From assembly GCA_902566635.1 (NCBI GenBank), contig CACFJP010000005.1, forward strand, positions 1-64,000: DNA of 64,000 bases, in the 5' to 3' direction. The position numbers were made by a program, and so were the translations under genes. The DNA is from an uncultured Bacteroidota bacterium (lineage in GTDB: Bacteria; Bacteroidota; Bacteroidia; Flavobacteriales; Flavobacteriaceae). Each line of letters starts with the position of its first letter. Within the stretch, counting starts at the first letter, position 1. Shown here piece after piece: positions 1-64,000 of the stretch. The notes beneath the pieces are model-generated. The model ran no database searches. It had not been told where the DNA came from and saw only the letters and a list, made by a program, of their open reading frames with translations.

Positions 1-3000
1 AGTAATCGTGACCAACACAGGAGAAGTACCTGTTACGGATATAGAGCTTGAAGACAATCTAAGATCTGGTAATAATACCACATTATATTTGTCTTCGCCA
101 AACCATAGTGCAGGAGATCTAACACCATGGCCAAGCTTTACACTTGCTGCTGGTGAATCAAGGACACTCACAGGGTTCTATATACTAAGTCAAGCGACAG
201 TAAATACAGGAAGTGTTTCTAACTTTATAAACGCATCTGCTAAAGATCCGAATGGTAATGACGTGGTAGCCCGAAGCGACGATCCAGATACAGCATTGGT
301 AAATGATGATACTGTCACAAGCATTGCTCAGAGTGCAGCAATACTGATTACTAAAACAGCTTCACCAGATTCTGGAATCTTTGAGCTTGGAGATGTGATC
401 ACCTATACAATTAAAATTAAAAACACTGGTAACTCTGAGCTTAACGGAGTTGTAATTGACGATGAGTTGTCAGACATAAATGGAGAATTAATTTCATTAA
501 CAACAGGCCCAATATTTACAAGCTCAACACTAGGTGCAAATACAAACTTTACAAGTGACCCAGATACCAGTGTAACAACCCTACAGGTAGGTGAGGAAGT
601 CACATTTACAGCCACCTTTGCAGTTACTCAAGCAGCGATAGATGCCGGTGGGGTTTCAAATACTGCATCGGTTACCGCTACTGCAGATGATGGGGACAAC
701 ACAGCTGTATCAGATGAAATTGATGACAATGTAATTACTTTAATCAATGCAACGCCATCATTAGAAGTGACTAAATCTGCAGTTGTTGTTGATAATGGAG
801 ATAACATAAATGGACCTGGTGACACCATCCAGTACACAATTACAGTGACTAATACGGGGAATGTTTCCCTCACAGGAGTAAATGTTGTAGACACCATGGT
901 AGATGATAAAGGAAATGCTATGACATTGACTTCCCCATCATCCTGGAGCGCTGTTGATATCGATGCTGGGGATAACTATGTGTTTAGTGGCTCCTATGTA
1001 ATCACGGATGCAGACCGTTATAGAGCTAGCATCATTAACTCAGCTATTGCAACTGGTTATGACCCAAGTGGCGCTGAAGTTTCAGATGAGATAGACAGTC
1101 CAACAACAGTCTCAATTGCAGCAAATCCTAGTATTGAAGTTACCAAAACGGCAGAAATAATTGAAGATGGTTACACCACAACTCAACTTGGTGATGTTAT
1201 TCAATATACAATTTCCATCACCAATTCTGGAAATACAGCTCTGACAATCACAGATATCACTGACACCCTTTCAGATCTTGATGGAGATGGATTATCATTA
1301 AGTTCAGCACCTAGGTTTATAAGTTCATCTAAAAACTCAAATGAAAACAGTTTAGCAATTCAGGAAACAGCAACCTATATAGCCACTTTCATCATCAATC
1401 AAGATGCAATTGATGCAGGAGGGGTTTCGAATGTGGCGACTGTAACTGTTGAAACTGATGATGGCAACAGCTTCTCTGAAGTGAGTGATGACCCATCGAC
1501 GACAAATATCACTGACGATCCAACGATCACAACACTTACACAGACTGCCGACATAGAGGTTGTGAAAACAGCTGTAGTTGATGACAATGGTGATGGCATC
1601 ACAGGGCCTGGCGATACCATTAACTATACCATTACTGTTGAAAACAAAGGAAACGTAACGCTAACAGGTGTTTATGTAGATGATGATTTGACTGCTGTTG
1701 CAAACACTGCTACGCTAGCAAGATTATTAACAACCGAACCTGCGTTTGCTTCAGCAAGCCAAAGTTCTGTAGAAGGCACGCTCAAAGTGGGTGAATTCGC
1801 TACCTATCTGGCAAGCTATCTTATCACGAATGATGACTTCCTAGTCGATACCCTCTCAAATAGTGTTACAGCTTATGGAAATGATCCAGATGGCATCACA
1901 TTAGATGACACCAATGACCCAACAATTGTCAATATAGATGCAAATCCATCATTCGCTGTTACAAAAGAAGTGGCAGGAATACAAGACGATGGGGATGGGT
2001 ATAATGGTACAGATGATATTATTGACTATACTATCACAATAACAAACACTGGAAATGTAGCCCTGACCAACTTTGCACTTGTTGATGAGCTTACCAATGG
2101 CGATGGAACAGCATTGACACTAACCCCAACATTTGATACAGCAAACACAGCTACTGAAGGAACCCTTCAAGTGGGTGAAACAGCTACCTATAGCGCACAA
2201 TATACAATTGATCAAGCAGCTTCAGATTCGGAGTTGGTGAGAAATACAGTGACTGTAACTGCCGATGATCCATCTGGAAACGAAATTGAAGAAAGCGATT
2301 TTGTCGATACAAATACAGGAGCGAGCGCCTCTATGGAAGTCTTAAAAACTTGGGCACTCACAACTGATGCCGACAGCGATGGTATTGTTGACGTGGGAGA
2401 CATTGTGATCTTTACAATCGAAGTGGAAAACACTGGAAATATCGTCCTCAATAGTGTTGGTTATCAAGACACCATACGCGACGGAAATGATGTGACCATC
2501 GCAACACCAACTCTCACTTTTGTAAGTACTGATCTGGGCAACACTACTGACGAAACGAAATTGCTTGCAGGTGAAACAGCGACCTATACTACAAACTACA
2601 CAGTAACTGCAGAGGCATTTGCCACTGGTCTTGTGTCCAACCAAGTGACCTTCTATGGCGTGGCGCAAGGAAAAACAGTAAGTGATATCAGTGACGATCC
2701 AAATAATACCACTAGTAATGATAGCGATCCAACTGTCGTTCAAATGGGATCTGATCCATCAATGGCTGCAACAAAAACAGTACGAGTACTCGAAAATGGA
2801 GATGGATTCTTAGGGGTTGGAGATGCAGTTGAGTACACGATTATCGTTGAAAACACTGGAAATGCAGTCTTATCGGATTTAGATGTACAAGACAACGACT
2901 TTATTGATGACAACAACACCAGCCTAACCCTAACGACTGGACCAACCTTTACAATTAGTAGTGAGGGCTCTGATGAAGGCACATTGATTCCAGGTGAGAA

Positions 3001-6000
3001 GGCCTATTACATCGCAACCTTTGATTTAACACAAAGTGTGGTCGATGCAGGTGGACTGAGCAATCAAGCGACAGTATATGCGAGTAGTCCAGGTCAAACA
3101 AATGATTTGGATGTTAAAACAGATGATCCCGAAACAACAACAATCGAAGATGCCACAGCACTGCAAATTGAACACGACCCTGTGATTGAAGTGGTCAAAA
3201 CAGCAACTGTTGATGATGTGAACACTGATGGCAAAACAAACACTGGGGATACAATCACCTACACGATTACTGTAGAAAACAAAGGGAATGTGACCTTGAC
3301 TGGCATCACATTAGAGGATGTATTGACAGATGCTGATGGAAATACTTCAAGTCTGACACCAATTTTCGACATCTCAAATACTGCCATAGAAGGCACGCTA
3401 CAAGTCGGAGAAAAAGCAACCTATTCGGTCATCTACACCATCACCCAAACAGCCCTTGATAGTGGTCAGGTGATGAATACCGTTCTTGCAACAGCCAGCA
3501 GTCCAAAACTCACTGACGATGTGTCGGACAGAAGTGATGATGGCGATGACAATGATGGCGACACAGACGATGACCAAACAATCACGCCACTCGACCAGTC
3601 GCCAGGCATTAGTGTCACTAAAGTTGCTACTGTTGCTCAGGGTACAGACAGCCTCACAAATCTTGGAGACCTTATTACCTATACAATCACCATTGAAAAC
3701 ACTGGAGATGTAACATTGACTAATATCCTTGTCACAGATGTACTAACAGATGGTGATGGCACGACCACTGTGTTGAGCTCGACTTATGACACCTCAAATA
3801 CAGCAACCGAAGGCACACTAGCAGTAGGCGAAACAGCAACCTATACAGTGGTTTATACCATCGATCAAAAAGCAGTGAATAGTGGTAGTGTTTCCAACAA
3901 CGCTACAGTGACTGCCATGAGTCCTGCAGCAGTACAAGTCAATGATAGTCTCGACAATCTTGTTACCACTGCCATAGACCAATCGGCATCTCTTGAAGTG
4001 ACTAAAGTTGCAGAGATCGTCGACAATGGCGATGGCGTGACAGGGGTTGGAGATATTGTACAATACACCATCACTGTTGAAAACACAGGAAGTGTAACCC
4101 TGACAAGTATCGCTGTGAGCGATCAGTTGCAAGACAATGCAGGCAATGCGATTGTATTGACCAGTGGCAACACACTTAGCTTTACAGGCGCTTCGCAAGG
4201 TTCGCTTAATGGTACGTTGCAATCGGGTGAAATGGCAACATATACTGCTTATCATGTCATCGATCAAGCAATTGTAGATGCTGGTGGGCTCACCAATAGT
4301 GCTTCTGCTAATGGCATTGACCCCAATGGCGTAGATGTGGCTGATGTTTCTGATAATGGCGATGATACAGACGGAAATACAACTAACGATCCGACTGTTA
4401 CGACCATTGATCCTAGTCCAAGTATGTCAGTTGTAAAAACTGCAGCCCTTGGTGGAAATGACGATGGAATCATTGAGGCAGGAGACTTGGTGGTGTACAC
4501 AATTGTTGTGACCAACACTGGAAATCTCACCTTATTTGATGTTGCAATAACTGACCAATTAACAGATCAAAACGGAAATACACTCACGCTCACGCAAGAT
4601 GCATCCATTGATGGGGTTGTAAGAGACATCGCACCAGGTGCTTCAGAATCCTACATGGTAACTTATTTCATCGAGCAAGATGCTGCAGACAGTGGTAGTA
4701 TTATCAACATCGCTTCTGCTTCGGCTATAATCCTTGACGGGTCAGCAATCATACCAGTCGTTAGTGACCCTGCAATTATTACCATTACAGATCGTCCATC
4801 AATAGAAATCACAAAGACTTCTGTTGAGAATGATGGAGGTGATGGCGCGATGGATGTTGGCGACACGATCGATTACACGATTACTGTTACCAATACAGGA
4901 AATGTAAGCTTGAGCAACATCTTAGTCACTGATATCTTGACAGATGGTTTAGGCAACTCAAAAGATGAGTCAGCAAATGTATTGTTATCGACGATCAATG
5001 GTAGTTCAACTACGATTGCTCCAGCTGCTGTAGTCCTATCGCCAGATGATGTTGCAACTTACACCTTGCGCTATACTATAGACCAAGACGACATGAACAG
5101 TGGTCGTTTATCGAATATTGCAAGTGTGAGTGCAGATTGCCCAGATGGTACAGCAGACTGCACAGACGATCAAATCGACATAGCAGTAGAGAACCAGTTG
5201 GATCAAGCACCAGCTATGACTCTGACAAAAGCAGCGACCTTAAATGATGGCAATGATGGCAGTCTAGATATAGGTGATACGATTACCTATACACTCACAT
5301 TGACCAACACAGGGAATGTATCCTTAACAAATGTATCTCTATCCGACACCACCACTGATCTTTCGGGTGCTGCGCTAAGCCTTCAAAGTGGACCAACTTA
5401 TATCAGTGGAGGTACTTCTTTTGAATCAACTTCAACAATGGCTGTTGGTGATGTGATTGTTTATGAAGCACTATTTACAATCAATCAGCAGGCAATCAAT
5501 GCTGGTGGGGTTTCCAATACAGCAGAGGCCAGTGCAACAACTCTTTCGCAAGAGAGTTTAGCAGTTACGAGTAATACTGTCGATACACCAATCAGCGCAA
5601 TAGCCAGAGTCGAGGTCAATAAAATAGCGTCAGTCAATGACAATGGCGATGGAGTAAATGGATTAAGTGATCTGATCGAATATACCATCACAGTTGAAAA
5701 CACAGGAGATATTGCTCTTGAAAACCTTACGATTACTGATGTAATAACTGATAATAAAGGTGACGCATTATCACTTGTGTCAGGACCATTCTTTGCAGGG
5801 GCAACTGCCAACTCGCCAGAGGGTAACCTAGCAGTTGGGGAAGTGGCAAGCTATAAGGCCTACTACATCATCACGCAGCAAGCAGTAGATGCAGGTGGAG
5901 TGGTCAATAATGTCACTGCAACTGCCAACGCGCTAGGAAGCACAAGCTCAGTAAGCGACGACTTGAATACGCCAACAACAACACTGATCTCAGAGAATCC

Positions 6001-9000
6001 TGAAGTAGAAGTGATTAAAACAGCGATCATTTCTGACAATGGTGATGGAGTAACAGGTCTTGGCGATACAATAGACTATACAATTCGTATCATAAACACT
6101 GGAAATGTTACACTCAACACACTAACACTCACAGATACGATTACTGATCCAACTGGGGTTGCCTTAGCAACCTCACCTCTTGTAACAAGTTTTGTGAGTG
6201 CCGATCAAAACTCCACAACAGGCACTCTAGCAGTTGGCGAAACAGCAACATACACTGCTTCTTACGTGATCGATCAACAAGCAGTTGACGCTGGGGGTGT
6301 TCTAAACAGTGTCACAGCAGATGCGATCAGTCCAGCAGGTACTTCAATCTCCGACACAAGTGATGATGGAGATTCGACGAATGATACAGATGCTGATGCA
6401 GACAATGATCCAACAAATGATCCAACACAAACAAGCATAGAGGCATCGCCATCGTTTACACTCAACAAAACAGTTGCAAATATCATTGATGAGGGTGATG
6501 GATACAATGGAACAGATGATGTCGTTGAATACCTTATCACAGTCACCAACACAGGAAATGTGACTCTCACACTCGACAATTTAGTTGATGTTCTAACAGA
6601 TGGTGCCAACAACAACTTGACACTCACAACTGCACCTGTCTTTACTGCTGGCACAACCCTTGGCGTGGGTGAGACCTTAAACCTTACAGCAGATTACCTC
6701 ATTACAGTTGCTGCAGCAGACACCAAACTGATTCGCAATACAGTTAGTGTAACAGCTTCTGACCCATCATCGACATCGATTACACTCTCTGATGCAGTTG
6801 ATGTCATCACAGGTGCAGAGGCATCGATGAAAGTTGTGAAGACTTGGGAATTATCCTCAGATCTTGACAACGATGGTATTGTTGATGACGGGGACACCAT
6901 ACGCTTTGTCGTGCGTGTGAAAAACACAGGAAATGTTGAAGTCACTGGCATTACACTTGAAGATACCTTTAGTGATGGAGTTGGAAACTTAGTATCGTTT
7001 GATGATGGAACAACCACTGACCCAAGACCACTCGACTTCACAGGTGCTGACCAAACCTCCAGCGTAGGGGTATTGTTGGTGGGCGAAACAGCCACTTATG
7101 AGGCGTTCTACACAGTAACGACAACTGTGTATAACACTGGACTAGTCTCAAATACAGTTACAGCAATTGGATATGCGCAGGGTGTTGAAATCTCAGATGT
7201 TTCTGATGATGGAGATGATTTGGATGGCAATACAGAAAACGATCCAACACGCATCACTATGGGATCAAACCCAGACGTTTTAGTGACAAAAACACAAGCG
7301 GTAACAGATAATGATGGCACACTGGGCGTGGGTGATATTGTAACCTATACAATTTCAATCAGCAACCAAGGGAATGTACCATTAAGTTGGTCAGCGAGTG
7401 ATATTACAGATGTGATAACAGATGGTGATGGCAACACATTGAGTCTCTCCTCAGGACCAGTGTGGGAGTATAGTAACAAGGGCTCATCCATAGGAAGTAT
7501 CATTGATGGTGAGACAGCCTTCTACACTGCAACTTATGTCATCGAGCAATCGACAGTTGATCAGGGCAGTATACAAAACAGTGTTACAGTGAAAGTATCA
7601 ACCCCTGACGGAACAATAATTGAAGCAACTGCTGACGGCGACAATGACGATACTAATGATGCTGATTTAGATGGCGATGCTGAGAATGACCCATTAGTCC
7701 TTGTCATTCCACATCAACCATCAATAGAAATCACAAAGACTTCTGTTGAGAATGATGGAGGTGATGGCGCGATGGATGTTGGCGACACGATCGATTACAC
7801 GATTACTGTTACCAATACAGGAAATGTAAGCTTGAGCAACATCTTAGTCACTGATATCTTGACAGATGGTTTAGGCAACTCAAAAGATGAGTCAGCAAAT
7901 GTATTGTTATCGACGATCAATGGTAGTTCAACTACGATTGCTCCAGCTGCTGTAGTCCTATCGCCAGATGATGTTGCAACTTACACCTTGCGCTATACTA
8001 TAGACCAAGACGACATGAACAGTGGTCGTTTATCGAATATTGCAAGTGTGAGTGCAGATTGCCCAGATGGTACAGCAGACTGCACAGACGATCAAATCGA
8101 CATAGCAGTAGAGAACCAGTTGGATCAAGCACCAGCTATGACTCTGACAAAAGCAGCGACCTTAAATGATGGCAATGATGGCAGTCTAGATATAGGTGAT
8201 ACGATTACCTATACACTCACATTGACCAACACAGGGAATGTTGTGCTCAAAGACGTTGTGATGAATGACTTGATTGAAGACCTATTAAACCAGTCATTAA
8301 CACTACAATCCCTACCAAGCTATGTGAGCTCTGATAACAGCACCACCACCTACCCAGGCACACCAACAATTGCAGTGGGCGAAACAGTCATTTACGAAGC
8401 AGTATTTGCAATCAATCAGCAAGCTATAGATGCAGGAGGGGTAACCAATACGGCTTCAGCAACAGCAGTGTCGCCAAAGGGTGAATCGATAGCTGTGACG
8501 AGCAATGAAGTTCAGACAACAATTGCTTCGGCACCAGGGATAGAAGTCATCAAAACAGCAACCATCAATGACAATGGCGATGCAGACTTTGGTGTGGGAG
8601 ATGTTGTTCAATATACCATTGAGGTAAAAAACACTGGAAATGTCACACTTGAGGTGACTGTAGAAGATGTGTTAAAAGACAACAATGGGGTTGAAATACC
8701 ATTGACCTCAGGAACTGGCAAACTTTCAATTCCAAGCTCAATTGACCCTGGAACGAGTGACACATATACTGTTTATCAACTTATTAATCAAGCAATTGTA
8801 GATGCAGGGGGGCTGACCAATACTGCAACAGCGACAGGGGTTGCTCCTGATGGTAGTACAGTTAGTGATATTTCAGATGATGGAGACAAGGGGCCAACTG
8901 ATACAGGCGATGACCCAACAATTACAACAATCACACAGGATCCAAAGCTGACTGTAATCAAAACTGCGACAATCGTTGGGGATGACGATGGTTTTGTAGG

Positions 9001-11839
9001 AGCAACAGATGTAATTGAGTATACGATCCGAGTTACCAATACAGGAAACGTAACAATTAAAGGAGTTGTACTAACAGATACCCTAACCGATGGTAACGGG
9101 GATATTCTAAACATTGATACAAGTGCATGGCTTGTTCGAGACATCGCACCTGGTCAAACTGAAATTTATACAGCGATTTATGTGATCGGACAAACGTCAG
9201 CAGATAGCGGCAGCGTTAGCAACACCGTAACAGCCACAGGTACTGCTCCAGATGGCAGTATGGTATTTGATATTTCAGACGATGGAGATACGGGTACAAC
9301 TGATACAGGCAATGACCCTACAGTGGTTGCCATGGATCAAATTCCGAGTATGGAGGTGATTAAAACGGCGAATGTTGTTGATAATGATGGGAATGGTAAA
9401 AATGGAATTGGAGACACCATTGAATACACCATAACTGTTGAAAACACTGGAAATACAGATCTAACAGGACTGAGTTTTGTGGATACATTTAAAGATCTTA
9501 ACGGAGACTTAATTGTCTTGTCCTCAGGGCCTATTTATGATGATTCAAGTATTTCATCTCCTCTTTCATCAACTCTCGAAGTTGGAGAAATAAAAACTTA
9601 TCTAGCAACATTTATTATCAATCAGCAAGCAGTTAACGCAGGTGGGGTCTCTAACTCAATTACATTTACTGCAAGTAGCCCAGGTAAATCAAATAATGTA
9701 TTCGATGTTTCTGATGATAATCTTCCAAGCGATGGCGATGGCGATGGTGATTCAACCAATGACCCAACCATTACCCTAACTGATCCAAATCCTGACATGG
9801 AAGTCATCAAGACTGCATTTGTCAATGACAATGGGGATGGATTAACTGGTGCTGGGGATATCGTTCGCTATTCGATTGAAGTTACAAACACAGGAGATAT
9901 TACCTTGGATAACGTGTATATTCAAACCGAAAACCTAACGGATGGAAATGGGACTTTATTGACCCTCTCTTCCGGACCAGACTATTGGCAACCACAAACA
10001 ATTGAAGTCGGAGAGTCTGTAATATTTACTGCCTTATATGTCATCAGTCAAGATGCAGCAAACTCAGGATTTATCACCAATACAGCAACAGCCGTTGGTA
10101 GCATTACTGGAAACTTTAATGGCATTGAGGATGTTTCGGATAACGGAACGCCTACAGATGACGATGGTGACGGAGACCCTGATAATGATCCAACAGTTGT
10201 GTTGATGGACGCGCCGCCAGTTTCTTCCATTGAAGTAACCAAAGAATACAGTGTTGTTGATAATGATGGTGATAACACCAATAGCTTGGGCGATACCATA
10301 AACTATGTGATCACAGTTGTAAACACAGGAAACACTGATCTTCGTGATGTAATCTTGGATGATGTGATAAGCGACCTCAATGGCGATCCGCTAACACTGA
10401 GCTCTCAACCTATTTTTAACAATGCGAGTCTCGGTTCAAATGAGGGTATCCTGCGACAGGGGGAATCAGCAATTTACAATGCTAGCTATATCATCACGCA
10501 ACAAGCAATCGATGCTGGTGGTGTATCAAATACAGTAACTGTTGTTGCTAGCAGCCCAGGAAAAACAAATGATATATTCGATATCAGCGACGATGGAGAC
10601 GATACAGATGGAAATACTGAAAACGATCCTACAATTACGAGGATTACAACGATCCCTCCACCATCTTCATCCATTACATTGACCAAAGCAGCCAATATAG
10701 CCGATACCAACGGCGATGGCAGCATTGGTATTGGAGATACCATTACCTATACTCTAGTGGCAACCAACACAGGAAACGATGCATTGAGCAGTGTAAGCAT
10801 TACAGATGTATTATCTGACTTGACTGGAAACACCTTAGCGCTCACAACATTGCCAACCTTTATTAGTGCGAGTCTAGGATCACTAGAAGGCAGCTTACAA
10901 GTCGGCGAACAAGCAACCTATCGTGCGACGTTCGTTGTAAACAGTCAGGCGATGAATGCTGGTGGTGTATCTAACACAGCGACAGTAACAGCGCAAGGCA
11001 CAAGTGGAGGTACGATTTCAGACACCAGTGATGACCCAAGCACGATCGCACCAAACGATGCAACAATTACAATACTCACGACAGTAACACCACAGTCCTC
11101 TATAGAAGTCACTAAGACAGCTACAATTGTTGACAATGGAAATGGCACAACAGGCCTTGGAGATACAATAACATTCCTAATAACAGTCGAAAACACCGGA
11201 AGCACTGCCTTGAACGGAATTGTTGTCAACGATACCTTCAGCGACTTGAGTGGAAATGCCTTAGCATTAACCACAGAACCATTGTTTGTCAGTGCAAATC
11301 TTGGCTCTGTTAAAGGGACCTTATTGTCTGGCGAAACAGCATTCTATACAGCAACCTTCATCGTCAATGCACAAGCCGATAATGCAGGTGGGGTATCAAA
11401 TACGGCGTCAGCTACAGCAACAACGCCTTCAGGCAATACGATTACTGATGTATCAGACGATGGTGACGACACAGATGGAAACACGACCAACGACCCAACA
11501 GTTGTTGCATTCTTCCAAAACCCTGTTGATGGCGACTTTGAAATCTTTAATGGAATGTCGCCAGGAAGTGATGGATTCAATGATTACTTCAAAATCGCAG
11601 GTATTGAAAACTATCCAAACAATACAGTGAAGATATTCAATCGATGGGGTGTAGTTGTTTATGAAGTGAATGGATATGGTATTGGCGACAAACTCTTTAT
11701 GGGAATATCTGAGGGACGAATCACCATCACCAAGAATCAAAAACTTCCAGAGGGAACGTATTTCTATGTAATTGAATTTGAAGGAGATAATCCGGGTAGA
11801 GAAAGATATACTGGCTACTTATATATAAATCGAGATTGA
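1..11839 (+). CDS. Giant DUF11-repeat surface adhesin, T9SS type B cargo (5' end outside window)
   Basis: The reading frame is open to the left edge: the two codons before the first possible start (GTG at 8) encode VI, completing the module motif VIVTNTG, so the gene begins upstream. About 3945 residues are visible. They form one partial and 27 full modules of about 130-150 residues. Each has a core like VTKTA-x-DNGDG-x-GDTIxYTITVxNTGNV, then a VGExATY strand, an SNT strand and an Asp/Asn-rich linker. This matches the DUF11/TIGR01451 Ig-like repeat family. The Asp-rich loops look able to bind calcium (inference). The last ~110 residues (from about 11515) carry a CHU_C/gliding-motility C-terminal domain (NGMSPGSDGFNDYF, IFNRWG, GTYFYVI), a T9SS type B sorting signal. 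The protein is therefore expected to be exported and surface-attached. The stop codon overlaps the next start (TGATG), so it is probably coupled to the porP/sprF gene. The ligand is unknown. Confidence 0.9.
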   Translation, partial: VIVTNTGEVPVTDIELEDNLRSGNNTTLYLSSPNHSAGDLTPWPSFTLAAGESRTLTGFYILSQATVNTGSVSNFINASAKDPNGNDVVARSDDPDTALVNDDTVTSIAQSAAILITKTASPDSGIFELGDVITYTIKIKNTGNSELNGVVIDDELSDINGELISLTTGPIFTSSTLGANTNFTSDPDTSVTTLQVGEEVTFTATFAVTQAAIDAGGVSNTASVTATADDGDNTAVSDEIDDNVITLINATPSLEVTKSAVVVDNGDNINGPGDTIQYTITVTNTGNVSLTGVNVVDTMVDDKGNAMTLTSPSSWSAVDIDAGDNYVFSGSYVITDADRYRASIINSAIATGYDPSGAEVSDEIDSPTTVSIAANPSIEVTKTAEIIEDGYTTTQLGDVIQYTISITNSGNTALTITDITDTLSDLDGDGLSLSSAPRFISSSKNSNENSLAIQETATYIATFIINQDAIDAGGVSNVATVTVETDDGNSFSEVSDDPSTTNITDDPTITTLTQTADIEVVKTAVVDDNGDGITGPGDTINYTITVENKGNVTLTGVYVDDDLTAVANTATLARLLTTEPAFASASQSSVEGTLKVGEFATYLASYLITNDDFLVDTLSNSVTAYGNDPDGITLDDTNDPTIVNIDANPSFAVTKEVAGIQDDGDGYNGTDDIIDYTITITNTGNVALTNFALVDELTNGDGTALTLTPTFDTANTATEGTLQVGETATYSAQYTIDQAASDSELVRNTVTVTADDPSGNEIEESDFVDTNTGASASMEVLKTWALTTDADSDGIVDVGDIVIFTIEVENTGNIVLNSVGYQDTIRDGNDVTIATPTLTFVSTDLGNTTDETKLLAGETATYTTNYTVTAEAFATGLVSNQVTFYGVAQGKTVSDISDDPNNTTSNDSDPTVVQMGSDPSMAATKTVRVLENGDGFLGVGDAVEYTIIVENTGNAVLSDLDVQDNDFIDDNNTSLTLTTGPTFTISSEGSDEGTLIPGEKAYYIATFDLTQSVVDAGGLSNQATVYASSPGQTNDLDVKTDDPETTTIEDATALQIEHDPVIEVVKTATVDDVNTDGKTNTGDTITYTITVENKGNVTLTGITLEDVLTDADGNTSSLTPIFDISNTAIEGTLQVGEKATYSVIYTITQTALDSGQVMNTVLATASSPKLTDDVSDRSDDGDDNDGDTDDDQTITPLDQSPGISVTKVATVAQGTDSLTNLGDLITYTITIENTGDVTLTNILVTDVLTDGDGTTTVLSSTYDTSNTATEGTLAVGETATYTVVYTIDQKAVNSGSVSNNATVTAMSPAAVQVNDSLDNLVTTAIDQSASLEVTKVAEIVDNGDGVTGVGDIVQYTITVENTGSVTLTSIAVSDQLQDNAGNAIVLTSGNTLSFTGASQGSLNGTLQSGEMATYTAYHVIDQAIVDAGGLTNSASANGIDPNGVDVADVSDNGDDTDGNTTNDPTVTTIDPSPSMSVVKTAALGGNDDGIIEAGDLVVYTIVVTNTGNLTLFDVAITDQLTDQNGNTLTLTQDASIDGVVRDIAPGASESYMVTYFIEQDAADSGSIINIASASAIILDGSAIIPVVSDPAIITITDRPSIEITKTSVENDGGDGAMDVGDTIDYTITVTNTGNVSLSNILVTDILTDGLGNSKDESANVLLSTINGSSTTIAPAAVVLSPDDVATYTLRYTIDQDDMNSGRLSNIASVSADCPDGTADCTDDQIDIAVENQLDQAPAMTLTKAATLNDGNDGSLDIGDTITYTLTLTNTGNVSLTNVSLSDTTTDLSGAALSLQSGPTYISGGTSFESTSTMAVGDVIVYEALFTINQQAINAGGVSNTAEASATTLSQESLAVTSNTVDTPISAIARVEVNKIASVNDNGDGVNGLSDLIEYTITVENTGDIALENLTITDVITDNKGDALSLVSGPFFAGATANSPEGNLAVGEVASYKAYYIITQQAVDAGGVVNNVTATANALGSTSSVSDDLNTPTTTLISENPEVEVIKTAIISDNGDGVTGLGDTIDYTIRIINTGNVTLNTLTLTDTITDPTGVALATSPLVTSFVSADQNSTTGTLAVGETATYTASYVIDQQAVDAGGVLNSVTADAISPAGTSISDTSDDGDSTNDTDADADNDPTNDPTQTSIEASPSFTLNKTVANIIDEGDGYNGTDDVVEYLITVTNTGNVTLTLDNLVDVLTDGANNNLTLTTAPVFTAGTTLGVGETLNLTADYLITVAAADTKLIRNTVSVTASDPSSTSITLSDAVDVITGAEASMKVVKTWELSSDLDNDGIVDDGDTIRFVVRVKNTGNVEVTGITLEDTFSDGVGNLVSFDDGTTTDPRPLDFTGADQTSSVGVLLVGETATYEAFYTVTTTVYNTGLVSNTVTAIGYAQGVEISDVSDDGDDLDGNTENDPTRITMGSNPDVLVTKTQAVTDNDGTLGVGDIVTYTISISNQGNVPLSWSASDITDVITDGDGNTLSLSSGPVWEYSNKGSSIGSIIDGETAFYTATYVIEQSTVDQGSIQNSVTVKVSTPDGTIIEATADGDNDDTNDADLDGDAENDPLVLVIPHQPSIEITKTSVENDGGDGAMDVGDTIDYTITVTNTGNVSLSNILVTDILTDGLGNSKDESANVLLSTINGSSTTIAPAAVVLSPDDVATYTLRYTIDQDDMNSGRLSNIASVSADCPDGTADCTDDQIDIAVENQLDQAPAMTLTKAATLNDGNDGSLDIGDTITYTLTLTNTGNVVLKDVVMNDLIEDLLNQSLTLQSLPSYVSSDNSTTTYPGTPTIAVGETVIYEAVFAINQQAIDAGGVTNTASATAVSPKGESIAVTSNEVQTTIASAPGIEVIKTATINDNGDADFGVGDVVQYTIEVKNTGNVTLEVTVEDVLKDNNGVEIPLTSGTGKLSIPSSIDPGTSDTYTVYQLINQAIVDAGGLTNTATATGVAPDGSTVSDISDDGDKGPTDTGDDPTITTITQDPKLTVIKTATIVGDDDGFVGATDVIEYTIRVTNTGNVTIKGVVLTDTLTDGNGDILNIDTSAWLVRDIAPGQTEIYTAIYVIGQTSADSGSVSNTVTATGTAPDGSMVFDISDDGDTGTTDTGNDPTVVAMDQIPSMEVIKTANVVDNDGNGKNGIGDTIEYTITVENTGNTDLTGLSFVDTFKDLNGDLIVLSSGPIYDDSSISSPLSSTLEVGEIKTYLATFIINQQAVNAGGVSNSITFTASSPGKSNNVFDVSDDNLPSDGDGDGDSTNDPTITLTDPNPDMEVIKTAFVNDNGDGLTGAGDIVRYSIEVTNTGDITLDNVYIQTENLTDGNGTLLTLSSGPDYWQPQTIEVGESVIFTALYVISQDAANSGFITNTATAVGSITGNFNGIEDVSDNGTPTDDDGDGDPDNDPTVVLMDAPPVSSIEVTKEYSVVDNDGDNTNSLGDTINYVITVVNTGNTDLRDVILDDVISDLNGDPLTLSSQPIFNNASLGSNEGILRQGESAIYNASYIITQQAIDAGGVSNTVTVVASSPGKTNDIFDISDDGDDTDGNTENDPTITRITTIPPPSSSITLTKAANIADTNGDGSIGIGDTITYTLVATNTGNDALSSVSITDVLSDLTGNTLALTTLPTFISASLGSLEGSLQVGEQATYRATFVVNSQAMNAGGVSNTATVTAQGTSGGTISDTSDDPSTIAPNDATITILTTVTPQSSIEVTKTATIVDNGNGTTGLGDTITFLITVENTGSTALNGIVVNDTFSDLSGNALALTTEPLFVSANLGSVKGTLLSGETAFYTATFIVNAQADNAGGVSNTASATATTPSGNTITDVSDDGDDTDGNTTNDPTVVAFFQNPVDGDFEIFNGMSPGSDGFNDYFKIAGIENYPNNTVKIFNRWGVVVYEVNGYGIGDKLFMGISEGRITITKNQKLPEGTYFYVIEFEGDNPGRERYTGYLYINRD
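4796..5319 (+). repeat. 524-bp exact direct repeat, copy 1
   Basis: Line-by-line comparison shows this stretch to be identical to 7718-8241, with the first mismatches at 4795/7717 and 5320/8242. It covers module 12 and the first third of module 13 of the adhesin. The offset is 2922 bases, which is 974 codons, so the copies are in the same frame. Confidence 0.95.
7718..8241 (+). repeat. 524-bp exact direct repeat, copy 2
   Basis: Identical to 4796-5319. It covers module 19 and the start of module 20 of the adhesin. Downstream of 8241 the two copies diverge at once in both DNA and protein, although both continue as the same module type. Confidence 0.95.
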
Positions 11840-12807
11840 TGAACAGGAAATCAAACATATCGACCTTTCTAATGGCCAAGTGTTTAGGGCTATGGCTTTT
11901 GATTTTCCTTTTGGGCGTATCTAAATATGTCAATGCACAGCAAGATCCACAATACACCATGCACATGTACAACACCCAAGTTGTGAACCCAGCATATATC
12001 GGATCTATCGAAACTGTCAATTTTGGCTTCTTGACACGCACCCAGTGGGTTGATTTCGAGGGATCTCCTCAAACGGGGAGTTTTACCATCAGCTCGCCTG
12101 TTGGACGCCGAAACAAAACCGCATTGGGTCTTTCTATCGTGAGTGATGTGATTGGACCATCGAAAGAGCAAGGGCTCACAGCCGACTATGGATACACATT
12201 CTTTAACGATTATGGATCAAAGATTACACTTGGATTAAAAGCAGGGATAAGCAATCTACAAGTTGATTATTCACTTCTCAATCTTGCAAATGCTAGCGAT
12301 GATCAATTTTCTGAAAACACATCATTGTTGTCCCCACAAATTGGGGCAGGAATTTATTACAACAACGATAGGTTTTATGCAGGGCTTTCGGTACCTAATT
12401 TCCTTAAAACCAACACCTATGAAGTAAGTGGTACTACCTATGCTTCGTCCGAGGCTAAAAAGAGGATGCACTACTTTTTAATTGCAGGTTATGTATTTGA
12501 CATTAGTGATTCGGTCAAACTCAAACCGGCTGGTATGCTCAAGGTTGTGCGTGGATCACCAATTCAATTGGATGTATCAGCCAATGTGTATTTCAACGAA
12601 AAAATTACATTCGGAGCTGCCTATCGACTCGATGCTGCCATCAGTGCCATTGCAGGCTTCTCCCTTTCTGACAGAGCCTTTGTTGGCTTTGCCTATGACT
12701 ATCAGACCACAGCGATTCAAAAATTTAGCTCAGGGTCATACGAGATGATTTTAAGATTTACGATACCTCGCAAAGGAGAACGTATACTAACGCCTAGATT
12801 TTTCTAA
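11839..12807 (+). CDS. PorP/SprF family type IX secretion outer-membrane protein
   Basis: 322 residues. The ATG at 11839 is preferred over the in-frame TTG three bases earlier, because it overlaps the adhesin stop in a TGATG coupling. There is a hydrophobic signal segment (LWLLIFLLGVSKYVNAQ), then the family's opening motif with QDPQYTMHMYN and VNPAYIGS. Amphipathic strands rich in Gly and aromatics follow (GLSVPNFL, GAAYRLD, FVGFAYDYQT), as expected of an outer-membrane beta barrel. PorP/SprF proteins are known partners that secrete or anchor type B CTD cargo such as SprB. Here the gene sits directly after such a cargo, so I infer it is dedicated to the giant adhesin. It is followed without a gap by the OmpA gene. 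Confidence 0.9.
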   Translation: MNRKSNISTFLMAKCLGLWLLIFLLGVSKYVNAQQDPQYTMHMYNTQVVNPAYIGSIETVNFGFLTRTQWVDFEGSPQTGSFTISSPVGRRNKTALGLSIVSDVIGPSKEQGLTADYGYTFFNDYGSKITLGLKAGISNLQVDYSLLNLANASDDQFSENTSLLSPQIGAGIYYNNDRFYAGLSVPNFLKTNTYEVSGTTYASSEAKKRMHYFLIAGYVFDISDSVKLKPAGMLKVVRGSPIQLDVSANVYFNEKITFGAAYRLDAAISAIAGFSLSDRAFVGFAYDYQTTAIQKFSSGSYEMILRFTIPRKGERILTPRFF

Positions 12808-15800
12808 ATGAAACAGCTCACTTCATTACGTTCTTTCCCCAGTCATCATAAAAATAGTTGTTTGGGATTGATATTTAGCCTGTTTTGTATGGGTCTCTTT
12901 GCTCAAAACGACTCGATCCCCGGCGAGCCTTACACTGTTTTCGATGCAGATCGTGACTATAACGACTATCGATATAACCGCGCACAATCTGCCTTTTTAC
13001 AGTTGGTTCGTGATGATGCTGATTTTAACGATAAAAAAGTAATCCAATCCTTGGCTGATACCTACTTCTTCAACAGTCAATACAACCAATCCTACACCTG
13101 GTATCGAAAATTGATTTCTCTCTCTCCAGACGATGTCCAATCAATTTATTATCTGCGCGCATCCATCAGTGCAAGGAGTAGCGAAAACTACAGCATTGCA
13201 GATCGATATATACAGCAGTATTTTGCGATGGAAAAAGGAACAGTCATTGAAGACCTATACATTGACGATCTCAACTACCTTGATAGCATCGCTGATCTTC
13301 GCCCTAGGTATATTGTTGAAACAACCAAAATTAACACCGATCAATCGGATTTTAGTTCTGCATTTTTTGGCCCAGATAAACTTGTTTTTTCATCCACTTA
13401 TCAAGCCAGTGGCCAACGTGATTACGATTGGACTGGCGAACCATTTTTGGACCTCTATGTCGCTGATATAGGCGAAGATGGCCAACTGGAAAATACGGAA
13501 CAAATTGAGGGTGACATCAACACTGCTTTTCATGAGTCGTCCGCTGTTTTTACTAAAGATTTAGATCGAGTTTATTTTACCAGAAACAATTACAAAAACG
13601 GCAAAAAAAGATCAGATCGTAAAAACACTGTTCGTTTAAAATTACTGACTGCCACTGTCGATGACAATGGCAATTGGAGTGATGTGGAGGAATTGCCCTT
13701 CAACAATGATAATTATTCTGTTGCTCATCCAGCTCTAAGCTTGGATGGGAAAAAACTCTATTTTGCTTCTGACATGCCTGGCACCACTGGAGAATCGGAT
13801 CTTTGGTATGTTGACATTTATAAAGATGGTTCATACGGTGATCCGATCAATTTGGGTCAAAAAGTAAACACAGAAGGGCGAGAATCTTTCCCTTATATCG
13901 CTGAGGATGGGGTCTTATATTTCACCTCTGATGCGTTGGTTGGCTTTGGTGGTTTCGATCTGTTTAAAGCCGAGTTGACCAACTCGGGGATTGCCAGAGC
14001 ACCTGAAAATATGGGGCTGCCAATAAATTCCGCGGGCGATGACTTTGGATTCTTGTTGCAAACAGATACTAATACAGGTTATATTTCTTCCAACCGCGAT
14101 GGAAACAGAGGAAGTGCCTCAGATCAAATTTATTATTTCAAGCCGAGCAAGTGTGTGGTGGAAATCACAGGTATTGTCACAGACGCTAACACTGGCAACT
14201 TGATGCCGGGCGCGACTGTCAAAATTCTCGACATGGGTATGAATGTTATAGCAGAGCAAATCGTACAGCAAGACGCTCGTTACTCTTTCCCAGAGCAAGT
14301 GGAGTGTGGACAAGCATACTATTTGGTCACAGAAAACGGGTTGGCATATTCCATAGCTGAAACAACTTTTATTGCTCCGACGACCTCACAAACTGTCAGT
14401 GTTGACATGGCAATTGAGACCTACTCTCAGGATTGTCCGCCTTATGACTTGGGTTGTTTACTCGGATTAAACCCCATCTATTTTGATCTCAACAAATATT
14501 TTATTCGTCCAGATGCAGAAATTGAATTGACCAAGGTATTTAATGCAATGATTCGATTTCCAGAACTGATTATACGAATCGAGTCTCATACCGACTCACG
14601 CAGCCCACAATCCTACAACTTACGTCTTTCACAAAACCGAGCGACTTCGACCAGAAACTGGCTGATTCAGCGTGGGATCTCTCCCACACGTTTGTCTGCA
14701 GTGGGCTACGGAGAAAGTCAGCTCATCAACCGTTGCGCTGATGGGGTCCCTTGTACAGAAGCAGAGCATCAGCTCAATCGCCGTTCGATGTTTATTATTG
14801 AAAACTATCAGATTTTGTCGGGAGGAAGTGGAACATACAAACTAAATCGCCCGATACAGCCTTCTCCCTCATTGGCTAGGCCTGTATTAAATACACCAAC
14901 GACAACGACCCCAATATCACCTCAAATACCACCAAGAGCGCAAAGTCGACCTCCAGCCACACCCCCAGTTGTTGTACCCACAATACAATTGAACACACCT
15001 CAACAAACCAATGTACCACAAGCCGTGGCACCAATACCTGCACAAACAACACAACAGCTATCAGCCATTGCATCTCAACCCAATGCTGCGCCCGATGAAG
15101 AACCAGCAAGGATTATTATTCAGGTAAACCCTAAACCCACAATTCAAAATACAGCAAACACCAATGCCGATGTAGAAAAAACAACAGGACAGCCTATTGT
15201 TCGATCGGCTAATGAAGCACTTCAGATTCTAGAAACGCATCGAAATCAATCGAAAGATGAAACAAATGATCTAAAACAAAATCAAACCAAAACCACACCC
15301 AATACAAAACCACAGGCGATTGTAATTAAAATTAAACAAGACTCACAGCCACCTCCAAGAAAGCCAATCCCAACACTATCAAATCCACCCAACCCAAATA
15401 AAATGGCAAATGGAACTGTTTCAAGAGTTCGATCGGCTAAAGAGGCACTTAAAATTTTGGAGAATTACCGCAATAATAAGCTAAGTGGTATACCCAATGC
15501 GACAAAACTGACAAAGCCGACAGCCAAACCAAATAATGATTTATTGCCTGAAAATTTACCAAATGAAAAAGCACCAGCGGATACCCTAAATGAAATTTTA
15601 GCTCATATAAAAGCGAACAATAATTATATTACATCAACCAACATGCAAAGTATTTTGGAACAGTCAGATGTCATATATGTTGTACAAATTGCTGCACTGA
15701 TTAATAGACGTGATGTCAATCACAAAGTCTTTCGGGGCTTGGGAGGCTTATCGATTGAAAAATTCAAAGAATTCCATCGCTATTTATATCGACCAACTAC

Positions 15801-15933
15801 CAGCTATAAACACGCAAAAATGGCCCAGCGACATGTGATTTCAAAGGGCTTTAAAAAATCATTTATTGTGGCTTATGTCAATGGAAAACGTACATCGGCG
15901 TGGGAGGTAGCAAGGATGAGCAACAATAACTAA
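12808..15933 (+). CDS. PorE-like OmpA protein (TPR, PD40 propeller, CRD, OmpA, SPOR-like end)
   Basis: 1041 residues, starting on the base after the upstream stop codon. A signal peptide ends near FCMGLFAQ. Next come a TPR-like helical region (about 45-150) and PD40/WD40-like propeller blades (about 180-440; motifs such as GKKLYFASDMPG and GGFDLFKAEL). A carboxypeptidase-regulatory-like domain follows (about 450-535), then an OmpA peptidoglycan-binding domain (about 550-665; IYFDLNKYFIRPDA, SHTDSRSPQSYNLRLSQNRA). This order matches PorE-type T9SS proteins. A Pro/Gln/Thr-rich linker of about 280 residues follows, with two copies of an RSAxEALxILExxRN motif. The last ~90 residues look like a SPOR-like domain (IYVVQIAAL, then FIVAYVNGKR). 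I infer that it anchors the secretion module to the cell wall. Confidence 0.85.
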   Translation: MKQLTSLRSFPSHHKNSCLGLIFSLFCMGLFAQNDSIPGEPYTVFDADRDYNDYRYNRAQSAFLQLVRDDADFNDKKVIQSLADTYFFNSQYNQSYTWYRKLISLSPDDVQSIYYLRASISARSSENYSIADRYIQQYFAMEKGTVIEDLYIDDLNYLDSIADLRPRYIVETTKINTDQSDFSSAFFGPDKLVFSSTYQASGQRDYDWTGEPFLDLYVADIGEDGQLENTEQIEGDINTAFHESSAVFTKDLDRVYFTRNNYKNGKKRSDRKNTVRLKLLTATVDDNGNWSDVEELPFNNDNYSVAHPALSLDGKKLYFASDMPGTTGESDLWYVDIYKDGSYGDPINLGQKVNTEGRESFPYIAEDGVLYFTSDALVGFGGFDLFKAELTNSGIARAPENMGLPINSAGDDFGFLLQTDTNTGYISSNRDGNRGSASDQIYYFKPSKCVVEITGIVTDANTGNLMPGATVKILDMGMNVIAEQIVQQDARYSFPEQVECGQAYYLVTENGLAYSIAETTFIAPTTSQTVSVDMAIETYSQDCPPYDLGCLLGLNPIYFDLNKYFIRPDAEIELTKVFNAMIRFPELIIRIESHTDSRSPQSYNLRLSQNRATSTRNWLIQRGISPTRLSAVGYGESQLINRCADGVPCTEAEHQLNRRSMFIIENYQILSGGSGTYKLNRPIQPSPSLARPVLNTPTTTTPISPQIPPRAQSRPPATPPVVVPTIQLNTPQQTNVPQAVAPIPAQTTQQLSAIASQPNAAPDEEPARIIIQVNPKPTIQNTANTNADVEKTTGQPIVRSANEALQILETHRNQSKDETNDLKQNQTKTTPNTKPQAIVIKIKQDSQPPPRKPIPTLSNPPNPNKMANGTVSRVRSAKEALKILENYRNNKLSGIPNATKLTKPTAKPNNDLLPENLPNEKAPADTLNEILAHIKANNNYITSTNMQSILEQSDVIYVVQIAALINRRDVNHKVFRGLGGLSIEKFKEFHRYLYRPTTSYKHAKMAQRHVISKGFKKSFIVAYVNGKRTSAWEVARMSNNN

Positions 15934-15952
15934 TTTAATGAGATTATTGTTG
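15921..15952. terminator. Inverted repeat across two convergent stop codons, possible bidirectional terminator
   Basis: CAACAATAA at 15921-15929 and TTATTGTTG at 15944-15952 are a perfect 9-bp inverted repeat with a 14-base loop. It spans the stop of the OmpA gene and the stop of the convergent esterase gene. There is no strong T-run after either arm and the stem is AT-rich, so termination is only a possibility. Confidence 0.35.
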
Positions 15953-16840
15953 TGAAGTTAGGAAATTCCAAAGCAGCGAATTAAATGATTGCCCATCGAT
16001 TTCATGATCAAACCACTGATGACCCCCATTCTCAACCTTATAATGCATCACTTGTGTATTATTAATTCCCTTTGAATAAGTATAATGATAAATTGTTTCT
16101 TTTTCAAAGGCATAACTGCTTTCCTGTGCAATAGTAGAGGTTTGATTTACGCTGTTCCAAAATGAAATCACCTCCTCTATACTAGCTATATCTGAAGAGC
16201 CATAATATGGCAAAATATCATTGGCAGTACCATGAGCGATAAATGCATTGATAGGTGAAGGCGCACAATCTACAAGATTGAGCTGTGCGGCAGAAACAGC
16301 AGCAAAACCTGCAATGGTTTCATTGGAAAAGCAAGCCAAGGCGTAACTAAACATTCCTCCCGTTGAAAATCCTGCAGCATAAACACGTTCTGGGTCGATC
16401 GATAGCTGTTTTTGTAAGTCGATGATTAGGTTTTCGATAAAGCCAATATCATCAAAATCTGTTATATTGTCTTCTGAAAATGGTGCTGCATTCCAAACTG
16501 AAAAACCAGAAAATAACAAAGCTTGTGGATAAATCAAAATCATTTCCTTTTGCTCAGCAACCTCTCTAAAATCAGATTCATTTTCAATATAATCTTTTGC
16601 GTTCCCTCCAAATGCATGAAAATTTAGCAAAACAGGATGGTTTGTGTTTTTATTGTAAGTGGTAGGAACATAAACAAGGTATTCACGCTCCTCACTATCG
16701 TGAAGTATACTTTGCGTGATTAGTTCTCCTGGAATAAAAGCAGAATCTTCTGGGGAGCTTAAAATTGATTGGGAGGAATTACACCCAAAAAACAATAAAA
16801 AAATTAAAAACAAAGTAGCTGATAGTAATGAGTTTTTCAT
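15944..16840 (-). CDS. Lipoprotein esterase, PHB-depolymerase/feruloyl-esterase-like
   Basis: 298 residues. It has a lipoprotein signal with lipobox LLFFGC and Cys at about residue 20. The rest is an alpha/beta hydrolase of the LpqC/poly(3-hydroxybutyrate) depolymerase type. The strand LVYVPTTYNKNTNHPVLLNFHAF-like start leads to an oxyanion region around HAFGG. The nucleophile elbow GFSTGG holds the catalytic Ser, HGTANDILPY offers the Asp region, and GGHQWFD near the end offers the His. Expected role: hydrolysis of a carboxylic ester, such as a polyester or plant cell-wall ester, at the cell envelope. The substrate cannot be read from the sequence. It is convergent with the OmpA gene and divergent from the PqqB-like gene. 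Confidence 0.75.
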   Translation of the reverse strand: MKNSLLSATLFLIFLLFFGCNSSQSILSSPEDSAFIPGELITQSILHDSEEREYLVYVPTTYNKNTNHPVLLNFHAFGGNAKDYIENESDFREVAEQKEMILIYPQALLFSGFSVWNAAPFSEDNITDFDDIGFIENLIIDLQKQLSIDPERVYAAGFSTGGMFSYALACFSNETIAGFAAVSAAQLNLVDCAPSPINAFIAHGTANDILPYYGSSDIASIEEVISFWNSVNQTSTIAQESSYAFEKETIYHYTYSKGINNTQVMHYKVENGGHQWFDHEIDGQSFNSLLWNFLTSQQ

Positions 16841-16940
16841 TCTTTAAATTTAGCAAAATAAATATCATTATTAATTCAAAAGTCATTTGCTTTCACTGTT
16901 GATAATCATACGGTCAATTAGGATTTACTATCTTTTGAAC

Positions 16941-17825
16941 ATGAAAACGTTACACTTTCTGCTTTTAATCGGTATAGTTCATATTACTGAAGCCCAAACT
17001 TTGGTTGTTTTGGGCACTCTTCAAGACGGGGGATCTCCGCATATGGGTTGTGTAAAAAGCTGTTGCCATACGGAAAGACCCAATGATTATGTTGTCAGCC
17101 TAGGGGTTATCGATGAGTCTAAACATCTTCTTTTTGATGCTTCGCCCGATATTGTTTCCCAAACTAATTATTTACAGTCCATATCTCCCGCAAAAGAATT
17201 AGAGATTTTTTTAACACACGCTCATATGGGACATTATGCAGGTCTTATCCACTTGGGGAAAGAATCAGCAAACACAAAAAAAATACCAGTTTATGCCATG
17301 CCCCGAATGGCTCAGTTTTTACAAAACAATGGTCCATGGAGTCAATTGATAGAATTCGAAAATATTTCGATCCAGCCTATACAAAATAAAATTCCAGTTT
17401 CAGTATCTCCCCGACTGACAGTTACTCCTCTTACAGTACCTCACCGAGACGAATTTTCTGAAACGGTTGGCTTTCTGATTACTGGTCAATCAAAACGCGT
17501 TCTTTATATTCCTGACATTGACAAGTGGGATTTATGGGAAACTGACATAAACGAGTTACTAACTCAGGTTGATTATGCTTTTCTAGATGCTACTTTTTTT
17601 GAAGACGGTGAAATTTCTAGACCAATGTCTGAAGTACCACATCCATTTGTTGAGGAGAGTATAACACGTTTTAAATCGTTAGCTGTCGAAGAAAAAAATA
17701 AAATCTACTTCATTCATTTAAACCATACAAACCCAGCACGAGATACTGACTTTAAAGGAAGAGTGGATGTCGAAGAGAAAGGATATTACTTTGCTACTTT
17801 TGGCATGCGTTTTTCGCTCGATTGA
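16941..17825 (+). CDS. PqqB-like MBL-fold metallo-hydrolase, exported
   Basis: 294 residues from the ATG at 16941. The longer frame from a TTG at 16887 is rejected because MKTLHFLLLIGIVHITEAQ is a good signal peptide at the ATG. Motifs match PqqB-like metallo-beta-lactamase-fold proteins: GTLQDGGSPHMGC with a following CC pair, LTHAHMGHYAGL, a VPHRDEFSETVGF strand, and FIHLNHTNPA near the end. The metal-binding motif reads HAHMGH, so the Asp of the usual HxHxDH is replaced by Gly. No other pqq gene is nearby, and the signal peptide points to a periplasmic enzyme. A role in PQQ synthesis is therefore unlikely and the substrate is unknown. Confidence 0.7.
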   Translation: MKTLHFLLLIGIVHITEAQTLVVLGTLQDGGSPHMGCVKSCCHTERPNDYVVSLGVIDESKHLLFDASPDIVSQTNYLQSISPAKELEIFLTHAHMGHYAGLIHLGKESANTKKIPVYAMPRMAQFLQNNGPWSQLIEFENISIQPIQNKIPVSVSPRLTVTPLTVPHRDEFSETVGFLITGQSKRVLYIPDIDKWDLWETDINELLTQVDYAFLDATFFEDGEISRPMSEVPHPFVEESITRFKSLAVEEKNKIYFIHLNHTNPARDTDFKGRVDVEEKGYYFATFGMRFSLD

Positions 17826-17826
17826 T

Positions 17827-18018
17827 TTAGGCGCGGTTTTTGGGTTTTTTATCAGGAATACGACCTTGATTACCCATTCCATCAATGTCAAGTTGGTCGT
17901 AGGCATCAGCATGTTCCCTTCGTTGAATACGATGTTGTTTTCCGATTATGCGTAGTAAAAAATAGACATAAACGATAAAAATCGTTAGCCCAACAAAAAA
18001 CATCACTTGGTTAATCAT
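17827..18018 (-). CDS. Small single-pass membrane protein
   Basis: 63 residues. An ATG at 18018 is chosen over a longer frame from 18081 because it overlaps the stop of the preceding small gene by eight bases. The N-terminal half is one hydrophobic segment (VMFFVGLTIFIVYVYFLL). The C-terminal half is charged, with Arg/His/Gln then Asp/Gly and a basic tail. I do not recognise the family. The stop is one base from the convergent pqqB-like stop. Confidence 0.6.
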   Translation of the reverse strand: MINQVMFFVGLTIFIVYVYFLLRIIGKQHRIQRREHADAYDQLDIDGMGNQGRIPDKKPKNRA

Positions 18019-18184
18019 CACGTCTTCTTTGGCGAATTGCAATTGAAAGAGATAAAATGGATGGTACCCAAATACCAACAAAAATACCTTCTAATTTATT
18101 GCCCGTAAACCACAGAAATACTGAGTATAAAAAACTGAAAAAGGCTAGTATAATAGGGTAATATTTTTCTAGAAATCGCATCAT
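18011..18184 (-). CDS. Small two-helix membrane protein, overlaps the next gene
   Basis: A 57-residue frame (MMRFLEKYYPI to RQRRRDD). It has two hydrophobic stretches, IILAFFSFLYSVFLWF and IFVGIWVPSILSLSIAI, and a basic end. Its last eight bases overlap the start of the next small membrane gene, a typical sign of translational coupling. No stop interrupts it. It is too short for common gene-calling cut-offs and may be missing from automatic annotation. Function unknown. Confidence 0.55.
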   Translation of the reverse strand: MMRFLEKYYPIILAFFSFLYSVFLWFTGNKLEGIFVGIWVPSILSLSIAIRQRRRDD

Positions 18185-18215
18185 TAGTCTAAATTACAAA
18201 TTTTAAAATAAATGG

Positions 18216-18803
18216 TTATTGCCTTGAACCAATCTTCAAGTCTCTTTGAATATCTTTTTTGACCACGCGTAAGTATTTTTCCCGTTTTTTTTGAGAAACA
18301 AAAGGGACCGACCAAAACTGTTTGGTTTTGAACCACAATGACCACCTCCAACCGAACACAAAACTGTAAACACCCATAACGAGTCGAAGTTTGACAGAAT
18401 TCAAGTAAAGGGTACGCACAGGAAGAGATGGTGCACCATGTGTGACATAGGTTCTAATTTTTTTATCTTTCAAAAACGGTTTGGGGTAGGCATATGTTTT
18501 GGTGATATTGATAAATTCATATGCAAAGCCGGGTGTCATTACTTCGTCGAAGAAAATTTCGGTACGAGGGGTTAAGCGAAACCACCAGACGGGAGAAACT
18601 ATATAAATCCACTCTGCCCATATGACTAACTTTTTGTATTTATCAATCACAGCGGTTCGTGGACGCGTAAAGCTATCGCGATACAAATCGATGATTTCCA
18701 GCTCTTCTCCACTGGCTTCAATCTCTGATTTGATTGTAGAGAAAATGCCGTTATAACAAAAGGATTGTTGGTCAGGATGACCAATCACGATTAAATTTTT
18801 CAT
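18216..18803 (-). CDS. NAD(P)H-dependent oxidoreductase, flavodoxin-like fold
   Basis: 195 residues. The start MKNLIVIGHPDQQSFC and the flavin-contacting segment IYIVSPVWWFRLTPR match the flavodoxin_2/MdaB-KefF family of two-electron quinone or NAD(P)H reductases that bind FMN or FAD. THGAPSLPVR corresponds to the second flavin-binding loop. The C-terminal region, with FGWRWSLWFKTKQFW, is rich in aromatics. It is cytosolic, with no signal peptide. It may be transcribed with the two small membrane genes downstream (gap 31 bases). The physiological substrate is unknown. Confidence 0.7.
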   Translation of the reverse strand: MKNLIVIGHPDQQSFCYNGIFSTIKSEIEASGEELEIIDLYRDSFTRPRTAVIDKYKKLVIWAEWIYIVSPVWWFRLTPRTEIFFDEVMTPGFAYEFINITKTYAYPKPFLKDKKIRTYVTHGAPSLPVRTLYLNSVKLRLVMGVYSFVFGWRWSLWFKTKQFWSVPFVSQKKREKYLRVVKKDIQRDLKIGSRQ

Positions 18804-18857
18804 AGCTTATTTTAAACAAAAATAATAAAATACCATTTGGAAATTATTAATAAGATG

Positions 18858-19622
18858 TTATGTGATGATATTTTGGAGGTAAGCTGGCAGTTCTTTTATA
18901 GAGGGAATATATCCTTGGGGTTGAATACTTGAGGCTTCTACTAGTACTTTTCGGTACTTCCCTGTTTGTACCAAAACGGTGTGCATTCCCATTTGATTAG
19001 CCCCTCCGATGTCATTGATCAAATCATCCCCAACCATTAACAGTTCATTGGGATTGCACCTAAAAGTATTGCTGGCGAGTTCAAAAAATGTCTGGTTGGG
19101 TTTTCCTACAACCAATGCTTGTTTTCCTGTGGCGTGTTCAAGTGCTGCTACAAAAGCACCACTATCTAACAAAAGACCGCTTTCGCCTTGGTGATAGCGA
19201 CCTTTGTGCAGCGCGATGATTTCAGCACCTTCCAAAACTTGATTCATCAATTCGTTGAGTAAATCATAGTCCCAACGATTTCCAATATCTCCAATGACGA
19301 TAGCATCAGGTTTTTGCAAATAGTTTGTTGGGTAATCCTGCTTTGCTGAACCACGGAGAACTAAACGACAGCGTTTAAACCCTCGTTGTTCGATCAAAAG
19401 TGCACCCGCATAATTTGCACTCATAATCTCGTTCTCATCAACTTCAAGACCCAATCGGCTGAGTTTGGCAGTCAAGTCTTTTCTACACATTGTGGTATTG
19501 TTGGTCACAAAACGATATGGAATTTGTTGCTCGTTCAACCATTGCAGGCAGTCTATGCCACCATCAATCAATTGCTGTTCGATATAAAAAACACCATCCA
19601 AATCAAATAATACACCTTTCAT
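18858..19622 (-). CDS. HAD-IIA family phosphatase (NagD/LHPP-like)
   Basis: 254 residues. Motif I is FDLDGVFY at the N terminus, with the nucleophile and acid Asp residues. Motif II is the FVTNNTT segment, and a late motif IV reads MVGDDLINDIGGANQMG. The middle ~120 residues form a C2-type cap, as in NagD and phospholysine/phosphohistidine phosphatase (LHPP). Expected activity: hydrolysis of a small phosphorylated metabolite in the cytosol. The substrate cannot be told from the sequence. The gene is divergent from the enoyl-CoA hydratase gene. Confidence 0.75.
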   Translation of the reverse strand: MKGVLFDLDGVFYIEQQLIDGGIDCLQWLNEQQIPYRFVTNNTTMCRKDLTAKLSRLGLEVDENEIMSANYAGALLIEQRGFKRCRLVLRGSAKQDYPTNYLQKPDAIVIGDIGNRWDYDLLNELMNQVLEGAEIIALHKGRYHQGESGLLLDSGAFVAALEHATGKQALVVGKPNQTFFELASNTFRCNPNELLMVGDDLINDIGGANQMGMHTVLVQTGKYRKVLVEASSIQPQGYIPSIKELPAYLQNIIT

Positions 19623-19634
19623 AACTACTCTGTG

Positions 19635-19661
19635 TTGTCTATTCTATATTGTTTATTTTTG
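19635..19661 (+). promoter_or_regulatory. Candidate sigma-A promoter for the enoyl-CoA hydratase gene
   Basis: TTG at 19635-19637, a 16-base spacer and TATTTTTG at 19654-19661 fit the Bacteroidota TTG/TAnnTTTG pattern, with a spacer at or just below the usual short limit. The start codon is 19 bases downstream. Confidence 0.45.
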
Positions 19662-19680
19662 CTTCATTGATTACAAAGAT

Positions 19681-20451
19681 ATGTCGAATCAGTCTATATT
19701 GGAAGGCGTACAAATCAGCACAAATGCTGGAGTGGCTCGGATTCATTTTGCACATGCCAAGCAAAATGCCTTTCCTGCTACACTCCTCAAAGATTTGAAA
19801 GAGGCCTTTGAATCGGTTTCCAAAGACAAAAAGGTTCATGTGGTTATATTGCAGAGTGACCCTACAAAGGCCTTTTGTGCAGGAGCTTCCCTTGATGAGC
19901 TATTGGCCGTGAAAACTCCAGAGGAAGGAAAAGCATTTTTTATGGGCTTTGCTGATGTGATTAATGCGATGCGACGTTGTCCACAACCCATAATTGGACG
20001 AATCCACGGCAAAGCAGTGGGCGGCGGAGTTGGACTTATTGCAGCTTGTGATTATGCTCTCGCCACAAACCATGCTGAAGTTAAGCTTTCTGAAATTGCA
20101 ATTGGTATTGGGCCATTTGTAATTGCACCATTGTTATTGCGAAAAATTGGAACGGCAGCAATGTCTGAACTATCGTTAGCAGCACATGCTTGGAAATCGG
20201 CAGACTGGGCACATGCTAAAGGATTGCTTTCTGAACTGCATTCCGACTTCGATTCTCTAGAAGAAGCAGTCAAGCAAAACGCCGAACGTATTTCGGCATA
20301 TATACCTAAAGCGGTGGCAGAGCTTAAAAAAGCACTTTGGAAAGGAACAGAGGATTGGGACAATCTATTAGAGCATAATGCGGCAGTGTCTGGAAGTCTT
20401 GTTCTTTCTGATCGGACACAACAAACTCTAAAACAATTAAAATCTGAATGA
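19681..20451 (+). CDS. Enoyl-CoA hydratase/isomerase family protein
   Basis: 256 residues with the crotonase fold. The oxyanion segment is AFCAGASLDEL, and the second active-site segment is GKAVGGGVGLIAACDYALA. LSEIAIGIGPFVIAP supplies one conserved Glu. The first catalytic Glu of classical hydratases (GGGCEL in mitochondrial hydratase) is Gly here (GGGVGL), as I recall for some bacterial LiuC-type methylglutaconyl-CoA hydratases. A CoA-thioester role is clear; the exact substrate (fatty acid or leucine breakdown) is not. The stop overlaps the queD start (ATGA), so the two are co-transcribed and probably coupled. Confidence 0.8.
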   Translation: MSNQSILEGVQISTNAGVARIHFAHAKQNAFPATLLKDLKEAFESVSKDKKVHVVILQSDPTKAFCAGASLDELLAVKTPEEGKAFFMGFADVINAMRRCPQPIIGRIHGKAVGGGVGLIAACDYALATNHAEVKLSEIAIGIGPFVIAPLLLRKIGTAAMSELSLAAHAWKSADWAHAKGLLSELHSDFDSLEEAVKQNAERISAYIPKAVAELKKALWKGTEDWDNLLEHNAAVSGSLVLSDRTQQTLKQLKSE

Positions 20452-20903
20452 TGGGTCAAATTCGTGTGACTAAAAGTTTTGGTTTTGAAACTGGGCATGC
20501 TCTATATGGGCATGACGGGCTTTGTAAAAATATACACGGGCATAGTTATAAGCTTTATGTCACTGTTATTGGGAAACCTATCAATGATATGAATCATGCC
20601 AAAAACGGTATGGTCATAGACTTTAAAGACCTTAAAACCATTGTTAAATCTGAAATTGTAGATGTTTTTGATCATGCCATGGTACTGAACAATAACTCAC
20701 CTCATTCGGAACTGGCAACAGTTTTGTCAAAGCAAGAGCATAAAGTGGTTCGGGTTGACTACCAACCAACATGTGAAAACATGGTTATTGATTTTGCCAA
20801 CCGAATTACCTCCATGTTACCAAGTCACATAAAATTATTTAAGGTTCGTTTAAATGAAACCGCTACTGCCTATGCCGAATGGTATGCAAAAGATCAAGAA
20901 TAA
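20448..20903 (+). CDS. queD: 6-carboxy-5,6,7,8-tetrahydropterin synthase (QueD/PTPS)
   Basis: 151 residues. The family's zinc His residues appear in FETGHALYG and NIHGHSYKLYV, with the catalytic Cys in LCKNIHGH. MVIDFKDLK and DHAMVLNN match the conserved core, and the closing Glu is in RLNETATAYAEW. The enzyme converts dihydroneopterin triphosphate to 6-carboxytetrahydropterin, an early step towards queuosine. No other queuosine genes lie in the window, so a 6-pyruvoyl-tetrahydropterin synthase role is the main alternative. Start: ATG at 20448 in an ATGA overlap, or the next ATG at 20451. Confidence 0.85.
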   Translation: MMGQIRVTKSFGFETGHALYGHDGLCKNIHGHSYKLYVTVIGKPINDMNHAKNGMVIDFKDLKTIVKSEIVDVFDHAMVLNNNSPHSELATVLSKQEHKVVRVDYQPTCENMVIDFANRITSMLPSHIKLFKVRLNETATAYAEWYAKDQE

Positions 20904-20904
20904 T

Positions 20905-20912
20905 TATCTTTG
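20905..20912 (+). promoter_or_regulatory. Candidate -7 element before lpxH
   Basis: TATCTTTG matches TAnnTTTG exactly and lies seven bases before the lpxH start, so any transcript from it would have almost no leader. No clear -33 TTG is seen at the usual distance. lpxH may also be read through from queD. Confidence 0.35.
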
Positions 20913-20918
20913 CAGTCC

Positions 20919-21674
20919 ATGAAAAAGAACATCTATTTTGTTTCTGACCATCATTTTGGTGCCCCTGACAGAACCTCGAGTTTGGTGCGTGAACGTAAAT
21001 TTGTGAAATTGCTAGATGAGATCAAACCCAACGCTAGTGAACTCTATATTCTTGGTGATTTGTTTGATGTTTGGTATGAATACAAACACGTAGTTCCAAA
21101 GGGCTTTGTTCGCGTTTTGGGCAAGCTTGCTGAGTTTGTGGATGATGGCATACCGATTCATTTTTTTGTTGGCAACCACGATATGTGGATGATTGATTAT
21201 CTCGAAACGGAAATCGGTGCAAAAGTTTATTTTCACCCCAAAACGATATCACTTAGAGCAAAAAAGATTTTCGTTGGGCATGGAGACGGCTTGGGGCCAA
21301 AAGACAAGGGCTATAAGCGCATGAAAAAAGTGTTTGGAAATCCATTTTTCCAATGGCTCTATCGCTGGCTTCATCCTGACTTAGGTATACCATTTGCACG
21401 TTATTTGTCTTTAAAAAATAAATTGATATCTGGGAGTGATGATTTAAAATATGATGGGCCTGACAGAGAATGGCTTTTCCAGTATGCCAAACGAAAACTC
21501 AAAGCCGAGCATTTCGATTATTTTGTATTCGGACACCGTCATTTACCTTTGGAAATTTCCCTCAACCCCAAATCGACCTATATCAATATTGGCGATTGGA
21601 TAACGCATTACACCTACGGGGTTTTTGATGGATTAAAACTGTCATTAAAACATTGGAAACCTAACGATGATTGA
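20919..21674 (+). CDS. lpxH: UDP-2,3-diacylglucosamine diphosphatase-like metallophosphoesterase
   Basis: 251 residues from the ATG at 20919 (a TTG at 20910 is also in frame). Metallophosphoesterase motifs in order: FVSDHHFGAPD, LGDLFDVWYEY, VGNHDMWM, VGHGDGLGP and VFGHRHLPL, all with metal-binding Asp/His/Asn. The arrangement fits LpxH, which cleaves UDP-2,3-diacylglucosamine to lipid X in lipid A synthesis at the inner face of the cytoplasmic membrane. The stop overlaps the hflX start by eight bases. Some Bacteroidota carry additional related phosphoesterases, so the exact symbol is less certain than the family. Confidence 0.8.
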   Translation: MKKNIYFVSDHHFGAPDRTSSLVRERKFVKLLDEIKPNASELYILGDLFDVWYEYKHVVPKGFVRVLGKLAEFVDDGIPIHFFVGNHDMWMIDYLETEIGAKVYFHPKTISLRAKKIFVGHGDGLGPKDKGYKRMKKVFGNPFFQWLYRWLHPDLGIPFARYLSLKNKLISGSDDLKYDGPDREWLFQYAKRKLKAEHFDYFVFGHRHLPLEISLNPKSTYINIGDWITHYTYGVFDGLKLSLKHWKPNDD

Positions 21675-22866
21675 GCAAAAGGATCTTGGTTTTGAACAGG
21701 CAGTTCTCATTGGGATAATCAATAAAAACCAAACAGCCAAACGCTTAGATGAATACCTCAATGAGCTAGCTTTTTTGACACACACGGCAGGCGGAACAGT
21801 CAGCAAGAGATTTACCCAACACATGGAAAAACCTCACCCCAAAACCTTTATCGGCTCTGGAAAAATGGAGGAGGTAAAGGCTTATGTTAAAACCCATGAT
21901 ATCGGTACAGTTGTTTTTGATGATGAATTAACACCCGCTCAACAAGCCAATATCGAACAGCTGTTAAAACGTAAAATTGTCGATCGAACAGGCTTGATTT
22001 TAGATATTTTTTCCCAAAGAGCTAAAACCAGTTATGCCCGCACACAAGTGGAATTGGCACAGTATCAATATTTATTGCCCAGATTGAAGGGGTTGTGGAC
22101 ACACCTCGAACGTCAACGTGGAGGAATTGGGATGAGAGGACCTGGAGAAACCGAAATAGAAACAGACCGCCGAATTGTTCGTGACAAAATCTCTTTGTTG
22201 AAGAAAAAATTAGTTACCATCGATCGGCAGATGGCTACTCAGCGTGGCAATCGTGGCGCATTGGTGAGAGTTGCATTGGTGGGATATACCAATGTGGGAA
22301 AATCCACTTTGATGAATGTGCTGAGTAAAAGCGATTTATTTGCCGAAAATAAATTGTTTGCCACCCTCGACACAACAGTGCGTAAAGTTGTGGTTCGCAA
22401 CTTGCCCTTTTTGTTGAGTGATACGGTTGGGTTTATTCGCAAACTACCAACCCAGTTAGTGGAGTCGTTTAAGAGCACACTCGACGAGGTTCACGAAGCC
22501 GATATATTACTTCATGTGGTTGACATTGCACATCCAAACTTTGAGGAGCATATCGACTCGGTCAATCAGTTACTCAGTGATATTGGGGCAATTGATAAAC
22601 CAACCCTTATGATCTTTAATAAAATTGATGTCTATTATCCAGAGCCATTGGATGATGATGACTTGACAACCCCTCGCACGACCAAGCATTACAGTTTGGA
22701 CGAATTGCAACAATCATGGATGGCAAATACCCACGGAGATGCTATTTTCATATCTGCCCAGCAGAAAATTTATATTGACAAATTAAGAGAGTTGCTTTAC
22801 CAAAAAGTAAGAGAGATTCATATCACCCGATTTCCCTACAACCAGTTTTTATACCCCGAAAGTTAA
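21667..22866 (+). CDS. hflX: GTPase HflX
   Basis: 399 residues. The N-terminal HflX domain is seen in TFIGSGKMEEVKAYV and FDDELTPAQQANIE, followed by the linker with RQRGGIGMRGPGETEIE. The G domain has G1 GYTNVGKSTLMN (about residue 205), G3 DTVGFIRKLP and G4 FNKID. HflX binds 50S ribosomal subunits and splits stalled or hibernating ribosomes under stress. It is the last gene of the hydratase-queD-lpxH-hflX unit, and its stop overlaps the convergent DUF3078 stop by four bases. Confidence 0.93.
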   Translation: MIEQKDLGFEQAVLIGIINKNQTAKRLDEYLNELAFLTHTAGGTVSKRFTQHMEKPHPKTFIGSGKMEEVKAYVKTHDIGTVVFDDELTPAQQANIEQLLKRKIVDRTGLILDIFSQRAKTSYARTQVELAQYQYLLPRLKGLWTHLERQRGGIGMRGPGETEIETDRRIVRDKISLLKKKLVTIDRQMATQRGNRGALVRVALVGYTNVGKSTLMNVLSKSDLFAENKLFATLDTTVRKVVVRNLPFLLSDTVGFIRKLPTQLVESFKSTLDEVHEADILLHVVDIAHPNFEEHIDSVNQLLSDIGAIDKPTLMIFNKIDVYYPEPLDDDDLTTPRTTKHYSLDELQQSWMANTHGDAIFISAQQKIYIDKLRELLYQKVREIHITRFPYNQFLYPES

Positions 22867-23753
22867 AGAGACATACGCACCCCAATACCAAAGACTTCAC
22901 GAGCTTGAAGTGCTTGCACGGCATTATCGTCGTAGACAAACTGCACCTCGAGTTGCGTGCTGATAAGCTCATTGACTTTCATTTCAGCAGCCAAGGTGTA
23001 ATCAAAATCGATGTTTTCGGGCTTGCCCAAGTAATCACTGTAAACTGCTAATCGATTTTCGATAAATACATTTTTCATGGCTTCAATTTTGTAAAAACCA
23101 GTGATTGAGGCACCCAATTCAAAGAGGTGATTTGCCCCTTTTAACACACCAAAATAAGTCTTTCCGTTTTTAAGATCATTGGTGAATTGTCTGCTAACAA
23201 AAGTAATTCTCTGTGTAAAGGGAGCGATGTTTACCCATGCATCTTTTGATTTTTTCCAGTACAAACCAACACCAAACTGCAAGTAGGCAGGGGAGAAAAA
23301 GTGTGTTTTTAAACTGCGTGTCTCTTCCCCCTCATCATCTGTTCCAAAACGGTACCCACGAGAAATTTGTGATTTAAAATTCAAAATGCTCGAATAGCTC
23401 CAAGTATCCGAAAATTCTTTTCCTAACAGCGAATTGATCTCTAAGCGGTCATTGGTTTTCTTAAGGAACTTATCCCCTTCCAAATAGCTCAATCCATAAG
23501 AAGCTTTGCCTTTGGTGTCCCAAGACCATCCATTTTCTTTATAATTGATTTCATAATCAACATCCAAGGCTAGTGATACATTGTTGATCCCTCCAGAAGC
23601 CCATTTGCTAAAAGCTGACTGATTGAATAATAGGGCTGTTTTGCCCCCGTATGACCAAATCCCTCCAACAGGATCTTTTGACTTGTTTTGACTCTCTTGA
23701 GCATAGGCTAATGTGCTAAAAAAAATTAGAATTAAAGTTGATAGGGTTTTCAA
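22863..23753 (-). CDS. DUF3078 outer-membrane beta-barrel protein
   Basis: 296 residues. A signal peptide ends in STLAYAQ. The mature part begins with GGIWSYGGKTALLFNQSAFSKW-like sequence typical of DUF3078, and amphipathic strands with many aromatics follow (WSWDTKGKASYGLSYL, FGVGLYWKKS). It ends with GIGVRMSL, an aromatic-poor but barrel-like final strand. The protein is expected in the outer membrane; no function is known. It lies 27 bases after DUF2480 at the 3' end of the SUF operon, so it is probably co-transcribed. I cannot tell whether it has a link to iron or sulfur. Confidence 0.75.
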   Translation of the reverse strand: MKTLSTLILIFFSTLAYAQESQNKSKDPVGGIWSYGGKTALLFNQSAFSKWASGGINNVSLALDVDYEINYKENGWSWDTKGKASYGLSYLEGDKFLKKTNDRLEINSLLGKEFSDTWSYSSILNFKSQISRGYRFGTDDEGEETRSLKTHFFSPAYLQFGVGLYWKKSKDAWVNIAPFTQRITFVSRQFTNDLKNGKTYFGVLKGANHLFELGASITGFYKIEAMKNVFIENRLAVYSDYLGKPENIDFDYTLAAEMKVNELISTQLEVQFVYDDNAVQALQAREVFGIGVRMSL

Positions 23754-23780
23754 TGTAGGTGCGCTATATAATTTTTAAAA

Positions 23781-24278
23781 CTAACGTTTATAAAGTGGTA
23801 CAGATGAACAGGCTTCTCCGTAGGCAATACGATTAGCATGGGGTTGAAGAACTTCCATCAATCGCACATAAACCCAATCAGGAACAGAACCATCACTACA
23901 GCCCTTGATGATGATATTCTTTTGTTTGTAGTCCTCGACTTTGAGTGTTGTTAAGGCCGATTCATAAGCCAAGGCCGTGGCAGCATCCTGATCTCCCAAA
24001 CAAACCCCTGCTGCATGTGATTGCAAATGGCTAGTCATCAGCATGGCAGCCCATTGGGGAACAAGAGTGTCTTCTGCGATATGCAAACCCACATATTGCT
24101 CTTTATAAACTGTCCAGTCATGAGCAGCGATTGCTTGTCGAAATGGTTTTTCTCGTAAAATCTTATCCTCGTTGAGGAATGATGATAGCGACACGACAGT
24201 CACTTTGGCATCTTTCACTAAGGTAGCGGGGTCAAATTGGATCAGACCGCTTTCTGCAACGCGGTTTAAAATGCTCAT
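23781..24278 (-). CDS. DUF2480 family protein
   Basis: 165 residues from the ATG at 24278 (MSILNRVAESGLIQFD), chosen because the family starts at this motif and because it lies one base after the preceding stop. A longer frame from 24314 would overlap the DUF59 gene. Conserved-looking segments are LREKPFRQAIAAHDW, PQWAAMLM and the C-terminal IIIKGCSDGSVPDWVYVRL. The Cys near the end resembles the catalytic or ligand Cys contexts seen in SUF-linked proteins, but no function has been shown. Its place inside the SUF operon suggests a role in Fe-S assembly or repair. Confidence 0.75.
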   Translation of the reverse strand: MSILNRVAESGLIQFDPATLVKDAKVTVVSLSSFLNEDKILREKPFRQAIAAHDWTVYKEQYVGLHIAEDTLVPQWAAMLMTSHLQSHAAGVCLGDQDAATALAYESALTTLKVEDYKQKNIIIKGCSDGSVPDWVYVRLMEVLQPHANRIAYGEACSSVPLYKR

Positions 24279-24279
24279 C

Positions 24280-24591
24280 TTATAAAAATCCGAGTTCGAG
24301 TTTGGCTTCTTCACTCATCAAGTCTCGTGTCCAAGGTGGATCAAAAGTAAGTTCTACCTCAGCCTCTTTTACTTCGTTGAGGGATTGGACTTTGTCTTTG
24401 ACTTCTTGTGGTAGAGAGTCAGCTACGGGGCAGTTGGGTGTAGTGAGTGTCATCAACACTTTCACGTCTTGGTCTTCGTTGACAAAGACATCATATATCA
24501 GTCCAAGTTCATAAATATCGACAGGGATTTCAGGGTCGTATATCGTTTTGAGTACACCAACAATTTTGTCTCCAAGTTCTTGTCCTTCCAT
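24280..24591 (-). CDS. SUF-associated DUF59/MIP18 family protein (SufT-like)
   Basis: 103 residues. The N-terminal segment YDPEIPVDIYELGLIY and the motif LTTPNCPVADSLP, with the conserved Cys, define the DUF59 (MIP18) family. These proteins help deliver or mature Fe-S clusters. Here the gene overlaps the sufE stop by one base (TGATG) and is followed one base later by DUF2480, so it is within the SUF operon. Confidence 0.85.
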   Translation of the reverse strand: MEGQELGDKIVGVLKTIYDPEIPVDIYELGLIYDVFVNEDQDVKVLMTLTTPNCPVADSLPQEVKDKVQSLNEVKEAEVELTFDPPWTRDLMSEEAKLELGFL

Positions 24592-25013
24592 CAGTTGAGT
24601 TGCGTTTGATATGCCAGGGCGTATAGTTTGAGTTGTTTGATCATAGTTACCAATCCATTGGCTCGTGTGGGAGACAAATGATCTTTTAGACCAATTTGGT
24701 CGATAAAATCGGTATTGGCATCCAAAATATCTTGTGGGGGTTGGTTAGAAAATGTTCGAATTAGAATCGCAATAATCCCCTTGGTGATGACAGCATCGCT
24801 ATCGGCAGTAAACACCATTTTTTCTTCAACCATATCTGCATGCACCCACACTTTGCTTTGACACCCTTTGATGATGTTGTCGTCGGTTTTGTGTTTGGTA
24901 TCTATCAGTGGCAAGGACTTACCAAGCTCAATCATATACTCATAGCGTTGCATCCAGTCATCAAAAAGTGAAAACTCTTCTATGATTTCGTCTTGTACTT
25001 GTTCTATAGTCAT
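24591..25013 (-). CDS. sufE: SufE sulfur acceptor protein
   Basis: 140 residues. The segment IIKGCQSKVWVHADM holds the conserved Cys that takes a persulfide from SufS. The preceding YMIELGKSLPLID and the later LIRTFSNQPPQDILD are also typical of SufE. It carries sulfur from the desulfurase to the SufBCD scaffold. It lies 16 bases after sufS and overlaps the DUF59 gene. Confidence 0.93.
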   Translation of the reverse strand: MTIEQVQDEIIEEFSLFDDWMQRYEYMIELGKSLPLIDTKHKTDDNIIKGCQSKVWVHADMVEEKMVFTADSDAVITKGIIAILIRTFSNQPPQDILDANTDFIDQIGLKDHLSPTRANGLVTMIKQLKLYALAYQTQLN

Positions 25014-25029
25014 ACGTCAAAAATACAAA

Positions 25030-26247
25030 TTAGCGCAACATGGCAATTGCTCGTTGAACGCCATTGACAAATGCATCCACCTCATCTTTGGTGTTATAAA
25101 ACGCAAAGGAAGCACGAATGGTGCCTGGAATCTTGTAATAATCCATAATAGGTTGTGCACAGTGATGACCTGTTCGAACAGCAATCCCCATTTTATCGAG
25201 GAGGGTACCAACGTCATAGGAGTGAAGTGAATCGATATTGAATGAAATCACAGCTGTTTTGTGTTTTGTGTTCCCATAAATGCGTAAGCCTTCTATTTGA
25301 TTGAGTTTTCCAGTTGCATAGTCAAGGAGTTCCTCTTCGTAGCTTTCGATCGCATCGAATCCAATGCTGTTCATATAATCTAGTGCTGCACCAAAGGCAA
25401 TCCCCCCACAGATGTTAGGGGTGCCTGCCTCAAATTTGTGTGGAAGTTCAGCATAGGTGGTTTTTTCAAAAGTCACCTCATCGATCATTTCGCCACCTCC
25501 TTGATAGGGGGGAAGCTTATTGAGCCATTTTTCTTTTCCGTAAAGCATCCCCATTCCTGTTGGCCCACAGAGTTTATGTGCCGAAACTGTATAAAAATCA
25601 ACATCGAGTTTTTTGAGATTAGGTTTTAGATGCCCACAAGCCTGTGCGCCATCAACCAGCACTGCAGCACCAGTTTTATGAGCTTTTTTAATGATTTCTT
25701 TAATGGGATTGATCGTACCTAACGCGTTGGAAACATGATTGACAAACACCAGTTTGGTTTTTTTGTTCAACAACTCGGCATAGGCATGCATATCCAGTGT
25801 GCCTTCGTCGGTCATGGGAATAACACGTAGAACAGCACCACTTCGTTCACACATCATTTGCCAGGGCACGATGTTGGCGTGATGCTCTAAGGCCGAAACA
25901 ATGACCTCATCACTAGGACTTAAAAGGGTGCCAAATCCGAAAGCAACGAGATTGATACTATGTGTTGTGCCAGAGGTCAAAATCACCTCTTTTGATTTTG
26001 GAATATTAAAATGTTTTTGGATGGTTTTTCGTGCGTGTTCAAATTTGTCTGTAGCCTCTTGACTGAGGGTATGCACGCCGCGATGGATATTGGCATTGTA
26101 CTGTTGGTAATAGTCGGCAATCACATCGATCACTTGGGTGGGTGTTTGGGAGGTTGCAGCATTGTCGAGATAGACCAATGGCTGCCCATTGACTCTGCGA
26201 GAAAGTATGGGAAAATCGGCACGAATGTTTGTTAAATCCAACCCCAT
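25030..26247 (-). CDS. sufS: Cysteine desulfurase SufS
   Basis: 405 residues, a class V aminotransferase-type PLP enzyme. Motifs: VYLDNAATSQTP at the N terminus, TSGTTHSINLVA, the PLP Lys in SAHKLCGPTGMG, and the persulfide Cys in RTGHHCAQP near the C terminus. Type II (SufS/CsdA) membership follows from the short loop around that Cys. It converts cysteine to alanine and passes the sulfur to SufE, encoded next. It starts three bases after sufD. Confidence 0.95.
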   Translation of the reverse strand: MGLDLTNIRADFPILSRRVNGQPLVYLDNAATSQTPTQVIDVIADYYQQYNANIHRGVHTLSQEATDKFEHARKTIQKHFNIPKSKEVILTSGTTHSINLVAFGFGTLLSPSDEVIVSALEHHANIVPWQMMCERSGAVLRVIPMTDEGTLDMHAYAELLNKKTKLVFVNHVSNALGTINPIKEIIKKAHKTGAAVLVDGAQACGHLKPNLKKLDVDFYTVSAHKLCGPTGMGMLYGKEKWLNKLPPYQGGGEMIDEVTFEKTTYAELPHKFEAGTPNICGGIAFGAALDYMNSIGFDAIESYEEELLDYATGKLNQIEGLRIYGNTKHKTAVISFNIDSLHSYDVGTLLDKMGIAVRTGHHCAQPIMDYYKIPGTIRASFAFYNTKDEVDAFVNGVQRAIAMLR

Positions 26248-26250
26248 TGA

Positions 26251-27567
26251 TTAGAGATTAAAACCGAGATGAACACCTAATTTTTTTGCGATAAGGGCAT
26301 TGATTCTTGCTTTGACTGCTGGGATATTTACACTTGTTAGAACATTGTTGGCAAAAGCATAGGTTAATAGTGCTCGTGCTTCTTTTTTAGGAATCCCACG
26401 TGTTTGGAGATAAAACAGTGCTGTTTCGTCGAGCTGACCAATGGTACAGCCATGGCTACAACGCACATCATCTGCAAAAATCTCGAGTTGTGGTTTGGTA
26501 TTTATGGTTGCCTTATCACTCATCAAGATATTGTTGTTTTGTTGAAAGGCATTGGTTTTTTGTGCTTCTTGCTCCACAACAATTTTACCATTAAATACCC
26601 CTGTCGATTGGCCATCATAAATTCCTTTATACTCTTGATGGCTTTCTGAATGGGGATGTGCATGATGCACTAGTGTATGGTGATCCACCAACTGCTTGCC
26701 TTCCACTAGGGTAATTCCTTTCATCGTGGATTGAATGGCTTGGTCTTTATGATAAAAATGCAGGTTGTTGCGAATAAATTGGCCCCCAAAAGAAAAGGTA
26801 TGCACTTTGGCATGCGAGTGTTTTTCTTGATGGATGTAAGTGCTATCGACCAGTGACGCTTCCTCACGATCGTTTTGGATTTTATAGTAATCCACTTGTG
26901 CGCCTTTATGAGTAAAAATTTCAGTCACAACATTGGTTAGTACTGCTGTATCGGATAAGCTTTGATGTCTTTCGATAATTTGCACTTCACTTTGCGCTTC
27001 CACCACAACAAGGTTGCGAGGCTGCAGCATCAGATTTTGATTGACCCCTGTCGAAAAATGGATGATTTGAATTGGTTTTTCAACACGTTTCTTTTTGGGG
27101 ATATACACAAAGGCTCCTTCTCGACCAAAGGCGGTATTAAGTGCAGTAAATGAATCTTCCGAATCTGCAATAGCGTCAAAATACTGCTCAATGACTTTTC
27201 GGAATTTGGGTTGACTTAACGCTGCAGAAAGCAAGCACACATCCATTCCCTCATGCGTGGTTTCGGAGAGAAAAGAACTATACACCCCATCGACAAAGAC
27301 AATTTTATAGGTATCGACATCGTGGAGGATAAATCGCTCCACATCTGTTAGTGTAACATTTTTACTTTTCTTTGGAAACACAGTAAAATCTGTTTTCACC
27401 AGTTTACTTAGGGGTGTGTATTTCCAATCCTCCATTTTTTTGGTAGGAAAGCCTTGTTGCTCAAAAGTCTCAATGGCAGTTGAGCGTAGTTTTGCCATAC
27501 GCTTGCTGTCTTCCGAAGTAGAAGTCTGTGCCATGTATGAAGCAACAAGTTTTTCTTGTAAATCCAT
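26251..27567 (-). CDS. sufD: Fe-S cluster assembly protein SufD
   Basis: 438 residues. The N-terminal helical part has FPTKKMEDWKYTPLSKL. The beta-helix core ends in DDVRCSHGCTIGQLDE, with the conserved His, and FYLQTRGIPKKEARALL. SufD pairs with SufB and SufC in the SufBC2D scaffold, where the SufB-SufD interface holds the nascent cluster. Its start overlaps the sufC stop by one base. Confidence 0.94.
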   Translation of the reverse strand: MDLQEKLVASYMAQTSTSEDSKRMAKLRSTAIETFEQQGFPTKKMEDWKYTPLSKLVKTDFTVFPKKSKNVTLTDVERFILHDVDTYKIVFVDGVYSSFLSETTHEGMDVCLLSAALSQPKFRKVIEQYFDAIADSEDSFTALNTAFGREGAFVYIPKKKRVEKPIQIIHFSTGVNQNLMLQPRNLVVVEAQSEVQIIERHQSLSDTAVLTNVVTEIFTHKGAQVDYYKIQNDREEASLVDSTYIHQEKHSHAKVHTFSFGGQFIRNNLHFYHKDQAIQSTMKGITLVEGKQLVDHHTLVHHAHPHSESHQEYKGIYDGQSTGVFNGKIVVEQEAQKTNAFQQNNNILMSDKATINTKPQLEIFADDVRCSHGCTIGQLDETALFYLQTRGIPKKEARALLTYAFANNVLTSVNIPAVKARINALIAKKLGVHLGFNL

Positions 27568-28313
27568 CAGATTGCTTGTTTGATCCAGTCGTATCCTTTT
27601 TCTTCGAGTTCGATTGCCAATTCTTTACTACCAGACTTCACAATCTTACCCTCGTGAAGTACGTGAACAAAATCAGGAACAATATAGTCCAACAAGCGTT
27701 GGTAATGCGTAATGACAATAATTGCATTGTCATCGTTTCGAAGTGTATTAACGCCATTGGCAACGATACGCATGGCATCGATATCTAACCCTGAATCTGT
27801 TTCGTCCAGGATGGCGAGTTTGGGTTCGAGCATCGCCATTTGAAAGATCTCATTTCGTTTTTTCTCACCTCCCGAAAACCCTTCATTGAGTGAACGTGAC
27901 AAAAACTGCGTATCGATGGAAAGCAATTTTGCTTTCTCCTTGATTTTTTTCAGCATCACATTGGCGGGCATTTCTTCAAGCCCTTGCCCTTTTCGGGTTT
28001 CGTTGATAGCTGTTTTGATAAAGTTTGTCACTGTTACACCAGGGATTTCGACTGGGTATTGGAAGGACAAAAAGATACCCAAGTGAGCACGCTCATCGGC
28101 GCTCAGATCACTGATATCTGCCCCCTGGTAGAGAAGACTTCCTTTGGTGACTTCATAGTCCTCATGCCCTGCAATGACTGCAGAAAGCGTACTTTTTCCT
28201 GAGCCATTGGGCCCCATAACTGCATGGACTTCTCCCGGCTTGATGTCGAGGTTGATTCCATTTAAAATCCCTTTGCCTTCAACTTGGGCATGGAGGTTGT
28301 CTATACTCAGCAT
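27567..28313 (-). CDS. sufC: Fe-S cluster assembly ATPase SufC
   Basis: 248 residues of an ABC-type ATPase. Walker A GPNGSGKSTLS is at about residue 35, the signature region is GFSGGEKKRNEIFQ, and Walker B with the catalytic Glu follows as LAILDETDSGLD. The insertion after the Q-loop is typical of SufC. It powers the conformational change of SufBD. The lipoprotein gene ends one base upstream and sufD starts at its stop, so all are in one transcript. Confidence 0.95.
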   Translation of the reverse strand: MLSIDNLHAQVEGKGILNGINLDIKPGEVHAVMGPNGSGKSTLSAVIAGHEDYEVTKGSLLYQGADISDLSADERAHLGIFLSFQYPVEIPGVTVTNFIKTAINETRKGQGLEEMPANVMLKKIKEKAKLLSIDTQFLSRSLNEGFSGGEKKRNEIFQMAMLEPKLAILDETDSGLDIDAMRIVANGVNTLRNDDNAIIVITHYQRLLDYIVPDFVHVLHEGKIVKSGSKELAIELEEKGYDWIKQAI

Positions 28314-28314
28314 A

Positions 28315-28674
28315 TTATTCTGTTCGAATTTCTATCATTTGATTTTCAAATGGGGTTGAAGGTGCAACAGAGTCAATATCTTTTATCGTAATGACTTCTG
28401 GCCATCCCTCAGCGTTAGGGTTTTTTGAAATCAGTCCTTTGATATAGACTTGCACCATGTCAAAACTATCTTTTTGAATGGGTGCGACTTGGGCGTGAAG
28501 TTTGTGTAGTTTATCATCCACCACTACCCCATAAATTTCACTTCCTGTGTTGAGCACAGCGTTGTTGCCATAAAACAAAAACTCACCTGTGATACTTTCG
28601 GCTTTTGATTTTGGTTGGGTGGTACATGCTGATACGAATAGCAATACAATGATAAGTTGTAGGTTTTTTTTCAT
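28315..28674 (-). CDS. Hypothetical lipoprotein between sufB and sufC
   Basis: 119 residues from the ATG at 28674. An upstream in-frame start at 28692 would overlap sufB and lengthen the signal peptide, so it is less likely. There is a lipoprotein signal with lipobox VSAC at about residue 15. The mature part, about 100 residues, has EFLFYGNNAVLNTGSEIYG and VQVYIKGLISKNPNAEGWPEVITI, suggesting a small beta-rich (OB-like) domain, but I do not recognise the family. It sits tightly inside the SUF operon (10 bases after sufB, one base before sufC). This is odd for an exported protein, because Fe-S assembly is cytosolic. Confidence 0.7.
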   Translation of the reverse strand: MKKNLQLIIVLLFVSACTTQPKSKAESITGEFLFYGNNAVLNTGSEIYGVVVDDKLHKLHAQVAPIQKDSFDMVQVYIKGLISKNPNAEGWPEVITIKDIDSVAPSTPFENQMIEIRTE

Positions 28675-28684
28675 CTTTTTGAAT

Positions 28685-30130
28685 TTATCCAACAGAACCT
28701 TCTAGTGAAATTTCGAGGAGTTTTTGTGCTTCCACAGCAAATTCCATTGGGAGTTTATTTAATACATCTTTACTAAAGCCATTGACGATGAGTGCAATTG
28801 CTTTTTCGGTATCGATGCCACGTTGGTTGCAGTAAAAAATTTGGTCTTCACCGATTTTACTTGTTGTGGCTTCGTGTTCAATTTGGGCACTTTTATTTCC
28901 GGCTTCTATGTAAGGAAACGTATGTGCCCCACATTTGTTACCCATCAGCAGTGAATCGCACTGCGAAAAGTTACGAGCATCATCTGCTCTAGGGCTGATT
29001 TTGACCAGTCCACGATAACTGTTTTGAGAAGTACCCGCAGAAATTCCTTTGGAGATGATGGTACTTTTTGTGCGTTTGCCTAAGTGTACCATTTTGGTAC
29101 CTGTATCAGCTTGTTGGCGATTGTTGGTCACAGCGATAGAGTAAAACTCCCCTATGCTATCATCGCCTTTGAGGACACAAGAGGGGTACTTCCACGTCAC
29201 TGCCGAGCCTGTTTCCACTTGTGTCCATGAGATCTTAGCGCTTTTGTGGCATATCCCTCGTTTGGTAACAAAATTAAACACCCCCCCTTTGCCTTCGGCA
29301 TCGCCAGGAAACCAGTTCTGTACAGTCGAGTATTTGATTTCTGCATGGTCATGCGCAACCAGCTCCACCACAGCGGCATGCAATTGATTTTCGTCTCGGG
29401 CAGGGGCAGTACAACCTTCGAGGTAACTCACATAACTTCCCTCATCAGCGATGACGAGTGTGCGTTCAAACTGACCTGTGCCTGCCTGATTGATACGAAA
29501 ATAGGTTGAGAGTTCCATTGGGCAACGAACCCCTTTGGGAATATAGCAAAACGATCCATCAGAAAATACTGCGGAATTGAGGGCTGCGTAATAATTGTCT
29601 TTGCGTGGCACCACTGTTCCGATGTATTTGCGGACCAGGTCTGGATATTCTTTAATCGCTTCCGAAATAGAACAAAAAATGATTCCTTTTTCGGCAAGGG
29701 TTTCTTTAAATGTTGTGGCAACAGAAACAGAGTCCATCACAATATCGACTGCAACGCCTGAGAGTCTTTTTTGTTCTTCGACGGGTATGCCCAGTTTTTT
29801 GAAGGTGTCGAGCAGCTCAGGATCCACCTCGTCCAAGCTGTTGTATTTGGGTGCTTTTTTGGGTGCTGAATAGTACGAAATACCTTGAAAATCTGGCTTG
29901 GGGTAGTCCACGTTTGCCCAGTCGGGTTCTTCCATGGCACACCATGCATCATAGGCATCTAGTCGCCATTCAGTCATCCAAGCAGGTTCATTTTTGCGTT
30001 TGGATATTGCACGAACAATCTCCTCATTTAGCCCTACAGGAAATGTATCCGACTCAATGTCGGTGTAGAATCCGTAGGCATACTCTTTGGACTCGAGCTC
30101 TTTTTTTAATTCTTCTTCTGTATAGGCCAT
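28685..30130 (-). CDS. sufB: Fe-S cluster assembly scaffold SufB
   Basis: 481 residues. Motifs include [58 protein letters not shown] and the late [19 protein letters not shown] with the functional Cys. It is the core scaffold subunit on which the cluster is built with SufC and SufD. It lies 15 bases downstream of sufA. Confidence 0.95.
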
Positions 30131-30145
30131 AGCAAACCTGTTTTT

Positions 30146-30475
30146 TTATAGCGAAAAACTCTCACCACACCCACAAGTGCGATTGGCATTGGGATTGTTA
30201 AACACAAACCCTTTGCCATTGAGACCACCTGAATATTCAAGGGTTGTACCAACCAGATAAAGAAAACTCTTTTTATCGACAACGATACGCACATCATTGT
30301 CTTCAAACAGTTTGTCATCTTCGCCTAAGGCATTGTCAAACTTTAAATCGTATGAGAGGCCCGAACAACCACCACTTTTGACACCCACACGCACAAAAGA
30401 ATCGCTGAGGTTGTAGCCATCTGACTGCATCATCTGCATCACTTGTTTACGCGCTTGTGTAGATACTTTTATCAC
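30146..30475 (-). CDS. sufA: HesB/IscA/SufA family iron-sulfur carrier
   Basis: 109 residues. The three cluster-binding Cys are present: VKSGGCSGLSY and RTCGCGESF at the C terminus. It carries assembled clusters to target proteins. It is the first gene of the SUF operon, with a candidate promoter 30-37 bases upstream. IscA-like alternatives are formally possible, but the operon context points to SufA. Confidence 0.9.
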   Translation of the reverse strand: MIKVSTQARKQVMQMMQSDGYNLSDSFVRVGVKSGGCSGLSYDLKFDNALGEDDKLFEDNDVRIVVDKKSFLYLVGTTLEYSGGLNGKGFVFNNPNANRTCGCGESFSL

Positions 30476-30504
30476 AATTATAATTATAAGCTGTTTTTCG
30501 AATA

Positions 30505-30512
30505 CAAATATA
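30505..30512 (-). promoter_or_regulatory. Candidate -7 element for the suf operon
   Basis: On the minus strand this reads TATATTTG, an exact TAnnTTTG match, 30 bases before the sufA start. No convincing -33 TTG is at the usual distance, which could mean dependence on an activator or a different start. Confidence 0.35.
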
Positions 30513-30669
30513 ATATATTCTAAAGATATAATCGGCAGTAGCAGGCTTTACACTATTGCACTTCGTTTTTTAGTGATTTTTATGTTCTTTATTTTTTTAA
30601 GAAATAATTTAGAAATAAAAAAGGGAGGTTTAATTCTAATTAATGATCGTATGCTTGGTCATCACGACT

Positions 30670-30704
30670 TTTGACTTAAATGCGCTTAAAAAACCCTAAT
30701 TTTG
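30670..30704 (+). promoter_or_regulatory. Candidate sigma-A promoter for thiL, near-leaderless
   Basis: TTTG at 30670-30673, a 23-base spacer and TAATTTTG at 30697-30704. The thiL ATG is at 30709, so transcription would begin at or just before the start codon. Confidence 0.45.
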
Positions 30705-30708
30705 CTGC

Positions 30709-31746
30709 ATGTTAGAAGATAAAAAAGCATCCAAAACCTCACTTGATAGCTTGGGGGAGTTTGCCCTCATCGAACACCTGACCAAATCGGCTACTGCCGC
30801 CTTGCCATCCACTGTTTTGGGTATAGGCGATGATGCAGCTGTGATCAATCACGAGGGTGAAACTGTAGTTGCGACTGACATGCTTATTGAAGGGGTGCAT
30901 TTCGATTTGGCCTATATGCCACTCAAGCATTTGGGCTACAAAGCAGTGGTGGTCAACCTTTCAGATATCTATGCAATGGGTGCTGACGCCACACAAATAT
31001 TGGTATCAATAGCAGTGTCCAATCGCTTTCCACTCGAAGCTGTTGAGGAGCTGTATGCAGGCATTCACTTGGCATGTAAAAACTATGGCGTGGACTTGGT
31101 TGGGGGTGATACCACCTCTTCCCAACAGGGCTTGCAGTTGTCTGTTATTGCCTTGGGCGTAGCTCCCAAAACAGGGGCAGTGTTGCGCAGTGGTGCCAGC
31201 GAAAACGATTTGTTGGTGGTCAGTGGAGACATTGGAGGAGCGTATATGGGTTTGCAGGTGCTGGCTCGTGAAAACGAGGTGTTTAAAGCCAATCCCCAAC
31301 ACCAACCCGATTTGGAGCCTTACAGCTATTTGGTGGAACGACAACTCAAACCAGAAGCACGTAAAGATGTTGTGCAACTGCTGCATGATTTAAAAGTACA
31401 ACCCACCTCCATGATTGATATCAGTGATGGTTTATCGTCAGAGTTGATGCACTTGTGTAAGCAAAGCGGTATTGGATGTCGGTTGTATGAAAATAAAATT
31501 CCCCTCGATCCGCAGTTGATAAGTGTTTGTGAGGAGTTTACCCTCGACAGCACGACCATCGCACTGAGTGGTGGTGAGGACTATGAATTGCTGTTTACGG
31601 TCAAGCCATCTGACTTTGATAGCATCAAAGGTAATCCCAATTTGACTGTCATTGGTCATATGACTGCTAGGGGGGATGTCCCTTCACTGGTCACTCGTGC
31701 CGAAGAAGTGATACCACTCAAAGCACAAGGCTGGAAGGCGTTTTAG
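30709..31746 (+). CDS. thiL: Thiamine-phosphate kinase ThiL
   Basis: 345 residues. The N-terminal GIGDDAAVIN motif binds Mg-ATP. VVNLSDIYAMGADATQ and the DLVGGDTTSS segment are conserved in ThiL and the PurM/HypE superfamily, as is SMIDISDGLSSEL. It phosphorylates thiamine monophosphate to the diphosphate cofactor, the last step of thiamine biosynthesis. No other thi genes are nearby. Its stop overlaps the convergent pepP stop by four bases. Confidence 0.92.
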   Translation: MLEDKKASKTSLDSLGEFALIEHLTKSATAALPSTVLGIGDDAAVINHEGETVVATDMLIEGVHFDLAYMPLKHLGYKAVVVNLSDIYAMGADATQILVSIAVSNRFPLEAVEELYAGIHLACKNYGVDLVGGDTTSSQQGLQLSVIALGVAPKTGAVLRSGASENDLLVVSGDIGGAYMGLQVLARENEVFKANPQHQPDLEPYSYLVERQLKPEARKDVVQLLHDLKVQPTSMIDISDGLSSELMHLCKQSGIGCRLYENKIPLDPQLISVCEEFTLDSTTIALSGGEDYELLFTVKPSDFDSIKGNPNLTVIGHMTARGDVPSLVTRAEEVIPLKAQGWKAF

Positions 31747-33035
31747 GGATTCATCAACGCTTCAATTTCCTCAGCCTCGATTGGAATGTTTTTCATCAAG
31801 TTTAGGGGTTCGCCTGTTTGTTGTACCACCACATCGTCTTCCAACCGAATGCCAAACCCCTCTTGAGGGACATAAATCCCAGGTTCGACAGTAAAGACCA
31901 TATTAGCATTGATGGGTTGGTCGAGCAAGCCATAGTCGTGGGTGTCAAGGCCCAAATGATGTGAAGTGCCATGCATAAAGTATTTTTTATAAGCAGGGTT
32001 TTTGTCGGTTTGATTTTGCACATCAGCCTTATCCAAGAGCCCTAATGCCAATAATTCGGCAGTCATCAATTCGCCCACTTCCACATGGTATGCTTTCCAA
32101 TAAGCACCTGGAACAAGTCGTTTGGTGGCTTCGTTTTTGACTCGCAAAACAGCATCATACACATCGCGTTGTCGCTTCGTAAATCGACCAGATACAGGAA
32201 TCGTACGTGTCATATCAGAAGAGTAGTTGCCATACTCAGCAGCCACATCCATTAGTAGCATATCGCCTGCTTTACACTGTTGGTTGTTCTCGATATAATG
32301 CAACACATTGGCATTGGCACCTGAAGCAATGATGGGTGTGTAGGCAAAGCCCTTTGAACGATTGCGAAGAAATTCATGTACATATTCAGCCTCAATTTCA
32401 TATTCCCAAACCCCTGGTTTTACAAAGCCCAACACACGTCGAAAACCTTTTTCGGTGATTTCACATGCAGTCTGTATATGTTCAATTTCCTCAGGGTCCT
32501 TAACAGCTCGTAGGCTTTGTAAAATAAAATTACTTTTTTCATAGTTGTGCGTTGCAAATTTCCCTTTGCACCAGTCAATAAATCTATCTTCACGCGTTTG
32601 GGTTTCGACTCTAGCACGATAGTGCTCGTTGGTATTGATATAAATATTTTGAACTTCTTTAGCCAAGGCCAAAAAATATGATTCAAATTCGCTTGTCCAC
32701 TTCACAGTCGCAATACCTGACAATTGTGTTGTTTCGGCTTGAGTGAGTTTATGGCCTTCCCAAACAGCGATATGGGCATTGGTTTCTCGCACAAACACGA
32801 CCTCTCGCAAAGCGGGGTCTTTGGCGTCTGGGCATAAAACCAAAATGGTTTCTTCCTGTTCGATCCCAGTGAGGTAAAACAAATCTCGGTGCTGTTCAAA
32901 GGGCAAGGTGCTATCTGCACTAATTGGGTAAATGTCGTTTGAATTAAACACTGCAATGCTATTGGGCTTGAGTTGTGCCAAAAAACGCTGACGATGTTGC
33001 GTAAAGACACGATTATGTAGGCTTTTATATTTCAT
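31743..33035 (-). CDS. pepP: Xaa-Pro aminopeptidase (M24B, aminopeptidase P)
   Basis: 430 residues. The N-terminal creatinase-like domain spans about 1-165. The pita-bread catalytic domain has metal ligands in LLMDVAAEYGNYSSDMTR (two Asp), the His in HGTSHHLGLDTHD, Glu in TVEPGIYV and Glu in GIRLEDDVVV. It removes N-terminal residues from peptides with proline in position two, in the cytosol (no signal peptide seen). It is convergent with thiL. Confidence 0.88.
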   Translation of the reverse strand: MKYKSLHNRVFTQHRQRFLAQLKPNSIAVFNSNDIYPISADSTLPFEQHRDLFYLTGIEQEETILVLCPDAKDPALREVVFVRETNAHIAVWEGHKLTQAETTQLSGIATVKWTSEFESYFLALAKEVQNIYINTNEHYRARVETQTREDRFIDWCKGKFATHNYEKSNFILQSLRAVKDPEEIEHIQTACEITEKGFRRVLGFVKPGVWEYEIEAEYVHEFLRNRSKGFAYTPIIASGANANVLHYIENNQQCKAGDMLLMDVAAEYGNYSSDMTRTIPVSGRFTKRQRDVYDAVLRVKNEATKRLVPGAYWKAYHVEVGELMTAELLALGLLDKADVQNQTDKNPAYKKYFMHGTSHHLGLDTHDYGLLDQPINANMVFTVEPGIYVPQEGFGIRLEDDVVVQQTGEPLNLMKNIPIEAEEIEALMNP

Positions 33036-33079
33036 ATGGTAAAGTAAAAAAAATTTATCTTCACAGTAAAATTCTTACC

Positions 33080-35899
33080 ATGAAGCTTCTATTTTTTTTA
33101 TTAGCATTGGGAACAGTTGTTGCACAACCGACTGCCACACCTGCCCAGGAGTTACTAAACTCCACAAGCAATCTTGATCGTTTGGTCAGCAGATCACTTG
33201 TTGCGAAACTTCCACTCACCAACATCGGTCCTAGTGTGATGAGTGGTCGAGTTACAGATATCGACGTCAATCCCATGGCACCCCATGAGTTTTATGTTGG
33301 TTATGCATCAGGCGGATTGTGGTACACTACCAACAACGGCACGACCTTTCAGCCTGTGATGGACAATAGTCCCACCCAAAATATCGGAGACATTGCAGTA
33401 CACTGGCCCACACATACGATTTATGTTGGAACAGGCGAAAACAACTCCTCTCGCTCGTCCTATGCAGGTATTGGCGTTCTCAAATCGACGGACAAAGGGG
33501 CATCTTGGCAACACATCGGTTTGGCAGATTCTCATCATATCGGAAAAATCGAAATCAATCCCACCGATCCTAACGAGGTTATTGTTGGGGTAACAGGGCA
33601 TTTGTACTCCAGTGATAGCGCTCGTGGGATTTACAAAACCACTGATGGCGGAAAAACTTGGAAGCAAACTCTTGCACTGCAAGACCCAGTTGGGATTATT
33701 GAAATCAGTGTTGCACCAGAAAACTTTGGTGTTCAATACGCTGCTGCATGGGAAAAAGAGCGAAAGGCATGGGATTTTATTGGTAGTGGCACAGGGTCAG
33801 GTATATATAAAAGTACAGACAGTGGCGATAGTTGGAAGCTTATCAGTTCATTGCAAAGTGGCTTCCCTCAAGGTGAGGGCGTTGGGCGCATAGGAATTGC
33901 TGCTTATGATGCGAAAACCATTTATGCCATCGTTGACAACCAAGACAGAAGACCAAGAGAATCTAAAGTAAAACAGGCATTGGCCAAACAAGACTTTGAA
34001 AGCATGTCCCTGGAAGGTTTTTTTTCAGTCGATCAAAAACTCCTAACCGAATTTTTAGAAGAGAACAATTTTCCTAAAGAGCAAACAGCCAAAAGTATTC
34101 GTACTGCTGTTAAAAACGGAAAGCTAAAACCATCTGATTTAGCACTCTATCTTAGCGATGCTAACAGCGACTTGTTTGATACACCAGTTGTTGGAGCACA
34201 AGTCTTTCGTTCTGATGACGCCGGTCGAACATGGGTCAAAACCCACAAGAGCTACCTCGATGATTTGTATTATAGTTATGGTTATTATTTTGGGATGATT
34301 CATGTAACACCCACAGACCCCAATCGCATATATATATATGGTGTTCCCATGTTGACTTCATTTGATGGAGGGCAAGCATTTGAAAGCATAGATGCACCCA
34401 ATGCGCACGTCGACCATCATGCATTGTGGATAAACCCCAACAACCCCGAACATTTGATCAATGGCAATGATGGCGGAGTCAATATCAGCTATGATGGTGG
34501 TCAAAACTGGATCAAAAACAACCAACCCTCAGTGGGTCAATTCTACACAGTTTACGCCGACCAGCAAACCCCTTACCACGTTTATGGTGGATTGCAAGAC
34601 AATGGAGTCTGGGAAGCCCCACATTCTAGTCGTGAAAGTGTAGCTTGGCATCAGTATGGGCACAATAATTGGACTGGAATTATGGGCGGTGATGGCATGC
34701 AAATTCAGGTGGATCAAGACAATGCAGATATTGTTTATACTGGCTATCAGTTTGGGAATTATTTCAGAATCAATCGTGAAACCAACAAACGCACCAACAT
34801 CCAACCCAAACACAAGCTTGGTGAAGCACCACTGCGGTTTAACTGGCAAACACCCATTTTGCTATCTCCTCACAACAACGATATTCTTTATCTGGGCAGC
34901 AATAAACTCCACCGATCACTCAACCGTGGGGATGATTACATCACAATATCAAAAGATTTGACAAGTGGCGGGGAAAAAGGGAACGTCCCTTACGGAACTC
35001 TCACAGCTATTGACGAATCTCGATTTGAGTTTGGAACACTAGTTGTTGGTTCAGATGATGGTCACATTCATGTTTCTTCAGACAGCGGTGCATCTTGGCA
35101 TCGTATCAGCGACAACTTGCCGCAAAAACTTTGGGTAAGTCGAGTCCAGTTTTCTAAGCATTTTCCATCTCGAATATATGCAACGTTAAATGGCTATCGC
35201 TGGGATGATTTTACACCATATGTATATGTGTCAGATGACTTGGGTCAGACATGGCGAAGTCTCGCAAAGGGACTTCCCCTTTCCCCTGTAAATGTAGTTC
35301 GAGAGGATCACACTAATGCTGATATCTTGTATGTTGGAACGGATAATGGATTTTTTGTTTCGATAGATGGTGGCGAGGCTTGGCATATGTTTGATGCTGA
35401 TTTTCCACGTGTGGCAGTTCACGATTTGTTTATTCAAGAGCGAGATAATGATTTGTTGGTGGGCACACACGGACGTTCGATTTATCAGCTCGAATTAGAG
35501 CCTATTCAAGCTTTGGAGTCTTTAGCTCAACAACAAGTGTCTGTCGTCCAAACAGAGGCAATCAAGCATAGAAAAAATTGGGGAAGAAAGTATCGAGTTT
35601 GGTCAGAGGCAATCACACCAGATTTTTATTGGGTGTTTTATGCTGCCAGTCCCACCAAAGGCACATGGCAGTTGATTTCAGAAAAAGACGTTGTTGTATA
35701 TGAAGAAGACATCGAACTAACAACTGGTCTTCAGTTGATTCCTTATGATTTATATTTTATGGAAGGGCAAGTCAACAAGTATAATCGCAAGCATAAAGTC
35801 AACCTCACATCTGCTGATGATAAAAATACCTATTTACCTGTCGGGAACTACAAATTGCTGTGGAATGACAAACAAATCAGCACTTTAAAAATTGAATAA
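33080..35899 (+). CDS. Secreted BNR-repeat (sortilin/VPS10-like) beta-propeller protein
   Basis: 939 residues. The signal peptide is MKLLFFLLALGTVVAQ. Many BNR/Asp-box-like repeats of the form S/T-x-D-x-G-x-T-W follow, for example KSTDKGASWQ, KTTDGGKTWK, KSTDSGDSWK, RSDDAGRTWV, VSSDSGASWH and VSDDLGQTW. Together with GGLWYTTNNG and NGNDGGVNISYDGGQNW they match the family annotated as glycosyl hydrolase or VPS10/sortilin-like in Bacteroidota. Two seven-to-ten-bladed propellers are likely. An insert at about 295-365 breaks the first array. I see no T9SS C-terminal domain; the end (GNYKLLWNDKQISTLKIE) is a plain beta segment. Enzymatic activity is unproven. Confidence 0.75.
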   Translation: MKLLFFLLALGTVVAQPTATPAQELLNSTSNLDRLVSRSLVAKLPLTNIGPSVMSGRVTDIDVNPMAPHEFYVGYASGGLWYTTNNGTTFQPVMDNSPTQNIGDIAVHWPTHTIYVGTGENNSSRSSYAGIGVLKSTDKGASWQHIGLADSHHIGKIEINPTDPNEVIVGVTGHLYSSDSARGIYKTTDGGKTWKQTLALQDPVGIIEISVAPENFGVQYAAAWEKERKAWDFIGSGTGSGIYKSTDSGDSWKLISSLQSGFPQGEGVGRIGIAAYDAKTIYAIVDNQDRRPRESKVKQALAKQDFESMSLEGFFSVDQKLLTEFLEENNFPKEQTAKSIRTAVKNGKLKPSDLALYLSDANSDLFDTPVVGAQVFRSDDAGRTWVKTHKSYLDDLYYSYGYYFGMIHVTPTDPNRIYIYGVPMLTSFDGGQAFESIDAPNAHVDHHALWINPNNPEHLINGNDGGVNISYDGGQNWIKNNQPSVGQFYTVYADQQTPYHVYGGLQDNGVWEAPHSSRESVAWHQYGHNNWTGIMGGDGMQIQVDQDNADIVYTGYQFGNYFRINRETNKRTNIQPKHKLGEAPLRFNWQTPILLSPHNNDILYLGSNKLHRSLNRGDDYITISKDLTSGGEKGNVPYGTLTAIDESRFEFGTLVVGSDDGHIHVSSDSGASWHRISDNLPQKLWVSRVQFSKHFPSRIYATLNGYRWDDFTPYVYVSDDLGQTWRSLAKGLPLSPVNVVREDHTNADILYVGTDNGFFVSIDGGEAWHMFDADFPRVAVHDLFIQERDNDLLVGTHGRSIYQLELEPIQALESLAQQQVSVVQTEAIKHRKNWGRKYRVWSEAITPDFYWVFYAASPTKGTWQLISEKDVVVYEEDIELTTGLQLIPYDLYFMEGQVNKYNRKHKVNLTSADDKNTYLPVGNYKLLWNDKQISTLKIE

Positions 35900-35986
35900 T
35901 TTAATTGATATTGCTTCTATGATTTTGATTAATAAACGTTCAATTTAGGTCAAACTTGTTAGAATTATTCAAAATCATTAAAAACC

Positions 35987-36018
35987 TTTGGCTTTCAGAC
36001 GTGCAGCACCTAATTTTG
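35987..36018 (+). promoter_or_regulatory. Sigma-A promoter for sdhCAB
   Basis: TTTG at 35987-35990, a 20-base spacer and TAATTTTG at 36011-36018 form one of the two best Bacteroidota-type promoters in the window. The sdhC ATG is at 36040, giving a leader of roughly 15-20 bases. Confidence 0.6.
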
Positions 36019-36039
36019 TATTAATATTTAGTTAATACT

Positions 36040-36699
36040 ATGGGAGTTGTCCTGTCTTCTACAATACTGCGAAAGGTTGCTATGGCCTTGTCTGGTCTCT
36101 TTCTAATGCTGTTTTTACTACAGCATTTCGCAATCAATATTACTTCAGTTTTTAGTGAAACCGTCTTCAATCAGTTTTCACATTTTATGGGGACTAATGC
36201 CCTTGTACAATTTGTTCTTCAGCCCATTTTAATTTTTGGAGTGATTTTCCATTTTGTTATGGGCTTTATTCTCGATATCCATAACAGGCGTTCACGTGGC
36301 ATACGCTATGCAGTTTATAAGGGTAACGCAAATGCGAGTTGGGTTTCTAGAAATATGCTTATTTCGGGAGGCACTGTTCTTGCTTTTCTAGCACTACACT
36401 TTTATGATTTTTGGGTTCCTGAAATGAATTATAAATACATCGAAGTCCTTCCTGAAGACCCAAATCGATATTATGAAGAACTGGTTCATAAATTTGAGGA
36501 TCTTACTCGTGTGATTCTTTACGCGGTATCCTTCTTCTTCCTGGCCCTTCACCTATCCCACGGATTTTCATCGGCCTTTCAATCTGTTGGGTTAAATAAT
36601 AAATACACACCAGTATTAAAATCTATTGGAAAAGTCTATGCTATCGGGATCCCCTCTGGCTTTGCATTTATTGCGGTTTTTCATTTTCTAAATCACTAA
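36040..36699 (+). CDS. sdhC: Succinate dehydrogenase cytochrome b subunit
   Basis: 219 residues with about five membrane helices. His residues in helices ([45 protein letters not shown]) fit the di-haem b558 type found in Bacteroidota and Bacillus. The [13 protein letters not shown] motif near the fourth helix is highly characteristic. It anchors the SdhAB catalytic part to the inner membrane and passes electrons to menaquinone. It is first in a tight sdhCAB operon (one base to sdhA). Confidence 0.92.
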
Positions 36700-36700
36700 C

Positions 36701-38704
36701 ATGACCAAACTAAACGCACAAATCCCCAAAGGTCCAATAGCTGATAAATGGACAAATCATAAAAACAACATTCGTTTGGTCAGCCCTGCAAACAAGCGAT
36801 TGATTGATGTGATTGTCGTGGGAACTGGTTTAGCTGGCGGTTCTGCTGCAGCTACGCTAGCCGAATTAGGATATAATGTCAAGGCATTTTGTTTTCAAGA
36901 TTCCCCTCGCCGTGCACACTCTATCGCGGCACAAGGAGGAATAAACGCTGCTAAAAATTATCAAGGGGATGGAGACTCAGTTCATCGATTGTTTTACGAT
37001 ACTGTAAAAGGTGGAGACTATCGATCTAGAGAAGCAAACGTATATCGACTTGCAGAAGTTTCTGCAAATATCATTGATCAATGTGTTGCACAAGGCGTTC
37101 CCTTTGCAAGAGATTATGGGGGATTGCTTGACAACCGCTCGTTTGGTGGGGTTCTTGTTTCACGCACCTTTTATGCCAAAGGTCAAACCGGTCAGCAATT
37201 GCTACTCGGTGCTTACTCTGCAATGAATCGGCAAATCGGGCGTGGTAAAATCAAAATGTACAGTCGTCATGAGATGCTCGATCTTGTCAAAGTTAATGGT
37301 AAAGCAAGAGGTATAATTACGCGCAACTTGGTCACGGGTGAAATCGAACGTCATGCAGCACATGCTGTTGTGATTGCATCTGGAGGTTATGGAAATCTAT
37401 TTTATTTATCAACCAATGCGATGGGAAGCAATGTAACTGCTGCCTGGAAAATACATAAGAAAGGGGCTTATTTTGCCAATCCGTGCTTTACACAAATCCA
37501 TCCGACTTGTATTCCAGTTTCGGGCGACCACCAGTCCAAATTGACACTGATGTCGGAGTCTTTGCGAAACGACGGAAGAATCTGGGTGCCAAAAAAGAAA
37601 GAAGACGCAGAAGCGATTCGTGAAGGACGCCTTAAACCCACCGATTTAGCAGAAGAAGATCGGGACTATTACCTTGAACGTCGGTATCCAGCTTTTGGAA
37701 ATCTTGTCCCACGAGATGTTGCATCCCGAGCAGCCAAAGAACGATGCGATGAAGGCTTTGGGGTTAACAAAACAGGAGAGGCTGTTTTTTTAGATTTTTC
37801 TGCAGCCATTTTTAGATATGGCAAAGAAAAAGCACACGTCAAAGGACTGGACGAAAACGACAATGCACTTGTACAAAAACTTGGCAGACAAGTCATCAAA
37901 GCCAAATATGGCAACTTGTTTCAGATGTATGAGAAAATAGTTGATCAAAACCCATATGAAACTCCAATGATGATTTATCCTGCTGTGCATTACACCATGG
38001 GAGGTGTATGGGTTGATTACAACCTGATGACAACTGTACCAGGTTGCTTTGCGATAGGGGAGGCCAACTTTTCCGATCATGGTGCCAACCGACTTGGCGC
38101 TTCTGCATTGATGCAAGGCTTGGCAGACGGCTATTTCGTATTACCATACACCATAGGCGATTATCTTGCAGATGACATCAGAACGGAGGCAATCACCACG
38201 GACTCACCAGAATTTGAAGAAGCAGAATCAAATGTGCGAGCACAAATCGATGCTTTTATCAACAATAAGGGAACAAAAACGGTCGATTATTTCCATCGAA
38301 AACTTGGAAAAATCATTTGGAACAAATGTGGAATGTCACGCAACAAAAAAGGACTTGAAGAAGCCATAGCAGAAGTCAAAGCACTGCGCGAAGAGTTTTA
38401 TAAAGATGTTTTTGTGCCTGGCACTGCCGATTCATTTAATGAGCCATTGGCAAAAGCCCTTCGAGTAGCAGACTTTTTAGAGCTGGGCGAACTCTTTGCC
38501 AAAGACGCTTTGGAACGCACAGAATCTTGTGGAGGTCACTTCCGTGAAGAATCTCAAACTCCAGAAGGGGAGGCACTTCGGGATGATAAAAACTTTACGT
38601 TTGTATCTGCATGGGAATACCATGGAGAACCAAGTAAAGCTAAACTGCATAAAGAAGTACTGAAGTACGAAAACATCGAATTGAAAACACGTTCATACAA
38701 GTAA
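36701..38704 (+). CDS. sdhA: Succinate dehydrogenase/fumarate reductase flavoprotein subunit
   Basis: 667 residues. The FAD-binding Rossmann motif is [36 protein letters not shown] contains the His expected to bind FAD covalently. [12 protein letters not shown] and the [17 protein letters not shown] segment are conserved in the active-site and FAD domains. It oxidises succinate to fumarate in the TCA cycle. The length and motifs match the Bacteroidota/epsilon-type SdhA, longer than the E. coli form. Confidence 0.95.
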
Positions 38705-38706
38705 CA

Positions 38707-39453
38707 ATGAAGTTAACATTAAAAATCTGGCGACAAGAAAACGCCTCATCAAAAGGGAGTATGCAAACCTATCCACTGGATGGAGTGTCCCCCGATATGT
38801 CCTTTTTAGAAATGATGGATGTACTTAACGAACAGTTGATGGAACAAGGCATTGATCCTGTTGCGTTTGATCATGACTGCCGAGAAGGAATCTGCGGTTC
38901 TTGTTCAATGTTTATAAATGGTGAAGCCCATGGCCCAGATCGTCTGGTAACAACTTGCCAGTTACACATGAGAAAATTCAAAGACGGTGATACCATACAC
39001 ATAGAGCCTTTTCGCGCTAAGCCATTCCCTGTGATTAAGGACTTGGTTATTGATAGAACGGCCTTTGATCGAATTCAACATGCTGGGGGGTTTATTTCAG
39101 TAAACACATCAGGTAATACCCAAGATGCCAATGCGATTCCAATTGAAAAAGCTGATGCCGATAAGGCCTTTGATGCGGCGACTTGTATTGGATGTGGTGC
39201 TTGTGTTGCGACTTGTAAAAATGCTTCTGCTATGTTATTTGTTTCGGCTAAAGTATCACAATACGCCCTGCTTCCACAAGGTAAAGTAGAAGCTACTGAT
39301 CGTGTTCTTAATATGGTTAATCAAATGGACGAGGAAGGCTTTGGAAACTGCACCAACACTGGAGCATGTGAAGTAGAATGCCCTAAAGGAATTTCACTAG
39401 AAAATATCGCTAGAATGAATAAGGAATTTCTTTTGGCTTCCTACAAGGCCTGA
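38707..39453 (+). CDS. sdhB: Succinate dehydrogenase iron-sulfur subunit
   Basis: 248 residues. The [2Fe-2S] ligands lie in [12 protein letters not shown] and a later VTTCQ; the [4Fe-4S] ligands are in [13 protein letters not shown]; the [3Fe-4S] site is in [14 protein letters not shown]. It carries electrons from SdhA to the haem/quinone subunit. It starts two bases after sdhA. Its stop lies five bases from the convergent BspA-like gene. Confidence 0.95.
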
Positions 39454-39458
39454 GAGAT

Positions 39459-41231
39459 CTAGAAAATAGGTTTTGGAAGTGTCCATTGTGGTGTATTATG
39501 CGAGAAAGCTCCATAATTAGTGACATTTGAAACATCCCAATTTGACAAATCTTGGTTAAAATAATCGGCGCTATTAAACATATGAGCCATGCTAATTACA
39601 CTACTTGTGTCCCAATTTCCAATGGGTTGATTAAACATATACTGCCTTTGGTTACTGTATCCATTAAACATAAAAGACATATCAATTACATTACTAGTTT
39701 CCCAATTACCAATGGGTTGGTTAAATGAAAAAGCTGTGTGAAACATATGTGACATATTAGTTACATTACTTGTATCCCAAGAACTCAAATTTTGATTAAA
39801 TGAATGAGCTTCTTGAAACATTTGATACATATTAATTACACTGCTGGTGTTCCAATTGGCTATCGACTGATTAAATTCAGCAGCATTCATAAACATTTCT
39901 GACATGTTTGTTACTTTACTAGTATCCCAAGCATATATATAACCGTTAAAGTTTGATCCTCTAAACATACTTGACATATTTACTACTTTTGAAACATCCC
40001 ATAAATTAAGTTCATGAGTAACCCCCAAAGTTGCACTTTGAAACATTGCCCGCATATCTGTTACATTTCCTACGTCCCAACTTGATATATTTTTATTTTT
40101 AGCGTGATTTTTAAAAACTTCAGACATGTCAGTGACTAAAGATGTGCAAACCGCTGAATAATCCATGCCTTGAGCTACCATACTTTTTAGTGTTTCTCTA
40201 TCAACAATAACATACTCTTTACCGTTTATTGTTCCAACATCCCCAAAACTTGCCCAAGAATGCGCTTTTACAGTTATTCCATTAGATGATAAATAAACTG
40301 GAGAAAAACTATCTGTACCATCACAATTTTGATCAATACCATCATCTTGAATTTCAAACGCAGATGGATTAATATTAAAATTAAGATCATTACAGTCTCC
40401 GTCTTGAACAGTGTACCCGTCGCCATCATTGTCATCAGTCAAGCTCATTGTTTGAAATGAGTATGTAGATCCATATACTGTTTTATTTGAGTTTGTAGCA
40501 TAAGCTCTGTAATAGTATGTGGTTGATTCTGTAAGGTTGGTTAGTTCACTTGTAAAAGTTCCTGAGCCTATTCCATCTGTTGTTTTGTCCCCATCAATTA
40601 TAGGATCAGGGTTTACATCCCATACAACTCCTCTAGCAATCACACTTGAACCTCCATCTGCAACAACTTCACCACCAGAACTTGCTGAATCATTAGAATA
40701 ATAATTCACTTGGGATGTTATAACTTCAAAAGCATTGTTTGCTGAAGTAGACGCTGAACTAATCTCCCATGAACTTGTAGATGCGTTCCATTTTAGAGTA
40801 TCACCATTATTTGTTCCTTGTGGAAGTGATCCACCAGCATTTTGAGCATATAGAGCATATGGTACACTCATAAATTGTGTGGTTCCTAAATCAACATACC
40901 CACTTCCTGCTGAAAGCTCAACCTCAATTTTTAGAAAGTAGCTTCCAAGTGACCAGTCAATTGAACTAAAGGTTCCACTTGTAGCATTTCCTTGGCCTAT
41001 CACAAATGATACTTGTCCTAAATCATCTGTATTGGTTGCGTGTGTTTCAGTATATGTGGGAGCTGCAGTTTGAGTGCCTTGAATAATATGAAACTTAAAG
41101 CTTACAGATTGCTCTATTACTAAATCTCCATTTGCATCACGCACTGAGGCTTGGTAGTTAAAACCATTTGGCGCTTGTGCTAATCCATATATTGAGAATA
41201 GGGCAATTACAATGGGTAAAAGTTTTTTCAT
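39459..41231 (-). CDS. BspA/DUF285-repeat surface protein with MopE-like motif
   Basis: 590 residues. A signal peptide (MKKLLPIVIALFSIYGLAQ) is followed by a domain beginning GFNYQASVRDANGDLV and ending MSVPYALYAQNAGG, common at the N terminus of Bacteroidota surface proteins. Next come a fibronectin-III-like segment (about 170-260) and a putative metal-binding Asp/Asn/Cys motif (DGDGYTVQDGDCND, IDQNCDG). The C-terminal half has about eight 25-26-residue DUF285 repeats of the form FNQ-x-LSxWDTSNVTNMSxMF. The last repeat ends almost at the C terminus and no T9SS sorting domain follows. DNA is AT-rich compared with neighbours. The start overlaps the stop of the preceding small gene by four bases. 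Likely surface or adhesive; ligand unknown. Confidence 0.8.
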   Translation of the reverse strand: MKKLLPIVIALFSIYGLAQAPNGFNYQASVRDANGDLVIEQSVSFKFHIIQGTQTAAPTYTETHATNTDDLGQVSFVIGQGNATSGTFSSIDWSLGSYFLKIEVELSAGSGYVDLGTTQFMSVPYALYAQNAGGSLPQGTNNGDTLKWNASTSSWEISSASTSANNAFEVITSQVNYYSNDSASSGGEVVADGGSSVIARGVVWDVNPDPIIDGDKTTDGIGSGTFTSELTNLTESTTYYYRAYATNSNKTVYGSTYSFQTMSLTDDNDGDGYTVQDGDCNDLNFNINPSAFEIQDDGIDQNCDGTDSFSPVYLSSNGITVKAHSWASFGDVGTINGKEYVIVDRETLKSMVAQGMDYSAVCTSLVTDMSEVFKNHAKNKNISSWDVGNVTDMRAMFQSATLGVTHELNLWDVSKVVNMSSMFRGSNFNGYIYAWDTSKVTNMSEMFMNAAEFNQSIANWNTSSVINMYQMFQEAHSFNQNLSSWDTSNVTNMSHMFHTAFSFNQPIGNWETSNVIDMSFMFNGYSNQRQYMFNQPIGNWDTSSVISMAHMFNSADYFNQDLSNWDVSNVTNYGAFSHNTPQWTLPKPIF

Positions 41232-41698
41232 TCTTTGATAATTTTATAAAAATTTATCCTTTGGTTGTCTGAAGTCTTGACACTAACTATATATGTTCCT
41301 AATGATAGGATTGAGGTTGATATAGGTTTTTTAACTTGTGATAGTTGTTCATATACAAGTCTTCCATTAATATCATGAATACTTACTATAAACTCACTAA
41401 GTGTTGGGTGCTCTATATAAAGAGCATCACGTACTGGGTTGGGATATAAATTAAACCCAAACTTAAGCTCTGGAATATCAACATCAAGGGTGATTAAATT
41501 AAGTGAGGGGTAATACCCACTTCCAAGTTGAATAGAACCATCCTCAGATGCTTGACTCCCAATTAAAAGCTCACCTGCATTGTAACTAACACTAAAGTTT
41601 TGTCCACTATAAGAGCTTCCAATTGCTGAGATTACACTCTTTTCTACTGATTGAGCTGAAAGCGAGACAAATGAAATTAGTGTTAAAAAGTATTTCAT
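41228..41698 (-). CDS. Short secreted protein with T9SS type A sorting domain
   Basis: 156 residues. After a signal peptide (FLTLISFVSLSAQ) comes a domain of about 65 residues (SVSYNAGELLIGSQ, IQLGSGYYPSL) seen in many short Bacteroidota proteins. The C terminus is a T9SS type A domain: FNLYPNPVRDALYIEH, then IHDINGRLVYEQ, then LGTYIVSVKT and a basic end. It is predicted to be exported by T9SS and anchored to the surface. It is first in a two-gene unit with the BspA-like protein (ATGA overlap), so the two proteins may act together. Confidence 0.82.
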   Translation of the reverse strand: MKYFLTLISFVSLSAQSVEKSVISAIGSSYSGQNFSVSYNAGELLIGSQASEDGSIQLGSGYYPSLNLITLDVDIPELKFGFNLYPNPVRDALYIEHPTLSEFIVSIHDINGRLVYEQLSQVKKPISTSILSLGTYIVSVKTSDNQRINFYKIIKE

Positions 41699-41752
41699 AA
41701 TCTAAAATTAATGAAGATTTTTTTATACTTCAAAATATTTCTGATTTTACAA

Positions 41753-43354
41753 CTATTTTAAAATAAAGATTTCTTGTAACTCCCAATTGGCACGCACATC
41801 CAACAGTGGCTCGTGATGGTATACCTTTTCAGGTGCACGTCGATCGAGAAAACGACCAGTATCCCATTGCCCATTTTTGTTTTCATCGATAATCAACCGT
41901 ACATAGTATTTTTTTGGTTGTAGATTGGAAAAAACAATTCGCCTTTGCGGCGCTGCTACAGGCAAGCTGCGAATAAGGTTTTCATTTTCGTCTGTGAGCT
42001 GTACGATAATCGGATAGCTGGGAACGCCTACAAGTTGAAGATAAACACTTCCATAGTCAGCAGGTTTTTTGGTGCGCAACGCCAGTTGTAAACTGTCATT
42101 GACTTCATCGAAAAAATCAGTAATTGCACCTGGAAACACATCCAACTGATAGTTCTCATTTGGTAGGATATCAAAGTCAAAGAGAACCCGATGTGGGTCT
42201 TCAACAGACATATCAAAGGGAACAGGCATAGAGTCACGATTGCGTAAGTAGATACGTGATTTATCAATCGTCAAAATAGGTGTCGTGGTTTCAATGCCAA
42301 GGGTGTCATCTAAATGTAATACCCCTTTAATTGTGGTAGAGATTGTAAGAGAATCCAATTCAGCTTTTCGGATTTGATGTGTGAGTTGATACTTAAGGGT
42401 ATCTTGACTTATGTCGAACTGTAAAGAGTCCGCTTTTAGGTTTTTGTACCAAACATATAGTGTGTCTTTATCTTTATCAAAAGATTGAACAGTTTGCACA
42501 CTGTCTGGAAGGTTAAGCGGAAGTATTTTCAAGCCATTTGGTTTGCCGTAATAACCTAATCCAATTCTATTTTGACTTGCTTGAAACGTTCGCCCTACTG
42601 AAAAATTAGTTTTTTCTCGAAACAAGTCCAAATGAAAGAGACTATCTGTTGGCAGATCGATGAAATCATTGATAAAACCAATATCATCAGCATTTTGATC
42701 AAAGGTGTAATTGTTGGCGATGTCTTTCTGTGCAATAAGCAAATATCGCCCAGCTTTGACATTGCCAATTTCAAAGATCTCCAAACTATCCAATGTGTTG
42801 GTTAAATAGTCTGGGGGTTGCTGATAAATAATCGAGTCATTGTATGTACTATCAACTAAATAGAGCATGACAGACACAAAGTTTTTTGCCTCTCGTGCAA
42901 AGGCATTACCAATCGTACCACGCACTTGAAGCGAATCAACATAATCACCTGTGGAAAAAACATAGCGAAAGTATGGATATGGATTTCCCTCGTTGTTATC
43001 GACGATACTTTGTCCAAAATTGAAATTATAGGTGGTGTTTGGACGTAGCGTATCCATGAGTTCGATTTGCACATACTTAGCAGCAGTACTTTGTGGTGAA
43101 ATGATATAGGCAGATGGGTCAAGTGGTGGCGATACAATGAGTTGATCTTTAAGCTTTTGGAGTTTTATATATTCATCAAAATACAAGCGAATTCTATCTT
43201 TACTGAAATGAGTTGTGTTTAGCGCAGGATCAGCACGCAACAACACAGGAGGGGTTTCGTCATCAGGCCCACCAGTGGGATTACCACGCTTTGCACATTG
43301 CATAAACAATAACGCTATCAAGCTCCACAAAACCAGCGAAAAGAGATGTCTCAT
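41753..43354 (-). CDS. Ig-like (Big_5) domain lipoprotein
   Basis: 533 residues from the ATG at 43354. Lipobox LLFMQC gives a lipidated Cys at about residue 20, followed by the typical GNPTGGPDDETPPVLL start. The N-terminal ~110 residues form a Big_5-type bacterial Ig-like domain (LNTTHFSKDRIRLYFDEYI). The middle contains beta-rich repeats with VKAGRYLLIAQKD, resembling a carboxypeptidase-regulatory-like fold, and the end has KYYVRLIIDENKNGQWDTG. It is a common conserved Bacteroidota outer-membrane lipoprotein of unknown function. It is divergent from glyS. Confidence 0.8.
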   Translation of the reverse strand: MRHLFSLVLWSLIALLFMQCAKRGNPTGGPDDETPPVLLRADPALNTTHFSKDRIRLYFDEYIKLQKLKDQLIVSPPLDPSAYIISPQSTAAKYVQIELMDTLRPNTTYNFNFGQSIVDNNEGNPYPYFRYVFSTGDYVDSLQVRGTIGNAFAREAKNFVSVMLYLVDSTYNDSIIYQQPPDYLTNTLDSLEIFEIGNVKAGRYLLIAQKDIANNYTFDQNADDIGFINDFIDLPTDSLFHLDLFREKTNFSVGRTFQASQNRIGLGYYGKPNGLKILPLNLPDSVQTVQSFDKDKDTLYVWYKNLKADSLQFDISQDTLKYQLTHQIRKAELDSLTISTTIKGVLHLDDTLGIETTTPILTIDKSRIYLRNRDSMPVPFDMSVEDPHRVLFDFDILPNENYQLDVFPGAITDFFDEVNDSLQLALRTKKPADYGSVYLQLVGVPSYPIIVQLTDENENLIRSLPVAAPQRRIVFSNLQPKKYYVRLIIDENKNGQWDTGRFLDRRAPEKVYHHEPLLDVRANWELQEIFILK

Positions 43355-43460
43355 AAAATACAAAGAAACGACTATTTTGAAGACTCAAAAAAAGCACTTC
43401 TTTTAATGAAAAATGAATATATGTCGTGCTAGAGGCAAATATAAATTACAAAAGAAAGCT

Positions 43461-43468
43461 TATTTTTG
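43461..43468 (+). promoter_or_regulatory. Candidate -7 element for glyS
   Basis: TATTTTTG matches TAnnTTTG and lies five bases before the glyS ATG at 43473. No clear -33 TTG is seen. It supports the ATG at 43473 over the longer frame from 43413. Confidence 0.35.
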
Positions 43469-43472
43469 CGCC

Positions 43473-45017
43473 ATGTCTGAAACCGACAATTTTAAAAAAG
43501 TGATTGCCCACGCCAAAGAATATGGCTTCGTCTTTCCGTCGAGTGATATTTATGATGGGCTAAGTGCCGTATATGATTATGGTCAACAAGGCGTACTGCT
43601 GAAAAATAATATTCGCAACTATTGGTGGAAATCTATGGTGCAACTCAACGAAAATATTGTTGGATTAGATGCTGCTATTTTTATGCATCCCATGACTTGG
43701 AAAGCGTCGGGGCACGTAGATGCTTTTAACGATCCATTGATTGACAACAAAGACTCCAAAAAACGCTATCGTGCCGATGTGTTAATTGAGGATTATATCG
43801 CAAAATTGGAAGTTAAAATCGAAAAAGAAATCACTAAGGCCACCAAGCGTTTTGGAGATGCGTTTGACAGGAAGCAGTTTATATCGACAAATCCTCGAGT
43901 GGTTGGGTATCAAGAAAAGGCAAACGCGATCAGTGCTCGTATGGCCAAATCCTTAGAAGCCGAGGACCTTGCCGACGTAAAAGCACTTATTGAAGAATTG
44001 GAAATCGCATGCCCATTTTCTGGCTCTAAAAATTGGACGGATGTTAAACAATTCAACTTGATGTTTGGCACTAAGCTTGGTGCTTCTGCCGATAATGCGA
44101 CTGATCTCTATCTACGTCCAGAAACTGCCCAAGGGATTTTTGTAAACTTTTTGAATGTACAAAAATCTGGACGTATGAAAATCCCCTTTGGGATTGCTCA
44201 AACCGGAAAGGCCTTTCGAAACGAAATTGTAGCACGTCAGTTCATCTTTCGCATGCGGGAGTTTGAGCAAATGGAGATGCAATTTTTTATCCCTCCGGGT
44301 ACACAAAAAGAGTGGTATGACCATTGGAAAAAAACCCGCCTCAACTGGCATCTATCTTTGGGAATGGGTGAAGAAAACTATCGATATCATGACCACGAAA
44401 AACTGGCACACTATGCCGATGCTGCCTGTGATATAGAGTTTAAATTTCCATTTGGATTCAAAGAACTCGAGGGGATTCACTCACGAACGAATTTTGACTT
44501 AGGGAGCCATGAAAAACATGCAGGTAAAAAACTACAGTATTTTGACCAAGAGCGTAACGAAAGTTACACCCCTTATGTATTGGAAACCTCAATCGGACTG
44601 GATCGTATGTTTTTGGCGGTGCTTTCTCACTCCTTACAAGAGGAGCAACTTGAGGATGGCAACTCACGGACGGTATTGCGATTACCTGCCGTTTTGGCCC
44701 CCACAAAGGTTGCCATTTTACCTTTGGTGAAAAAGGATGGTTTGCCAGATCTTGCTCGTGATTTGGTTGCGTGTTTAAAATGGGATTACTCAACAACGTA
44801 TGACGCGAAAGATGCTGTTGGGCGTCGATACCGACGACAAGACTCGCTCGGGACGCCATATTGTGTAACGGTTGATCACCAATCCTTGAAAGATCAAACG
44901 GTTACATTACGCGAACGAGACTCCATGGAGCAAATTCGGGTTACCACCAAAGAGTTACCCCAATTGCTAGAAGCTAAATTGAATCTCAAAAATTGGTTGA
45001 CAAACCTTAAAGATTAG
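43473..45017 (+). CDS. glyS: Glycyl-tRNA synthetase (alpha2 type)
   Basis: 514 residues from the ATG at 43473. The frame extends up to 43413, but the added residues do not resemble the family and lie over the promoter. The N-terminal YGFVFPSSDIYDGL and DYGQQGVLLKNNI are characteristic. Class II motif 2 is seen in FRNEIVARQFIFRMREFEQMEM-like sequence, and motif 3 in LETSIGLDRMFLAVL. The C-terminal anticodon-binding domain begins around PTKVAILPL. It is the single-chain dimeric form found in Bacteroidota, archaea and eukaryotes. The stop overlaps the convergent gene by four bases. Confidence 0.95.
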   Translation: MSETDNFKKVIAHAKEYGFVFPSSDIYDGLSAVYDYGQQGVLLKNNIRNYWWKSMVQLNENIVGLDAAIFMHPMTWKASGHVDAFNDPLIDNKDSKKRYRADVLIEDYIAKLEVKIEKEITKATKRFGDAFDRKQFISTNPRVVGYQEKANAISARMAKSLEAEDLADVKALIEELEIACPFSGSKNWTDVKQFNLMFGTKLGASADNATDLYLRPETAQGIFVNFLNVQKSGRMKIPFGIAQTGKAFRNEIVARQFIFRMREFEQMEMQFFIPPGTQKEWYDHWKKTRLNWHLSLGMGEENYRYHDHEKLAHYADAACDIEFKFPFGFKELEGIHSRTNFDLGSHEKHAGKKLQYFDQERNESYTPYVLETSIGLDRMFLAVLSHSLQEEQLEDGNSRTVLRLPAVLAPTKVAILPLVKKDGLPDLARDLVACLKWDYSTTYDAKDAVGRRYRRQDSLGTPYCVTVDHQSLKDQTVTLRERDSMEQIRVTTKELPQLLEAKLNLKNWLTNLKD

Positions 45018-45667
45018 TATCTCTTCCCTACGGAAAATCCCAATCGAACATGAGCTTCGGGGTTACCGCCATTTGAACCCTGACTATCCAAATATCTGCC
45101 AACTCCGATAAAAGGCTCAAAAGTGTACCCAGACCTGGTAATCCATTTCCGACCTATCGTAGCACCGACTGAAACGCGAAAGATATTGTCCCGATCATCA
45201 AAGTCATTATAAAGACCGTAATCATTCATATCTTTTGAAGAGGCAAAAGAACTAAACAACTCCACAAAAAGCCCCTTGGCACCATAATCTTTTCGGTTTA
45301 AAAAATAAAGTCTGTAATAAGGAGAAATCGCAAAACGACGCTGTACGATATCAGAACTGAGATTGTCAGAAAAATTGATAAATAGCCCTGTTCCATAGCT
45401 GGAGTTTTCATCGATAATTTTTTCGTAATACCCATGGAAACCAGGGAGAACAAGCAAGTCAAAAAAGTTGACTCTCAACTCGTTGTTTCCATAGGAATTA
45501 GCCGCTTCAAAAGAGGAGTTTTTAACAATTTCAACTTTGTATACCTTTTCCTCTTCTTGCTCTTCAGTAATTGAAGGTACTCCAGTTATAGCTGGTACTT
45601 CTTGTTCTTGGGCGTTCATTACGACAAGCATAAAAAATATGCCTGTAAATGATAGCATTCTTTTCAT
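45014..45667 (-). CDS. Predicted outer-membrane beta-barrel protein (DUF3575-like)
   Basis: 217 residues. The signal peptide ends in VVMNAQ. An acidic linker (about 20-45) is followed by alternating amphipathic strands: LRVNFFDLLVLPGFHGYYEKI, YGTGLFINFSD, RRFAISPYYRLYFLN and VSVGATIGRKWI. The end reads VRLGFSVGKRY. This fits a small outer-membrane barrel of the DUF3575 kind, a family assigned here only by general resemblance. No specific function can be given. Confidence 0.6.
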   Translation of the reverse strand: MKRMLSFTGIFFMLVVMNAQEQEVPAITGVPSITEEQEEEKVYKVEIVKNSSFEAANSYGNNELRVNFFDLLVLPGFHGYYEKIIDENSSYGTGLFINFSDNLSSDIVQRRFAISPYYRLYFLNRKDYGAKGLFVELFSSFASSKDMNDYGLYNDFDDRDNIFRVSVGATIGRKWITRSGYTFEPFIGVGRYLDSQGSNGGNPEAHVRLGFSVGKRY

Positions 45668-45730
45668 TTTTTTAGTTTCAGATTAAAACAAAAATATAAA
45701 ATTGTATCGTGACTTTGTATTTTAGCAATT

Positions 45731-46501
45731 ATGAAGATAATCTCCTATAACGTCAATGGCATTCGCGCAGCGCTGCGCAAAGATTTTTTAGCATGGCTAC
45801 AAGCAGCTTCTCCTGATGTCCTCTGCCTACAAGAAATCAAAGCCACACCCGATCAATTTGAACCTAGTGTGTTTGAAGAATTGGGCTATCACCATAATTA
45901 TTGGTATCCCGCCCAAAAAAAGGGATACAGTGGCGTAGCGGTATTATGCAAGCAAGAGCCAAACAATGTAGTTTATGGTACCGGTATCGTCTATATGGAT
46001 AACGAAGGCCGCAACCTCCGCGTCGATTTCGACGGCGTTTCTGTTATGAGCTTATATCTTCCCTCGGGGACCAATCCTGAGCGATTGGCGTTTAAGTTTA
46101 CCTATATGGATGACTTTCAAAGCTATATCAACGAACTCAAAAATGCATATCCCAATTTGGTCATTTGCGGAGACTATAATATCTGCCACGAAGCCATCGA
46201 TATCCATGACCCCGTGAGAAACGCCAAGGTCTCTGGCTTTTTACCTGAAGAGCGCGCTTGGTTAGATGGATTTATTAAGCAGGGTTTTACCGACTCGTTC
46301 CGTCATCTCAACGAAGACCCTCACCACTATAGCTGGTGGAGCTACCGTGCCAATGCTCGTGCCAATAATAAGGGCTGGCGAATCGACTATGCTATGGTGT
46401 CGGAACCATTAACCAAACATATAGAAAGAGCATTTATCTTACCCCAAGCTGTCCATTCTGACCACTGTCCAATTGGCGTCACTTTGAATATGGATTTATG
46501 A
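45731..46501 (+). CDS. xth: Exodeoxyribonuclease III
   Basis: 256 residues of the EEP superfamily. Active-site motifs: YNVNGIRAAL with Asn, CLQEIKA with the metal-binding Glu, CGDYNICH with Asp and Asn, and the closing SDHCPI with the catalytic His. It cuts DNA at abasic sites and trims 3' ends in base-excision repair. The stop overlaps the next start (ATGA). Confidence 0.92.
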   Translation: MKIISYNVNGIRAALRKDFLAWLQAASPDVLCLQEIKATPDQFEPSVFEELGYHHNYWYPAQKKGYSGVAVLCKQEPNNVVYGTGIVYMDNEGRNLRVDFDGVSVMSLYLPSGTNPERLAFKFTYMDDFQSYINELKNAYPNLVICGDYNICHEAIDIHDPVRNAKVSGFLPEERAWLDGFIKQGFTDSFRHLNEDPHHYSWWSYRANARANNKGWRIDYAMVSEPLTKHIERAFILPQAVHSDHCPIGVTLNMDL

Positions 46502-47535
46502 AATACACCACTTTACCTCACTCGGATGTCCGTGTGAGTAAAATCTGCTTAGGTACCATGACTTGGGGCAATCAAAACACCCAAGCGGAGGGTTTTGAAC
46601 AAATGGATTATTCACTCGAAAAAGGGGTGAATTTTTTTGATACAGCAGAGTTGTATCCAGTGCCAGCAAGTGCCGATACCTATGCCGAAACGGAACGCAT
46701 CATTGGCAATTGGTTTGCCTCTCGAAACAATCGCGAACAAGTGGTTTTGGCCACAAAAATTGCAGGACCAGGGGCCTACACTGCACACATCCGAACCACA
46801 GGGTTTTCACCCGAAAGTATCCAACAGGCCCTAGACGGTAGCTTGCAACGGCTTCAGACCGATTATATTGATTTATATCAGTTGCATTGGCCCGAAAGAA
46901 ACTCCAATTTTTTTGGTTCTCTTGGATATAAACCAGACGAAAATGAGCAATGGGAAGACAGCTTTCGTGAGATTTTAGAAACCCTCGATGATTGTATCAA
47001 AGCGGGCAAAATCAAACATATTGGACTGTCTAACGAGTCCCCTTGGGGAGCGATGAAGTATTTGGCACTTTCGGAGTTTGCAAACCTACCTCGTATGAAA
47101 ACCATTCAAAATCCATATTCCCTTCTCAATCGAAAGTTTGAAGTCGGCAATGCCGAAGTCGCTCATCGCGAACAGTTGGGGTTATTGGCTTATTCGCCCA
47201 TGGCTTTTGGAATTTTATCGGGAAAGTATCGCGGCGGAAAACTTCCTGAAAATAGCCGTCTTCAGCTTTTCCCAAGAATGGCGCGATACAACAGCGAGGA
47301 ATCTATTCAAGCAACCGAGCTTTATGCTGCTATCGCTGAAAAGCATGGTTTGTCCTTGGCACAAATGTCACTGGCATTTGTGACCGACCAACCTTTTGTG
47401 ACTTCCAATATCATCGGGGCGACAACTATGACGCAATTACAAGAAAATATCGCTTCGGCAGATCTGAGTTTATCAGAAGATATTCTAGATGAAATCGATA
47501 CAGTGCACAAGCAATATTCTAATCCAGCGCCTTAG
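46498..47535 (+). CDS. NADP(H)-dependent aldo-keto reductase, Tas-like
   Basis: 345 residues forming a TIM barrel. Catalytic residues appear in FDTAELYPVP (Asp, Tyr), ATKIAGP (Lys) and LYQLHWPERN (His). The YSLLNRKFE and GATTMTQLQENI segments bind the cofactor. The Tas-specific start (MTWGNQNTQAEG) and the insertion before the catalytic Tyr support the Tas subfamily. It reduces an unknown carbonyl substrate in the cytosol. It is coupled to xth, and its stop overlaps the radA stop by four bases. Confidence 0.85.
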   Translation: MKYTTLPHSDVRVSKICLGTMTWGNQNTQAEGFEQMDYSLEKGVNFFDTAELYPVPASADTYAETERIIGNWFASRNNREQVVLATKIAGPGAYTAHIRTTGFSPESIQQALDGSLQRLQTDYIDLYQLHWPERNSNFFGSLGYKPDENEQWEDSFREILETLDDCIKAGKIKHIGLSNESPWGAMKYLALSEFANLPRMKTIQNPYSLLNRKFEVGNAEVAHREQLGLLAYSPMAFGILSGKYRGGKLPENSRLQLFPRMARYNSEESIQATELYAAIAEKHGLSLAQMSLAFVTDQPFVTSNIIGATTMTQLQENIASADLSLSEDILDEIDTVHKQYSNPAP

Positions 47536-48878
47536 AACAATAACTCTACCAATCCGCGGACATTATCTAGAGCAATCACCTCGAGCTTGGATGTGGGGAG
47601 TTTACTTTTTTGCGCGACAACTAGGGTTGTGAAGCCAAGTTTTTCGGCCTCTTGAATACGTTGCTCCACTCTGGGAACGTTACGCAGTTCGCCAGAGAGC
47701 CCTACTTCAGCAGCAAAGCAATATTTTTCGGGGATGACCACGTCCAAGCTACTTGAGAGTATGGCAGCAGCCACTGCTAGATCGAGAGCGGGATCTTCAA
47801 TGCGAATTCCACCTGCAAGGTTGAGAAATACATCTTTAGCGCCGAGCTTAAAGCCTGCACGTTTTTCCAAAACTGCCAACAACATATTGAGTCGTTTGAC
47901 ATTAAAGCCCGTATTACTTCTTTGGGGGGTGCCATAGACCGCAGAACTCACTAAGGCCTGACACTCAATCAGCATGGGACGCATTCCTTCTAAGGTAGCT
48001 GCAATGGCATGCCCACTCAAATTGCTACTGCTGCTTGAAATTAAGAGCTCACTTGGATTTTCAACGATGCGCAAACCTTTGGTTTCCATTTCATAAATCC
48101 CCAATTCTGCTGTGGAGCCAAAGCGGTTTTTGGGGGTGCGCAAAATGCGATATAGATAATTTCTATCTCCCTCGAAATGCAATACTACATCCACCATGTG
48201 CTCTAGGATTTTAGGACCCGCTATCATCCCATCTTTGGTAATATGTCCAACCACCAAAACAGGGATATGCATTTGTTTGGCAAATCGTTGCAATGTGGAG
48301 GTGCACTCACGAACTTGTGATACACTGCCCGCACCACTATCAATCAGATCGGTTTGGAGGGTTTGTATCGAATCTACAATAAGGAGTTTGGGTTTGAGTG
48401 TATTGGCTTGGATGAGGATTTGCTCTACATTGGTTTCGTTGAGCAAAAAGCACTGCGAATTCCCATTGTTCATTCGGTTACTTCTCAACTTGATTTGCGT
48501 TAAACTCTCTTCTCCGGAGACATATAATGTGGGGTAATTGACCTGAAGAGCGAGTTGTAGCAGTAAGGTGGACTTACCTACCCCTGGTTCTCCCGCCAAC
48601 AAGACCAATGAGCCCGGAACTACACCTCCGCCCAAAACCCGATCCAATTCGGCATCGCCTGTGGCCAAACGCGCTTGCTGACTTTCAGAGACCTCTTCAA
48701 TGGGAATTGGGATACTTTCTTGTGATTCTTTAGGTGCTTGCCAAGGTTCGGTTTTTGATTTTTGCAAAATCTCTTCTGCTATGGTATTCCATTCTTTACA
48801 AGCATGGCATTGCCCTTGCCACTTGCTATACTGCGTGCCACAGTTTTTACAAAAAAAAGCTGTTTTTACTTTTGCCAT
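47532..48878 (-). CDS. radA: DNA repair protein RadA
   Basis: 448 residues from the ATG at 48878 (MAKVKTAFFCKNCG). The longer frame to 48986 runs into the upstream gene and is rejected. It has an N-terminal zinc finger (CKNCG then CHAC), a RecA-like ATPase with Walker A GEPGVGKSTLLL, the RadA-specific KNRFG motif (RTPKNRFGS), and a C-terminal Lon-protease-like domain (DLAVAAAILSS). RadA promotes branch migration in recombination. It is last in the panC-panD-flippase-radA order. Confidence 0.95.
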   Translation of the reverse strand: MAKVKTAFFCKNCGTQYSKWQGQCHACKEWNTIAEEILQKSKTEPWQAPKESQESIPIPIEEVSESQQARLATGDAELDRVLGGGVVPGSLVLLAGEPGVGKSTLLLQLALQVNYPTLYVSGEESLTQIKLRSNRMNNGNSQCFLLNETNVEQILIQANTLKPKLLIVDSIQTLQTDLIDSGAGSVSQVRECTSTLQRFAKQMHIPVLVVGHITKDGMIAGPKILEHMVDVVLHFEGDRNYLYRILRTPKNRFGSTAELGIYEMETKGLRIVENPSELLISSSSSNLSGHAIAATLEGMRPMLIECQALVSSAVYGTPQRSNTGFNVKRLNMLLAVLEKRAGFKLGAKDVFLNLAGGIRIEDPALDLAVAAAILSSSLDVVIPEKYCFAAEVGLSGELRNVPRVEQRIQEAEKLGFTTLVVAQKSKLPTSKLEVIALDNVRGLVELLF

Positions 48879-48895
48879 TGTAACTGGAAAGATAC

Positions 48896-49858
48896 TTATT
48901 TTTTTCTGTTGATAACAGGCAAAAAGGCAAAAGATAAACCACCAAAAATGAGAATCATAATGGTTTGGCTTGACCATGCAATCCATCCGTAGGCAAGTGC
49001 AATTTCATATGAGATACCATAGTGATTTAGTACTGTTGCGACTGCAAGTGGATACAATCCAATTCCGCCATTGGTGACGGTAATCGAAAGCCCTCCTGCG
49101 ACAAAACCTAAAAGGATAACATCGAGCCCCAAAGTGGCTGAAAGAGGTAATGAAAATTGAATCACCCAAAACATCATGATATACATCAGCCAAATAAAAA
49201 TCGTATGTGCCCAAAAAGCATACGCATTAGAAACGGAACCAATTGATAAAATGCCTTGATAGATATTGATAAAAAAACTTTTTATACGAGCCATAAAAGG
49301 AAATCGTTCGCTATTAATCAGAAGAGCAAATATTATAATTGCAAAAACCAACACTATAATGATATAAATACTCATGAGTTGTCCAAATGATTCGCTGAGT
49401 TCTGCTTTTACCCAATCTCCTCCGACGTAGATCGCTGAAAAGACAAGCAATAACATGATGACAAGATCGATGACTCGTTCGCTAATTACTGTTCCCACTG
49501 CTTTGGAAAAAGGAATTTTTTCGTAAGCATATATGGCTGTCACTCTAAGAACTTCACCTGAGCGAGGTATCCCTAAGTTTGACAGATAATTAACCAGTAC
49601 CGAAGCAATTAGGTTTTTTAATTTTGGATGATAACCTAAAGGGTTAAGTAGATATTTCCATCGGTACGCACGAGACAGATGACTCATAGCACCGAAGACG
49701 ACAGAAATCAAAATAGGTAATAGGTGCGCTTGCTGAACCGTTGACCAAATCTGCAGGCGTTGATCTGAAGTGATTGAGCTTAATGAGTAGAAGATGAGAA
49801 AAACACCAATGCCCAGTGGGACGAAGTTGCGTAATGCGGAAACGAGGGGTTTAGACAA
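48896..49858 (-). CDS. UPF0104/LPG-synthase-like flippase-domain membrane protein
   Basis: 320 residues with about eight membrane helices. Segments RAYRWKYLLNPLG, LSNLGIPRSGEVLRV and GGLSITVTNGGIGLYPLA are characteristic of the UPF0104 (lysylphosphatidylglycerol synthase transmembrane) family. Members are thought to move lipid-linked compounds across the membrane. The synthase domain is absent, so lysyl-PG synthesis is not predicted. It starts two bases after panD. Confidence 0.78.
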   Translation of the reverse strand: MSKPLVSALRNFVPLGIGVFLIFYSLSSITSDQRLQIWSTVQQAHLLPILISVVFGAMSHLSRAYRWKYLLNPLGYHPKLKNLIASVLVNYLSNLGIPRSGEVLRVTAIYAYEKIPFSKAVGTVISERVIDLVIMLLLVFSAIYVGGDWVKAELSESFGQLMSIYIIIVLVFAIIIFALLINSERFPFMARIKSFFINIYQGILSIGSVSNAYAFWAHTIFIWLMYIMMFWVIQFSLPLSATLGLDVILLGFVAGGLSITVTNGGIGLYPLAVATVLNHYGISYEIALAYGWIAWSSQTIMILIFGGLSFAFLPVINRKK

Positions 49859-49860
49859 AA

Positions 49861-50211
49861 CTATAGCAGGGTATTGGTCTTTGTATTTGGGAAGATAATC
49901 TTAGGAACAAAGTTTTTTGCCTCTTCAACTGTCAATTGGGCATAGCTGATGATGATAACGATATCTCCCTTTTGGGCTTTACGAGCAGCAGGGCCATTGA
50001 GGGTAATTTCTCCACTGTTTTTCACCCCTTCAATGATATAGGTTTCAATGCGTTCACCATTGTTTACATTGACAATATTAACCTTCTCGCCTGCAATCAA
50101 ATCTGCAGCATCCATCAAAACAGGATCGATTGTAATGCTACCAACATAATCCAGCTCTGCACCAGTGACGGTAACGCGGTGAATTTTGGATTTAAGAACT
50201 TCGATTGTCAT
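49861..50211 (-). CDS. panD: Aspartate 1-decarboxylase
   Basis: 116 residues. The segment YVGSITID contains the Gly-Ser self-cleavage site that gives the pyruvoyl cofactor. The following [17 protein letters not shown] and the later [12 protein letters not shown] are conserved. It makes beta-alanine from aspartate for pantothenate. It lies 13 bases downstream of panC. Confidence 0.95.
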
Positions 50212-50224
50212 GCTGCAAATATAC

Positions 50225-51064
50225 TTAATTGAGAGAGATATTATCTATCAATCGGGTGCCTTCAACAACAACAGCAACGAAGGCACGATAAGACACACCT
50301 TTTGCCTTTGATTGCACAACATTCAAGTTGTGTTCTGCAACGATTTCGAAGTATTCTAGCTCCATTTGAGGGGCTTCGGAGAGTTTTTGAATAGCCATCG
50401 TTTTTAATGCATCTATATTAAGTGAGGAAAAATTGGATTTAACCATTTGCAAAGTCGCATAAATCATTTTTGCCTTTTCTCTCCCTTCGTCAGACAAACG
50501 ACTGTTACGAGAACTCATTGCAAGTCCATTGGCTTCGCGAACGGTTGGCAGACTTCGAATCTCAATCCCCAATGGTTTTGCCAAAAGAGAAACAATTTGC
50601 AATTGCTGAAAATCTTTTTGACCAAAATAAGCAACATCAGGTTGGAGGAGTGTAAACAAACGTTTAACTACAGTAGAAACCCCATCAAAATGCCCAGGGC
50701 GATACATTCCCTCCATGGTTTTGTCCAACCCCTGTAATGTATACTTTCTTGCTTTAGCACCATCTGGATAAATTGTTTCAACACTAGGGATAAACACACA
50801 GATATTTGGATCTATCGTATATATTTTCTCAACATCAGCGTCGATTGTTGACGGATAGTTTTCTAGGTCATTCTTGGAGTCAAACTGGGTTGGATTGATA
50901 AAAATACTAACAAATGTCATAGCATTTTCTGCATGTGCTTTTTGAATAAGTTTCAGATGCCCTTGGTGTAAAGAACCCATAGTAGGGACTAGACCCCAAC
51001 TGCGATTGTTGTCGTTTTTTCTTTGAAAGAGACGCAACTCTTCTGTCGTGAAGACTTTTGGCAT
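50225..51064 (-). CDS. panC: Pantothenate synthetase
   Basis: 279 residues. The HIGH-like motif appears as [40 protein letters not shown] and [13 protein letters not shown] are the conserved ATP- and pantoate-binding segments. It joins pantoate with beta-alanine, the product of panD encoded next. The gene is divergent from the starch-synthase-like gene. Confidence 0.95.
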
Positions 51065-51122
51065 TTAGAAAAGTTTAACACCTTCCGTCAGGAATTATGG
51101 GCAAACTTCGGTATAATTTTCG

Positions 51123-51130
51123 TAATTTTG
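51123..51130 (+). promoter_or_regulatory. Candidate -7 element for the starch-synthase-like gene
   Basis: TAATTTTG matches TAnnTTTG, 31 bases before the ATG at 51162. No clear -33 TTG is visible at the usual distance. Confidence 0.35.
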
Positions 51131-51161
51131 CATACTTCAAAAAGAATAATCTTTGGGTTTT

Positions 51162-51980
51162 ATGACAGATAAAAAAATCCTATTCGTTTCATCTGAGGTG
51201 GTTCCTTATTTACCAGAATCGAATTTATCAACGATGACCTTCTCTCTTCCTAAAATGGTTAATGAGGTTGGCGGACAAACCCGAATCTTTATTCCAAAGT
51301 ATGGTTTGATAAACGAACGTCGCCATCAGTTGCATGAGGTGATTCGACTTTCAGGAATGAATCTTGTGATCAATGATATCGATGTTCCTTTGATCATAAA
51401 GGTCGCTTCTATTCCTAAAGAACGCATGCAAGTTTATTTCATCGACAACGAGGACTATTTCAAAGGAAGGCAGTTGGAAAAAGATGAAAATGGGAAATTG
51501 TATAGAGATAATGATGAACGAGCGATCTTTTTTGCTAAAGGTGTGATCGAAACAGTCAAAAAACTCAATTGGGCACCCGACATTATTCATGTGCAAGGCT
51601 GGATTGCGATGCTTATGCCGCTTTATTGCAAACATTATTACACAGATGAACCGATTTTGGCCAACACCAAAGTCGTTTCTTCGATTTTTAATACGCCATT
51701 TGAAGAACAGCTTTCATCTAACTTGATCAAAAAATTAGCCTTTGATGGCCTAGAACATGAATTGACGAAAGATCTGAAAACCCCAAATTTCTCTGCTCTT
51801 GCAAAAAATGCAATAGCCAATTCCGATGGTTTGATTATTGCAGATTCTGACATTGATAAAAGTGTGAAGAAAGAAATTTTATCTTCTAACAAACCCACAC
51901 TTCATTCCACTTCCAAAGATGGTTTTGAGGTAGATTATAAAGAATTTTACACAAATCAAATCCTCAAATTAGATAAATGA
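51162..51980 (+). CDS. Half-length glycogen/starch synthase (GT5 N-terminal domain only)
   Basis: 272 residues from the ATG at 51162 (an upstream TTG at 51153 is less likely). It starts KKILFVSSEVVPY and has the GT5 N-domain layout, with TFSLPKMVNEVGGQTRIFIPKYG and DIIHVQGWIAMLMPLY. The KxGGL ADP-glucose-binding motif reads PESNLS instead. The whole C-terminal nucleotide-binding half of normal glycogen synthase (about 470 residues) is absent. The frame closes cleanly and overlaps the DUF4270 start by four bases, so this looks like a stable short family known in Bacteroidota. Catalysis is doubtful. Confidence 0.75.
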   Translation: MTDKKILFVSSEVVPYLPESNLSTMTFSLPKMVNEVGGQTRIFIPKYGLINERRHQLHEVIRLSGMNLVINDIDVPLIIKVASIPKERMQVYFIDNEDYFKGRQLEKDENGKLYRDNDERAIFFAKGVIETVKKLNWAPDIIHVQGWIAMLMPLYCKHYYTDEPILANTKVVSSIFNTPFEEQLSSNLIKKLAFDGLEHELTKDLKTPNFSALAKNAIANSDGLIIADSDIDKSVKKEILSSNKPTLHSTSKDGFEVDYKEFYTNQILKLDK

Positions 51981-53803
51981 ATCTCAAATTATCCGCTGGT
52001 TTATTTGCCATTTTACTCCTCATTTACTCTTGTGAAAAAGAATTCAATGATCTAGGGGCATCGTTACTTCCATCAGATAATATAATCATTAAAAAAGAAA
52101 CTGCCCCAGTTGGGCTTGGGCACAAGTCCATCGATGTCGTTCGAACAGACAACTTGTTATTTTTCTCTTTGGGAGAGTATGAGGATGCTGTGTTTGGAAA
52201 TACCAAGGCGAGCTTTACGACTCAATTGAGCCTAGCCACAAGCTCAACCGGAACTTTTGGAAGTATGAATACAGACACCGAAACCAATGGAGTCAGCTCA
52301 GACACGACCAACAAGAACCCACATGATGAGCAAGAAACAGTCACAGAAGTGTGGTTGGAAATACCATTCTACACCAATCAACGCGATCGTGATGGTGATG
52401 GCGTGATTGATTCCCTTGACGCAGACCCCGATGATCCCCAAAGTGACTCAGATGGTGACACACTCACCGACATTGAAGAGTCAAGATCAGTAAACCTCGA
52501 TCCACTCAACCCCGACACTGATGGAGATGGTCTGAATGATGCGGAAGATGACGAAACAATAAACCCAGATACCGAATCAAATGTTTATGAAATTGACTAT
52601 TTGTTCGGCGATACTGATCAAGAGCTACATTTTCAAGTCAAAAAATTAGATTATTATTTATCGACGCTTGATCCAAATAATAATTTTGAAACAGATAATA
52701 TGTTTTATTCTGATAAAGATTTCGATCAAGACGGATTGACGTCAAGCATTTTGTTTGATGATAAAATAACACTTGATTTTAATGAAATCGTTTATTTCAA
52801 AGAAGATGATCCTGAAACTGATGATGTTGATGAGTCAACCGAAGTAGATCAACGACTGAGTCCACGTGTCAGAATCCCCTTAGACATCTCTTTTTTTCAG
52901 CAGTATATCCTTGACAAAGAGGGGGATGATGTAATCATGGATAACAATCGTTTTCAAGAATATTTTAATGGAATTGTGATTGATATGCAACCAACCAACC
53001 CATTAATTATGCAACTTAATTTTGGGGCTGGACAGATCAAAATAAATTACGATTATAAAGAACTGACCCTTAGTAATGATGGAGATGCAGCAAATGCAGA
53101 TGACTATGTTTCTCAAGACAGTTCATCGACTTTTAGCATCAACTTGGTTGGGGTTCGATTTAATACCATCACACAATCGGCACCTGATTCCGAAATTCAA
53201 ACTGCGTTGAGTGGAAATGATGATAGACAAAACATATACCTCAAAGGAGGGTTAGGTGTTTTCTCCACTATTGATTTATTTGCAGGTGCTGATGGTCAAT
53301 TGCAATTGAAAAACTTTAAAGCGAACCCTTGGCTTATCAATGAAGCCAACCTAATTTTACACATTGACCAACAGAAAATCAATGCATTGGGTATTAAAGA
53401 TTTGCCCAACCGTTTGTATTTGTTTACTGAGAGCGATGGCTCACCTCTTGAAGATTTTTCAATTGACGCAAGTGCTGGCCCATACCCTGAAGACAACAAA
53501 ACGACTTTTGGGGGTCTTGGACAATATGATGACGAAGGCGAGCTAACTTCATATAAATTTGTGATTACTAAACATATCAGCAACCTGATTCGTGAGTCTG
53601 CAGACTTTGAAAACGTGCGTCTTGGATTGAGTACGAGCTCGCCATTCATCAACACCCAAATTTCAGATGTTATTTCTCCTACAGAGTTTAGTATTCCACA
53701 ATCTACAATCACCACCCCAACGAGCGTGATTCTTGCGGGACCAAACCACAGCAACCCTGATTTACGGTTGCAATTGGAGATTTATTATACTGCCTACGAT
53801 TAG
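51977..53803 (+). CDS. DUF4270 lipoprotein with TSP3-like calcium repeats
   Basis: 608 residues. Lipobox LLIYSC puts a lipidated Cys at about residue 19, followed by the typical EKEFNDLGASLLPSDN. The DUF4270 body is beta-rich. At about 135-195 there is an insert of Asp-rich thrombospondin type 3-like repeats (DRDGDGVIDSLD, DSDGDTLTD, DTDGDGLNDAED), which usually bind calcium. The protein is expected on the outer membrane. Its function is not known, and the coupling to the half starch synthase suggests a shared role. Confidence 0.8.
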   Translation: MNLKLSAGLFAILLLIYSCEKEFNDLGASLLPSDNIIIKKETAPVGLGHKSIDVVRTDNLLFFSLGEYEDAVFGNTKASFTTQLSLATSSTGTFGSMNTDTETNGVSSDTTNKNPHDEQETVTEVWLEIPFYTNQRDRDGDGVIDSLDADPDDPQSDSDGDTLTDIEESRSVNLDPLNPDTDGDGLNDAEDDETINPDTESNVYEIDYLFGDTDQELHFQVKKLDYYLSTLDPNNNFETDNMFYSDKDFDQDGLTSSILFDDKITLDFNEIVYFKEDDPETDDVDESTEVDQRLSPRVRIPLDISFFQQYILDKEGDDVIMDNNRFQEYFNGIVIDMQPTNPLIMQLNFGAGQIKINYDYKELTLSNDGDAANADDYVSQDSSSTFSINLVGVRFNTITQSAPDSEIQTALSGNDDRQNIYLKGGLGVFSTIDLFAGADGQLQLKNFKANPWLINEANLILHIDQQKINALGIKDLPNRLYLFTESDGSPLEDFSIDASAGPYPEDNKTTFGGLGQYDDEGELTSYKFVITKHISNLIRESADFENVRLGLSTSSPFINTQISDVISPTEFSIPQSTITTPTSVILAGPNHSNPDLRLQLEIYYTAYD

Positions 53804-53868
53804 TTGCCGAAAACATCCTGTTTTTTCATAAATATTGACTTAGAAAGCAGTGTAAAGAAAATGATTTT

Positions 53869-55311
53869 TTAAAGCTTTTTCCGCAATCGTGCCACAGGAG
53901 CTCCTATAATTTCTCGGTATTTGGCAACAGTGCGGCGGGCAACTGGATAGCCTTTTTGATTGAGTTGTTTTTTCAGTTCCTCGTCAGTAAGAGGACTCGT
54001 TTTGTCTTCCGAAGCAATGATATCTTCCAAAGCTTTTCTGATTTCTATAGACGATACATCCTCTCCGTCACTGTTGGTCATCCCTTCGCAAAAGAAAGAT
54101 TTGAGCAGTCGGGTGCCATAAGGGGTGTCTACGTATTTGCTATTGGCTACCCTAGACACTGTTGAGATATCCATCTGAATAATGCTTGCAATATCACGCA
54201 ACACCATCGGTTTGATTTTTTGTTCATCACCAGACAAAAAATAGTCTTTTTGATAATCCATGATTGCATTCATGGTGATGAATAGCGTGTGGCTTCGCTG
54301 CTTAACTGCATCGATAAACCATTTTGCAGCATCGAGTTTTTGCTTGATAAATAAAATAGCTTCTTGTTGTTCTTTACTTTTTAAAGCAGACTCTTTATAG
54401 CCCTCCATCATATTTTTATAAGTGGCTGAAACATGAAGTTCAGGAGTATTCCTTCCGTTTAGAGAGAGTTGTAATTCGCCTTCTACAATTCGAATTGTAA
54501 AATCGGGTGTGATATGACTATTGATTTTTGTGGATGATGCATACGAAGCCCCCGGCTTTGGATTTAGTTTTTCAATCTCAGCGATGGCATCTTTCAGTTG
54601 ATTTTCATCAATACCAAGCGCACTCATCAATTTATCAAAATGCTTTTTTGAAAATGGCGTAAAATGAAACTTGATGATGTTGTAAGCAAGCGAAACTTCA
54701 GGCGATTGAGATTTGCGTTGCAGCTGAAGTGCCAAACACTCTTGCAAGTCCAATGCACCAACTCCTGCCGGGTCGAGTTGTTGTACTTTTTTGAGGACTT
54801 TTTGCACGTGATTTTCTTCCACATATAAGTTTTCAGTAAACGCTAAATCATCGACAATGTCAAGTAAACTCCTTCGGATATATCCTGTATCATCAATACT
54901 GCCAATCAAAAACTGCGCAATTTGACTATCAGTTTCACCCATGCTAAATGTACGCATTTGATCCATCAGAAATTGGGTAAAGCTTATACCAGCTGCATAG
55001 GGTACCTGTTTGTCATCATCATCAGGGCTATGGTTGTTTGTATTGAGGCGATAGGAGGGGATTTCATCATCACTAAGATATTCATCGATGTTGATATCTG
55101 TTTCTATGACATTGTGATCATCATCTTGCGTGGTGTCAAAATCTTGATTTTCAGTTGCTTCTTTTCCAGCTTCAAGTGCTGGATTTTCCTCTAGTTCTTG
55201 TTGTAGTTTTTGTTCAAACGAAAGTGTTGGTAATTGAATCAGTTTCATCAACTGAATTTGCTGAGGCGATAGCTTTTGGGAAAGCTTTAAATTGAGTTGT
55301 TGTTTTAACAT
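53869..55311 (-). CDS. rpoN: RNA polymerase sigma-54 factor
   Basis: 480 residues. Region I at the N terminus is Gln/Leu-rich (KLSQKLSPQQIQLMKLIQLP). An acidic region II follows at about 60-100. The core-binding and DNA-binding parts lead to the RpoN box ARRTVAKYR near the C terminus. It directs RNA polymerase to -24/-12 promoters, which need AAA+ activators; none is encoded in the window. Confidence 0.94.
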   Translation of the reverse strand: MLKQQLNLKLSQKLSPQQIQLMKLIQLPTLSFEQKLQQELEENPALEAGKEATENQDFDTTQDDDHNVIETDINIDEYLSDDEIPSYRLNTNNHSPDDDDKQVPYAAGISFTQFLMDQMRTFSMGETDSQIAQFLIGSIDDTGYIRRSLLDIVDDLAFTENLYVEENHVQKVLKKVQQLDPAGVGALDLQECLALQLQRKSQSPEVSLAYNIIKFHFTPFSKKHFDKLMSALGIDENQLKDAIAEIEKLNPKPGASYASSTKINSHITPDFTIRIVEGELQLSLNGRNTPELHVSATYKNMMEGYKESALKSKEQQEAILFIKQKLDAAKWFIDAVKQRSHTLFITMNAIMDYQKDYFLSGDEQKIKPMVLRDIASIIQMDISTVSRVANSKYVDTPYGTRLLKSFFCEGMTNSDGEDVSSIEIRKALEDIIASEDKTSPLTDEELKKQLNQKGYPVARRTVAKYREIIGAPVARLRKKL

Positions 55312-55362
55312 GACTATTTTACTATCCTAAAGGTACAAAAACCTTGACAGATGAAAACTTTT

Positions 55363-56796
55363 TTAGAAGGATGCATTTTGGGGGGTACGTGGAAAGGGAA
55401 TCACATCACGGATGTTGGACATTCCAGTTGCAAATTGAACCAAGCGCTCAAATCCTAATCCAAATCCAGCATGAGGGGCTGTTCCAAAACGGCGCAAATC
55501 TAAGTACCAGTCTAGTTCTTTTTCTTCAACTCCCATTTTAAACATTCGCTTTTGCAACACATCAAGTCGTTCTTCTCGTTGTGCACCACCCACCATTTCA
55601 CCAATGCCAGGAAACAACACATCCATTGCACGAACAGTTTTTCCGTCATCGTTAAGGCGCATATAAAATGCTTTGATTTTGGCTGGATAATCAAACAAAA
55701 TCACAGGGCACTTAAAGTGTTTTTCGACCAGGTAGCGCTCATGTTCACTTTGCAGGTCAACGCCCCATTCATCTATAGGGAACTTGAACTTTTTCTTCTT
55801 GTTTGGCTTTGAGCTTCTCAAAATATCAAAGGCTTCAGTGTACGATAGTCGAACAAATTGATTGTCGACAACAAAGCGAATTTGTTCGAGCAAACCCATT
55901 GGGCGTCGCTCGATTTGTGGTTTTGTTTTTTCTTCATTCGACAATCGTTGATCCAAAAATGCCAAATCGTCTTCACAATTGACGACAACACACTGAAGCA
56001 CATATTTAATGAAGTCTTCAGCCAAATCCATATTCTGATCGAGTTGATAAAAAGCAACTTCGGGTTCAATCATCCAAAACTCTGCCAAATGCCGAGAAGT
56101 ATTAGAGTTTTCTGCACGAAATGTAGGTCCAAATGTGTACACCTTACCTAGTCCCATTGCGTATGATTCGGCTTCCAACTGGCCAGAAACAGTAAGGTTT
56201 GTTTCTTTACCAAAAAAGTCTTTAGTAAAATCTGTATACCCTGCTTCATTCAAGGGTGTTTGTTTGGGGTCTAAGGTACTCACACGAAACATTTCACCTG
56301 CTCCTTCGGCATCACTTCCAGTGATAATAGGTGTATGAACATAATAAAACCCTTCCTTCCTAAAATAGTCGTGAACAGCGAATGACAGCGCAGAGCGAAC
56401 CCTCATCACTGCCAAAAAAGTGGAGGTTCGGACACGAAGATGTGCATTGTCCCTTAAAAACTCAAAACTGTGTTTTTTTGGTTGGATGGGATATTGATCG
56501 GGGTCAGAGTCGCCAATGACCTCCAGATGACTGACTTGTACTTCGTATTTCTGCTCTTTTCCTAAGCTTTCGACTAATGTTCCTTCAATGTGTACTGCAG
56601 CACCAGTTGTGATTCTTTTAAGCAGATTTTCGTCGGTTTGTTCAAAGTCCACAACACACTGAAGGTTGTTAAGCGTCGATCCGTCATTGAGCGCAATAAA
56701 ACGATTGGCACGAAAGGTGCGCACCCAGCCCTCCAGACTCACTTTTTGGTGCAGATGAGTGCCTGAGAAAAGCTCTTTAATCGTTTGCGTTTTCAT
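55363..56796 (-). CDS. asnS: Asparaginyl-tRNA synthetase
   Basis: 477 residues. The N-terminal OB-fold anticodon domain (VSLEGWVRTFRANRFIALND) is followed by a class II core. Motif 2 lies in TFRAENSNTSRHLAEFWM and motif 3 in GFGLGFERLVQF. The Asn-specific LAEFWMIEPE supports AsnRS over AspRS. It charges tRNA-Asn in the cytosol. Confidence 0.94.
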   Translation of the reverse strand: MKTQTIKELFSGTHLHQKVSLEGWVRTFRANRFIALNDGSTLNNLQCVVDFEQTDENLLKRITTGAAVHIEGTLVESLGKEQKYEVQVSHLEVIGDSDPDQYPIQPKKHSFEFLRDNAHLRVRTSTFLAVMRVRSALSFAVHDYFRKEGFYYVHTPIITGSDAEGAGEMFRVSTLDPKQTPLNEAGYTDFTKDFFGKETNLTVSGQLEAESYAMGLGKVYTFGPTFRAENSNTSRHLAEFWMIEPEVAFYQLDQNMDLAEDFIKYVLQCVVVNCEDDLAFLDQRLSNEEKTKPQIERRPMGLLEQIRFVVDNQFVRLSYTEAFDILRSSKPNKKKKFKFPIDEWGVDLQSEHERYLVEKHFKCPVILFDYPAKIKAFYMRLNDDGKTVRAMDVLFPGIGEMVGGAQREERLDVLQKRMFKMGVEEKELDWYLDLRRFGTAPHAGFGLGFERLVQFATGMSNIRDVIPFPRTPQNASF

Positions 56797-56814
56797 CTAA
56801 TCAAATTTCTGCTA

Positions 56815-56822
56815 CAAATATA
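56815..56822 (-). promoter_or_regulatory. Candidate -7 element for asnS
   Basis: TATATTTG on the minus strand, an exact TAnnTTTG match, 18 bases before the asnS start. TTG triplets upstream are closer than the usual spacing. Confidence 0.35.
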
Positions 56823-56844
56823 CTTCATTTTACAAGCAAGTTCG

Positions 56845-59229
56845 TCAGCTATTTTCATCCTCTTTCAATAGATCAATACTGGGTTTTTTGAGCGTTCTCT
56901 CGTTTGCGATACTTTCCTCCAGTGACAACAACAGTGATGGCAAAAGAATAAGGTTGGCCAACATGGCAAATAGCAAGGTTGCTGACACCAAGCCTCCCAA
57001 AGCTACAGTGCCGCCATAACTTGAAATCATAAAAACTGAAAATCCAAAAAATAAAACGATAGAGGTGTAAAACATACTGACTCCTGTTTCACGAAGTGCC
57101 AGATAAACCGACTTTTTTATTTTCCATTTGGTGGCTTGTAGTTCTTGTCGGTATTTGACCAAATAGTGAATGGTGTCATCTACAGATATCCCAAAAGCTA
57201 CACTAAATACCAATATGGTGGATGGCTTGATGGGAATACCTAAAAAACCCATCATCCCTGCAGTGAGGACTAAGGGAATAATGTTTGGAATCAAGGAAAT
57301 AAGAATCATTCGAAACGAACGAAACATATAGGCCATAAATAAGGCAATCATCAATACTGCTAAGGAGAGTGACAAGACTAGGTTGCGAACCAAAAACCGA
57401 GTCCCTTTTAAGTATCCAAGTGCTTTTCCGGTGACTTCTGTTTCAAATTGGTCAATAGGGAATAATTCTCCAACAACAGTCAACAAATCACCCTCAATTT
57501 CTTCCATTCGTTCTGTATTGACATCTTTGAGCATTGTGCTTACGCGAATATACTGACCAGTGCTGTCAATCAAACTTTCGGCCATGCCTTCGGTCGATAA
57601 ACTGTTGTTGACATACGACCCAATAAACGAATATTCTTGCCTTGTTGGCATCGAAAAATAACGTGGGTTGCCATTGTAATAGGTTTGCTTTGCATACTTG
57701 GCTACATGGGCAATAGACAAGGGCTCGGAAAGCTCAGGCACAGTTCGAATGTGCGATGCCAAACGTTCCAATCGGCTGAGCGTTGAGAGTTGCGTTGCAC
57801 CATTTCTTCTTTTGGTGTCAACCATGATCTCTATGGGCATGATTCCACTCATTTGATTTTCAAAAAACCGAACGTCTTTGAAAAACTCGGCTCCTTTTGG
57901 AAGGTCATCGATTATGGTGCCAGAAAGTTTAATCTGGTAAATCCCTATAATGCTCATCATCAAGGAAATGACAAACACAAAATAAACAGTCACACGACGA
58001 TAACGAACCATATTTTCCATCCATCCAATAAAGTCGTTCATCCAGTTTCGGTTGAGGTGCGCAAGATGCTTTTGGTTGGGGAGACTCATATAGCTGTAAA
58101 GAATAGGAATCACAAGAAGCGACAACACAAAGAGAAGCATGATATTGACAGAAGCAACCAAGCCAAATTCGATGAGCAGTTTGCTGCTGGTCAAAGTAAA
58201 GGTTGCAAAACCAAGGGCTGTGGTCATATTGGTCATTAGGGTTGCGTTTCCAATTTTAATAATAACACGTTGAAGAGATCTGGCTTGATTGCCGTGTTTT
58301 TTGACCTCCTGTTGGTATTTGTTGATAAGGAAAATGCAATTGGGAACGCCAATCACAATCACAATTGGAGGAATCAAAGCAGTGAGCACTGTGATTTTAA
58401 ATCCAAAAAAGCCCAATATCCCAAAGGCCCACATGACGCCAATGACGACCACGACCATGGAAATAAAGGTTGCTAGATAGGAGCGAAAGAAGAAAAAGAA
58501 AATCAAGGTCGTAACCAGTGCCGCAACAATAACAAACATACGAATCTCACTCAAAATGGTAAAGGCGTTGATTGTCCGAACATAGGGCATACCCGAAATG
58601 TGAACGTCCAAAGCAGACGCTGCTTCAAAGGCACTGACTTTGGGCAAGAGTTCATTATTGACAAAAAGCTCTCGCTCTTTGGCGTTGACAACTTGTTTTT
58701 TGAGGGTGATGATTGTCAGGTACACCTCTGTATCAGGGTTGAGAAGAACCCCATGAAAAAAGAGTGATTCCTCAAGGAGTTTCTTTTCGAGCTTGTCCAC
58801 TTCTTGTTGGTCACGAGCCAATTGATAAGGGACATCTTCCACCACAAATCTTTGTTGTTTGGTGTTTTTCCGAAGCTGTTTTAGGTTGCCAATTCCTGTA
58901 ACTGCGGCCACTGCGTCTATACCTTCAAACGATTTGGTGAGCGAGCTCCATTGTTGAATCTTATCGGGACTGAACAAAGTAGAGTCTTGAACTGCCAAAA
59001 CAATGAGGTTGCCTTCATCTCCAAAACGATCGACAAAGGACTGGTACTTTAGGTTGAAAGGATGTTTATCGGGTAGGAGACTTGCTTCATTAAAACTAAA
59101 GCGTATGTTCTTCCACTGCAACCCAAAAAAAAAGGTGGTTGCAACAATCAAGAGGATGCAAAAAACCCTATTGCGAAGAATGAGCGATGCAACGGTGCTC
59201 CAAAACCGAGTCTTAACCCATTTGATCAT
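56845..59229 (-). CDS. MMPL/RND-superfamily exporter
   Basis: 794 residues with the duplicated RND layout: one helix, a large extracytoplasmic loop, a five-helix block, then the same again. Helices include LIVATTFFFGLQW at the N terminus and VFSVAFGISVDDTIHYLVKY in the second half, where the GISVDDTIHY motif is typical of MMPL and patched-like transporters. It probably exports a lipid or hydrophobic molecule using the proton gradient; the substrate is unknown. It follows frr by 25 bases, so it may share the pyrH-frr transcript. Confidence 0.8.
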   Translation of the reverse strand: MIKWVKTRFWSTVASLILRNRVFCILLIVATTFFFGLQWKNIRFSFNEASLLPDKHPFNLKYQSFVDRFGDEGNLIVLAVQDSTLFSPDKIQQWSSLTKSFEGIDAVAAVTGIGNLKQLRKNTKQQRFVVEDVPYQLARDQQEVDKLEKKLLEESLFFHGVLLNPDTEVYLTIITLKKQVVNAKERELFVNNELLPKVSAFEAASALDVHISGMPYVRTINAFTILSEIRMFVIVAALVTTLIFFFFFRSYLATFISMVVVVIGVMWAFGILGFFGFKITVLTALIPPIVIVIGVPNCIFLINKYQQEVKKHGNQARSLQRVIIKIGNATLMTNMTTALGFATFTLTSSKLLIEFGLVASVNIMLLFVLSLLVIPILYSYMSLPNQKHLAHLNRNWMNDFIGWMENMVRYRRVTVYFVFVISLMMSIIGIYQIKLSGTIIDDLPKGAEFFKDVRFFENQMSGIMPIEIMVDTKRRNGATQLSTLSRLERLASHIRTVPELSEPLSIAHVAKYAKQTYYNGNPRYFSMPTRQEYSFIGSYVNNSLSTEGMAESLIDSTGQYIRVSTMLKDVNTERMEEIEGDLLTVVGELFPIDQFETEVTGKALGYLKGTRFLVRNLVLSLSLAVLMIALFMAYMFRSFRMILISLIPNIIPLVLTAGMMGFLGIPIKPSTILVFSVAFGISVDDTIHYLVKYRQELQATKWKIKKSVYLALRETGVSMFYTSIVLFFGFSVFMISSYGGTVALGGLVSATLLFAMLANLILLPSLLLSLEESIANERTLKKPSIDLLKEDENS

Positions 59230-59254
59230 AGCAATTGAAAAAATATTTCTGTTT

Positions 59255-59806
59255 TCAGACCGTCATGATTTCATCCTCTTTCGAAGCGTATTTATCATCT
59301 ATTTTTTTGATGTAATCATCGGTTAAGGTTTGCACATCAACTTCAGCATTGCCTAATTGGTCTTCAGAAAGCTCTGTTTTTTTCAGTTCGTTGTTTGCCT
59401 CTTTACGCGCATTTCGAACCCCTACTTTTGCATTTTCTGCTTCTGCCTTAGCGAGTTTGACTAACTCTCTCCTTCTTTCTTCGGTCAGCGGTGGGATATT
59501 GATAATCACCGACTCACCATTGTTGGAGGGGTTAAACCCAAGGTTTGCAATAAGAATGGCTTTTTCGATTTCAGGAATTTGTGTTTTGTCCCATGGCTGA
59601 ACGGACAAGGTTTGCGCGTCAGGGGTATTGATGTTTGCCACCTGACTCAGTGGGGTTTGCGTCCCATAGTACTCCATTTTCACAGAAGATAACATTGCAG
59701 GATTCGCTTTGCCCGCACGGATATTGATAAAAGCCTTATCCAGGTGTTCTAGCGATTTTTCCATAGCCTCTTTTGCAACATCCATGATAAAGTTAATGTC
59801 TTCCAT
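59255..59806 (-). CDS. frr: Ribosome recycling factor
   Basis: 183 residues, the normal family length. FINIRAGKANPAML, YYGTQTPLSQVANI, QPWDKTQIPEIEKAI and PPLTEERRRELVKLAK are the conserved segments. With EF-G it splits the ribosome after termination. It is five bases after pyrH, the classical order. Confidence 0.96.
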   Translation of the reverse strand: MEDINFIMDVAKEAMEKSLEHLDKAFINIRAGKANPAMLSSVKMEYYGTQTPLSQVANINTPDAQTLSVQPWDKTQIPEIEKAILIANLGFNPSNNGESVIINIPPLTEERRRELVKLAKAEAENAKVGVRNARKEANNELKKTELSEDQLGNAEVDVQTLTDDYIKKIDDKYASKEDEIMTV

Positions 59807-59811
59807 AATTT

Positions 59812-60516
59812 CTAATTTACCTTGGTTCCGATATTTTTACCTGCAGCCACCTGTTCAAGGTTGCCTGGAGTGTTCATGTCAAACACAACAATAGGCAATT
59901 CATTTTCTTGGCTAAGAGTAAAGGCAGTGCTGTCCATCACTTTGAGCCCTTTTTGAAGAACATCATTAAAACTAATGGACTCAAATTTAACAGCATCTTT
60001 ATTTTTTTCTGGGTCATCATCATAAATACCATCCACGCGAGTTCCTTTCAATATGACGTCTGCTTCCACTTCAATTGCTCGAAGTACAGCTGCAGAGTCG
60101 GTTGTAAAAAATGGATTTCCTGTGCCTGCGCCAAAAATAACCACACGTCCTTTTTCCAAGTGGCGAACAGCACGCCTTTTGATATATGGCTCTGCGATCG
60201 CTTCGATTTTCAGAGCTGTTTGCAGTCGAGTTTGTACTTCAGCATCTTCCAAAGCGCTTTGTAGGGCAAGACCATTGATGATGGTTGCCAGCATGCCCAT
60301 ATAATCTCCTTGCACACGATCCATCCCGTTACTGGCACCAGCAACACCCCGAAAGATATTACCACCTCCAATTACAATGGCAACTTCTACTCCTTGTGCA
60401 ACAACATTTTTGATTTCACTGGCATAGTCCGCCAAACGCTGTGGGTCAATCCCATGAGAACGCTCACCCATAAGTGCCTCTCCACTGAGTTTTAAAAGTA
60501 TCCGTTTGTATTGCAT
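59812..60516 (-). CDS. pyrH: UMP kinase
   Basis: 234 residues. KLSGEALMG binds phosphate, [12 protein letters not shown] is the glycine-rich loop, and [13 protein letters not shown] and [11 protein letters not shown] are typical of the bacterial UMP kinase. It phosphorylates UMP to UDP as a hexamer. It begins a separate transcript after the terminator that follows tsf. Confidence 0.96.
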
Positions 60517-60530
60517 GGGTTGTATTTATG

Positions 60531-60538
60531 CAAATATA
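60531..60538 (-). promoter_or_regulatory. Candidate -7 element for pyrH-frr
   Basis: TATATTTG on the minus strand matches TAnnTTTG, 14 bases before the pyrH start and downstream of the tsf terminator. A -33 element is not clear. Confidence 0.4.
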
Positions 60539-60564
60539 ACCAAAAACAACCTTGCATTACGAGC

Positions 60565-60590
60565 AAAAAAAACCTCGAAAATTTGAGGTT
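60565..60590 (-). terminator. Intrinsic terminator after tsf
   Basis: On the minus strand AACCTC and GAGGTT form a 6-bp stem around an 8-base loop, and an unbroken run of T follows at once. It lies 26 bases after the tsf stop and before the pyrH promoter. Confidence 0.7.
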
Positions 60591-60615
60591 ATACTTTTTT
60601 ATAGTTAGCAAAGTT

Positions 60616-61440
60616 TTACACCAAAGCCAAACGCTTAAAACCAGTCACACTTAGTCCAGCATCAACCGACTTCACATAGTCGCTTACGCATTGCTTTGCA
60701 TCCTTGATATAGGCCTGATTGACCAAGGTATTATCTTTAAAAAATCGCTTGAGTTTCCCTATGGCAATATTGTCGAGCATCGCCTCTGGCTTTCCTTCCT
60801 GACGCAGTTGGTTCTTTGCAATCTCGATCTCTTTCTCAACTGTTGCTGCATCAACACCCTCTTCATTTAAGGCAATGGGGTTCATGGCAGCGGCTTGCAT
60901 CGCCACATTTTTAGCAGCTTCTGCTGCACCATCAACTCCAGCTGATAGGCTCGTTAGGGTTGCAATTTTATTTCCAGCATGGATGTATGAACCAACAAAG
61001 GCTCCTTCAAGTCGTTCAAACCCTCCGATTTCAATTTTTTCTCCAATTACACCTGTCTGTTCTGTGAGTTTATCAGCAACAGACATTCCGTTGAAGTCAG
61101 CAGCCAAAAAACTATCCAAATTATCATGACCTAAGGCCACATCTGCCAATTGGTTGGCAAGCGATACATAGCTTTCGTTTTTGGCAACAAAGTCCGTTTC
61201 ACAGTTTACCGATACGATGACACCAACAGTTGCTTCATCATTGACTCTTGCAATGACAGCTCCTTCTGAAGATTCACGATCCGCACGATTGGCGGCTACT
61301 TTCTGACCCTTTTTACGTAGAATTTCTACTGCGGAATCAAAGTCACCCTCAGCTTCGACCAAGGCTTTTTTACAATCCATCATTCCTACTCCTGTTGCTT
61401 TTCGTAGCTTGTTTACATCAGCTGCACTTATTTTTGACAT
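60616..61440 (-). CDS. tsf: Translation elongation factor Ts
   Basis: 274 residues from the ATG at 61440 (MSKISAADVNKLRKATG). A longer frame from 61470 would overlap rpsB and is rejected. The N-terminal UBA-like domain has LRKATGVGMMDCKKAL. The core has NCETDFVAKNESY, the TDFV motif that contacts EF-Tu. It exchanges GDP for GTP on EF-Tu. It is ten bases after rpsB. Confidence 0.96.
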   Translation of the reverse strand: MSKISAADVNKLRKATGVGMMDCKKALVEAEGDFDSAVEILRKKGQKVAANRADRESSEGAVIARVNDEATVGVIVSVNCETDFVAKNESYVSLANQLADVALGHDNLDSFLAADFNGMSVADKLTEQTGVIGEKIEIGGFERLEGAFVGSYIHAGNKIATLTSLSAGVDGAAEAAKNVAMQAAAMNPIALNEEGVDAATVEKEIEIAKNQLRQEGKPEAMLDNIAIGKLKRFFKDNTLVNQAYIKDAKQCVSDYVKSVDAGLSVTGFKRLALV

Positions 61441-61450
61441 TATCAGTAAT

Positions 61451-62422
61451 TTAGGCGGACAAAGCCGCAATTAGTTCTGCTTTTTTCATTTTACTATAAC
61501 CAGTCACACCAGCTTCTTTGGCAAGTGCCTTGAGTTCGGCGACTGTTTTACCACTCAAATCTTCTGCAGGTGCTTCCACTGCCTTTTTCTCTTTGGGGGC
61601 AGGAGCTTCTTCAGCCACAGCTTCTTCTTTTACTTCTACTGCTGGCGTTTCTGCAGGTGTTTCTTCTTCTGTTTTAGCTGCTTCTGGAACCACTTCACCT
61701 TCGGTTTGAGCTGCATTGGCTTCGTCGCGTTCCTTTTGACGTTCACTCATTCCCGCTGCTATGGACTGTGTGACAAGACTTAAAATTTTATCAATTGATT
61801 TCGACGCATCGTCGTTTGCAGGAATTGCAAAATCAACATCACGAGGGTCAGCGTTGGTGTCGACCATTGCAAAAATGGGGATGTTGAGTTTTTGTGCTTC
61901 GCGAACAGCAATATGTTCTCGACGTATATCGACAACAAAAAGCGCACCTGGCAAACGTGTCATTTCCGAAATCGAACCGAGGTTCTTTTCGAGCTTGGCA
62001 CGCATACGATCGACTTGTAATCTCTCTTTTTTGGAGAGTGTGTTGAATGTACCATCTGTTTTCATACGATCAATCGCAGCCATTTTCTTAACAGCCTTTC
62101 GGATCGTTACAAAGTTGGTCAGCATCCCTCCAGGCCAGCGCTCAGTGATATAAGGCATAGTCACTTCGCTTGCTTTTGCAGATACGATATCCTTTGCTTG
62201 TTTTTTTGTAGCTACAAATAAAATCTTGCGACCAGAAGAAGCAATTTTGTGCAGTGCTTGCTGCGCTTCCTCGATTTTAGTAACGGTTTTATAAAGATTG
62301 ATAATGTGGATACCGTTGCGCTCCATGTGAATGAAGGGCGCCATATTGGGGTTCCACTTTCTTGTAAGGTGACCAAAGTGAACACCTGCTTCTAGTAAGT
62401 CTTTGACTTCTATTTTTGACAT
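61451..62422 (-). CDS. rpsB: Ribosomal protein S2 with Rho_N-like C-terminal tail
   Basis: 323 residues, longer than the usual 230-260. Residues 1-235 are normal S2 (LLEAGVHFGHLTRKWNPNM, ITERWPGGMLTNF, FAMVDTNADPRDVDFAIPAN). A linker of about 50 residues rich in Ala, Glu and Pro follows, then a ~35-residue end: SGKTVAELKALAKEAG then GYSKMKKAELIAALSA. This matches the helix-loop-helix Rho_N/SAP-like fold found at the N terminus of Rho, which often binds nucleic acid. The tail may contact RNA (inference). Confidence 0.93.
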   Translation of the reverse strand: MSKIEVKDLLEAGVHFGHLTRKWNPNMAPFIHMERNGIHIINLYKTVTKIEEAQQALHKIASSGRKILFVATKKQAKDIVSAKASEVTMPYITERWPGGMLTNFVTIRKAVKKMAAIDRMKTDGTFNTLSKKERLQVDRMRAKLEKNLGSISEMTRLPGALFVVDIRREHIAVREAQKLNIPIFAMVDTNADPRDVDFAIPANDDASKSIDKILSLVTQSIAAGMSERQKERDEANAAQTEGEVVPEAAKTEEETPAETPAVEVKEEAVAEEAPAPKEKKAVEAPAEDLSGKTVAELKALAKEAGVTGYSKMKKAELIAALSA

Positions 62423-62559
62423 TGTTGTTTTCGTTTACGTTCCCTGATTAGCAATGAACAAGTGGCGAAAATCGACCTTCCTCATTTAGATGCTAAACTA
62501 ATGGCAACAAATTATATACAAATGAATGAACTTATTGATATGCCAATGCTTACAAACGG
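62423..62559. other. rpsI-rpsB intergenic stretch
   Basis: 137 bases. It is AT-rich on the rpsI side. On the minus strand a TATAATTTG run resembles the -7 element with one extra base. The ~90 bases before rpsB could be a leader for S2 autoregulation, but I cannot draw a convincing conserved structure. Confidence 0.3.
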
Positions 62560-62946
62560 TTAACGTTTGGAGAATTGGAATTTTTTACGGGCTTTTTTCT
62601 GCCCAAACTTTTTTCGCTCAACCATGCGAGGGTCTCTTTTGAGTAATCCTTCTGGCTTTAATGCCGAGCGGTGCTTCTCATCAACAGTACACAAAGCACG
62701 TGAGATACCCAGACGAATCGCCTCAACTTGCCCAGTTGGACCACCACCTGTGACAGAAACATTGAGATTGTATTTCCCTAAAGTGTCAGTCAGTGTGAAT
62801 GGCTGATTAACTTTATACTGGTGTGTTGCCGTTGGAAAATAGGAGTCTAACGCTTTGTTGTTGATGGTTATTTCACCTTTTCCCTCAGACATATAAATGC
62901 GAGCAACTGCTGTTTTGCGACGACCAATGGAATGAATCACTTCCAT
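62560..62946 (-). CDS. rpsI: Ribosomal protein S9
   Basis: 128 residues. IGRRKTAVARIYM at the N terminus, VTGGGPTGQVEAIRLGISRAL in the middle and the basic KKFQFSKR end, which reaches the P-site, are diagnostic. It is two bases after rplM. Confidence 0.97.
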   Translation of the reverse strand: MEVIHSIGRRKTAVARIYMSEGKGEITINNKALDSYFPTATHQYKVNQPFTLTDTLGKYNLNVSVTGGGPTGQVEAIRLGISRALCTVDEKHRSALKPEGLLKRDPRMVERKKFGQKKARKKFQFSKR

Positions 62947-62948
62947 AA

Positions 62949-63404
62949 TTACTTTAGTTCGTTGATGTTTACATCGGTTGGTTTTTGGCCATCATAAGGA
63001 TGTTCAGACCCAGCAACAACATAGAGATTTCGGAATAATTCCGCTCCAAGTTTGTTTTTGGGAAGCATACCTTTAATAGACTTTTCAACCAATCGAGTTG
63101 AATTTTTTTCGTGGATTTCACCAGCAGTCAAACTACGCTGACCACCAGGATAGCCTGTGTGGCGGATGTAGGTTTTTTTATTCCATTTATCCCCAGTGAG
63201 CTTGATTTTATCGGCATTAAGTACAATAACATTGTCACCACAGTCAGCGTGTGGTGTAAAACTAGGCTTGTATTTACCACGTAACAATTTCGCAACCTTA
63301 GACGAAAAACGACCTAAGATTTGATCTGCAGCATCAATCACAACCCACTGTTTATCAGCGTTTTTCTTATTGATTGATACGGTTTTGTAACTTAATGAGT
63401 CCAC
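62949..63404 (-). CDS. rplM: Ribosomal protein L13
   Basis: 151 residues. WVVIDAADQILGRFSSKVAKLLRGK-type start, HADCGDNVIVLNADKI and the GMLPKNKLG motif are conserved. It is the first gene of the rplM-rpsI-rpsB-tsf group. Confidence 0.97.
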   Translation of the reverse strand: MDSLSYKTVSINKKNADKQWVVIDAADQILGRFSSKVAKLLRGKYKPSFTPHADCGDNVIVLNADKIKLTGDKWNKKTYIRHTGYPGGQRSLTAGEIHEKNSTRLVEKSIKGMLPKNKLGAELFRNLYVVAGSEHPYDGQKPTDVNINELK

Positions 63405-63459
63405 TATTTTTTATTTAATGCGTTGTCAATTTCCCTTTCAGTTTATTGAAAACGGGCTG

Positions 63460-63490
63460 CAAATGTACAATTTATAGAGTAAAAAGCAAA
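63460..63490 (-). promoter_or_regulatory. Sigma-A promoter for the rplM operon
   Basis: On the minus strand TTTG (63490-63487), a 19-base spacer and TACATTTG (63467-63460) give a textbook Bacteroidota promoter. The leader to the rplM ATG is about 50 bases and holds a weak 5-bp hairpin at 63436-63451. Confidence 0.6.
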
Positions 63491-63502
63491 CAATTATCAA
63501 AA

Positions 63503-64000
63503 TCAATGTGCCTCCAGCCAGTTGGTGCCTGTTCCCACATCGACAACCAGAGGAACTTGGAGTTTGTAGGCCTGTTCCATTTCGGTTTTAATCATGTTTG
63601 TCAACGCATCGAGCTCTGATTTTCTTGCATCAAATACCAACTCATCATGCACTTGCAACAGCATTTGGGAGTCATAGTCTTTTAGTTTTTCATGAATCCG
63701 CAACATTGCAATTTTGATAATATCCGCTGCACTTCCTTGAATGGGCGCATTCACGGCGTTGCGTTCGGCAGCACTGCGAACAATACTGTTTTGCGAATTG
63801 ATGTCTTTCAAATATCGCCGGCGACCCAAAATGGTTTCGACATAGCCATTTTCTCTTGCTAAATCGACTTGATTTCGTATGTAGGATTTCAGCTGTGGGT
63901 AGGTTTCGTAATATGCATCAATTAAAGCTTTGGATTCCTTTCGATTCAGATTCGTTTGATTACTCAAACCAAAAGCAGATACTCCATAAACAATGCCAAA
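63503..64000 (-). CDS. polA: DNA polymerase I, C-terminal part (5' end outside window)
   Basis: 165 codons and a stop are visible; the frame is open to the right edge. The first residues FGIVYGVSAFGLSNQ are the end of the family A O-helix, so an internal TTG at 63967 is not the start. GRRRYLKDINS, NAPIQGSAADIIKIAM and QVHDELVFD, with the catalytic Asp, follow in the right order. It is the polymerase palm and finger end of Pol I, which fills gaps in repair and removes primers in replication. The stop is 13 bases from the rplM -33 element. Confidence 0.95.
   Translation of the reverse strand, partial: FGIVYGVSAFGLSNQTNLNRKESKALIDAYYETYPQLKSYIRNQVDLARENGYVETILGRRRYLKDINSQNSIVRSAAERNAVNAPIQGSAADIIKIAMLRIHEKLKDYDSQMLLQVHDELVFDARKSELDALTNMIKTEMEQAYKLQVPLVVDVGTGTNWLEAH

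Follow-up and report, generated by a model that had tools for sequence, protein, structure and literature searches.

Introduction

In E. coli, the ribosomal protein uS2 is bound by bS1 beside the SD-ASD site, according to one study (PMC11800381). In F. johnsoniae, the anti-Shine-Dalgarno sequence is shut off by bS21, bS18, and bS6, as described in another (PMC9976891). Ribosomal proteins that carry an additional module at one end are already curated, both as an L20 with a Rho_N-like end (NF011109/PRK14537, an L20/unknown-domain fusion) and as an S2 extended by a further domain at its C-terminus (NF051451, the 30S S2 sunset domain variant). The Rho_N profile itself (PF07498) spans part of the N-terminal domain of Rho without Rho's key functional residues, according to one paper (PMC11829017). 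Among the matches listed in the open-licence literature, none described Rho_N on S2 or L21, the likeness to the L21 tail, or an alternation of two modules at this place.

We analyzed the S2 gene in a 64,000-nucleotide stretch of DNA (the window) from an uncultured member of the Flavobacteriaceae, the product of which ends in a Rho_N module. The curated fusions resemble it in part. The isolated 36-residue module (36-mer) resembles the end of NF011109 (24.1 bits, model positions 190-223 of 232), whereas that model describes another ribosomal protein, L20, and its cut-off of 187 lies far above the 24.1-25.3 bits or so seen here. The S2 of the window scores 248 bits against NF051451, below the cut-off of 710, and its match ends at model position 309 of 382. 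We saw no solved ribosome that contains the module: the top-scoring S2 (254 aa) and L21 (147 aa) entries of the PDB stop short of it, and S2 and L21 in F. johnsoniae ribosome structures (7jil) are without it. A search of the PDB with the module profile, at E up to 1, returned three Rho entries, a Mu-like prophage protein, and L29 (chance level).

Results

The S2 core of the window is complete, matching PF00318 over its full length (296.5 bits, model positions 1-216 of 216) and passing TIGR01011 (294.2 bits, cut-off 76.3). Between core and module lies a linker with 19 D+E against 8 K+R in 63 residues, a composition that bears out the Ala/Glu/Pro linker named in a preliminary description of this DNA. 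The ATG of tsf (MSKISAADVN) is located 10 bases past the rpsB stop, although the mechanically called ORF begins earlier, at a TTG. Naming the neighbours from their translations, we read the gene order as rplM-rpsI-rpsB-tsf-pyrH-frr.

Table 1. Positions of rpsB, the parts of its C-terminal extension, and the adjoining gene in the window
Feature	Position	Strand	Basis
rpsB, uS2 (30S), 323 aa, with C-terminal extension	61451..62422	minus	ORF; PF00318 + TIGR01011
S2 linker, residues 225-287, acidic, Ala/Glu/Pro/Thr-rich	61562..61750	minus	composition in 10 genus members
Rho_N (PF07498) module, S2 residues 288-321, helix-extended loop-helix	61460..61561	minus	profile + AlphaFold2
tsf (EF-Ts), next in operon	60616..61440	minus	ORF list + sequence

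The preliminary description had proposed that S2 ends in a Rho_N/SAP-like module and had quoted its tail, GYSKMKKAELIAAL, exactly. PF07498 matches this part of S2 with 41.3 bits against a cut-off of 24.9 (E 1.5e-10), which upholds the proposal; the isolated 36-mer scores 46.6 bits, and a search of the genome with the same profile finds the same place in S2 at 44.7 bits. The SAP profile (PF02037, cut-off 23.9) gives 17.6 bits in whole S2 and 25.9 bits for the isolated 36-mer. Against the full-length Rho model TIGR00767 (cut-off 509.45), the 36-mer scores 18.3 bits, below the cut-off, and whole S2 has no match to this model at E up to 1. We then made a profile from 30 distinct L21 modules and no S2 sequence. 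It scores the S2 tail of the window at 65.8 bits, against a maximum of 7.9 bits among 2000 shuffles of the tail, which rules out a chance or low-complexity match. Applied to 77 S2 tails (the window and 76 of 80 S2 loci, four being left out because the S2 start was missed or the tail was too short), the profile gives at least 49.2 bits for eight tails and 2.8 bits for the next. Since the module is also found on an S2-sized frame in ten other genomes of the genus, an assembly chimera is ruled out. The C-terminus of S2 is thus a genuine Rho_N module.

AlphaFold2, run on the last 44 residues of S2 with a 7-row alignment, predicts two helices in a helix-loop-helix (block pLDDT 87-89). In a full-length S2 model built from an alignment of 18, in which the S2 core is poor and the mean pLDDT over the whole protein is 57.4, the module reaches 87-91 and linker residues 242-287 stay below 50. 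We read the module as a separately folded unit on a tether that is probably disordered. The best Foldseek match of the predicted tail is the N-terminus of Rho (2a8v; TM 0.73, 36 columns, rmsd 1.3, probability 0.99, E 0.64), and a weak E-value of this size is expected for 44 residues. Rho occupies the top five Foldseek rows, residues 1-40 of Rho being matched, so that the likeness to the N-terminal helix-loop-helix of Rho claimed from the letters alone is recovered in the predicted structure. The VIA comparison likewise places nine Rho chains first (Z 5.1-5.7, the highest over 39 residues), with the SAP domains of Tho1 (Z 4.5, rmsd 1.4) and 1h1j (Z 3.1) and the DNA nuclease FAN1 also in the rows; PAH3-SAP30 and CDNF with BiP appear at low scores. 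The likeness is one of fold, whereas Rho also has an RNA-binding OB fold and an ATPase, neither of which S2 possesses.

We examined how widely the module is spread. Within the genus, all 11 sampled genomes with an S2 gene, the window included, bear the module on S2. Besides the window, it is on an S2-sized frame in 10 of 12 same-genus genomes, in sequences that were read; the assemblies of the other two, G009 and G011, contain no S2 gene. The module of G008, whose sequence has undetermined bases, scores below the cut-off. Seven of the best 80 of 591 S2 loci have it, a sample that is unfair because the 80 were picked by similarity to the S2 of the window. Three of them (L033, L034, and L035) are the genus genomes G004, G001, and G008, already counted above and therefore no independent evidence, while L038, L041, L043, and L044 belong to other lineages. 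The S2-module carriers outside the genus that were examined are uncultured assemblies (the origin of L041 is unstated), and cultivated strains occur among species both with and without the L21 module.

Among the matches listed for 249 Flavobacteriaceae genomes, Rho_N is on S2-sized frames in at least three, namely two of the genus and G418, the genome of L044, and on L21 in at least 102, namely 100 L21-sized frames plus one frameshifted and one contig-edge L21 that were both read. Across 296 genomes of the phylum, the single S2-sized Rho_N frame is that of the window itself, and L21-sized Rho_N frames are present in 22 genomes of family f36, one of which was read as L21; all these L21 and S2 counts go by open-frame length, with part of the sequences read singly. 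Among the matches listed for a further set of 198 phylum genomes, the S2-sized frames of G098 and G207 read as the start of a Rho and as a Rho truncated at a contig end, respectively. The spread of PF07498 among S2 proteins, which the preliminary description had proposed to examine, is narrow, with at least 3 of 249 genomes in the family and 1 of 296 in the phylum. Two side observations concern other carriers of Rho_N. In L205 (G357:C6), the L21 gene is broken in its Ala/Lys/Pro linker and Rho_N lies in a different frame, by either a sequencing error or a real frameshift. L135, L136, L141, and L142 are family proteins of about 90 aa that combine DUF7218 (PF23855) with Rho_N, as assigned by Pfam on L135 and by likeness on the others.

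Rho_N occurs three times in the genome: once each in Rho and S2, and once at the bL21 C-terminus (L21 core 120 bits, Rho_N 40.8 bits). The S2 module is identical to the bL21 module at 27 of 34 positions, compared with 11 of 34 for the Rho of the same genome, which rules out Rho as the source. S2 and bL21 thus share the same module at a C-terminal site behind a flexible linker; they differ in that bL21 is a 50S protein with a basic linker (14 K+R and 3 D+E in 41 residues), whereas S2 is a 30S protein with an acidic one. The S2 module is itself mildly basic (6 K/R, 4 D/E). At the DNA level, S2 modules of the genus share a mean of 75.9 of 102 bases with L21 modules of the genus and 59-61 with other S2 modules.

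We built a tree of module DNA that left out 21 ids (same-genome duplicates, rows with X, and contig-edge copies). In this tree, a branch (91/90, not starred) separates the S2 and L21 modules of the genus together from the rest. A single clade uniting every S2 module is rejected (p-AU 0.036), and joining the genus to the L038-type clade gives a p-AU of 0.052. A tree of the S2 core alone is compatible with one gain (p-AU 0.326), whereas a concatenated tree of S2, EF-Ts, and S9 (72 rows, 600 columns) rejects a single gain on S2 (p-AU 0.0046), with 9 of 81 rows dropped for want of EF-Ts, up to 4 of 81 entered without S2, and L071 labelled "none" although its S2 bears a tail of another type, HHH_5. 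Taken together, the trees favour at least two gains of Rho_N on S2. L044 groups with the L038-type clade at 91 in the concatenated tree but has a long branch in the module tree, and could possibly represent a third gain. As the trees are unrooted, we infer from the far wider spread of the module on L21 that it was copied from L21 to S2, with L21 the probable donor each time. The module is also on L21 in all three S2 carriers among the 249 family genomes and in the genomes to which L038 and L041 belong; for L043, another S2 carrier, no L21 was found in the genome.

The S2 module is under purifying selection. Its dN/dS is 0.148 (36 codons, 45 genus pairs, dS 0.41) against 0.039 for the S2 core, and it is therefore constrained, less so than the core. 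Across seven aligned S2 tails, the stretch M-K-K-A-x-L-x-A-A-L-S is invariant. The other S2 tails among the best 80 of 591 loci vary freely in length and composition. The linkers show peculiarities of their own. That of L037 S2 contains KKSAA repeats, like the tail of histone H1, within an otherwise acidic sequence, and those of L038, L041, and L043 contain tandem PKAEAA-like units in variable number.

A different module, HHH_5, takes the same place in other genomes. Among the matches listed for the 249 family genomes, an L21-sized frame ends in HHH_5 in at least 107 (108 minus one bTHX-like protein), and at least 209 of 249 have either Rho_N or HHH_5 on L21, assigned mostly by frame size. Independent occurrence would predict about 44 genomes with both on L21-sized frames; among these matches there was none, a contrast that relatedness inflates. 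One candidate for both modules, G471, was rejected on reading, as the frame in question is a bTHX-like protein. On S2-sized frames, HHH_5 is found in at least 41 of the 249 genomes; the L21 of the same genome ends in Rho_N in 22 of these and in HHH_5 in 19. The S2 proteins with HHH_5 (from Maribacter, Zobellia, Muricauda, and others) resemble the S2 of the window in their long linker and in a C-terminal module that is also found on L21, and differ in having a helix-hairpin-helix in place of Rho_N. This alternation, the bL21 copy of Rho_N, and the narrow spread on S2 had all escaped the preliminary description.

With the first S2 HHH_5 tail of the alignment, three L21 HHH_5 tails share 57-68% identity. 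For the HHH_5 tails on S2, a tree with few columns and long branches is compatible with one clade (p 0.488), so that one transfer, in either direction, would suffice. The Rho_N and HHH_5 folds are unrelated and have in common their membership of nucleic-acid-binding superfamilies. HHH_5 resembles DNA polymerase IV, RuvA, and RadA, all below their cut-offs, and the ends of PRK12311 (S2) and PRK12278 (L21) resemble one HHH_5 linker-plus-tail at 24.6-34.2 bits, linker included and far below the cut-offs. These sequences suggest that the Rho_N of S2 is one instance of a broader tendency to place nucleic-acid-binding-type modules at the C-termini of ribosomal proteins.

HHH_5 also has other carriers, labelled by reading. 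In L207 (G471:C32), an HHH_5 of the L21/S2 type ends a bTHX-like 30S protein, and in L218-L222 and L227-L235 it ends a family of small membrane-anchored proteins (WCWLIPLLVG-type starts) and proteins with a GDFNNW carbohydrate-binding-like part. Since such non-ribosomal proteins carry HHH_5 as well, the module is not specific to ribosomes.

Finally, we considered the mRNA setting. Of 39 starts of long ORFs in the window, one has a core Shine-Dalgarno 4-mer at -20..-4, compared with 3 of 39 in a control stretch, with ORFs taken mechanically and wrong-strand ones left in; this lack of enrichment fits the earlier expectation of few Shine-Dalgarno sites. S1, the usual S2-bound mRNA catcher, is intact in the genome as a 622-aa frame with six S1 repeats, and the tail is therefore no stand-in for a missing S1. 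The assumed closeness of S2 to mRNA is consistent with the position of bS1 on uS2 beside the SD-ASD site of E. coli (PMC11800381).

Discussion

Our leading explanation, to which we give an even chance, is that the S2 tail is a Rho_N/SAP-like module copied from L21, kept by selection, and acting as a flexible nucleic-acid hook near the mRNA exit. The C-terminal module of L21 (34 residues) was very probably copied within the genome onto the end of the acidic linker of S2. Apart from the direction of copying, this first part is well supported, including the retention of the module by selection. The folded module, on a tether of about 60 residues, would adjoin the mRNA exit of the 30S subunit and may make weak, sequence-independent contacts with RNA (the exiting mRNA or the rRNA of a neighbour) or with DNA. 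Such contacts would raise the local affinity for mRNA in a bacterium with little use for Shine-Dalgarno sites, and the tail of bL21 would do the same job on the 50S subunit. We infer this hook action for both tails, and weak RNA binding seems most likely mainly because this site is filled, depending on the genome, by either of two unrelated folds of nucleic-acid-binding type. Three points weigh most heavily against it: Rho's key functional residues are missing from the Rho_N segment, according to one paper (PMC11829017), the linker is acidic, and the spread on S2 is narrow.

That one ribosome bears the same module on both subunits could also mean that the S2 tail recruits a protein factor which recognizes the bL21 tail as well, such as RNA polymerase, a Nus factor, Rho, a nuclease, or an assembly factor. 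Folds of the helix-extended-loop-helix type can bind proteins, as the low-scoring PAH3-SAP30 and CDNF-BiP rows illustrate, and the net positive charge of the module is only mild. We nevertheless think such docking unlikely: the alternation of the L21 module with the unrelated HHH_5 suits a shared chemistry, namely nucleic-acid binding, better than a single partner, and we know of no protein partner of the tail. It is less probable again, and in our view improbable, that the Ala/Lys/Glu/Pro linkers of rplU and rpsB simply recombine and that an L21 tail on S2 is tolerated with little function. The rare and patchy occurrence on S2, the favoured minimum of two gains, and the free variation of other S2 tails would all agree with such tolerance, but the purifying selection on the module and its presence in every sampled genus genome with an S2 gene speak against it. 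The C-terminal stretch that is invariant across separate gains points the same way, although copies of the same conserved L21 tail would match too.

Least probable among these readings, and one we hold to be very unlikely, is that the tail acts as a SAP-like anchor on DNA or nascent pre-rRNA, keeping the assembling 30S subunit (and, via L21, the 50S subunit) near the rRNA or mRNA genes being transcribed, aiding co-transcriptional assembly or coupling. The SAP domains and FAN1 in the fold rows, the isolated 36-mer passing the SAP cut-off, and the likeness of the alternative occupant HHH_5 to DNA-binding proteins (below their cut-offs) would fit such a role. In full-length S2, however, SAP stays below its cut-off, and the present data do not distinguish DNA from RNA binding.

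Returning to the hook on mRNA, one may ask how far it extends in the lineage. Exchangeable nucleic-acid hooks on bL21, uS2, and, in one genome, a bTHX-like protein might form a lineage-wide hold on mRNA or on neighbouring ribosomes that partly replaces Shine-Dalgarno pairing, a broad proposal that we consider doubtful. Should the tails prove to bind mRNA, they would suggest a testable way in which ribosomes that make no use of Shine-Dalgarno sites gather their mRNA, besides providing a clear example of domain sharing among ribosomal proteins within one genome.
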